Shown here piece after piece: positions 1-36,175 of a DNA stretch of 36,175 bases; the first letter of the stretch is position 1; each line of letters opens with the position of its first letter. The stretch is from contig CANIJN010000020.1 in assembly GCA_947467625.1 (NCBI GenBank), positions 1-36,175 on the forward strand. The letters are read 5' to 3'. This DNA is from Opitutia bacterium (GTDB lineage Bacteria; Verrucomicrobiota; Verrucomicrobiia; Opitutales; Opitutaceae). Below the pieces are notes generated by a model, which saw only the letters and a program-made list of their open reading frames with translations, had not been told where the DNA came from and ran no database searches. The translations under genes were made by a program, and so were the position numbers.

Positions 1-127
1 CTCCGTCTCGGGCTGCTCCCCACCCCGCCTTGCGGCGACGCAGTTGCCTTCGACTGCTCCGCAGTCTCTGTCTCCACGGAGGTAATGACTTTCACATTCT
101 GAGTTCATGGTTTCATGGACGCACTGG

Positions 128-147
128 CACGGGCTTTCCAGCCCGTG
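128..147. repeat. Short perfect palindrome (REP-like)
   Basis: Eight-base arms CACGGGCT (128-135) and AGCCCGTG (140-147) flank a TTCC loop, giving a perfect hairpin. There is no T-run on either side, so it is a poor intrinsic terminator. The form resembles the small extragenic palindromes scattered through many verrucomicrobial genomes; whether this one recurs outside the window cannot be seen. Confidence 0.5.
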
Positions 148-429
148 GGCTTGTCCCGCCGCACAAAAAAAGAGCCGCGCATCCCTGCGCCGCCCAGCGG
201 AGAAACCGCTTGCTTTTCCGCTACGTGCCGAGCGCGTACAAATCCGCGCACCGCGCAATTCTGCTGACAGAGCTGGGGTTGCTCGCGTCATCATTGGATT
301 GAGCGGAGAAGCTGCCGCTAGAAACGACAAAGCAAGGTAAAAGTGAAACTTCGGGATATTATCACCACCAAGTCGTGGTTTCGCTGATACGGTCTCACGG
401 GCCAGCTCTCGCTGGGCCGTCCTCTCCGA

Positions 430-457
430 AAAATCTTCCTACCAATAAAATCTTCCT
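430..457. repeat. Two-copy 11-bp direct repeat, period 17
   Basis: AAAATCTTCCT occurs at 430-440 and again at 447-457. It sits about 20 bp beyond the stop codon of the methyltransferase gene. A similar motif style (A-rich then CTTCC) is reminiscent of short intergenic repeats in planctomycetes and verrucomicrobia, but only these two copies are directly visible. Confidence 0.45.
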
Positions 458-475
458 GCCCCAAATCCGCACCCC

Positions 476-1132
476 TCAACGCGCATACTCCACAAACCAC
501 TTGTCCGAATACAACGCGTGCTCCGCGACGGGCTTGAAACCGATCGCCGCGAACCACGCCTCCGCCTGCGCCTTCGTCACCTGCAAGGTCGGGTCATTCT
601 TGTGTGGCCCGAGCTCGGGATGAAAATCGATCACCACGATGCGCCCCGCTTTTTTCAGATACGGCACCAAGTTCTTCAAATACTCCGTGCGGTTCTCGAT
701 GTGGTGCAACACGTCGAAGATCAGCGCGAGATCCACGTCCTTCGCCGGCAGATTCGCATCCGTAAATTTCCCCAGCACGCCCGCCACATTCGTCAGCTTC
801 GCCTCCCCCGCCTTCTTCGTGATGTGATCGACTAACCCCTGCTCAATATCGACCGCATATACTTTTCCTGCGGATACGACCTTCGCCAACGGCACCGTAA
901 ACACGCCCGACCCCGCTCCGATGTCGGCGACCACGCTGTGCGGCTGCAGCTTCAACGCCGCCACCACGTCGTCGATTTTCAACTTCGCCACGCGGTTCGC
1001 CCCATCGAGCGTCTGCAACCACTCTTCCGTCGATCGCGCCGCCAGCTGCGCCGACACCTCCGGGCTGAATCCCGCCACCGCCGCCGCCACCGCCACCCAC
1101 ACACTGCACACCACTGGATTTGAAAAGCGCAT
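476..1132 (-). CDS. Class I SAM-dependent methyltransferase with N-terminal signal peptide
   Basis: The 218-residue protein begins with a Sec-type signal: Arg near the start, then a hydrophobic Val/Ala stretch ending near residue 28 (EVSAQ). The rest is a class I methyltransferase fold. Motif I is VADIGAGSGVFT at about residues 68-79, followed by an acidic post-I strand ending VYAVDIEQ, then ALIFDVLHHIEN and a late strand GRIVVIDFHPEL. The ATG start is supported by a strong AAGGAG ribosome-binding site 7 nt upstream. The substrate cannot be told. Exported methyltransferases of this type are common in Gram-negative bacteria, but how SAM would reach them is unclear, so the N-terminus could instead be a membrane anchor. 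The gene is divergent from the HAD phosphatase and appears monocistronic. Confidence 0.85.
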   Translation of the reverse strand: MRFSNPVVCSVWVAVAAAVAGFSPEVSAQLAARSTEEWLQTLDGANRVAKLKIDDVVAALKLQPHSVVADIGAGSGVFTVPLAKVVSAGKVYAVDIEQGLVDHITKKAGEAKLTNVAGVLGKFTDANLPAKDVDLALIFDVLHHIENRTEYLKNLVPYLKKAGRIVVIDFHPELGPHKNDPTLQVTKAQAEAWFAAIGFKPVAEHALYSDKWFVEYAR

Positions 1133-1139
1133 AAAAATA

Positions 1140-1145
1140 CTCCTT
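1140..1145 (-). promoter_or_regulatory. Strong Shine-Dalgarno of the methyltransferase gene
   Basis: On the minus strand AAGGAG lies 7 nt before the ATG ending at 1132. It is one of the clearest ribosome-binding sites in the window, where many genes have none, and it fixes this start. Confidence 0.7.
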
Positions 1146-1319
1146 TCAGTTCAGCACGTGGCATCCCCTTGCCAAGCGCAAGCCTCCCCGTCTGCAACGG
1201 ACGGGGGCTTTCCCAAACTCCCGCCCCCCCGCGCCTCGCCAATCACGCGGAGCCGGTCCAGGCCACCCCGCCCTCACGCCAAAATGAGCGCAAAGGAGCG
1301 CTGAAACCTCCGGCACCAT

Positions 1320-1500
1320 CCTTGCACCCTTTTCGTATTGCCCCGGCCCCGTCGTCCGCGGCCCACCCCTTGCCATGCTCCGCTCTCCACTCTCCGATCT
1401 CACTATCTCACTCTCACTCGGTCCACTCTCCACTCTCCGATCTCACTTTCACCTTCACTCTCACTCGCACTCTCTCTCGCTCCACTCTCCCACCCTCCGC
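1320..1500 (+). promoter_or_regulatory. C-rich, G-poor leader with a 22-bp direct repeat before the HAD gene
   Basis: The 180 bp before the HAD start are dominated by C and T with very few G. A 22-bp sequence built on TCCACTCTCCGATCTCACT occurs at 1383-1404 and exactly again at 1426-1447, and CTCACT/CACTCT units recur around them. The HAD reading frame stays open back to an ATG at 1375, but that extension would be a Ser/His/Leu-rich low-complexity peptide, so it is treated as untranslated leader. Unstructured C>G RNA of this kind is what Rho loading sites look like; a regulatory role is inference. The rest of the gap (1146-1319) holds nothing recognisable. Confidence 0.4.
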
Positions 1501-2148
1501 ATGATCCGCGCCCTTATCTTCGACTTCGACGGTCTCATCCTCGACACCGAGACGCCCCTCATCGACGCCTACGGCCTCGTCCACGCCAACCATGGCGTCC
1601 CCTTCGATCGCGATCTCTTCCTGCGTAGCACCGGCCACGCCGACTACGCCTTTGATCCGTGGCACGGCTTCAGCCCCCACGCCAATCGCGCCGACCTCGA
1701 ACTCGAACGCCGCGCCATCAAAGATCCGCTCATGCTCCAGCAGCCGATTCTCCCGGGCATCCTCGCGCTCTTGGACGCCGCCCGCGCGCTCTCGCTCCCG
1801 ATCGGTCTCGCGTCCAACTCGCCGCACTCGTGGTGCGACGCCCACCTCACCCGCCTCGGCCTCTTTGACCGCTTCACTTTTCTCGCCTGCCGCGAAGACG
1901 TCCCGTCGCCCAAGCCCGAACCCGATCTCTACAAACTCGTCTTAAACCGCTTCGGCCTCCGCGGACCCGAAGCCATCGCCTTCGAAGATTCCCGCACCGG
2001 CAGCCTCGCCGCCACCCGCGCCCACGTTCACACCGTAGCGTGCCCCGGCCCCTCCACCGTCCACCACGATTTTTCGCACGTGGATCTCCGCGTCGCCTCT
2101 CTCGCCGACGTGACGCTCGCCCAGCTGATCACGCGCTTTGGTTCGTAG
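1501..2148 (+). CDS. HAD-superfamily phosphatase (subfamily IA, beta-phosphoglucomutase-like)
   Basis: The protein has 215 residues from the ATG at 1501. Motif I is FDFDGLILDTE, with catalytic Asp8 and Asp10. Motif II is the LASNS strand with Ser105, motif III Lys is Lys138 in PKPEPDLY, and motif IV is FEDSRTG with Glu162-Asp163. An alpha-helical cap lies between motifs I and II. These features place it with phosphoglycolate phosphatase and beta-phosphoglucomutase relatives, soluble Mg-dependent hydrolases of small phosphorylated metabolites. The substrate is not predictable from sequence. The start at 1501 is chosen because the catalytic strand begins three residues later, as is usual, and the upstream extension is low-complexity. 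The gene stands alone. Confidence 0.88.
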   Translation: MIRALIFDFDGLILDTETPLIDAYGLVHANHGVPFDRDLFLRSTGHADYAFDPWHGFSPHANRADLELERRAIKDPLMLQQPILPGILALLDAARALSLPIGLASNSPHSWCDAHLTRLGLFDRFTFLACREDVPSPKPEPDLYKLVLNRFGLRGPEAIAFEDSRTGSLAATRAHVHTVACPGPSTVHHDFSHVDLRVASLADVTLAQLITRFGS

Positions 2149-2537
2149 CCCCGAGCGCCACTTTCTCTCAAGAAACAGCTCCTTGTTCGCAGTCCCGCCT
2201 TGAGGCGGAATCCGTCAAACCTTCCGCCTAAAGGCGGGACTACGAACTCGAGAAATCGGTGTTTGCTCCCGTCACGGGCAAAAGTCGCTTTTGTCGTTGG
2301 GGCTGAATGTTGCCTCAGCTTCCGCGTGCGGATAAAGCGGATAGAAAATCGGTTTTTTCTCACCGAGTGGTCCGCGCCGTTTCGACTCTTAGGGCCCGGT
2401 GCAAACGACCACGGCTTAAGTCCGGCCCAGTCACCGGTAGGTCTAGCCTAAAAGAAATCGGGGAATCTGGCCTCCGTGCCCGACATCTCCACGTTGCACG
2501 GAAGCCCCACCCCCACGTCGCCCAACGCACCTTCACC
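2149..2537. other. Intergenic gap with one long hairpin
   Basis: Apart from the inverted repeat at 2191-2241, nothing was recognised in these 389 bp between the HAD gene and the FmdB-like gene. The open frames running through it have no domain character and are taken as chance frames. Confidence 0.55.
2191..2241. repeat. 20-bp-arm inverted repeat (REP-like hairpin)
   Basis: The left arm (2191-2210, core CCCGCCTTGAGGCGGAA) pairs with the right arm (2222-2241, core TTCCGCCTAAAGGCGGG) at 19 of 20 positions around an 11-nt loop. Each arm also contains a smaller palindrome, CCGCCT/AGGCGG, so the element could fold as a cruciform or as two small hairpins, typical of REP/BIME elements. It lies 42 bp past the HAD stop codon and has no T-run, so any terminator role would be Rho-assisted or absent. 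Confidence 0.6.
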
Positions 2538-2795
2538 ATGCTCACCTACATCTATGAAACCCTGCCGCGCGCCGGAAAGGCGGCCAAGCGTTACGAACTC
2601 CGCCAATCAATCAAAGACGCCCCGCTCACGAAACATCCCGCGACCGGTGAGCCGATCCGCCGCTGCATTGTTCTCAGCACCGACCCTTTTGTGCGTGCAG
2701 CCACCATCGAGCGCCCCGCCCCTCGGTCCACGGCCAAACCCCGCCGGCAAGAGCACCACGATCACCACGACCACCACGATCACCATCACCACTGA
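2538..2795 (+). CDS. Small FmdB-like protein with His-rich tail
   Basis: An 85-residue protein starting MLTYIYETLP. The body, with RYELRQSIKDAPLTKHP followed by TGEPIRR, matches the pattern of FmdB-family putative regulatory or zinc-ribbon proteins. The family's usual CxxCG knuckles are absent; only one Cys is visible. The C-terminus is a basic linker followed by an Asp/His tail, EHHDHHDHHDHHHH, written by a CAC/CAT/GAT/GAC microsatellite. The tail suggests binding of zinc, nickel or cobalt, but that is inference. Longer open frames extend upstream to 2307; the ATG at 2538 is preferred because family members start at this tyrosine-rich segment. Relatives in this phylum often have Gly/Cys/His-rich tails. 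Confidence 0.7.
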   Translation: MLTYIYETLPRAGKAAKRYELRQSIKDAPLTKHPATGEPIRRCIVLSTDPFVRAATIERPAPRSTAKPRRQEHHDHHDHHDHHHH

Positions 2796-2968
2796 TGGAC
2801 GGGATGCGGCGGCGAACGTAATCGCCGGTCTCCCCCCGCACCCCCACGGATGTTTGCGCGTACTTCGTGGGTACACGCTACCGTCCGATGGCAGTGACGC
2901 ACATTCCCCATTCCCATTGAATCCGACCGACGTTGTGCGAGAACTTCGCACACCATCCCCTTATCCCC

Positions 2969-4093
2969 ATGTTCCCAAAAAATAAACCGCGCGCTTTCGG
3001 CGCCGTCTTGCTCGCTCTCTCCGCCGTCGCCGCTCCCCTGTTCGGCGCCGATGCGCCGACCGCACCCGCTGCCGCTGCAGCCGCGCCCGCTGCCGCTGCC
3101 GCGAATACCCAGAAAGGCAATCGCGGCGCGCCCGCATCTCCCGACGAGCTCGCCGAGATGGCCAAGCTCAGGGAGCTCCCCGTGCTCACGCCGCAGGCCG
3201 GCAACGGAGACTATCTCATCAAGCCCCCGTTTGTCGCAGCCCCGGAGCAAACACCGCGCGCCAATGTGCCGAAGGGAAAGATCCAGCGCTTCACCCTCAA
3301 TGCCGCCGACAGTAAATTTTATCCCGGCACCGGCATGCGCGACGCGAAACCCACCCGCGAGATCACCGTTTATATTCCCAGCCAGTATGTGGCCGGCACA
3401 CCCGCACCCTTCATCGTCACGCACGACGCCTACGGCGCGCGCAACGACCAGCTCCCCACCATTCTCGACAACATGATCGCCGACCGCCGGCTGCCCGCGA
3501 TGATCGCGATTATGGTGCCTTCGGGCGGCGGCGACGGGCGCGGCAGCGAGCGCGGCTTAGAATACGACACCGTCTCTGGGAAGTATGCTGAGTTTATCCA
3601 GGCGGAAGTGTTGCCCGTAGTGGAAATAAATTACGGCGTGACGCTCACCCAAGACCCCGCCGGTCGCGCCACGATGGGCGGCAGCTCGGGCGCGGCCGTG
3701 GCGTTCACGATGGCGTGGTTTCATCCCGAGTGGTATCGCCGCGTGCTGAGCTATTCCGGCACCTACACAAACAACCAGTCACCCGAAAATCCCGCGTCAC
3801 CTCACGGCGCTTGGGAATACCACGAGAACTGGATTCCGAAAACCGCGCCGAAGCCCCTCCGGGTCTGGCTGCACGTCAGCGAAAACGACAACGGTGCGCT
3901 TAACTCTCCCACCGCCATGCGCAATTGGGTGAGCGCAAACCAACGCATGGCGTCCGTGCTGAAAACAAAGGGCTACGCCTACCAATTCGTTTACTCGGTC
4001 GCCTCCGGTCACACCGACCGCAACGTCATCGCCGCCACCCTGCCCCGCGCACTCGAATGGCTCTGGCAGGGCTACCAACCGTCGAAGAAATAA
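2969..4093 (+). CDS. Secreted esterase-family alpha/beta hydrolase (enterochelin-esterase type)
   Basis: 374 residues from the ATG at 2969. It opens with a signal peptide (basic KNKPR, hydrophobic core, cleavage near FGADA), followed by an Ala/Pro-rich linker made by a GCC/GCT/GCG repeat at about 3060-3105. The body fits the putative-esterase fold (Pfam PF00756): a strand REITVYIPSQY, a lid-side segment, the nucleophile elbow MGGSSGAAVAF, a likely acid in SENDNG and the catalytic His in SGHTDRN. Family members hydrolyse carboxylic esters, including siderophore trilactones, feruloyl esters and acetyl-xylan. Export suggests an extracellular or periplasmic substrate, possibly plant polysaccharide. 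An earlier ATG at 2933 would add 12 residues before the signal and is less likely. Confidence 0.82.
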   Translation: MFPKNKPRAFGAVLLALSAVAAPLFGADAPTAPAAAAAAPAAAAANTQKGNRGAPASPDELAEMAKLRELPVLTPQAGNGDYLIKPPFVAAPEQTPRANVPKGKIQRFTLNAADSKFYPGTGMRDAKPTREITVYIPSQYVAGTPAPFIVTHDAYGARNDQLPTILDNMIADRRLPAMIAIMVPSGGGDGRGSERGLEYDTVSGKYAEFIQAEVLPVVEINYGVTLTQDPAGRATMGGSSGAAVAFTMAWFHPEWYRRVLSYSGTYTNNQSPENPASPHGAWEYHENWIPKTAPKPLRVWLHVSENDNGALNSPTAMRNWVSANQRMASVLKTKGYAYQFVYSVASGHTDRNVIAATLPRALEWLWQGYQPSKK

Positions 4094-4361
4094 ATTCTCG
4101 GAATTGCGCAGCGGCCCGTCGACGCCGAAGGCGGACGCGCCATCCTCTGGATCTCGTTTCGAAATCCCGCCCTACTGTCTTTCGACCCCCGTATCCCAAA
4201 AAACCGCCATCGCAAACCCACCGCGTGTTCGTGGCGTCGCGGGTGACGTCTTCGCACCCCAGCCCGGGTCCGCGGCCATTCGCCAGCGCTACGCCCGCCG
4301 TGCCAAACACTCCGCCGTTTCCTTGGCTCGCACCCGCGCCACGAAACCCCACGCTGCCTTG

Positions 4362-5288
4362 ATGCTCCTGCCCGCCTTCCGCCGCGCGCGCCCCCTGCTC
4401 CCCGCGCGCTTCCTACCCTCCGCCCTCGCGCGCACCTTCCTCTTCGCGCTCCTCGCCACCGTCAGCGCCTTCGCCGCCGCCCCGGAAACATTTCCCGCCG
4501 GCGACGGCGTCTTCACCTTCACCGCGTGGGACGGGCCGCCTCTCCCCGTCTATTTCCACGCCCCTGCGAATGTCACGCCCGCCACCCCCGTCGTATTCGT
4601 GATGCACGGACAAGCCCGCAATGGTGACGAGTATCGTGACCAATGGAGCGAACTCGCCGCCCGCTACGGATTTCTCCTCCTCGTCCCGACTTTCGGCAAT
4701 CGCGACTTCCCCGGCTTCGAGAGCTTCAACTACGGCAACGTCATTGCCCCCGACGGCACCCGCCGCCCCTCCGGCCAATGGGCCTTCACCGCCATCGAAC
4801 GCCTCTTCGATCACGTCAAATCCACCGCCGGCCTGACCGCGCCCACCTACTTCATCTACGGCCACTCCGCCGGCGCCCAGTTTGTCCATCGCCTCTTTTT
4901 CTTTCTCCCCGACGCGCGTGCCGCCCGCGTCATCAGCGCAAATGCTGGCGCCTACATGCTGCCGGATTTCAAAACCGCTCACCCCTACGGACTCGGCGGT
5001 TCCGGCGTAACCGAGAGGGATCTAAAGACCGCCCTCACTCGCTCCGTGCTCGTCCTCTTGGGCGAAGCCGACATCGACCCCAACCATCGCCCGATGCCGC
5101 GCACGCCCGAAGCAAACGCGCAAGGCCTCCACCGTTTCTCCCGCGGCTTAAATTATTTCCGCCTCGCGACCGAGCAAACGGTCCGTCTCGCCGTCCCGTT
5201 CGGATGGAAGATCGCCACCGTCCCCGGCGTCGCCCACAGCAACACCCTCATGGCTCCGGCCGCCGCCGCCCACTTTTTCGGGCCGTGA
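4362..5288 (+). CDS. Secreted alpha/beta hydrolase (PHB-depolymerase/feruloyl-esterase-like)
   Basis: 308 residues from the ATG at 4362, with an Arg-rich N-terminus and hydrophobic core (RTFLFALLATVSAFAAAP) forming a signal peptide. The hydrolase core shows an oxyanion strand PVVFVMHGQARNGDEY, the nucleophile elbow IYGHSAGAQF, a probable acid in LGEADIDP and His in GVAHSN. Substrate is unknown; the layout resembles secreted polyester or feruloyl esterases. An in-frame ATG at 4104, 10 bp after the preceding esterase, would bury the signal behind 86 low-complexity residues, so 4362 is preferred. The two hydrolases follow each other on one strand 268 bp apart and are of different subfamilies, so they are not a simple duplication. 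Confidence 0.8.
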   Translation: MLLPAFRRARPLLPARFLPSALARTFLFALLATVSAFAAAPETFPAGDGVFTFTAWDGPPLPVYFHAPANVTPATPVVFVMHGQARNGDEYRDQWSELAARYGFLLLVPTFGNRDFPGFESFNYGNVIAPDGTRRPSGQWAFTAIERLFDHVKSTAGLTAPTYFIYGHSAGAQFVHRLFFFLPDARAARVISANAGAYMLPDFKTAHPYGLGGSGVTERDLKTALTRSVLVLLGEADIDPNHRPMPRTPEANAQGLHRFSRGLNYFRLATEQTVRLAVPFGWKIATVPGVAHSNTLMAPAAAAHFFGP

Positions 5289-5304
5289 GCCCGCCCGCCC
5301 GCCC

Positions 5305-7107
5305 TCACTCCAGCTCCGCCCACCGCGCAAAGGCCGTCGCCAGCTCCGCCTCGATTTCGTGCAACCGTTCCGTCGCGTGGGTGACCTCGACGGGTGACTT
5401 CTTGAAGAACATCGGATCGGCCAACTTGGCCGAAAGATTCGCCTGCTCGGTTTCTAATTTCTCAATCACCTTCGGCAGGGTGTCCAGTTCCACGCGCTCC
5501 TTGTTCGATAATTTGCGCACCTTCTTCGCCGGGCCCGCCGCCGCTTCGGCCGCGTCCTTTGCCTCACGCTTCGCTTTTTCACCGGCTAGCACCGCCGCCG
5601 CCTTCGCCACTTTTTCTTTCTGCCAGTCGTCGTATCCGCCGAAATATTCCACCACGCGCCCTTCGCCTTCGAAGACCAACAGGCTCGTACACACTTCGTT
5701 CAAAAACGCGCGGTCATGGCTCACCAGCAACAGCGTGCCACCGAATTCCACGAGCAAATCCTCCAGCAGCTCCAGCGTCTCCGCATCGAGATCGTTCGTC
5801 GGCTCGTCGAGCACGAGTACGTTGCACGGTTTCGTGAAGAGCCGCGCCAGCAGCAGCCGGTTCCGCTCGCCGCCCGACAGCGCCTTGATCGGGGTGCGCG
5901 CCCGCGTCGGATCGAAGAGAAAATCTTCGAGGTAGGAAATCACGTGCCGCGTCTTGCCGTTGATCGTCACCGTCGGATTACCGTCGGCCACTGCATCCTG
6001 CACCCGCAGCGTCTCGTCGAGCTGCGCGCGCAGTTGGTCGAAGTAGACCACTTCCAACCGTGTGCCTTGCTCGACCGCGCCCACCTTCGGCGCGATTTGC
6101 CCGAGCATGAGCCGCAGCAGCGTCGTTTTGCCGGCACCGTTGGGGCCCACGATCCCGATCTTATCCCCGCGCTCAATCCGCACCGTCAAATCGCGCACGA
6201 TCCAGCGCCCTTCATCCGCATAGCGAAAGCCCGCTTCTTTACACTCGATCACCTTAAAACCACTGCGGTCCGCCTCTTGCGCAGTGATCGTCGCCTTGCC
6301 CGTGCGGTCGCGACGTGCAGCTCGCTCGGCCCGCATTTTTTCGAGCGCATGGATGCGGTTGCTGGCCCGCGACCGCTGCGCCTTCACACCCCGCCGGATC
6401 CACACTTCTTCCTGCGCGAGTTTCTTATCGAACTGCGCGCGCTCCACCTCCTCGGCCTCGAGGACAGCCTCTTTCCGCACGAGAAACGTGTCGTAGTCGC
6501 ACGCCCATCCGACGAGCTTACCGCGGTCGACCTCGACGATGCGCGTCGCGAGCTTCCGCAGAAACGCCCGGTCGTGCGTCACGAACAACAGCGCTCCACC
6601 CCACTCCAACAAAAATTCTTCGAGCCACTGGATGGATTCCAAATCGAGATGGTTCGTCGGCTCATCGAGCAACAGCAGTTGCGGCTCCTCCACCAATCCG
6701 CGCGCCAGCAACACGCGACGCTTCTGTCCCGCCGACAGTGCCGCGAACTCATGATCCACCGGCAGCCCCATGCCCTCGAGCAGCCGCTCGACGCGGTCGT
6801 GGCGCTCCCAGTCATTATGCACTTCGTACGCGCCACCCTCGCCCTCGACCACGGTGCGCACCGTGCCCTTCAATCCCGCCGGCACTTCCTGCCGAAGACT
6901 GGAGAAAACCGCGCCGGACTGGCGGAAAACCTGGCCGACATCCGCGTTCAATTCGCCCGTGATGACCTTCATCAACGTGGACTTGCCCGCACCGTTACGG
7001 CCGACGAGACATACGCGTTCGCCGCGGTCAATCTGGAGATTGACCTTATCGAGCAACGGCGCGCCACCGAAGCTCAGGGAGACATCAAGAAGACTGACAA
7101 TGGCCAT
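5305..7107 (-). CDS. uup: ABC-F family ATPase, Uup type
   Basis: A 600-residue soluble protein with two ABC ATPase domains and no membrane segment. Domain 1 has Walker A GRNGAGKST with Lys42, signature LSAGQKRR and Walker B LLLLDEPTNHLD. Domain 2 has GPNGAGKTT, LSGGERNR and VLVLDEPTNDLD. The interdomain linker is rich in Arg and Lys (RRGVKAQRSRASNR), as in ABC-F proteins that reach into the ribosomal E site. The C-terminal 80 residues, from KVRKLSNKERVELD onward, form the coiled coil characteristic of Uup, which in E. coli binds branched DNA and ribosomes. The expected role is ribosome rescue or biogenesis with a link to DNA-structure tolerance. The start is the ATG at 7107. The gene is convergent with the hydrolase at 16 bp and no clear terminator was seen. 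Confidence 0.93.
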   Translation of the reverse strand: MAIVSLLDVSLSFGGAPLLDKVNLQIDRGERVCLVGRNGAGKSTLMKVITGELNADVGQVFRQSGAVFSSLRQEVPAGLKGTVRTVVEGEGGAYEVHNDWERHDRVERLLEGMGLPVDHEFAALSAGQKRRVLLARGLVEEPQLLLLDEPTNHLDLESIQWLEEFLLEWGGALLFVTHDRAFLRKLATRIVEVDRGKLVGWACDYDTFLVRKEAVLEAEEVERAQFDKKLAQEEVWIRRGVKAQRSRASNRIHALEKMRAERAARRDRTGKATITAQEADRSGFKVIECKEAGFRYADEGRWIVRDLTVRIERGDKIGIVGPNGAGKTTLLRLMLGQIAPKVGAVEQGTRLEVVYFDQLRAQLDETLRVQDAVADGNPTVTINGKTRHVISYLEDFLFDPTRARTPIKALSGGERNRLLLARLFTKPCNVLVLDEPTNDLDAETLELLEDLLVEFGGTLLLVSHDRAFLNEVCTSLLVFEGEGRVVEYFGGYDDWQKEKVAKAAAVLAGEKAKREAKDAAEAAAGPAKKVRKLSNKERVELDTLPKVIEKLETEQANLSAKLADPMFFKKSPVEVTHATERLHEIEAELATAFARWAELE

Positions 7108-7346
7108 GTGAACCCGACAGCTTGCACAACGCCCCCGCCCCAGCGCAAGGTCGGCGTTCAGTACTCCGTCACTTCGCCTTCCCCTGCTTTTTCCCGGCCG
7201 AGTCCCACGGGCCTACCGAGAATGGGAACCTCACAGGTTACAATTTCGCGGCGCCCTTCCGGCCGGGTCGGGCAAGGTGCTCCACGCAGGGAGTTTTCCG
7301 AGGAGCGGCCAAGCGTCCCGTTTTGCCAATGCTTTGCCCGCCGCGA

Positions 7347-8042
7347 CTAAAACAAACTCCCCTGCTGCAGCGCATCCCGTTTCTCCCCGTCGAGCGTGCT
7401 GAGCGCGAGAAGTTGCATCGTCGAGAGCGTCGACATCTGCGGCTCACGCGCGAGCGACGCCAGTAAGAGTGCCCCCGCCAAAGCATCGTAGAGTGCCGCG
7501 TGATAGTGCCGCCGATCCGGCGGGCAATACGCCGCTGCATGCTTCTCCAAATCCTCCTGCAAGCCACACTCCGCCACCAGTGATTGGAGCTTCCCCGATT
7601 CCAATTGCGGGTAGAGCTGCAAGTAAAGCCGCGCCGAATCCACCCACGGCCCCCACTCCGCCAACCGTTTTCCCGGGCGCGCGAAATCCGGCGAGCTGTG
7701 CGGATACGGCCAGACCGATTTCAACAACGCGTTTTCCACGCCCGCATAGTGCGCCGCGAGCGGGCCCTGTTCGCGCAGATTCGAAAAATAATCCCACTCC
7801 TCCGAAAACGGCGCGTGCGGGGCCACCGCCGCCTCGCTCAACCCGTGCACCGCCGTGTCTTCCGGCCGCACCCGCCCCGTCGCCCGACACATCCGCGTCC
7901 GCGCACTCGCCACCGCGCCGTCCCGCACTTCGACGACCCCGAACTCCAAAATCCCCGACGCACGGCTCCCCTCAAAATCAACAAAAAATATCGGCTGTTC
8001 GGTCCAAATGTTGCCCACGCGAGTTACGCAACACACGACCAT
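7347..8042 (-). CDS. DnaQ-like 3'-5' exonuclease (DEDDh fold)
   Basis: 231 residues from the ATG ending at 8042. Exo motif I is FFVDFEGSRASG with Asp22 and Glu24. Motif III is HYHAALYDALAGALL with His181 and Asp186, the HxxxxD spacing of DEDDh nucleases. Motif II aligns as AAHYAGVENALL, with Glu103 where most families have Asp, and WVDSARL is the conserved segment that follows. It is therefore an epsilon/RNase T-like exonuclease for DNA or RNA ends, with possibly altered metal binding. The frame stays open far upstream (to 8840), but that part is antisense to the phosphatase gene and is not protein-like. The gene is divergent from hisN with 42 bp between starts. Confidence 0.8.
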   Translation of the reverse strand: MVVCCVTRVGNIWTEQPIFFVDFEGSRASGILEFGVVEVRDGAVASARTRMCRATGRVRPEDTAVHGLSEAAVAPHAPFSEEWDYFSNLREQGPLAAHYAGVENALLKSVWPYPHSSPDFARPGKRLAEWGPWVDSARLYLQLYPQLESGKLQSLVAECGLQEDLEKHAAAYCPPDRRHYHAALYDALAGALLLASLAREPQMSTLSTMQLLALSTLDGEKRDALQQGSLF

Positions 8043-8084
8043 GAAAAATCCGAATCTATTTTTTCCGTGTCTTCCGTGGGCTCC

Positions 8085-8870
8085 GTGAGCCAACTTCGTT
8101 CCGTGGACCTCACGCCCTACCGCGCCTTCATCAACGAACTCGCCCACGCGAGCGGCACCTTCATCCGTCCGCACTTCGGCCGCCTGGATCTCACCGTCGA
8201 GACGAAGAGCGACGCCTCGCCGGTCACGCTCGCCGACCGCGGCGCCGAAGCACTCATGCGCGGCCTCATCGCCACAAAATTCCCCGCCCACGGCATCATC
8301 GGAGAAGAACTCGGCAGCGATCGCCCCGACGCCGAATTCGTTTGGGTCCTCGATCCCATCGACGGCACCAAAGCTTTCATCACCGGCGTCCCGCTGTGGG
8401 GCACCTTGATCGCACTCCTCCATCACGGCCAACCCGTCCTCGGCGTGATTCACCAGCCCGTGCTCGGTCAACTCATGGTCGGCGACGGCGTCACCACCAC
8501 GCTCAACGACCGCCCCGTCCGCTGTCGCGCCACCCCTGGGCTCGCTGAGGCCACCTTGCTCACGAGCGACACGCTCAATCTCGCGAAATATCAAGACGGC
8601 CCCGCCTGCGACCGCCTGCTTGCCCACGCCAAACTTGTCCGCACGTGGGGAGATTGCTACGGCTACCTTCTCGTGGCGAGCGGCTGGGCCGACGTGTGTC
8701 TCGATCCCATCATGAACCCGTGGGACATCGCCGCCCTCGTGCCAATCATCCGCGGGGCCGGCGGTGTCATTACCGACTGGCACGGTGGCTCGGCCTATCC
8801 TGCTGAATCGACGATTGCGAGCGCGACACCCGCGCTGCACAACGCAGTTCTGGCAGCCCTGAAATCGTAA
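8085..8870 (+). CDS. hisN: Inositol-monophosphatase-family phosphatase, probable histidinol-phosphatase HisN
   Basis: 261 residues from a GTG at 8085 (a second GTG at 8103 is possible). The family metal site is complete: GIIGEEL, then LDPIDGTKAF with the two Asp ligands, and late MNPWDIAALVPII with the third Asp, followed by RGAGG. The N-terminus (DLTPYRAFINELAHASG) and length fit the HisN type (TIGR02067), which removes phosphate from L-histidinol phosphate. Support comes from the his operon at the right end, where HisB has only the dehydratase domain and so a stand-alone phosphatase is needed. CysQ-like or inositol-phosphatase activity cannot be excluded. Confidence 0.75.
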   Translation: MSQLRSVDLTPYRAFINELAHASGTFIRPHFGRLDLTVETKSDASPVTLADRGAEALMRGLIATKFPAHGIIGEELGSDRPDAEFVWVLDPIDGTKAFITGVPLWGTLIALLHHGQPVLGVIHQPVLGQLMVGDGVTTTLNDRPVRCRATPGLAEATLLTSDTLNLAKYQDGPACDRLLAHAKLVRTWGDCYGYLLVASGWADVCLDPIMNPWDIAALVPIIRGAGGVITDWHGGSAYPAESTIASATPALHNAVLAALKS

Positions 8871-9029
8871 CGCGACTTACTCAGGGCAAATCGACCCAAA
8901 GCCACCCTCGGGAGCCGCTTCAATATATCACGCAAACGAAGTCCGCCGAACGCGTTGCTTCCGGGCCAGACGCCCCCCACTCCGGGCTCGGCCGACCCTA
9001 GTCCCGACGCGCATCGTCTCGCCGGAAAC

Positions 9030-9389
9030 TCAGCGTTTCTTTTTTCCCGACCAGACACACGTCACCCGGGACGTCACGCCGCCGCGACCTTTCCAATCGG
9101 CTACGATGGTGAGCTCGCGCGGTTTCAGCACCGCGCCGAGGTCGTCGCAAATTTTATTGGTCACCGCTTCAAAGAAGATGCCGTCGTTGCGAAACGCGTG
9201 GAAATACAGCTTCAGCGACTTCAACTCGACGCACGTCTTATCCGGCACGAAACGCACGATGATGGTCGCGAAATCCGGGTGACCCGTGATGGGGCACATC
9301 GAGGTAAACTCGTGGTGCGAGTGCTCGATCACGTAGTCGCGATGCGGCGCGGGGTTCGGGAAGGTTTCGAGGATCTTGGGATCGGCCAT
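9030..9389 (-). CDS. queF: NADPH-dependent 7-cyano-7-deazaguanine reductase QueF
   Basis: A 119-residue unimodular QueF, the cytosolic enzyme that reduces preQ0 to preQ1 with two NADPH in queuosine tRNA-modification synthesis. The catalytic Cys32 lies in FTSMCPITGHPDFATI, with the proton-donor Asp39, and the family motif is seen as ELKSLKLY at 55-62. The T-fold strands and the conserved FRN follow. The length matches the short type I (Bacillus-like) form. The ATG is at 9389. It stands alone between hisN (convergent) and rny on the same strand, and no other queuosine genes are in the window. Confidence 0.95.
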   Translation of the reverse strand: MADPKILETFPNPAPHRDYVIEHSHHEFTSMCPITGHPDFATIIVRFVPDKTCVELKSLKLYFHAFRNDGIFFEAVTNKICDDLGAVLKPRELTIVADWKGRGGVTSRVTCVWSGKKKR

Positions 9390-9476
9390 GGTGGCTCACG
9401 GAACACACTGAACCCACGGAATGAAAGCCCATTCTTACCGCCCGATTCACTCTTCGGAGTATTCTGTGGGCGCCAC

Positions 9477-11057
9477 TTAGCTCGCCGTCTCGGTAAACCG
9501 GCTCTCCCGGATCACCGTGATCTTAATGGTACTGGGATATTGGAGCTCGGCCTCGATGCGGGCGCGCAGCTCCTTCGCGATTTCCCGGGCACGGTCGTCG
9601 GTGACTTCCCGAGGTGAAACCACAACACGAATTTCCCGACCGGCCTGAATCGCAAACGCCTGCTGTACGCCATCGATCGACATCGCGAGTTTTTCAAGCC
9701 GTCCAAGGCGTTGGATGTAGCTCGTCATCGACTCGGCGCGGGCTCCGGGTCGCACCGCCGAGATGGTGTCGGCGAGAATGACCAGGCCCGCATAAACCGT
9801 CTCGGGCTTCACCTCTTCATGGTGCGCCGCTACCGCGTTCACGACGATGGGCGTCTCGCCGTAACGTTTGATAAACTCCGCGCCAATCACCGCGTGGCTG
9901 CCCTCGAGTTCGCCCGACACCGCCTTGCCCACGTCGTGCAGCAGGCCGGCGCGCTTCGCGACATTCGGGTCGAGGCCGACCTCGCTCGCAATCATCGAAG
10001 CGAGGAACGCCGTTTCCACCGAGTGATCGAGCACGTTTTGGTTGTAGGAAAACCGATACTTGAGGCGACCCAGCAATTTAATGATCTCGGGATGCAGTCC
10101 GTTGATGTTCAGCTTCGTCACCGCTTCCTCGCCGGCTTGGATCGTGACGAGGTCGATCTCATCCGCCGCGCGTTTCACAAATTCCTCGATCGAGGCTGGA
10201 TGGATCCGACCGTCCTTCACCAGCGCATCGAGCGCCGAGCGGGCCACCTCGCGGCGCACCGGGTCGAACGACGAGATCAGCACCATCTGTGGCGATTCGT
10301 CGATCAGCAGCGTGACGCCGGTGGCGGACTCGAACGATTTGATATTGCGACCCTCGCGGCCGATGATGCGCCCCTTCATGTCTTCACTCGGGAGCTGCAC
10401 GATCGTCGCGGTCAGATCGTTGTTCGGCTTGCTGGCGATGCGTTGCATCGCCGCCACGAGAATGCGGTGGGCGTCGGTTTGCAGCTCTCGCTCGGATTTC
10501 TCGAGCGTGGCTCGGCGGAGCACACGCAACTCGTCGCCGCACTCCAAAATGACCTCCTCGCGCAGTTGTTTTCGAATCTCCTCGGCGTCCATCTGCGACA
10601 CGCCCTCGAGCCGCTTGCGCACGCTTTTCGAAAGGCCGCGAATCGCGTCGCGGGCCTGCTTCACTGCCGCACTCTCGCGGTTGAGCCGCTCATGCCGCTG
10701 TTCCAACTGGTAATCGAGTAGTGCGAGGGATTCCTCGTGCGCCCGAATCTCGCGCAACCGCACGTCGCTCTCGATTCCACGCCGATCAAACTCGCGATTC
10801 AGTTCGGCCCGTTTTTCCTGAACATCGGCCTCGGCCTTCTGCTTCACCTCTTCAGCCCCGACGGCCGCCTCGCGCCGGGCCACTTCGATGAGTTCCGCCG
10901 CCTGCTCGTGGGCCGCCCGGCGGGTGTGCCGCGTCAGGCGCCAGACCACCCAGAATCCGATACCTCCGCCGACGACCAACGCCGCCGGAAGCGACCAGTC
11001 AACGACGTCGCTCTCGGCGATCAGAAACGCGAAATCGTCTGCGCTCACTGAAGTCAA
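9477..11057 (-). CDS. rny: Ribonuclease Y
   Basis: 526 residues, the usual RNase Y length. It has one N-terminal membrane helix (about 22-40, LPAALVVGGGIGFWVVW), a long charged coiled coil (about 45-190, many Glu/Arg), a KH domain with KGRIIGREGRNIKSFE, and an HD domain with LLHDVGKA and AHHEEVKPET, then a conserved C-terminal tail (SREVTDDRAREIAKELRAR-like). RNase Y is the membrane-tethered endonuclease that begins mRNA decay in organisms that use it in place of RNase E. The longest frame starts at a TTG (11057); a GTG at 11048 is equally possible and neither has a clear ribosome-binding site. Confidence 0.94.
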   Translation of the reverse strand: MTSVSADDFAFLIAESDVVDWSLPAALVVGGGIGFWVVWRLTRHTRRAAHEQAAELIEVARREAAVGAEEVKQKAEADVQEKRAELNREFDRRGIESDVRLREIRAHEESLALLDYQLEQRHERLNRESAAVKQARDAIRGLSKSVRKRLEGVSQMDAEEIRKQLREEVILECGDELRVLRRATLEKSERELQTDAHRILVAAMQRIASKPNNDLTATIVQLPSEDMKGRIIGREGRNIKSFESATGVTLLIDESPQMVLISSFDPVRREVARSALDALVKDGRIHPASIEEFVKRAADEIDLVTIQAGEEAVTKLNINGLHPEIIKLLGRLKYRFSYNQNVLDHSVETAFLASMIASEVGLDPNVAKRAGLLHDVGKAVSGELEGSHAVIGAEFIKRYGETPIVVNAVAAHHEEVKPETVYAGLVILADTISAVRPGARAESMTSYIQRLGRLEKLAMSIDGVQQAFAIQAGREIRVVVSPREVTDDRAREIAKELRARIEAELQYPSTIKITVIRESRFTETAS

Positions 11058-11184
11058 GGAAGCGGGAAAGTAGGACTCCCCTCCCGAAGCTCAAGCCTTC
11101 TTACGGCCCGTTGCCCAACCAGTTACCGGCCTGTCATCGGCCGTTGCGATACGGGCAGCGTCTCGTTGAGCACCCCCGCATCCA

Positions 11185-11209
11185 CGCTGGCGCCGACGCT
11201 TCGCCAGCG
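11185..11209. other. Hairpin between the aminotransferase gene and rny
   Basis: CGCTGGCG (11185-11192) and CGCCAGCG (11202-11209) form a perfect 8-bp stem around a 9-nt loop in the 210-bp gap. It could attenuate read-through from the aminotransferase gene into rny, which is on the same strand, but there is no T-run, so it is not a standard intrinsic terminator. Confidence 0.4.
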
Positions 11210-11267
11210 GTGGCGGCCGTTTACCTCAATACGTCGGCCTAATGATCAACGGCCCGCGCCACCCGTC

Positions 11268-12419
11268 TCAGCGTTTCAATTTCAACAGCCGCTCTCCCGC
11301 CGCGTGGAGCGTCGCGGGCTTCTTGGCGAAATTTAACCGGATGTAACGATTCTCGCCCGTCGCGAAGAAGCTCGAACCCGGCACGGGCGCGACGCCGATC
11401 TCCTTCGCCATCCAATGGGAAAACTCCACGTCGCTCGCGTAGCCAAACGAGGAGATGTCCACCATGACAAAGTAAGCCCCTTCCGGTCGGGTGTAGCTCA
11501 AGCCGGTCCGGTCGAGATAACTCAACAGGACATCCCGCGACGCGGCGTATTCCACCGCGAGATCGTCGTAATAACTCGCGGGAAAATTCAGCGCCGTCAC
11601 CACCGCGTGTTGGAGCGGCGCCGCCGCTCCGACCGTGAGAAAATCATGGACCTTCCGCGCCTGCGCAATGATCTCCGGCGCAGCGTGCACGTAGCCGAGC
11701 CGCCAGCCCGTGATTGAAAACGTCTTCGAGAGCGACGAGCACATCACCGTGCGCTTCGCCATCCCCGGCAACGTCGCAAAATACGTGTGCCGATGCGGCG
11801 CGTAGACGATGTGCTCGTAGACTTCGTCGGTGAGCACAAACACGTCGAACTCCTCCGCGAGGGCCGCGATCTGTAAGAGCTCGTCCCGAGTGAACACTCG
11901 CCCGCACGGATTCGACGGATTGCAGAGCACAAACGCCTTCAAGCCGCTCGCGAAAACTTTTCGCAACTCCTCCGGATCAAAACGATAGTGCGGCGGGTGC
12001 AGCGGTACATGCACCGCCTGCGCCCCGGTCAGAATCGCGTCGGCATTGTAGTTTTCATAAAATGGCGAGAAGAGGCCGACTTTGTCTCCCGGGTCACAGA
12101 CGGTCATCATCGCGACCATCATCGCTTCGGTGGCGCCGCAGGTGACCACGAGTTCGCGGTCGCCGTCCACCGGCACACCCATACAGCGCGTGATTTTCGC
12201 ACTCAGCGCGGCCCGCAATTCATGTGAGCCCCACGTCACCGCATATTGGTGACGGTGCGCGTCCATCGCGTCTTTCGCCGCCTGCACCAGCGCCGGCGGT
12301 GGATCCCAGTCGGGAAATCCCTGGGAGAGATTGATGGCTCCATAGCGCGCGGCGACGCGCGACATCTCGCGGATCAACGATTCGGTGAAAACGGACGTGC
12401 GGCGGGAGGTGCTGGCCAC
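11268..12419 (-). CDS. PLP-dependent class I/II aminotransferase
   Basis: 383 residues, fold type I, cytosolic. Key residues are visible: CGATEA for phosphate binding, CNPSNPCG with Asn167, LTDEVYEHIVY with Asp198, the Schiff-base Lys232 in SSLSKTFSITGWR with Arg240, and the substrate-carboxylate Arg in YIRLNFAK near the end. The pattern SQGFPDWDPP near residue 32 and KTFSITGWR are typical of the group containing kynurenine, glutamine and methionine aminotransferases (YbdL/KAT-like) rather than AspC itself. The exact amino acid is not predictable. The GTG start lies 3 bp after the stop of the LysM gene, so the two are almost certainly co-transcribed. Confidence 0.88.
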   Translation of the reverse strand: MASTSRRTSVFTESLIREMSRVAARYGAINLSQGFPDWDPPPALVQAAKDAMDAHRHQYAVTWGSHELRAALSAKITRCMGVPVDGDRELVVTCGATEAMMVAMMTVCDPGDKVGLFSPFYENYNADAILTGAQAVHVPLHPPHYRFDPEELRKVFASGLKAFVLCNPSNPCGRVFTRDELLQIAALAEEFDVFVLTDEVYEHIVYAPHRHTYFATLPGMAKRTVMCSSLSKTFSITGWRLGYVHAAPEIIAQARKVHDFLTVGAAAPLQHAVVTALNFPASYYDDLAVEYAASRDVLLSYLDRTGLSYTRPEGAYFVMVDISSFGYASDVEFSHWMAKEIGVAPVPGSSFFATGENRYIRLNFAKKPATLHAAGERLLKLKR

Positions 12420-12422
12420 GGC

Positions 12423-13328
12423 TCAAGGGATCTTAAGTTCCATACCCTGACGTAACGTGGTCTTCACCCCGCTGGGTAGCGCATCTCGGTTAACCGCGAG
12501 GATCGCCTCCACGGTGACGCCGTATTTTAACGCCACGCGATAGAGCGAGTCTCCCGGAGCGACCGAGTGCCGCTTGCCTACGGCTGGCATCGGAAAACCG
12601 GACTTCCCCGCCGACGGAGCAGACTTACCCGCAGGCGCAGCAGGCTTGGCCGTGGGCGGCGCAGCCTTGGCCGCCACTCCGTTCTGACCTTGGGCCAGCG
12701 GCGCGGAAGGTGGGGCCGCGAAGCTCGGCGGTGGCGGTGCAATCCTGAGTGAGAGATCACCCTCACCGTCGACCCGCTTCGGCACGTCGACCACGTCCAC
12801 CGGACCGCGCGTCGTGCGCAAGAACGGCGCAGGCCCACTTCCGCGCTGGCGCCCCAATTCCGCCTTCAAATCCTCATTTTCCCGTTGCAGACGATCAATG
12901 AGCTCCTGACCGCCCAAGCGAACGGTCTGTTCGTCGCTCGGTCGCCCCGGCATCGTGCGAAACAATTCGCGGCGAGCCAAATCGATCCTTTGGCGGACCA
13001 AGGGCGCCTGCTTGGAGTTCGGCTCGAGCTCGAGATATTTTCTGAAATGATGAATCGCCTCGACCGGATCCTTGATGTGCTGGAGATAGATCAGGCCAGC
13101 CTCGAGGTGCGATTCAGGAGAGGACTGCTCACCGCGTCTCTCCGCCACCTTCAGGAATGCTGTCAGTGCTTCGGCATTACGCCCTTGTTTTTCCAGTTGC
13201 TTGCCCTGCTGGTAGAGCGCGTCGTCGCTTTCGGAGGACAAAGCGAGACCGTCGCCTCCGCCACAACCCGCGCCGAAGAAGCACGCGACCAGCGCGAGCA
13301 GAACGGTGAATGGTTGACGGACAGTCAT
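12423..13328 (-). CDS. LysM-domain lipoprotein with TPR-like repeats
   Basis: 301 residues. The N-terminal signal ends in the lipobox FGAGC with Cys22, so the protein is predicted to be lipid-anchored. Residues about 38-130 form TPR-like helical pairs (LYQQGKQLEKQGRNAEALTA; HHFRKYLELEP). A short coiled coil follows (LIDRLQRENEDLKAEL), then an Ala/Pro/Lys-rich flexible region at about 205-250, and a C-terminal LysM domain at 252-301 (VAPGDSLYRVALKYG, VNRDAL, LRQGMELKIP) that should bind peptidoglycan. It probably bridges membrane and cell wall. It is the first gene of a two-gene unit with the aminotransferase; no functional link between them is known. It is divergent from kdsD with a 75-bp intergenic region. 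Confidence 0.83.
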   Translation of the reverse strand: MTVRQPFTVLLALVACFFGAGCGGGDGLALSSESDDALYQQGKQLEKQGRNAEALTAFLKVAERRGEQSSPESHLEAGLIYLQHIKDPVEAIHHFRKYLELEPNSKQAPLVRQRIDLARRELFRTMPGRPSDEQTVRLGGQELIDRLQRENEDLKAELGRQRGSGPAPFLRTTRGPVDVVDVPKRVDGEGDLSLRIAPPPPSFAAPPSAPLAQGQNGVAAKAAPPTAKPAAPAGKSAPSAGKSGFPMPAVGKRHSVAPGDSLYRVALKYGVTVEAILAVNRDALPSGVKTTLRQGMELKIP

Positions 13329-13344
13329 TTGACAGAGAAAGGAA

Positions 13345-13372
13345 TTGAACGGGTGTTTGTTCCCCGTAAATT
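13345..13372 (+). promoter_or_regulatory. Candidate sigma-70-type promoter for kdsD
   Basis: TTGAAC (13345-13350) and TAAATT (13367-13372) are separated by 16 bp and lie 31 bp before the kdsD ATG, in an AT-richer pocket of the divergent region. Both boxes match four or more consensus positions. This is a by-eye call. Confidence 0.35.
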
Positions 13373-13403
13373 TCGCGTCCTACTTCTGCGACTCAAACAA
13401 TAA

Positions 13404-14393
13404 ATGGCCCTGCACTCTAAAAACGCACTCGCCCGCGCGCGCGCTTGCCTCGGCATCGAGTCCGCCGCGCTGACCGCGACAGCGAAAGGCCTCGGAGTAG
13501 AATTCATCAAAACAGCCCGGGCGGTCGAAGCGGTCTCTGCGGCGGGCGGAAAGCTGATCTTCAGCGGCGTGGGCAAGTCTGCCCACATCGCCCAAAAAAT
13601 CGCCGCCACCTTCAATAGCACTGGGGTTGCCTCCTGTTTCCTGGACGCCACGCAGGCGCTCCACGGCGACCTCGGCCTCTGCGCCGAAGGGGACCTCGCC
13701 TTTCTCCTCAGCAACAGCGGGCAGTCCGACGAAATCCTGCGGCTGCTGCCAGTCTTGAAACGTTTCGGGGCGCGCATCGTGGCGTTTACGAGTAACCCGG
13801 CGTCCGATCTCGCCCGCAACTCCGACCTGCGCCTGCTTTACCGAGTACCGCGCGAAGCCTGTCCGCTGAGACTCGCGCCCACCGCGAGCACCACTGCGGC
13901 GCTCGCCTTGGGTGACGCGCTCGCGATGGTGTTGCTCGAATCCCGCGGACTCACCCGCGATGATTTCGCCAAATATCATCCGGCCGGGAATCTGGGCCGC
14001 GTCCTCTTGTTGCGGGTGCGTGACATCATGCGCACCGACGACCGCCTCCCCGTCGCAATCGACACCGTCTCGACGCAGGACGCCATTCTCGCGATGACCA
14101 AAGCGAAGAGCGGGAGCATCGCCCTGATCGCAAAAAAATCCGGTCGCTTAACCGGTATCTTGACCGACGGAGACTTCCGCCGCAGCGCGCTCACCGGGCC
14201 CGATTTTCTCGCTCAACCCGTGTCCACGTTCATGACCCGATCCCCAAAAACAATTCGCGACGACGCACTCGGCGTCGATGCCCTGCGTCTGTTTGAGACG
14301 CACAAGATCGACGATTTGATCGTCATCAACGCCCGCGGCCAGCCCGTCGGGCTGATCGACGGTCAGGACCTCCCCAAATTCAAGATCGTGTGA
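13404..14393 (+). CDS. kdsD: D-arabinose-5-phosphate isomerase (SIS + two CBS)
   Basis: 329 residues, the standard KdsD/KpsF length. The SIS domain (about 35-180) has IFSGVGKSA at 52-60, LLSNSGQSDE at 101-110 and the conserved ALGDALA segment, with the catalytic-region His192 in KYHPAGNLGR. Two CBS domains follow (about 207-260 and 272-329), containing VRDIMR, GILTDGDFRR and GLIDGQDL. The enzyme converts ribulose 5-phosphate to arabinose 5-phosphate, the first committed step to KDO, implying an LPS-bearing outer membrane. The ATG at 13404 follows a plausible promoter. It overlaps the next gene by 4 nt, suggesting translational coupling. Confidence 0.93.
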   Translation: MALHSKNALARARACLGIESAALTATAKGLGVEFIKTARAVEAVSAAGGKLIFSGVGKSAHIAQKIAATFNSTGVASCFLDATQALHGDLGLCAEGDLAFLLSNSGQSDEILRLLPVLKRFGARIVAFTSNPASDLARNSDLRLLYRVPREACPLRLAPTASTTAALALGDALAMVLLESRGLTRDDFAKYHPAGNLGRVLLLRVRDIMRTDDRLPVAIDTVSTQDAILAMTKAKSGSIALIAKKSGRLTGILTDGDFRRSALTGPDFLAQPVSTFMTRSPKTIRDDALGVDALRLFETHKIDDLIVINARGQPVGLIDGQDLPKFKIV

Positions 14394-15643
14394 ATCATCC
14401 CATCCGCATCGGAATCGTCGGCATGGGTGGCTTTGCCGGCTGCCACCACCACGCAATCGCGCAACTCGAGGCAGGGGGCCACGCCAAGCTGATCTGCACC
14501 TGCGATCCGCAGCCGGAGAACTTTGCCAAGGAGCAGGAGACGTGGCGGCTCGCGGCACGTGGCGTCGGCATTTTCCGCGATTACCGTGCCATGCTCGAGG
14601 CGTGTCACCGCGGCCTTGACCTCCTCGTCATCCCGACCCCGATCAATCTTCACGCCGAAATGCACGCCGCCGCCACCGCCCTTGGCCTGCCGGTCTATCT
14701 CGAAAAACCACCCACGCTCGATCACACGGAGCTGGAGCAGATGATCGTCGCTGACGCACGCGCTCGGAAGTCCTCCCTCGTCGGCTTCAATTTCATTATC
14801 GAGAAACCCCGCCTTGCGCTCAAACAGCGCCTGCTCGCCGGCGAGTTTGGTGCCGTGCAGGGAGCCACGCTCAGCGCCCTCTGGCCGCGGCCAGCCAGCT
14901 ATTTTTCGCGCAACAACTGGGCCGGTCGTCTGATGATGGAGGGTGGTGTCGTACTCGATTCGTGTCTCGGCAACGCGATGGCGCATTTCGTGCACAATTT
15001 GTTATTCTGGACCGGCGAATCCGCACTTTTCAGCTGGGCCCAGCTCGCCGCCGTACGTGCGGAGCTCTACCGCGCTCACGCTATCGAAGGCGCAGACACT
15101 TTTTTCGTCGAAGCCGATACGACCGCAGGTGTCACCATGCGTTTTGCGCTCTCCCACGCCTGCGCCGGCAACGGCACCCACCTAGAAATGGTGCTGTGCG
15201 AGAAAGCGGTCATTCGCTACGCAGTCAGCAGCCAAATCGAGGTCCGCTGGAACGACGGTCGCGTGGAAAAAATCACCCTCGAACCTTTCGATCCTCTTAT
15301 CGAAAACCACCTCGACTACTACGCCTACCTCCGCGGGGAAACTCCGCGACCCGCGACGAGCCTGATCGATTCACGACCCTTTGTGACGCTCAACAACCTC
15401 GCCCACATCTCCAGCGGACGCATCACTCCCATCCCACCGGAACTCGTCACCGCACTGCGCGACCCCAAAGAGCAGAAAGACTATCTGCACGTCGCCAGCA
15501 TGACTGCCGCCCACGAAAACTTCCTCGTGCGCGGAGTGTGGCCCAGCGCGAACGGCTGGGGCCGAGCGCCCGGGGAAGTGGCGACCCCGGCCGACCTGCC
15601 ACGCTTCCGGGACGTCGTGCGGTCCATGGCCGGACAACCGTGA
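14390..15643 (+). CDS. Gfo/Idh/MocA-family NAD(P)-dependent oxidoreductase
   Basis: 417 residues. The Rossmann domain starts IRIGIVGMGGFAG, giving the GxGxxG-type dinucleotide site. Conserved VYLEKPPTLDH at about 102-112 is the family EKP motif. A C-terminal alpha/beta domain follows, with GGVVLDSCLGNAMAH in the position of the family's catalytic-helix His region and a long acidic substrate-domain strand. Family members oxidise or reduce sugars, inositols or sugar nucleotides; the substrate here is unknown. The start is a GTG sharing GTGA with the kdsD stop codon, so translation is probably coupled to kdsD. That hints at a role in cell-surface sugar metabolism, which is inference only. Confidence 0.85.
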   Translation: MNHPIRIGIVGMGGFAGCHHHAIAQLEAGGHAKLICTCDPQPENFAKEQETWRLAARGVGIFRDYRAMLEACHRGLDLLVIPTPINLHAEMHAAATALGLPVYLEKPPTLDHTELEQMIVADARARKSSLVGFNFIIEKPRLALKQRLLAGEFGAVQGATLSALWPRPASYFSRNNWAGRLMMEGGVVLDSCLGNAMAHFVHNLLFWTGESALFSWAQLAAVRAELYRAHAIEGADTFFVEADTTAGVTMRFALSHACAGNGTHLEMVLCEKAVIRYAVSSQIEVRWNDGRVEKITLEPFDPLIENHLDYYAYLRGETPRPATSLIDSRPFVTLNNLAHISSGRITPIPPELVTALRDPKEQKDYLHVASMTAAHENFLVRGVWPSANGWGRAPGEVATPADLPRFRDVVRSMAGQP

Positions 15644-15694
15644 CGGCGTAAAGTCCGGCTTTAGACGAGCGTCCGGCGGTCTAATGAAACGCCG
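15644..15694. repeat. Nested inverted repeat after the oxidoreductase gene (REP-like)
   Basis: Outer arms CGGCGT (15644-15649) and ACGCCG (15689-15694) enclose inner arms TTAGAC (15661-15666) and GTCTAA (15679-15684). GTCCGGC also occurs twice directly (15653-15659, 15671-15677). The left part, CGGCGTAAAG followed by CCGG, is also found at 35302-35315 between hisD and hisC, suggesting one repeat family. There is no T-run, so it is not a standard terminator. Confidence 0.45.
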
Positions 15695-15747
15695 TTGTTC
15701 CCCACTCACCTTTACACACCGCCCCTCCAATCTCTTTTATTCAATCC

Positions 15748-17388
15748 ATGCCTACGCCCGCGTTTTTCTACCAGGAACTCCTCTCCCTCGGCGCCGATGA
15801 CACCGAGTATCGGCTGCTCTCAAAGGAGGGCATCAGCACCGCCAACTTCGAAGGTCGCGAGATCCTCAAAATCGCACCCGAGACGCTCGCCTACCTAGCG
15901 CGTGAAGCCTTTCACGACACGAATTTTTTTCTCCGCACCCAACACCTCGAGCAAGTCGCCGCCATTCTCCAGGACCCGGAGGCATCCAATAACGACCGCT
16001 ACGTCGCCCACACGTTGCTGAAGAACGCCGAGATCGCCGCGCGCGGGATTCTCCCGATGTGTCAGGATACCGGCACGTGCGCGATCTTCGCCAAGAAAGG
16101 CCAACAGGTTTGGACGGACGCGAACGACGCGGAGTTTCTCTCCAAGGGCGTCTACGAGGCCTACACCAAGGAGAATCTCCGCTACTCCCAAGTCGCACCC
16201 CTCGATCTTTTCAAAGAGGTCAACACCGGCACCAATCTGCCGGCGCAGATCGACCTCCACGCGAGCGAAGGCGCGAAGTATGAATTCCTCTTCCTCGCCA
16301 AAGGCGGCGGCTCCGCCAACAAGTTATTTCTCTTCCAAGAGACGAAGGCGCTCCTCAACCCCAAGAGTCTCGAAAAGTTCTTTGGCGAAAAACTGCAGCT
16401 CCTCGGCACCGCGGCCTGCCCGCCTTACCACCTCGTATTCGTCATCGGTGGCACCAGCGCAGATTCGTGCATGAAGGTCCTCAAGCTCGCGACCACGAAG
16501 TATCTCGACGCCCTACCCACGACCGGCAACGAGCACGGCCGCGCTTTTCGCGACCTCGAGATGGAGGCCAAGGTGCTCAAGATCGCCCAGCAGTCGAAAA
16601 TCGGCGCGCAGTTCGGGGGCAAGTATTTCGCCCTCGACGTCCGCATCGTGCGCCTGCCCCGCCACGGTGCCAGTTGCCCCGTCGGCATGGGCGTATCGTG
16701 CAGTGCCGACCGCAACATCAAGGCCAAGATCACGAAGGACGGCGTCTTCTTGGAGAAGCTGGAAATGAATCCGGGCCGTTTCATTCCGGAATCCCTGCGC
16801 ACGTTCAAGGACGAGTCCTCCGTCGCCATCGATCTCACCCGCCCCATGGCGGAAATCCGCGCCTCGCTTTCTCACTATCCGGTGACCACCCGCGTCCTCT
16901 TGACAGGCCCCATGATCGTCGCCCGCGACAGCGCGCACGCAAAACTCAAAGAACGCATCGACGCGGGCCAAGGTCTGCCCGATTACATCAAAAACCACCC
17001 CGTCTACTACGCCGGTCCGGCCAAGACCCCAGTCGGCTACGCCTCCGGCTCGTTCGGCCCGACCACCGCCGGCCGCATGGATAGCTACGTCGATTTGTTT
17101 CAATCGCACGGCGGCTCGCTCGTCATGCTGGCGAAAGGCAACCGCAGTAAAAAGGTGACCGACGCGTGCAAGCAGCACGGCGGGTTTTACCTCGGCAGCA
17201 TCGGCGGCCCCGCCGCCATCCTCGCGCAGAACCATATCAAAAAAGTCGAGGTACTCGAATACGCCGAACTCGGCATGGAAGCCGTCTGGCGCATCGAAGT
17301 GGAAGACTTTCCCGCTTTCATACTCGTGGATGACAAAGGCCACGACTTCTTCTTCGACGTGTGCGGCATCTGCGTCGGCGAGAAGTAG
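15748..17388 (+). CDS. fumA: Class I (iron-sulfur) fumarate hydratase
   Basis: 546 residues, close to the E. coli FumA/FumB length, and a single chain containing both the alpha and beta parts. Three Cys positioned as [4Fe-4S] ligands in FumA are present: [16 protein letters not shown] and GASCPVGMG. Other hallmarks are [52 protein letters not shown] and [13 protein letters not shown]. It interconverts fumarate and malate in the TCA cycle and is oxygen-sensitive. The conserved Cys pair near the C-terminus (DVCGIC) differs in spacing from E. coli. The ATG at 15748 is the only reasonable start. The gene is probably monocistronic. Confidence 0.95.
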
Positions 17389-17539
17389 CACCACCCCACA
17401 AACTCATCCCGTCTTCGGACACCAGAAGGTCATCCAACGAGGTGGGTCACCACCCGTTGACGCGTCTGCGGGACTTGGCGGTGATCCAATAAAAAGCTGC
17501 CCTGCCCCGCACCCAAAAGGATCAGTCTTTCGCCACCCG

Positions 17540-18406
17540 TCAGAATTTTACGAGCACACCGGCTCCGCGGGCGTTCACGCGACTGCTGGTATCGTAGATG
17601 CGGTCATCCGAAAGCGCCCGGGCGGAACGTTCACTCGCGATCACCGGCACCGTCGTTGCTGCAAGCGTGGCGGAGGCGATCAGATTCGACCGGCGGGAAC
17701 CACTCGGCACCTTCATTTGGGCCAAGGGCTCTACCGGCTTGGACCGCGCGGGGAGCACTCGGGTCTCAAATCCTCGCGCCGAACTCAGCAGCTGCCGAGA
17801 GAGCCGCGTGTCCGCGACCTGCGACTCCGTAAATTTTTCAGCAGCGCCGTGGCCATGCGATGAGACGAACACCGTAGATTCTTCAGCGTGAGGAGCGACT
17901 CCGGCCGCGGATACAAGCTGACCGCTCGTGCTCGCAGCATTGAGTTCAGCCCCCAGCACCACCGGGGACGCCACCAGGGCCGAATCTTGGGATGCAACGA
18001 GCGCCGGCCCGGTGATATTAACGGGAGCCGGCTCTGCCTGTTCCAAGACGACTTCGCGGACGGAAGCAGCCGACGAACCTGAAAAGCCACCCGCCTGCAG
18101 TGTGCTTGCCGGCGAAGACACGGCAACGATCGAGGACTTCGGCGCCTGAAATTCGCGGACCGAAAAAAGAGTCGCCGCTAGCACCGCCGTCGCACCCAAC
18201 GGCACATGAAACCGCCGGACTCCACCCATCATACGACCGAAAGAAATCGTGCGCCACCACGGTCGTTTTTCAACGAGCGCCGCGAGCTGCTTAACCCTGA
18301 GCTCGCGGTCAAATTGACTCCAAAACTCCGCAGACGGACGTTCAGCGCGCTTGATCCGGATGATGTCTTCGAGCGTCACCGGACGCTTACTATCACGGTT
18401 TATCAT
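17540..18406 (-). CDS. Membrane-anchored partner of the ECF sigma factor (putative anti-sigma)
   Basis: 288 residues from the ATG at 18406, which overlaps the sigma stop codon by 4 nt (ATGA). The N-terminal 65 residues are charged and cytosolic in style (RPVTLEDIIRIKRAERP, then WSQFDRELRVKQL). One membrane helix follows (about 76-93, VPLGATAVLAATLFSV), then a 190-residue Ser/Ala/Val-rich segment of low complexity that would lie in the periplasm. No HxxxCxxC zinc anti-sigma motif or other named domain was found. Gene order and topology suggest an anti-sigma or sensing partner of the upstream sigma factor, but that is inference. The longer frame back to 18487 would overlap the sigma gene and is rejected. 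Confidence 0.7.
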   Translation of the reverse strand: MINRDSKRPVTLEDIIRIKRAERPSAEFWSQFDRELRVKQLAALVEKRPWWRTISFGRMMGGVRRFHVPLGATAVLAATLFSVREFQAPKSSIVAVSSPASTLQAGGFSGSSAASVREVVLEQAEPAPVNITGPALVASQDSALVASPVVLGAELNAASTSGQLVSAAGVAPHAEESTVFVSSHGHGAAEKFTESQVADTRLSRQLLSSARGFETRVLPARSKPVEPLAQMKVPSGSRRSNLIASATLAATTVPVIASERSARALSDDRIYDTSSRVNARGAGVLVKF

Positions 18407-19041
18407 GTGCGCGTATAGGGCTGGAGCTCCGCTTGGAGCAGTTGTTTCGCGTAGTGGAGGCGCGAACGCACCGTGCCCACGGAGCAATCCATGACATCGG
18501 CAATTTCCTGATGGCTGAGGCCATCGATTTCAAAAAGTGTAACCACGGTGCGATGCTTGATAGACAACTTCTGCATCGCATCGTTCAATTTTTCCTGAAG
18601 CTCGCGGACAAAAGCATCGCGATCAGCATCAGTCTTATCGGTCAGCGCATCAATGATTTCCTTTGAAACTGGCTCATTGCTGTCCACCCGCTCCAAGCTA
18701 AAAAACGAACGCAGGCGGCCCTTGCGGAGGTGACTCAGGGTCGAGTTGACCGCGATGCGATAGAGCCAAGTGAAGAACGACGACTGCCCGCCGAATCGCT
18801 GAATCGACTGAAAGGCCTTGATAAACGATTCCTGCGTGAGGTCGGCCGCGTCCTCGCGATTCGATGTCATGTGGTAGACAATACTGAAAACGCGCTCGCG
18901 ATATTTGAGAATGAGGCGATCGAAAGCGGCGACATCACCTGCTTGGACCCGATGGACGATTTGCATGTCCGAATCGGCTTCCAACTGACGCTCAGGCGAT
19001 GCGACGAGCGTCTTCGGGCCGAGGATTTTGATGGCATCCAT
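18403..19041 (-). CDS. RpoE-type ECF RNA polymerase sigma factor
   Basis: 212 residues from an ATG at 19041 (a GTG one codon earlier is possible). Region 2 covers about 28-95, with AFDRLILKYRERVFSIVYHM, DLTQESFIKAFQSI and SSFFTWLYRIAVN, which bind core polymerase and the -10 element. Region 4 covers about 150-208, with LSIKHRTVVTLFEIDGLS and HQEIADVMDCSVGTVRSRLH, the -35-binding helix-turn-helix. The linker between the regions is polar. Such factors redirect polymerase to stress or envelope regulons. It lies 66 bp after the polyprenyl synthase gene on the same strand and overlaps its putative anti-sigma partner by 4 nt. Confidence 0.93.
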   Translation of the reverse strand: MDAIKILGPKTLVASPERQLEADSDMQIVHRVQAGDVAAFDRLILKYRERVFSIVYHMTSNREDAADLTQESFIKAFQSIQRFGGQSSFFTWLYRIAVNSTLSHLRKGRLRSFFSLERVDSNEPVSKEIIDALTDKTDADRDAFVRELQEKLNDAMQKLSIKHRTVVTLFEIDGLSHQEIADVMDCSVGTVRSRLHYAKQLLQAELQPYTRT

Positions 19042-19107
19042 CACGAGCGGATCGAATCGCGGCAGGCGCCGTGGTGCAAACGGAAATTCAACAAATGGCG
19101 AATTTCC

Positions 19108-20136
19108 TCAGACGGACGGACGGACGCTGGCGACTTGTGCTTGCAGCACATCGCAGAGCCCCAGCAGCAGCGGGGTGGGAGCGGCGTCCGGCCAGACCCG
19201 AAGCGCACCGATCGCGGAGGCGATTTCAGCCTCCACGGCCTGCGACACGGCGGCGAAAACGCCCAGTTCTCTCATCTGCCCAAGGCGGAGCAGGGGCTGC
19301 GGGGAATTTTCTCCGGCCAGTTCCGCCGTGAGCGTCGTCCGCTCGTCGGCGGACAGACGCTCGAGGAGAATCAAGAGAGGCAGGGTGAGTTTGCCACTGG
19401 CGAAGTCCGTGCCGAGGGTTTTGCCAACACGCGCTTCTTCCCCAAAGAAATCGAGGAGATCGTCATAGATCTGATAAGCAATACCCAGATGTCGTCCGAA
19501 TCGGCTCACCGCTTCCACGTAGCCCTCTTCAAATCCGGCCAAGCGCGCGCCGAGAAAGCAGGACACGCGAAAGAGCTCGGCCGTCTTCAGGTCCACGATC
19601 CGCTGGTAGTCCGCTCGCGTGACGTTGGTCGATCGCCGACGCAGCGTTTGCACGATTTCACCGGCGCAAACTTTGCGCGTCGAATCGGACACGGCCGCAC
19701 AGATTTCCGTCGTGGGAAATTGCGTGGCGAGGTGCAGAGCGTGGGCGAACAACGCGTCGCCGAGCAGAACCGCGGCCGTTGGTCCAAATTCCCGCGCCGC
19801 AGTCCTCCGGCTGCGACGAACATCGGCCTCGTCCATGATGTCATCGTGGACGAGCGTGGCGAGGTGCACGAGTTCGACAACCGCGGCGACTCGCACGAGG
19901 TCAGGCGTAACCGCCCCAGGACCACGCCAACCGCTCAGAAACACGAGAGCGGGCCGAATGCGTTTACCCGACGTATCAATGCAATAATCGGCCATCCCCC
20001 GAATCTCCGGCTCAAACGAACTCATTTGCCCTCTCAAAAACCGATCAAGCTCGGCCATGTGCGGAGTGAGCAAAGCAAATACAGTGGCAAACGCGTGTGG
20101 TCTGGAGACGGGGGTCGACACGGTGACGCTGCTCAT
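19108..20136 (-). CDS. Long-chain polyprenyl diphosphate synthase (IspB type)
   Basis: 342 residues from the ATG at 20136. The first aspartate-rich motif is LVHDDIMDEADVRR (DDxxD). The second is YQIYDDLLDFFG. GKRIRPALVFLSG near the N-terminus and GTDFASGKLTLPLL near the C-terminus are also family hallmarks. Small residues upstream of the first motif (TLVHD) fit long-chain products such as the octaprenyl or heptaprenyl diphosphate used for quinone tails. The enzyme is soluble or membrane-associated and condenses isopentenyl diphosphate onto farnesyl diphosphate. A longer frame to 20175 exists, but the ATG at 20136 matches family N-termini. It may be co-transcribed with the sigma factor downstream. 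Confidence 0.92.
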   Translation of the reverse strand: MSSVTVSTPVSRPHAFATVFALLTPHMAELDRFLRGQMSSFEPEIRGMADYCIDTSGKRIRPALVFLSGWRGPGAVTPDLVRVAAVVELVHLATLVHDDIMDEADVRRSRRTAAREFGPTAAVLLGDALFAHALHLATQFPTTEICAAVSDSTRKVCAGEIVQTLRRRSTNVTRADYQRIVDLKTAELFRVSCFLGARLAGFEEGYVEAVSRFGRHLGIAYQIYDDLLDFFGEEARVGKTLGTDFASGKLTLPLLILLERLSADERTTLTAELAGENSPQPLLRLGQMRELGVFAAVSQAVEAEIASAIGALRVWPDAAPTPLLLGLCDVLQAQVASVRPSV

Positions 20137-20175
20137 GAGTGATGAGAAGCTAGGTCGTTTTTCTAAAAAAACCAT

Positions 20176-20445
20176 TTAATACTCGCGCCCAAAGCCGGAA
20201 AAGTCCGACGACGGAAGGTCGCGGCGGTTGGTTCCCACTCGCCCCGAACGCACGGCCAGCATTGTTTTGCCATCGCGGATCGCACCGCCACCTTCCCGCC
20301 ACCACTTCGCGCGATTCGAAAAGAACACCGCGCGCACCGTTCGCCGCCCTGCCACCACTTCGATCAACCTCTCGCCGACCGGTCGCGTCGCCCACTTCAG
20401 GGCTGCCTTCCGGATTTCCGGCCGCAACCTCCCTCTTTCGCCCAT
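20176..20445 (-). CDS. Possible small basic protein, unrecognised
   Basis: An 89-residue frame starting at the ATG whose complement lies at 20443-20445 and ending 39 bp before the polyprenyl synthase start, on the same strand. Codon third positions are mostly G or C, as in neighbouring genes, and the C-terminal half (VRAVFFSNRAKWWREGGG, then SDFSGFGREY) looks protein-like. About 18% of residues are Arg and no domain is recognised, so a chance frame is quite possible. If real, its ATG and that of the divergent oxygenase gene share one CATG. If not real, this 307-bp divergent region holds only promoters; an AT-rich pocket lies at 20160-20186. Confidence 0.35.
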   Translation of the reverse strand: MGERGRLRPEIRKAALKWATRPVGERLIEVVAGRRTVRAVFFSNRAKWWREGGGAIRDGKTMLAVRSGRVGTNRRDLPSSDFSGFGREY

Positions 20446-21067
20446 GCCTACCCGCGCCCATTTTCCCACGCTCATCTACTGCGAGCCGCTCCAGAAATCT
20501 CCCGCCACGCTCGCGCGTCTGAACAGCGAGCTCGCCGACGAATGCCGTAAACTGCGGGAGTTCGATACCGCCGGTCGCAAGTGGTCCGCCCAGAATTACC
20601 CCGGCGGCTACACCAGCTACGCTTCGATGAACGAGCTCCACCGCTTTTCCAGCACGTTCACCGCGCTCGAGAAAAAACTCACCGCGCACGTCCGCGCTTT
20701 CGCCCGCACACTCGACATGGATCTCCGGGGCCGCTCCGTCCGGATGACCGACTGCTGGGTCAACATTATGCCGGAGAGCACCGCGCATTCCCTGCACCTG
20801 CACCCGCTCTCGTTTATCAGCGGCACCTACTACGTCGTCACCCCGCGCGGTTGCCCCGGCCTGAAATTTGAAGATCCGCGCCTGAGCAAGTTCATGGCCG
20901 CTCCACCTAAACTCCCCTCCGCCCGCCCGGCCCACCGCCCGCACATCACGTATCCAGCGGAAGCGGGCAACGTGATCCTCTTCGAAAGTTGGCTCCGTCA
21001 CGAAGTCGCCGCCAACCGCGTCCCGGACGAACGCATCAGCATTAGTTTTAATTTCAACTGGTCCTGA
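20444..21067 (+). CDS. Putative 2OG-Fe(II) oxygenase (TIGR02466-like)
   Basis: 207 residues from the ATG at 20444. The core resembles the TIGR02466 group of putative 2-oxoglutarate/Fe(II) oxygenases: SLHLHPLSFISGTYYV near residue 113 for the first metal ligand region, LKFEDPR after it, then AGNVILFESWLRHEV with the distal His, and ERISISFNF as the strand carrying the 2OG-binding Arg. The usual HxD acidic partner is not obvious here, so the ligand set is uncertain. Substrate is unknown; relatives are mostly annotated as hypothetical. In-frame sequence back to 20228 lacks protein character and is excluded. Confidence 0.72.
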   Translation: MPTRAHFPTLIYCEPLQKSPATLARLNSELADECRKLREFDTAGRKWSAQNYPGGYTSYASMNELHRFSSTFTALEKKLTAHVRAFARTLDMDLRGRSVRMTDCWVNIMPESTAHSLHLHPLSFISGTYYVVTPRGCPGLKFEDPRLSKFMAAPPKLPSARPAHRPHITYPAEAGNVILFESWLRHEVAANRVPDERISISFNFNWS

Positions 21068-21695
21068 CCGTGGCCCGGGCGCGCGAGCGCATCTCTCAAC
21101 CGTCGATCCCGCGAAGAACGTGGCCGGGACTTCAATCCCTGTAAGAACCGCGGGTAGTCCCTTTCAACCGATTTTCGCACCCACTCACCGACTGAGTAGC
21201 TACCAGCGAGACGATCGCCTCGTTTGACGCACGTTAACGAGAATTGCTCACGTCACCTCTCACCGGCAGCCGTTAAATCGCCCACCCCAGCCCGGGCCGA
21301 GCCAAAACGGCAGAGCTGATTCATCTCGCGAGCAAACCCGGAGGGATGGGTCGTGAGTAGAGGAAGTAGAGGGTCGATAGAGCTGACCAACGACGCGAGG
21401 CGTGGCAAAACGCGGGGATGACCACATGACTTTTCCCGACCCCGCCCAACAACACCTGCTGCCGGGCAGCGCGCGGCTGGCTCGGGCCGTCGCCGCGAGT
21501 GTCACGAAGCAAGGCCGGCGCGTTGATTTCTGCGCGCACACCAGCACGCGAACGCTTCATTGAAAGCCGATACGTTCAGTCTCCTATCCGGTCCCACTTC
21601 AGGGATCAATTCGGTTGCTCCTGTGTTTTTCAATTAGTTACCTGCCGCCAGCCTTTGCGCCACGACGGCATTTCCCCACGCCCCCAAAAACGACC
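21068..21695. other. Intergenic gap before the TonB-dependent receptor gene
   Basis: 628 bp without a convincing gene. Visible elements are a small palindrome CGTTAACG (21232-21239), a hairpin GCTGCCGGGCAGC (21458-21470) and an AT-richer tail just before the receptor start. No cobalamin, TPP or FMN riboswitch core was recognised, so the receptor's regulation is not evident. Short frames on both strands in this region lack domain character. Confidence 0.55.
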
Positions 21696-24600
21696 ATGCC
21701 CCCATCGACCCGCAATCAGTTCCTCACCGCACTCGCCTGTCTCGTCACCGCCGTCGTTTCACCGCATGCCGTCGCCCAGCGAGCCGCCGCCCCGGCGAAG
21801 GAAACCACGGTCACACTCTCGCCGTTCGAGGTGCGCACCGACAAGGATACCAGCTACGGCGCACTTAATTCCAACTCGATCAGCGGCCTCAATATGGAGC
21901 TGCTCAAGACTCCCGTCGCCGCCGATATTTTCACCGAACAGTTCATTCAGGACGTCGCCGCGACGACGGTCGAAGATCTGCTCAACGGCTACGGCGCGGG
22001 CGTCGGCATGGTGCTCGCCACGCCAGACAGCGACTCCAACAACAATCAGCCCGGAGACCGTTTCAGCGTCGCCCAAGTTGGCTCGCGCGGGCTCACCGCC
22101 GGCCAGACCCGCCGCGACGGTTTCAACGCCAGCTCCACCCGCACCAGCATCACGGACATGTTCGACACCGAGCGTGTCGAGGTGATCAAGGGCGCGAATG
22201 CCCTCCTGTTCGGCGCGAGCGGTGCGGGCGGTTTTGCCAACACCGGCTCGAAACAGGCGCGCTTCGCCCGCGGCGACGGCCACCCGCTCACGTCGGCAAC
22301 CGCGACCTCGCGCATCGATCAGTTCGGCTCCCAGCGCGGAGAGTTCGACGCAAGCTACGGCCTGGAGCGACTCGCGTTCCGCTTCGTCGCGCTCGACGAA
22401 ACTCAGAATTACCGCCGGCTCTATATCGGCTCGAAAACGCACGCCACTTATGGCGCGCTCTCGGCGAAGCTGCCGTTCAACACCGCACTCCGCCTCAGCG
22501 CACGCAAGACCGATAACGACCGTATCATCCCCACGCGTGGCGACGATTTGAGTTTCACTAACGCCACGCGCGACCCGCGCCACAGTTTCTCCCTCCTCTA
22601 CCTCCTCGCGACCGGCCAGACCGGCGCGATCAACCCGAAGACCGGCCAGCCCTACGTCGGCACCGCTACCGATCCCGCCACCGGCCGGCCCTTTCAATCC
22701 GGCGCAATCGTCGGCGGCAAACTCGACTGGGACAACGCCTCTTCCTGGTCTGGCTGGACCCAGTCCGAGGACATCAACACCGAGACCTACACGCTGACGG
22801 CCGACACCGTATGGACCCCATGGCTCGCGACCTCGCTCGGCGCAATGTATGAGCACACAAAAAGCCAGCGCGGCCCCGATGGCGGCGCGCTGCTAGCGCC
22901 ACGCGCGTTCAACACCGCGAACCCACTCCTCAACGGCGACTGGGCCAATGGTTCTACCTTCCGAATGGATCGCAGCGCCGGAAAAAAACACGCCTACCGC
23001 GCCAACGCCGTCATCACCAACGAACTCTTCGGCGCCCGCGCCAAGAGCCAGACCGTCGTCGGCTACGACCTCAACTTCAGCTCCGGTGGCAACACCAACT
23101 ACCGCTACTACGAGGCCGACGCCAGTTTCCGAGCCTACGATCTCGCCAACCCGCGGCCGACCGGCATCGGCGCGACCGCCGGCGGCACCACCGCGGCAAA
23201 CCAGCTCGGCCGCTACGAACTCGGCACCCTTTACTGGTCGGTCAACGACGGCCCGCAAAAGAAGCCGTATTTCCGGACGGGTACGCGCCAAATCACCGTA
23301 GCGGGAAAAAACTACATCCTCCTCCAGCAGAACCCGCGCAACGCCGCCTTCGAGACCGCCCTCAATCCCCTCGGCCAGGTCGCGCTCGTGCCCGGCTTCA
23401 CCGGCGTCGGCGGCGCCAACGCCAGCAATTACGCCGAGGACAACAAGAACTCCGGCCTCTACGGAGCCAACTACACGCGTTGGCTCGACGACCGCCTGAC
23501 CACGCTTTTCGGCTACCGCGTGTCCAACACGTTTTCCCGCCGCGCCAACACCGTCGCCACCGGGACCCAGGGCTGGACCGATGTCACCAAGGAAAATCAG
23601 AGCTACAACCTCGGCCTCAACTACCGCCTCAAGCCTTGGCTATACTCGTACTACAATGTCGGCCAGACCTTCGATCCCGCCAAAGGCGCCAACGATGCCT
23701 ACGGCAATCCGCCCAAAGACACCGAGGGCTTTAGCCAGGAAATTGGCTTCAAATACGAACCCGCCAACGGCCGCGTCTCCGGGTCCATCGCCTACTACCG
23801 CGCCGTTTCTAAGAACGAAAACTTTAACTACGGCGGCGGCGACCGCGATCTGATCAACCCCGTCGGCATCAACGACGCCTTCAACGCCTCGCAGCGCAAC
23901 CAGTGGGTCAGCCTCGACAAGCAGTCGAGTGGTATCGAGGTAATCCTTACCGCAGCGCCCACGAAGCACTGGCGCTCGCGCCTCGGCTTCACGCAGCAGT
24001 CTGGCACCATCGAGACCGCATCGGTTTTCCCGCTGCTGTGGAACGACGAATTTCACTACAACAAGGCCACGGGCGGAGTCACGTTCTCCGACGGCACGCC
24101 GTTCATGGTGCCGACCGATGCCGCCGGCATCGCGACCGTCAACGGCACCGGTGCCCTGCGCGCACCCGTCGTCGGCGCGTCCAACACGCAGCTCACCGTC
24201 GCGATGATGAGCGACAGCAACAGTGATTACTACGCCTACGGCCGCGGCGGCACGACGCAGCCCAACGGTCGCGTCGTCAACAACAGCGTGCTCTTCCGCG
24301 CGCTGCGCTGGTTCCAGACGCCCGCCGGCCTGCAAGCCCGCACCCTGCGCCCCGGCCGCCCCATTTCCGAGATTCCGTATTTCTTCAACGATCCCGCCGG
24401 ATTGAAAGGCGCGCTCGAGGAATCTGCCGCCGGCGAACCCACCATCGGCCATCCCCTCTACCGTTTCGTGTGGACCAATACCTACGAGTTCACCGAGGGC
24501 GGCCCCCGCGGCCTGACGGTGGGCGGCACGATTCGCTGGGATATCGACAAGCGCACCTACTGGTATCTCGAACCCGACGGCAAGGGCGGCAACCTCCGCA

Positions 24601-24833
24601 AGCTCTACAAGGAGTCCGACATCAACCCGCAGTTCAGCCCGTTCGTCTCCTATCGCCGCAAGCTCGGCCGCTACGGCTTCCGCACTCAGCTCAACGTCAA
24701 CAACCTCTTCAACCGCTACGCGATCGACCTCCGCCCGAGCCGCACGAGCGGCTTCACCGTCGAAAACGCGATCGGTGCGACCTTCGTCGGCGAGCCGCGG
24801 CAATTCGTGTGGACGAATGCGGTGAGTTTCTGA
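21696..24833 (+). CDS. TonB-dependent outer-membrane receptor (Opitutaceae-type)
   Basis: 1045 residues from the ATG at 21696. A signal peptide ends at about residue 28 (SPHAVAQ). The mature N-terminus has TVTLSPFEVRTDKDTSYG, a linker seen in this family of verrucomicrobial receptors. The plug domain follows (about 60-185), with VAADIFTEQFIQDV, VEDLLNGYG and VEVIKGANALLFGASGAGG. The remainder is a beta-barrel with alternating aromatic strands and the C-terminal residue Phe in TNAVSF, as needed for BAM assembly. No SusD partner is present. The ligand is unknown; candidates are siderophores, oligosaccharides or vitamins. The upstream in-frame ATG at 21615 would precede the signal peptide and is rejected. 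Confidence 0.93.
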   Translation: MPPSTRNQFLTALACLVTAVVSPHAVAQRAAAPAKETTVTLSPFEVRTDKDTSYGALNSNSISGLNMELLKTPVAADIFTEQFIQDVAATTVEDLLNGYGAGVGMVLATPDSDSNNNQPGDRFSVAQVGSRGLTAGQTRRDGFNASSTRTSITDMFDTERVEVIKGANALLFGASGAGGFANTGSKQARFARGDGHPLTSATATSRIDQFGSQRGEFDASYGLERLAFRFVALDETQNYRRLYIGSKTHATYGALSAKLPFNTALRLSARKTDNDRIIPTRGDDLSFTNATRDPRHSFSLLYLLATGQTGAINPKTGQPYVGTATDPATGRPFQSGAIVGGKLDWDNASSWSGWTQSEDINTETYTLTADTVWTPWLATSLGAMYEHTKSQRGPDGGALLAPRAFNTANPLLNGDWANGSTFRMDRSAGKKHAYRANAVITNELFGARAKSQTVVGYDLNFSSGGNTNYRYYEADASFRAYDLANPRPTGIGATAGGTTAANQLGRYELGTLYWSVNDGPQKKPYFRTGTRQITVAGKNYILLQQNPRNAAFETALNPLGQVALVPGFTGVGGANASNYAEDNKNSGLYGANYTRWLDDRLTTLFGYRVSNTFSRRANTVATGTQGWTDVTKENQSYNLGLNYRLKPWLYSYYNVGQTFDPAKGANDAYGNPPKDTEGFSQEIGFKYEPANGRVSGSIAYYRAVSKNENFNYGGGDRDLINPVGINDAFNASQRNQWVSLDKQSSGIEVILTAAPTKHWRSRLGFTQQSGTIETASVFPLLWNDEFHYNKATGGVTFSDGTPFMVPTDAAGIATVNGTGALRAPVVGASNTQLTVAMMSDSNSDYYAYGRGGTTQPNGRVVNNSVLFRALRWFQTPAGLQARTLRPGRPISEIPYFFNDPAGLKGALEESAAGEPTIGHPLYRFVWTNTYEFTEGGPRGLTVGGTIRWDIDKRTYWYLEPDGKGGNLRKLYKESDINPQFSPFVSYRRKLGRYGFRTQLNVNNLFNRYAIDLRPSRTSGFTVENAIGATFVGEPRQFVWTNAVSF

Positions 24834-24928
24834 GCGGGCATCAAGAACGTAGGGTCGCTGAAGTTTCGGCTGAGCGAACTGCGTGAGCGTTTCGTCCGAC
24901 GACGACGGCACCGCCACGAAAGCCCCGC

Positions 24929-25033
24929 GGCAGCTGCTACCTGCGCTTCCCCGCTCTCACCTCCGGCGAAACCTATCACCACTGGGCCGCGCAGGACGAC
25001 GCAGCCCGCACCGCGACCGCCTATGTTCAGGCG
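24929..25033 (+). pseudogene. Start-less coding-like fragment
   Basis: For about 35 codons (SCYLRFPALTSGETYHHW, then DDAARTATAYVQA) the third positions are nearly all G or C, matching local genes, and the peptide reads naturally. The frame begins at a TGA at about 24881 with no plausible start and loses its codon bias after 25033, where it runs into sequence antisense to dprA. It may be the remnant of a lost gene; the parent family was not recognised. The rest of the 271-bp gap (24834-25104) holds nothing else clear. Confidence 0.3.
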
Positions 25034-25104
25034 ATATTTTCAGCGACGAAATATTTTCCTTCTCGAAGCGCTGGAAAACAAAAACAGCCCCCTCTTCGGC
25101 CCCA

Positions 25105-26235
25105 CTATCCCCGCGCCTCAAACGCGCCGTCCGCCCGCTTCGCTACGAGCCGCTTCAGCTCCAGCATCATCAGCGTCGCCGAGAGCTGCGCTGCACTCAG
25201 CTCCGTCAAACCCGCGAGCGCATCCGGCGCGAGGATCGCCCCGCCCCGAAAACACTCAAACACCTTCGCCTCGTCCTCCGTGAGATTCGCCGGCCGCCCA
25301 GCCGCCACGTGCGCGGGCTTCTCCGCAATCGCCGCCGGCCGCATCCCGTCGAGGTAGTTCAGCTCGTTCAAAATATCGTCCACGCTCGTCAATAACGTCG
25401 CACCATCGCGGATGAGCTGGTGACACCCCGCGCTCGTGTTCTGGTCGATCCGCCCCGGCATCGCAAAAATCAACCGCCCCTGCTCACCCGCAAACCGCGC
25501 CGTGATCATCGCCCCGCCGTCCACATCGCTCTCGATCACCACCACCGCCTCGCTCATGCCAGCGACGATCCGGTTGCGCATCGCGAACGACTGCCGATCC
25601 GCCCGCCGGCCAATCGGAAACTCCGAGAGAATCGCCCCGCCGCCGCCGCCGATCCTCCGATACAAATCCAAGTTTTCTGGTGGATAAATAATATCAATGC
25701 CCGTGCCCAGCACCGCCACCGTCTTGCCGCCCACCGACAGCGCGCCCTCATGCGCCGCCGTATCAATCCCGCGCGCCAGACCACTCGTGATACAGAAACC
25801 CAAGCGTGCGAGCTCCGCGCTAAACTTCTTCGCCATCGCCTGACCATAGAGCGTCGTGCGCCGCGAGCCGATGATCGCTATGTTCGGCTGCGCGAAATCA
25901 TAGCGCCCTTTCCGGTAAAGTCCGATCGGCGGATCGTTGATTTCTTTCAACAGCCGCGGGTAGTCCGCATCGCGGGTGGTGATGAAATCGATCGCCCCCT
26001 GCGCCATGCGCTCCTCTTCCTTTGCGAAGTCAACATGCTCGCGCCAGGCCCCGATGCTCGCACTGATGACGGGCCCCACACCCCGCACGGACTCCAGACG
26101 GCGCGGGTCCGCCGACAAGACGTTGCGCGGATCAGCGCCGAGTTCCTCGAGCAAGCGATGGAGCGTGATCGGCCCGATATTGGGCAGCGCGTTCAGCACC
26201 AAAAACGCCTGCCGTTCGGTTAGATCACTGCTCAT
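25105..26235 (-). CDS. dprA: DNA-processing protein DprA
   Basis: 376 residues from the ATG at 26235. A helix-hairpin-helix region lies at the N-terminus (LNALPNIGPITLHRLLEEL; SVRGVGPVIS). The Rossmann-like DprA core has IIGSRRTTLYG, TSGLARGIDTAAHEGAL, TVAVLGTGIDIIYPPEN, FAMRNRIVAGMS and ITARFAGEQGR. A winged-helix domain is at the C-terminus (about 310-370). DprA loads RecA on incoming single-stranded DNA in natural transformation. The gene overlaps the nnr stop by 11 nt and is the last gene of the pdxJ-acpS-unknown-nnr-dprA unit. On the minus strand a weak 4-bp stem followed by a T-rich run near 25060-25100 could be its terminator. Confidence 0.95.
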   Translation of the reverse strand: MSSDLTERQAFLVLNALPNIGPITLHRLLEELGADPRNVLSADPRRLESVRGVGPVISASIGAWREHVDFAKEEERMAQGAIDFITTRDADYPRLLKEINDPPIGLYRKGRYDFAQPNIAIIGSRRTTLYGQAMAKKFSAELARLGFCITSGLARGIDTAAHEGALSVGGKTVAVLGTGIDIIYPPENLDLYRRIGGGGGAILSEFPIGRRADRQSFAMRNRIVAGMSEAVVVIESDVDGGAMITARFAGEQGRLIFAMPGRIDQNTSAGCHQLIRDGATLLTSVDDILNELNYLDGMRPAAIAEKPAHVAAGRPANLTEDEAKVFECFRGGAILAPDALAGLTELSAAQLSATLMMLELKRLVAKRADGAFEARG

Positions 26236-27739
26236 GGCCGGACTCTCGCAAAACCACCCCAAGGAAGTCGAGCACCTGCGTCGTCACCACGGACGTTTGC
26301 CCATGAGCCCGCGCCAGAGCATCCGCCGCCATGCCATGCCACACCACCCCGCGCGCCGCCGCGAGCAGCGGCTCGTGCGGGGTCTGCGCGAGCAGTCCGC
26401 CGATCAAGCCCGCCAACCCATCGCCGCTGCCGCCGCGCGCCAACACCGGGCCACCAAAAAAAGAATGATACGTCACGCCGTCCGGAGTCGCCCGACCACA
26501 AATCCGCGTCACCGCTCCCTTACGCACAAGCACCGCATTCTCCTGCCGCGACTCAGCGATCCGGGCCCACTCGCCTGCATGCGGCGTCAAGATCCGCGCC
26601 GCCTGACCCGCGCGGACAATCTCCGGCTGCAACGCATCCGCGTCGATCACCACCGGCACCGGGGCCGTGGCGACGATGTCACGCACGAGCGCGAGGGTTT
26701 CCGCTTCGCGCCCGATCCCCGGTCCGACCACGAGGGCAGACGCCCGCCCGATCCGCGTCGCCAACAAATACTGTCCCTCCAGCGCCAGCCCACCCGCGGG
26801 CGTTTCCGGCCAACCGACCCACATCGCTTCCGGGGCCCGCGCTGCGAACGCCGCGACCATCGACTCGGGCACAAACGCCGTCACGAGCCCCGCTCCACTG
26901 CGCAAGGCCGCGAGCACCGTCATCAACACGGCGCCCGGATAGCTCCGCGAACCACCGACGACAAACACGTGCCCATACGTGCGCTTGTCCGAGCGCGCGT
27001 CGCGCCACGCCGCCAACGGCGCCAGTACCGCCGGCGTGAGTACGCGATTTTCAACGGCGGGCACCGGGACCGCACCGCCCATCGCGAAGAATCCGAGATC
27101 GAGGTAACGCACCCGCCCAGCGACCGCGCCAAAATCGGCCAGCACCGGCGTCTTCACGATCCCGGTTGCATAGGTGAAATCGGCGCGAAATAAACCCGCA
27201 CTCGGAAGATCGACCGCCGCACGCAGCCTGATCGGCAGCGCATTGACGTTCCCGATCAGCGCCGCGACCCGCGCGCTGGCCGGACCGTGAAACTGAACCC
27301 CGAAGATACCATCAAGGCACAGCGCGAAAGGGTGGGCCCGGCCGGTGGCCGCGCGCGCCAGATCCGCGACCTGACAGACAACGACGCGCTCGCGCACGGT
27401 GTGGGTGAGCTCCCGCCACGCCCTCGCCGCAAGGGGCCGCAGAGCGCGTTCTCCCAATACAAACACCACCTCCGCCCGCGCCGCCGGAAATCGCGCCAAC
27501 ACCGCCTGCGCCGCGATTAACGCGTCGCCGCCATTGTGCCCTTTGCCCACGAGCACCAACACGCGCCCGAGCGGCGGAAATCCGCCGATCTCCTCGAAAT
27601 CCCGCAACACCGCAGCCGCCACGGCACGCCCGGCCCGTTGCATCGCAGGCCACTCGGCCTCCTCGTCGCCTACGAAAAGCCGCGCTTCGAACGCGCGGCT
27701 CTCCTCGCAAGACAAGATGGGGTGGCTATCGAGCATCAT
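26225..27739 (-). CDS. nnr: Bifunctional NAD(P)HX epimerase/dehydratase
   Basis: 504 residues with two domains. The N-terminal epimerase (about 1-215) has VLVGKGHNGGDALIAAQ, where most homologues read GxGNNGGDG, and FALCLDGIFGVQF with the catalytic-site Asp, then AAVDLPSAG. The C-terminal ADP/ATP-dependent dehydratase (about 235-500) has VVGGSRSYPGAVLM, LVVGPGIGR, VVIDADAL, LTPHAGEWARI and GGSGDGLAGLIGG, where GTGD is more usual. Together they repair hydrated NADH and NADPH. The changes at the N-terminal motif may lower epimerase activity. Two consecutive ATGs mark the start; the first (27739) is used. It lies 15 bp after the unidentified gene in the operon. Confidence 0.93.
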   Translation of the reverse strand: MMLDSHPILSCEESRAFEARLFVGDEEAEWPAMQRAGRAVAAAVLRDFEEIGGFPPLGRVLVLVGKGHNGGDALIAAQAVLARFPAARAEVVFVLGERALRPLAARAWRELTHTVRERVVVCQVADLARAATGRAHPFALCLDGIFGVQFHGPASARVAALIGNVNALPIRLRAAVDLPSAGLFRADFTYATGIVKTPVLADFGAVAGRVRYLDLGFFAMGGAVPVPAVENRVLTPAVLAPLAAWRDARSDKRTYGHVFVVGGSRSYPGAVLMTVLAALRSGAGLVTAFVPESMVAAFAARAPEAMWVGWPETPAGGLALEGQYLLATRIGRASALVVGPGIGREAETLALVRDIVATAPVPVVIDADALQPEIVRAGQAARILTPHAGEWARIAESRQENAVLVRKGAVTRICGRATPDGVTYHSFFGGPVLARGGSGDGLAGLIGGLLAQTPHEPLLAAARGVVWHGMAADALARAHGQTSVVTTQVLDFLGVVLRESGHEQ

Positions 27740-27754
27740 GATCGGGCGCGTCGC

Positions 27755-28405
27755 TCAAGTCTTCGGCGGAGTCTCGATTTTCGGCCGGTCCAGCGGTGAC
27801 TCCGGCGGCGACAGCGTGTTTTTCTGCACCGGCGCCTTGGGCACCGGTGTCCTCGGCAGGGATTCACCGGGCGGCATCAACGCCGGCCCAAACAGCGACG
27901 GTTGCACGGTCGGTTGCGGTTGTCGCTCGAATCGTCCGTGTTCGAACCATTCGCGATACTGCGCCTCGGTCTCCGTAAACTCCAGCGGGCACTCCTTCGG
28001 GCGCGGCACCCCGTGGCGGATCACTCGCCGCGTGAGCTGGGGAATACTGCGAAAGTAGTACCCTTCGCCGACCCGGCACACCTCGTAGAATTCAGAAAAA
28101 CTCCCGGCATCCGTCCGCCATAGCGCCACCTCCGTCACCTGGTCATCCCACACGGCGTGCTGTCCCCACTCGGCAAATACGGCCTCGATCGTAGTCAGCG
28201 CGGGGGGCGTCGTTCGCACGACGATCGGCCACTCCTTCAACGTCACCGCCGAAGCCACCTTCACCGCCTGCTCCGCGTCGCGCTTGAGGCCCCAGACCGA
28301 GGCCGCTCCCAGCAAAAAACCCAACATCGCCCATGACGACGCCTTCGACATCTTGGACGGCGACAACGGATAGCTCTGCTTGGGCTCGTTATGCTCGTCG
28401 TCCAT
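27755..28405 (-). CDS. Membrane-anchored protein of unknown function
   Basis: 216 residues from the ATG at 28405. The first 25 residues are polar and cytosolic (MDDEHNEPKQSYPLSPSK), followed by one membrane helix at about 25-40 (SWAMLGFLLGAASVWGL). A compact extracytoplasmic part with many aromatic residues follows (FAEWGQHAVWDDQV; EFYEVCRVGEGYYF), and then a Pro-rich C-terminal tail of about 55 residues (ending KIETPPKT). No known domain was recognised. It sits in the operon between acpS (22 bp upstream) and nnr (15 bp downstream), so it is co-transcribed with cofactor-metabolism genes, but its function is unknown. Confidence 0.75.
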   Translation of the reverse strand: MDDEHNEPKQSYPLSPSKMSKASSWAMLGFLLGAASVWGLKRDAEQAVKVASAVTLKEWPIVVRTTPPALTTIEAVFAEWGQHAVWDDQVTEVALWRTDAGSFSEFYEVCRVGEGYYFRSIPQLTRRVIRHGVPRPKECPLEFTETEAQYREWFEHGRFERQPQPTVQPSLFGPALMPPGESLPRTPVPKAPVQKNTLSPPESPLDRPKIETPPKT

Positions 28406-28427
28406 CGGCAACAGGGTCGCGAAATCC

Positions 28428-28835
28428 TCAGGCCCGCACAAGTGCGGCGACGGCCATCGCATAATTCTCCGTGTGCGAAAGCGTGAGCATCACATGCGTC
28501 GCACCGACGTGGGCGAGCAAGGCCTCCCCTTGGGCGTCGAGTCGCACCAATGGCTCGTGCCGAGCACCGTGATACACCGAAGCAGATTTCCAGCCGAAAT
28601 CCGTGCCGATGCCCGTCGTAAAACACTTGGACACCGCCTCCTTCGCCGCGAAGCGCGCCGCGATGTGTTTGTGCGGATGCGCCATCGAAGAACAATAAGC
28701 CTTCTCTTCCTCGGTGAGGATCCGGTCCATGAAACGATCCCCATGCCGCTCCATCACGCCGCGAATGCGTGCGATCTCAATGATGTCAGCCCCAATGCCG
28801 ATCAGCACGCCACCGGGGGGAAGTTGGATATTCAT
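28428..28835 (-). CDS. acpS: Holo-[acyl-carrier-protein] synthase
   Basis: 135 residues. The Mg-binding motif is GIGADIIEIARI near residue 13. The second hallmark is HIAARFAAKEAVSKCF near residue 57, with the Glu and Lys of the coenzyme A site. The C-terminal strands LTLSHTENYAMAVAAL complete the fold. It transfers 4'-phosphopantetheine from CoA to acyl carrier protein, activating fatty-acid synthesis. The length is typical. The gene follows pdxJ, the same conserved pairing known from E. coli, after a 107-bp spacer that contains short repeats. Confidence 0.95.
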   Translation of the reverse strand: MNIQLPPGGVLIGIGADIIEIARIRGVMERHGDRFMDRILTEEEKAYCSSMAHPHKHIAARFAAKEAVSKCFTTGIGTDFGWKSASVYHGARHEPLVRLDAQGEALLAHVGATHVMLTLSHTENYAMAVAALVRA

Positions 28836-28845
28836 GGCGCAGGGA

Positions 28846-28916
28846 GTAGCGAGGAGTGAGCAGCGGGTAGCGAGGAGAAATCCAAGGTGCGTGAACCGCA
28901 GCGCACTGCTCGCTAC
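28846..28916. repeat. Short direct and inverted repeats between pdxJ and acpS
   Basis: GTAGCGAGGAG occurs at 28846-28856 and 28867-28877 (period 21), and the inverted form CTCGCTAC lies at 28909-28916, so a stem can form with either copy. The 107-bp spacer is otherwise empty. It may be a REP-like insertion within an operon that does not end transcription. Confidence 0.45.
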
Positions 28917-28942
28917 GCGCTACCGACGACGCGCGGCTCTTT

Positions 28943-29686
28943 TCACCCATTCATCCGCGCCTTCATTTCGCCGACCGCTTCCTCGACGCCAGTGAACAGC
29001 GCGCGGCTTACGATGCTGTGGCCGATATTCAGTTCATGGAGATGGGGCAGCGTGCGCACCTCGGCGATGTTCACGTAGTTGATGCCATGCCCGGCGTTCA
29101 CCGTCAGCCCGAGGTCTTTTGCGCGCACGCAACCGAGGCGGAGGCGCTGGAATTCCTTGGACCGTGCTGTCGTATAATAGGCATGCGCGTAGGCCCCCGT
29201 GTGCAACTCGACGAAGGTCGCGCCGACCGACGCACTCAACTCGATCTGGCGTTCGTCGGGATCGATGAACAAACTGACCTTGATCCCGGCCGCGAGGAGC
29301 GCGGCCACGCACGTCCCCACCGCCGCGAGGTTACCCACCACATCGAGCCCTCCCTCGGTCGTGACTTCCTGCCGGCCCTCCGGGACGACGCAGACGAATT
29401 CCGGCTTCAGTTTGAGTGCAAACGCCGTCATGTCGGGCGTGCACGCCATCTCCAGATTAAGCCGGGTGGCGATATTTTCCCGCAAGCGCCACACATCGCG
29501 CTCCTGAATGTGCCGACGATCCTCGCGCAGATGCACCGTGATCCCATCGGCGCCGGCGCGCTCGGCGTGCAGCGCAAACGTGACCGGATCGGGCTCGACG
29601 GCGCCGCCCACGGTAGCGGCGGCCTCGCGGTAGCGGGCCTGGCGGACCGTGGCACAGTGGTCGATATTGACGCCGAGATAAATCAT
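28943..29686 (-). CDS. pdxJ: Pyridoxine 5'-phosphate synthase
   Basis: 247 residues from the ATG at 29686, normal for PdxJ. The start MIYLGVNIDHCATVRQAR is diagnostic. Other hallmarks are AGADGITVHLREDRRHI, the NLEMACT strand, KPEFVCVVPEGRQEVTTEGG, SLFIDPDERQI, VELHTGAYA and NAGHGINYVNI. The enzyme condenses 1-deoxyxylulose 5-phosphate with 3-amino-2-oxopropyl phosphate to make pyridoxine 5'-phosphate, so the organism uses the DXP-dependent vitamin B6 route. It appears to be the first gene of a five-gene unit. It is divergent from the membrane-protein gene, with 103 bp between starts. Longer frames to 29947 would run antisense into that gene and are rejected. Confidence 0.95.
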   Translation of the reverse strand: MIYLGVNIDHCATVRQARYREAAATVGGAVEPDPVTFALHAERAGADGITVHLREDRRHIQERDVWRLRENIATRLNLEMACTPDMTAFALKLKPEFVCVVPEGRQEVTTEGGLDVVGNLAAVGTCVAALLAAGIKVSLFIDPDERQIELSASVGATFVELHTGAYAHAYYTTARSKEFQRLRLGCVRAKDLGLTVNAGHGINYVNIAEVRTLPHLHELNIGHSIVSRALFTGVEEAVGEMKARMNG

Positions 29687-29789
29687 GGGACGGGTAACTG
29701 AACAAATTTCCTCACCACAGGAAACCAGTAAACGCGCCCCCAGTGATTTTCCTCTTTCTGATCGGGCCGCTTCCCCGTTAGATGAGACG

Positions 29790-30497
29790 ATGCCGGCCCA
29801 ACCGCAAAAACGTGAAAATCTCTTTATCAATCTCGGATGCAACGTCGCGTTGCCGTCGATCATTTTGACCTGGGGCAGTAAAGCCACCTGGCTCGGACCG
29901 AAATGGGCGCTGATCGTCGCCCTCGTATTTCCGGTCGCGTACTCCATCTACGATTTTGTCGTGCGGAAGAAATTCAATTTCATCTCCGCCCTCGGCTTCG
30001 TGAGCGTTCTGGTCACCGGAACGTTTGCCCTGATGAAGCTAGATCCGTTCTGGTTCGCGGTGAAGGAAGCAGCGGTGCCCGCCGCCATCGGTCTCGTCGT
30101 GCTTGCTTCAATGGGCACACGTTGGCCGCTGGTGAAAGAGATGCTCTACAATCCGCAGGTGATCGACGTCGACCGGATCGACGCCATCCTCGAGGAGCGG
30201 CAGGCGCGGCCGGAGTTCGAAAAGCTGCTGCGCGACGCGAGCTACCTGCTGACGCTGTCATTTGCCGTGAGCGCCGTGCTGAACTACGCCTTGGCGCGCT
30301 ACCTCCTCAACAGTCCGTCTGGCTCGGAAGCATTTAATGCCGAGCTCGCGAAGATGAACCTGTGGAGCTGGCCCGTAATCGTGTTACCCAGCATGGCGAT
30401 GACGATGTTCGCGCTCTGGCGCCTGCTCGGCGGCCTCCAACGCGTCACCGGCCTCGAATTGGAGCAGTTGATGCACACCGCACCGACCAAGAAATAG
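29790..30497 (+). CDS. VC0807-like multi-pass membrane protein
   Basis: 235 residues from the ATG at 29790. Hydrophobic segments suggest about six membrane helices: VALPSIILTWG, WALIVALVFPVAYSIYDFV, ISALGFVSVLVTGTFALM, AAVPAAIGLVVLASMG, LLTLSFAVSAVLNYALARYL and WPVIVLPSMAMTMFALWRLL. The pattern LFINLGCNVALPSIIL, LGPKWALIVALVFP and DPFWFAVKEAAVPAAIGL matches the VC0807 family, whose function is unknown. A start at 29685 would overlap the pdxJ start and add 35 polar residues. The gene converges on citrate synthase, and its stop overlaps the left arm of a hairpin. Confidence 0.72.
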   Translation: MPAQPQKRENLFINLGCNVALPSIILTWGSKATWLGPKWALIVALVFPVAYSIYDFVVRKKFNFISALGFVSVLVTGTFALMKLDPFWFAVKEAAVPAAIGLVVLASMGTRWPLVKEMLYNPQVIDVDRIDAILEERQARPEFEKLLRDASYLLTLSFAVSAVLNYALARYLLNSPSGSEAFNAELAKMNLWSWPVIVLPSMAMTMFALWRLLGGLQRVTGLELEQLMHTAPTKK

Positions 30498-30517
30498 GGC
30501 GGACTTGCGGTCCGCCC
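30497..30517 (+). other. Hairpin at the end of the VC0807-like gene
   Basis: GGGCGGAC (30497-30504) and GTCCGCCC (30510-30517) form an 8-bp stem around a 5-nt loop, starting on the last base of the stop codon. It is followed by CTT and an A-run rather than a T-run, so it is only terminator-like for the plus strand. Confidence 0.4.
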
Positions 30518-30520
30518 CTT

Positions 30521-30547
30521 AAAAAACCCGGCGACGTCGAGCGCCGG
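30521..30547 (-). terminator. Intrinsic terminator of gltA
   Basis: On the minus strand, just 3 bp past the gltA stop codon, CCGGCG and CGCCGG (30542-30547 and 30528-30533 on the plus strand) form a 6-bp G+C-only stem with an 8-nt loop. A G and six T follow directly (A-run 30521-30526 on the plus strand). This is the clearest intrinsic terminator in the window. Confidence 0.72.
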
Positions 30548-30550
30548 CGC

Positions 30551-31849
30551 TTACGCCCGCTGCGCCATCGGCACGTAGTCGCGTTTGACCGCGCCCATGT
30601 AAATTTGACGGGGACGATAAATACGCCCCTTGGGATTCGCCGCGACTTCACGCCAATTGGCGATGTAGCCCGGAGCCCGACCAATGGCGAACATCGTGGT
30701 GAACATATTCATCGGAATCCCAATCGCGCGCATGATAATGCCGGAGTAGAAATCGACATTTGGATACAGACGGCGCGAAACAAAATAGTCATCCTTCAGC
30801 GCGGCTTGCTCGAGATTCTTGGCAATCTTCAGCAAAGGATCGTCAATGCCGAGTCGGGTCAGCACCGTGTCGCAGGCCTCACCGATGATCTTCGCGCGCG
30901 GATCGAAATTACGATAAACGGCGTGGCCAAAGCCCATCAGGCGGTTGCTCTTGCTACCGGATTTCGCGGCCGCGATGAAGCGAGAACCATCGTCCCCCTC
31001 GTCGTGGATCGACTGGAGCATCTGCATAACCGCCACGTTGGCTCCACCATGCAACGGGCCCGCCAAGGCACAGATGCCCGCAGAAATCGACGTGAAGAGA
31101 TTCGAGGCGCTGGAGCCGACCATCCGAACGGTCGACGTGGAGCAGTTTTGCTCGTGGTCGGCGTGAAGGAGCAGCACGAGGTTGAGGGCCTTGGCGACCT
31201 CAGGCACCGGCACGTAATCCTGATAGGGCTCCGAAAACAGCATGTGCAGGAAGTTTTCGCAGAACGGCAGTTCCTGCTTGGGAAACACGAACGGCAGACC
31301 TTTCTGGTACCGGTAGATCATCGCGACGATCGTGCGGATCTTCGACATCGCGATGGCCGCAGCCGAATCGAAGTGTTTGAGATCTTGCTCAAAATTATTC
31401 GTCGCCAAGTGAGGATAATAGGCCGGTAGCGCACTCACCATCGCGGACAACATGGCCATCGGCGACGCACTCGTCGGAAACCCTTCCAGAATTTTTTGCA
31501 TCTGGGTCTCGATGACCGCGTTCTTCCGGAGATTGAGACCGAATTCCTTGCGCTGGGCCGGGTTTGGCAGCTCACCGTAAATGACCAAGTAGGCGGTCTC
31601 GACAAAATCGCTGAAGTGCGCGAGTTGCTCGATCGGATAGCCGCGATGACGGAGGATGCCGTTGTCGCCGTCGAGGTAAGTGATCTGGCTCTCACACGAG
31701 CCGGTGTTGCCGTAGCCTTGATCAAAGGAAACATAGCCCGAAGCCGTGCGCAACGCGCGGGTGTCAACCGCTTTTTCACCCTCGGTGCCGATGATCACCG
31801 GCAAGGGGTATTCTTTATCGTCAATCTTCAGCGATGCAGTCGTGGCCAT
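30551..31849 (-). CDS. gltA: Citrate synthase (hexameric GltA type)
   Basis: 432 residues, the length of the Gram-negative, NADH-sensitive type. The catalytic residues are in recognisable blocks: the substrate-binding His in [16 protein letters not shown], the active-site His in [14 protein letters not shown], and Asp in [23 protein letters not shown] and [13 protein letters not shown] are also diagnostic. It joins acetyl-CoA and oxaloacetate to start the TCA cycle. The start is the ATG at 31849 ([16 protein letters not shown]). The gene has its own terminator and appears monocistronic, with a long 483-bp upstream region before hisH. Confidence 0.96.
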
Positions 31850-32332
31850 ATATTCCGAGCGAAACTAATTCCGAGCCGCTGGCAAAGAAAACTTGCCCGG
31901 AAGGGAGAATTTCAGCCGAGGAAGTAGTCCCAAACGCCGCGCCGGTAAGAAAACGTCACGCTCCCTCCCCGCGACCTTCCAACGAGGGACCGCCTTCACG
32001 CCCCGCGCAAGCAGCACACCCTTCGCGCCATGGTTAGGGTCAAACATCGCCCGCTCACCGCTCATGACGACAGGCAACTGCCGGAAGACTCGGGCAGAAA
32101 AATCGCGCTGATCACACACAGGGGATTTACTCATGGCACCGACCCCAAATCAGTATCATCAGACCCTCCGCCCCTATCCGTTCACCCTTCTGGGACCTTT
32201 CCTGACGGCGAACTCCGTTGGAAAACGCTCTGCGGTTACCTTCGAAGTGAGGCTCACCGACCTCAACGTTTACCTGCCCGATCCACGCTCATTCCCCCAA
32301 TCGCGCTACCCCGCCCGTGCGGAAATCCTCGC
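31850..32332. other. Long upstream region of gltA with one doubtful frame
   Basis: The 483 bp between hisH and gltA hold no convincing gene. A minus-strand frame at 31865-32134 (89 residues, start ATG) ends 15 bp before gltA. Its tail repeats KFSLP twice (LKFSLPGKFSLPAAR) and codon bias is weak, so it is taken as a chance frame or a remnant. The gltA promoter and any leader must lie here, but no clear boxes, ribosome-binding site, riboswitch or structural RNA signature was recognised. Confidence 0.5.
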
Positions 32333-32959
32333 CTAACCCGCCGCCACCACCGCCGCGAAATTGCGGTAAACCTGCAGGCCCTTCGCCTGGCTCTTTTCGG
32401 GGTGAAACTGCGTCGCAAACACCCGCCCGCGGGCAATCGCGCAACAAAACTCCCCGCCATAATCGCACTCGGCCAAGACGAGCGAGCGCTCGACCGGAAC
32501 ACAGTGAAAGCTGTGGACAAAGTAAAAATTCTCGCCTTCGGGCGCGAGATTCGCAGCGAGGGGCGAGTTCGGCTGCACGAAGCGAACCGTGTTCCAACCC
32601 ATGTGCGGGATCTTGTACTCTGGCGGACGCTGGAAACGCACGACCTTACCCGGGAAAATCCCGAGGCCGGTGATGTCCCCTTCCTCCGAATGCTCGAACA
32701 GCGCCTGCATCCCCAGGCACACTCCCAGAAAGGGCCGGTCCGCCGCGATCCAGTCACGCACAGCGGCGTCAAGTTTCGAGGCCCGCAACGAAGCCACACA
32801 ATCCCGCAGTGCGCCCACGCCTGGCAAGACGATGCCCCGCGCGTCCGCCGCGACAATCTCCTCGGGCGTGCGGACCACCTGGATGGTCGCTCCGACCGCC
32901 TCGAGCGCCTTGGTGACGCTGCGCAGGTTGCAAATCCCGGTATCGATGACGGCAATCAT
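32333..32959 (-). CDS. hisH: Imidazole glycerol phosphate synthase glutaminase subunit
   Basis: 208 residues, a class I glutamine amidotransferase. The catalytic triad is visible: Cys81 in FLGVCLGMQ and the His-Glu pair in FATQFHPEKSQ near residue 186. MIAVIDTGICNLRSV at the start and VLPGVGALRDC are HisH hallmarks. It supplies ammonia to HisF for making imidazole glycerol phosphate. HisF and HisA are not in the window to the left of hisH, so they must lie elsewhere in the genome. It follows the Uma2-like gene by 7 bp and is the last gene of the his unit seen here. No terminator was recognised after it. Confidence 0.94.
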   Translation of the reverse strand: MIAVIDTGICNLRSVTKALEAVGATIQVVRTPEEIVAADARGIVLPGVGALRDCVASLRASKLDAAVRDWIAADRPFLGVCLGMQALFEHSEEGDITGLGIFPGKVVRFQRPPEYKIPHMGWNTVRFVQPNSPLAANLAPEGENFYFVHSFHCVPVERSLVLAECDYGGEFCCAIARGRVFATQFHPEKSQAKGLQVYRNFAAVVAAG

Positions 32960-32966
32960 CTGGCCG

Positions 32967-33512
32967 TCAGCGCCGCAACACCAGTGCCGGGAAATCCGGA
33001 CAGAGTTTCGAGCCGCGCAGGGGCTCGGCCTGACCGGCAGCGAAAAACGTCATCCCGCCCGTGAGTGAACAGTGCCACACCTCGCGGGCACCGGCATCGA
33101 AATACAGCGCCGTCTTGTCCCTCATCTCGGCGACCGTGTTGTCAGGCGAAAGCACCTCGACACAAATCTCGGGTGCACGGGAGAAACAGGTGCCATCACC
33201 AAGCTCATCCACGCAGTCACGCGAAGCCCACGCGACGTCGGCAGCGCGCACGCCATCGGCAGTGGAGATTGGGCATACCGTGAACACCTCGCCATCAGGC
33301 AGGAGGCGGTCGATGATCGCTCCGATGCGAAACTGATAACCTCCGTGACTGGCAGCAGGCGGTGGGCTCATAAGGATGTGGCCATGCCGGTCGGTTTCAA
33401 CCCGGCCCTCGACCTTAATCCACTTGGGATCGGCGACGAGCTCCGCCCAGCGACGCAGGTTGAACGCGGTCTGCGCATCCTGCGCCGGTCGTTCGATCGT
33501 GAGCGTGTCCAT
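32967..33512 (-). CDS. Uma2-family putative restriction-like endonuclease
   Basis: 181 residues from the ATG at 33512. The Uma2 (DUF820) PD-(D/E)XK core appears complete: WIKVEGRVETDRHGHI at the start, AADVAWASRD for the Asp, PEICVEVLSPDNT with the E-V-hydrophobic strand, and MRDKTALYFDAGAREVWHC carrying the Lys. Family members are nuclease-fold proteins that are very abundant in cyanobacteria and some other phyla, usually of unknown role. It lies between hisB (51 bp away) and hisH (7 bp away), in the same direction, and must be transcribed with them. A start at 33542 would add 10 residues. The gene looks like an insertion into the his operon. Confidence 0.82.
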   Translation of the reverse strand: MDTLTIERPAQDAQTAFNLRRWAELVADPKWIKVEGRVETDRHGHILMSPPPAASHGGYQFRIGAIIDRLLPDGEVFTVCPISTADGVRAADVAWASRDCVDELGDGTCFSRAPEICVEVLSPDNTVAEMRDKTALYFDAGAREVWHCSLTGGMTFFAAGQAEPLRGSKLCPDFPALVLRR

Positions 33513-33563
33513 GGTGGCAAGATGGCGCGGCGGCGGCGGCAAGCCAGACGCCCTAAGCGGCCA

Positions 33564-34166
33564 TCAGATTTTCCCCTTCGTGCTCGGCAGCTGATCCGCT
33601 GCGCGCGGCTCGATCTGCGTCGCTACATCCAAGGCGCGGGCAAGGCACTTGAAAATCGCCTCAGCCACGTGGTGCGGCTCCTCGCCGTAAACCAGCTGGA
33701 CGTGAAGATTCGCCCCGAGGGCATTGCTAAACGCCCGACAAAATTCCTTCACGAGGATAATATTGAAATCGCGCACAAACATCGTCGGGGCGTTTACCTC
33801 GTAAACCAAATGCGGGCGACCACCGACATCGACGACGATCCGGGCCAGCGATTCGTCCATCGGGAGAATAAAAAAACCGTATCGCTTGATCCCGACCTTG
33901 TCGCCGAGCGCCTCTTTGAAGGCCTGCCCGAGCACGAGCCCCACATCCTCGACCGTGTGGTGGTAGTCGACCTCGACGTCGCCCTTGGCCTTTACCGTCA
34001 GGTCGAAGAGCCCGTGCTTAGCAAAGAGCGTGAGCATGTGGTCGAAGAAGGGCACGCCGGTGGCGATTGCCGACTGGCCGCGACCGTCGATTGCCAAGGT
34101 CAGCGCGATGTCCGTCTCCGCCGTTTTACGGAGGACAGTCGCTACGCGTTTGTTGTTTTTAGCCAT
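33564..34166 (-). CDS. hisB: Imidazoleglycerol-phosphate dehydratase
   Basis: 200 residues, IGPD domain only, with no N-terminal phosphatase domain. The metal-binding repeats are visible: [33 protein letters not shown] and, in the second half, [20 protein letters not shown]. It dehydrates imidazole glycerol phosphate in histidine synthesis. The ATG at 34166 lies inside the 3' end of hisC, a 25-nt overlap that suggests coupled translation. The missing phosphatase domain implies a separate histidinol-phosphatase, for which the hisN-like gene is the candidate. Confidence 0.96.
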
Positions 34167-35254
34167 GCGTCGAGAGTTTCGTTGAGGACGAGCATTTCGT
34201 CATCGGTGCCCACGCTGATCCGCAGAAATGGGGCGGTCAAGGCGTGCTTGGGGAAGTGACGCACGAGGACTTTGTGGGCGAAAAGGAAATCGTAAGCGGA
34301 CTTCGAAATCGCCGGGCCAGACTCACCAAGCGCGTTTTTCGGCTCCGTGAAAATGAAGTTGGCCTGCGACTCGTAAGTGAACCAGCCCCGGTGCGTACTG
34401 AAACCTCGGATGCAGCGGTCTCGGGTGGCTTTGATTTTTTCTACGACGCCGGAATAGTAGGCCGTGTCGCCGAGGGCCGCGAGCGCAGCCACCTGCGAGA
34501 GGCGGTTCACATTGTAGCTGTCGCGCACGCGATCGAGCAGGCCGATGATTTCCGGATGCGCGAGCGCATAGCCCACCCGGATGCCCGCGAGCGCATAGGC
34601 TTTCGAGAGCGTGCGAACGACGACCACGTTGGGATAACGGGCGAGCAGCGGGACGGCGTTTTCCGTCGCAAAGGGCGCGTAAGCTTCGTCGACGACCAGC
34701 AGGCCACGAAACGACGCCAGCACCCGCTCGAGGTCGGCATTAGCAAAGGCGACGCCCGTGGGGGCGTTCGGCGACGTCAGAAAAAACGCCCGCGCGGTCG
34801 AGGCGGCGATGCGATCGAGAGGGAGGCGCATCGCGCGGTCGAACTCGATCACCTGAGTCGCGCCGTCCTGGATCTCGATGAGCACGGGATACAGCGAATA
34901 GCTGGGCAACGTGTAGCCGGCGGCGGCTTCTTGCGTGCAAAAAGCTCGGATGAGTAAATTGAGAATATCATCGGAGCCATTGCCGACGCAGACGTTTTCC
35001 GCCGTCAGGCCTTCGCCATGGTGCGAAGCAATGGCCGCGCGCAACGGCGAACTCTGCGGGCTGGGATAGAGCCGGAGCGAGGCCCCGTCTTCACCGATCT
35101 CGCGGCGTAGCGCTTCGGCTACCCGCGGGCTCGGCGCATACGGGCACTCGTTGGTGTTGAGTTTCGTCCAGCCTCGTTCCGTCGGCTGAAGGCCGGGCGT
35201 ATAGGCGTGGAGCTTCGCGATGTGCGGGAGGGAGAGAGCAGTGAGATCGGACAT
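34142..35254 (-). CDS. hisC: Histidinol-phosphate aminotransferase
   Basis: 370 residues. HisC hallmarks include [13 protein letters not shown] near the N-terminus, [46 protein letters not shown] and the PLP-lysine motif [17 protein letters not shown], followed by the phosphate-binding Arg in [11 protein letters not shown]. It is a soluble PLP enzyme converting imidazole acetol phosphate and glutamate to histidinol phosphate. The start is the ATG at 35254. It follows hisD after 63 bp carrying a palindromic element and overlaps hisB by 25 nt. Confidence 0.96.
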
Positions 35255-35317
35255 CAGTGGAGGAGCGGGTTGATCCCGCGATTTGGGATTCAGCGTGGGC
35301 GCGGCGTAAAGCCGGGG
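35255..35317. repeat. REP-like palindromes between hisD and hisC
   Basis: The 63-bp spacer holds GCGGG/CCCGC arms around a 5-nt loop (35265-35279), and CGGC/GCCG arms around GTAAA (35302-35314). The second part shares CGGCGTAAAG plus CCGG with the element at 15644. Its right side runs into the hisD stop codon. Transcription of the operon evidently must pass it. Confidence 0.45.
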
Positions 35318-36175
35318 CTACACTCCCCGAATCCGCACCGAGCGGCCGTGGGCATCGAGTTTTTCCATCGCCGCAAACGCAGCCACGATCGGCGCCGCTT
35401 TTTTCACACTCGCCCGATCGTAATGGACGATGCTGGTGCGCCGGAGAAAATCATCGACCCGCAGCCCGCTGAAGAACCGCCCGGCGCGGCCCGTGGGCAG
35501 CACGTGGCTCGGGCCGGCCACGAAGTCACCGAGGGCCGTCGGTGTAAAATTACCGATCATGATCGCGCCGGCGGTCGTGATCTCGGCGGTCAGTTTCTTG
35601 GCCGCCGCATCGGCGACGAGGAGTTCGAGGTGCTCCGGCGCGACGGTATTCGCAATCTCCGCGGCGTGGGCGAGATTTTTGACCTCGATGGCGAGGAAAC
35701 CGGCATCCAGCACGCGCTGCGTTTTTTCGCGCCGCGTGATGAGCGGTAACTGGTCGCGGACCTCCCCAGCGATCGCCTCGATGATTTCAGCCGAAGTCGC
35801 GAGCAGGTAGATTTTCTCCCGGCCGGAACCGTGCTCCGCCTGCGCGAGCACATCAGCGGCCGCAAAGGATGCGTTGGCGGTGTCATCGGCAATGATCATC
35901 ACCTCGCTCGGACCCGGCAGGGAATCCACCCCGACCGTGCCGAAAACTTGGCGCTTGGCTTCGCATACGTACGCGTTGCCGGGACCATAGATCTTGTCGA
36001 CAGCGTTGATCGTCGTCGTGCCGTAGGCCATTGCGCCGATCGCCTGCACGCCACCGAAACAATACACTTCCGTGATGCCGGAGAGGTGCAGCGCCGCGAG
36101 CAGACCCGTGGCGAGCTTGCCGTCGGCATTGCTCGGTGTGAAGACCGCGATCTCCGGACAGCCGGCGATTTTCGC
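35318..36175 (-). CDS. hisD: Histidinol dehydrogenase, C-terminal part (cut by window edge)
   Basis: The 285 C-terminal residues of a protein that is usually about 430. Hallmarks visible from the edge inward are EIAVFTPSNADGKLATG, YCFGGVQAIGAMAYGT, DKIYGPGNAYVCEAK, VDSLPGPSEVMIIAD, LAQAEHGSG (with zinc and catalytic residues nearby), APEHLEL and GPSHVLPTGRAGRF. It oxidises histidinol to histidine using two NAD. It is the first his gene seen, and the operon may continue upstream beyond the window. Confidence 0.95.
   Translation of the reverse strand, partial: AKIAGCPEIAVFTPSNADGKLATGLLAALHLSGITEVYCFGGVQAIGAMAYGTTTINAVDKIYGPGNAYVCEAKRQVFGTVGVDSLPGPSEVMIIADDTANASFAAADVLAQAEHGSGREKIYLLATSAEIIEAIAGEVRDQLPLITRREKTQRVLDAGFLAIEVKNLAHAAEIANTVAPEHLELLVADAAAKKLTAEITTAGAIMIGNFTPTALGDFVAGPSHVLPTGRAGRFFSGLRVDDFLRRTSIVHYDRASVKKAAPIVAAFAAMEKLDAHGRSVRIRGV

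Follow-up and report, generated by a model that had tools for sequence, protein, structure and literature searches.

The window analysed here, a stretch of 36,175 nucleotides, is one contig of an Opitutaceae genome of 5.59 Mb in 362 contigs, and it carries histidine genes on its minus strand in the order hisD-hisC-hisB-uma2-hisH, followed by a citrate synthase gene recognised by Pfam (Table 1). The uma2 ORF encodes 181 amino acids from its ATG, and the open frame can also be read from a TTG at 33542. A sequence-only reading of this DNA had placed a Uma2-like gene between hisB and hisH, on the same strand and 7 bp from hisH, and the ORF coordinates together with the Pfam-identified neighbours confirm this. 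It had also described an accessory gene within the his operon; indeed, the strand is shared, the gaps are short (hisD-hisC, 63 bp; hisB-uma2, 51 bp; uma2-hisH, 7 bp), and the order hisB-uma2-hisH recurs in nine further copies that occupy the same slot, one of which (G005:C57) ends with its contig just inside hisH. This location suggests that uma2 may be co-transcribed with the his genes. A scan for promoters and terminators gave a signal no higher than in shuffles, and an Rfam scan of the window returned no match. A type II toxin-antitoxin pair was rejected, since hisB and hisH are direct neighbours and only 51 and 7 bp are free for a partner.

Table 1. Features of the his locus in the window
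Feature	Position	Strand	Evidence
Decayed second Uma2 remnant, hisH/citrate synthase interval	32030..32324	+	tblastn and blastn against intact L110 2293-2850
hisH, glutamine amidotransferase subunit, downstream of uma2	32333..32959	-	Pfam GATase (class I), E 9.7e-21
Uma2-family PD-(D/E)XK nuclease gene (predicted activity), in-operon	32967..33512	-	PF05685, 51 bits; model; orthologues; dN/dS
hisB-uma2 intergenic stretch	33513..33563	-	Alike in five close copies, partly in G050
hisB, imidazoleglycerol-phosphate dehydratase, upstream of uma2	33564..34166	-	Pfam IGPD, E 9.8e-62
hisC, overlapping hisB by 25 bp	34142..35254	-	Pfam Aminotran_1_2, E 4.4e-51
hisD, part listed as ORF near window end	35318..36067	-	Pfam Histidinol_dh, E 1.3e-88, profile positions 168-410 of 411

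The uma2 ORF scored 51 bits (E 1.6e-13) with the Uma2 profile PF05685, whose cutoff is 27. The match is confined to positions 12-127 of the 172 in the profile, and it is the weakest of the seven Uma2 matches above the cutoff in this genome; NCBIfam gave no match at E 0.01 for this protein or for the second Uma2 protein described below. The AlphaFold model of the product (31 subfamily sequences; mean pLDDT 90.4, pTM 0.86) has the restriction-endonuclease-like fold seen in 1wdj and 3ot2. Its closest structures by VIA-align were 1wdj_A (Z 16.6, rmsd 2.7, 159 aligned), 3ot2_A (16.0), 6okh_B (15.8), and 9y1l_B (13.5), followed by 3ijm, a restriction-endonuclease-like protein (Z 9.8), and by others at 7.0 or below, with restriction enzymes at about 7. 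Sequence-profile matches were obtained to 9y1l (E 8e-10), 6okh (1e-8), and 3ot2 (2e-6), and to 1wdj only at E 0.31, beneath an unrelated oxidase at 0.09. The Uma2 family assignment therefore stands, on the profile score and on the fold match to Uma2/DUF820 structures. DUF820 has been described earlier as a PD-(D/E)XK nuclease family with 1wdj as its representative structure (PMC1913061).

The motifs quoted in the initial description (AADVAW, CVEVLSP, RDKTALYFDAG) are all found in the product, and its description of an apparently complete PD-(D/E)XK core holds, with D92, E119, and K133 kept. E39, D41, H56, D92, and K133 are identical in 31/31 subfamily sequences and E119 in 30/31. The D, E, and K residues of the product align with the D, E, and K of 9y1l; from this alignment and from knowledge of the fold, we take D92, E119, and K133 to be the catalytic residues of PD-(D/E)XK enzymes. 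Most likely, the product is a metal-dependent DNA nuclease of this type. It may restrict foreign DNA, take part in repair, or be a solitary toxin-like enzyme; we lean slightly towards a defence or stress nuclease. Elsewhere in the subfamily, the solitary copy L131 3386-3901 has G instead of the core glutamate E119, and may be inactive because of this replacement.

Within the genus, a uma2 copy at 91% identity or more was present in five of nine genomes, the window's genome included, and the orthologues of the four others (91-98% identical) lie at the same place; together with a dN/dS well below 1, this shows that the ORF is not a chance one. In the family scan, 10/252 genomes gave a match with an E of 1e-20 or lower, and eight of them have the hisB-hisH slot filled by uma2 (G000, G001, G004, G005, G006, G050, G168, and G173); the remaining two are G169, whose copy lies elsewhere and is broken into two frames, and G185, in which a 42% relative lies close to a PIN-domain gene. 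Counting both G005 contigs, and L107, which is in the slot and absent from the family-scan matches, there are ten in-slot copies in three genera. A scan of named genomes yielded 29 loci, nine in the slot and 20 without hisB or hisH in the surrounding DNA examined, and at least ten further loci from 372 order genomes and 387 phylum genomes, where the best 8-9 candidates per genome were scored, showed no his link within 1.5 kb. Solitary status was judged from flanking DNA that on one side could be as little as 190-785 bp, and from 1.5 kb for the ten order and phylum loci; neighbours of solitary copies were relisted by a longest-ORF rule rather than by a gene caller. The in-slot relatives from named genomes are MAGs that carry the labels Opitutus sp. 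GAS368, Opitutaceae bacterium, or, for L107 and L109, Verrucomicrobia bacterium, in keeping with the Opitutaceae label of the window. The records in which the subfamily as a whole was found bear the labels of Verrucomicrobia and kin, apart from one Acidobacteria record and one Klebsiella MAG. The G005 MAG contains two hisB-uma2 versions (L093 = C57 and L110 = C265), 92% and 71% identical to the window protein, possibly reflecting a strain mixture or a duplication.

The first description had held that the same gene in most relatives, with conserved synteny, would mark an old and stable operon member. The age and synteny were recovered in the hisB-hisH intervals of relatives, but the presence is patchy (5/9 in the genus, 8/252 in the family), so that "most relatives" applies only by half. 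Regarding the junction itself, in 150 family genomes (a set without G002, of the same genus, in which no uma2 orthologue was found) hisH lay within 20 kb of hisB, on the same contig and strand, for at least 129 of 141 hisB places; for the other 12 there was no match within 20 kb among the hisH matches listed. These 141 places come from 142 hisB matches, G039:C84 (a 45% match) having been left out. The hisB-hisH gap was 2-348 bp in 117/129 pairs and 600 bp or more in 12/129, and the 12 long gaps contain Uma2 in five cases and other genes in five, the remaining two, in G053 and G021, measuring 12.6 and 14.6 kb. Since different genes occupy the long gaps across the family, the junction seems to tolerate insertions.

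The other occupants are antisense genes for a GDSL-like hydrolase (G139, L088), a calcineurin-like phosphoesterase (G135, L089), a nucleotide cyclase (G079, L090), and an ICMT/PEMT-like methyltransferase (G068, L045), and, in sense orientation, an ORF that matched no Pfam profile (G012, L087). Two empty sites carry a palindrome (G061:C109:23837-23856 and G031:C66:15486-15505) that looks like a REP-type repeat and was counted, within two mismatches, 16 times in G061, 11 in G173, 3 in G031, and 0 in both G000 and G007. The idea that the first hisH codons were lost at insertion was dropped, as the empty G061 and G142 also show ATG-ATC-GCC-GTC at the hisH start.

When 31 Uma2 proteins were placed in one tree, support was 99 for separating the ten in-slot copies from the 21 solitary copies; in a 42-tip tree, with ten more solitary copies and a 69-residue G169 fragment, the same split had support 85, the G169 fragment being the nearest solitary tip. 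Two alleles were distinguished, allele I in G000, G004, G006, G001, G005:C57, G050, G168, and L107, and allele II in G005:C265 and G173; separate insertions of the two were ruled out, since both fall inside the one in-slot clade. Moreover, the distance from the uma2 stop to the hisH ATG is 7 nt in 10/10 in-slot copies. This is an old gene in a slot common to three genera, and not a recent insertion. The recent, transposon-like origin that had been suggested is not supported, in view of the three-genus slot, the same 7-nt spacing, the single clade, and the lack of a PF07282 match. The TnpB profile PF07282 (the one transposase profile searched) had no match in the genome, with a control search positive in 6/14, and no target-site duplication or terminal repeat was seen at the locus by eye; on the absence of PF07282 and of a visible duplication, a recent transposon insertion was rejected. 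Repeats within 32250-33700 looked chance-like by eye, and near-identical uma2 copies elsewhere in a genome were not seen.

The patchy presence, and the fact that the slot houses other genes in other genera, would also be expected if a mobile cassette had recently and repeatedly been transferred into the hisB-hisH junction. We consider this unlikely, given the single in-slot clade, the spacing held constant across genera, the unmatched PF07282, and a uma2 GC3 (0.714) close to that of the his genes (0.755-0.785).

The gene also bears marks of selection. Among five close copies, dN/dS (NG86) of uma2 was 0.12-0.31 in 10 pairs, and it was 0.05-0.31 over all 45 in-slot pairs, of which the distant ones often have dS >1, near saturation. 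In each of the five pairs examined for it, synonymous changes exceeded expectation (p from 2.7e-5 to 0.006). The low dN/dS and the synonymous excess indicate that selection acts on the Uma2 protein. Among close copies, this constraint is weaker than on hisB (0.05-0.09, window against G004, G006, and G001) and on hisH (0.06-0.12, six pairs among G000, G004, G006, and G001). The constant spacing to hisH, with no clear Shine-Dalgarno sequence by eye in the 7-nt spacer, could instead mean that only the open frame matters, uma2 being kept open for hisH polarity or translational coupling while its protein is useless. However, the constraint operates at the level of residues, the core residues are kept, and the great majority of hisB-hisH pairs have no more than a short gap, which makes this explanation improbable.

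A comparison within the locus is offered by a second Uma2 gene, belonging to a different subfamily, in the hisH/citrate synthase interval, on the strand opposite to the his genes. The remnant in the window shares 72% nucleotide identity over 293 columns, in two frames, with the intact minus-strand copy of L110, and corresponds to about residues 1-97 of the protein, the C-terminal half being gone. An uninterrupted frame of this gene is present in G168 and in G005:C265 (185 aa, Pfam E 1.3e-35). In G003, where the contig ends, the visible part is likewise open, and in G008 the gene is split into two frames; in the window, G004, G006, and G001 it is cut to about residues 1-97, the G004 stump still being in a single frame. 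At least half of the second Uma2 is thus gone in these four genomes while the in-operon uma2 is whole, which provides a natural control.

On a hisB+hisH tree of 40 tips chosen from the 129 pairs (without G005:C57, which lacks hisH), uma2 presence requires five changes by parsimony, with filled and empty tips intermingled; the filled G173 and the empty G061 form a sister pair (support 100). Gains and losses cannot be separated on this tree, because support at several deep nodes is no higher than 22-55, and the patchiness would also be expected from repeated horizontal transfer. Recombination appears to have acted on the gene as well. The dS of G005:C265 to the window is 1.37 for uma2, 0.37 for hisB, and 0.65 for hisH, which fits an allele exchanged between native flanks. 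Of the 33 differences between G004 and G001, 17 are packed into one 54-nt stretch (codons 57-74), a clustering that none of 2000 shuffles reached; the odd version of the stretch is common to the window, G004, and G006 and partly resembles the broken solitary G169 copy, a pattern that suggests gene conversion. As a separate observation, 20 clustered variants at roughly 36-45% are reported in the Uma2 gene Tsac_2318 of an engineered Thermoanaerobacterium (PMC6997586), and this cluster resembles either a conversion tract or mis-mapped reads.

The patchy occupation of the slot and its exchanged alleles could also arise from a selfish, homing-like element, whose nuclease would cut empty hisB-hisH junctions, after which repair on a filled homologue would copy the gene into them. 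The fixed slot without visible transposon traces, the filled and empty sister pair, the occurrence of allele II in two genera (g1 and g7), and the conversion-like tract and allele replacement between native flanks would all be accounted for. Yet many subfamily members are solitary elsewhere (20 of the 29 named-genome loci and at least ten more), ordinary homologous recombination yields the same pattern, and the empty junctions read by eye have no obvious common target; we therefore regard this mechanism as very unlikely. Slightly more doubtful still is its fuller form, in which the his-operon Uma2 uses an essential-pathway junction as its fixed site, entering empty junctions and having its alleles overwritten via its own breaks.

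The reading that we consider probable is a single capture. A Uma2-family nuclease gene would have been captured once, at the hisB-hisH junction, in an ancestor of some Opitutaceae; it would then be read from the his transcript, immediately before hisH, with selection preserving the sequence of its protein, a probable nuclease. The slot is filled in some lineages and vacant in others, and the allele appears to have been swapped by recombination. Judged from the genomic data, the gene is best read as an old, domesticated nuclease gene that may use the his promoter.

Uma2 nucleases are widespread, and the role of the family is not settled. In this context, one fixed slot, a selected gene, and a close pair with the slot filled in G173 and empty in G061 offer a clean place to study the function of the protein. 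The same slot is useful for asking how accessory genes settle in biosynthetic operons, although alone it is a modest finding.

The product resembles the known Uma2 family (PF05685, DUF820, COG4636) in its profile, in its fold (1wdj, 3ot2, 6okh, 9y1l), and in the D/E/K positions; it differs in belonging to a divergent subfamily that covers only part of the Pfam profile. The PADLOC candidate PDC-S03 matches its core motif weakly and only in part (residues 109-146, E 3.8e-6), whereas it matches the second Uma2 of L110 over nearly the full length (E 1.3e-41). In the literature, judged mostly by titles, we found no work on Uma2 in a histidine operon or on this Opitutaceae locus. Uma2 has been termed a "likely solo toxin" (PMC2701414), and the his-operon gene is likewise solitary, with no partner gene; that account calls Uma2 cyanobacteria-specific and mostly found in paralogue cassettes, in contrast to the one copy of the his operon plus the remnant beyond hisH. 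In Lyngbya, a Uma2 ORF is reported near hoxW (PMC2674450). The closest arrangement is that of Synechocystis 6803 and 6714, in which a DUF820 gene is described within the hox hydrogenase operon, its product, Sll1222, being likewise encoded among metabolic operon genes (PMC4963859). That operon is described as also carrying a toxin-antitoxin pair (PMC4963859), unlike the his operon, where uma2 has no room for an adjacent partner. Since the presence of a Uma2 gene within the hox operon has already been published (PMC4963859), the his-operon uma2 represents a further case of a known arrangement.
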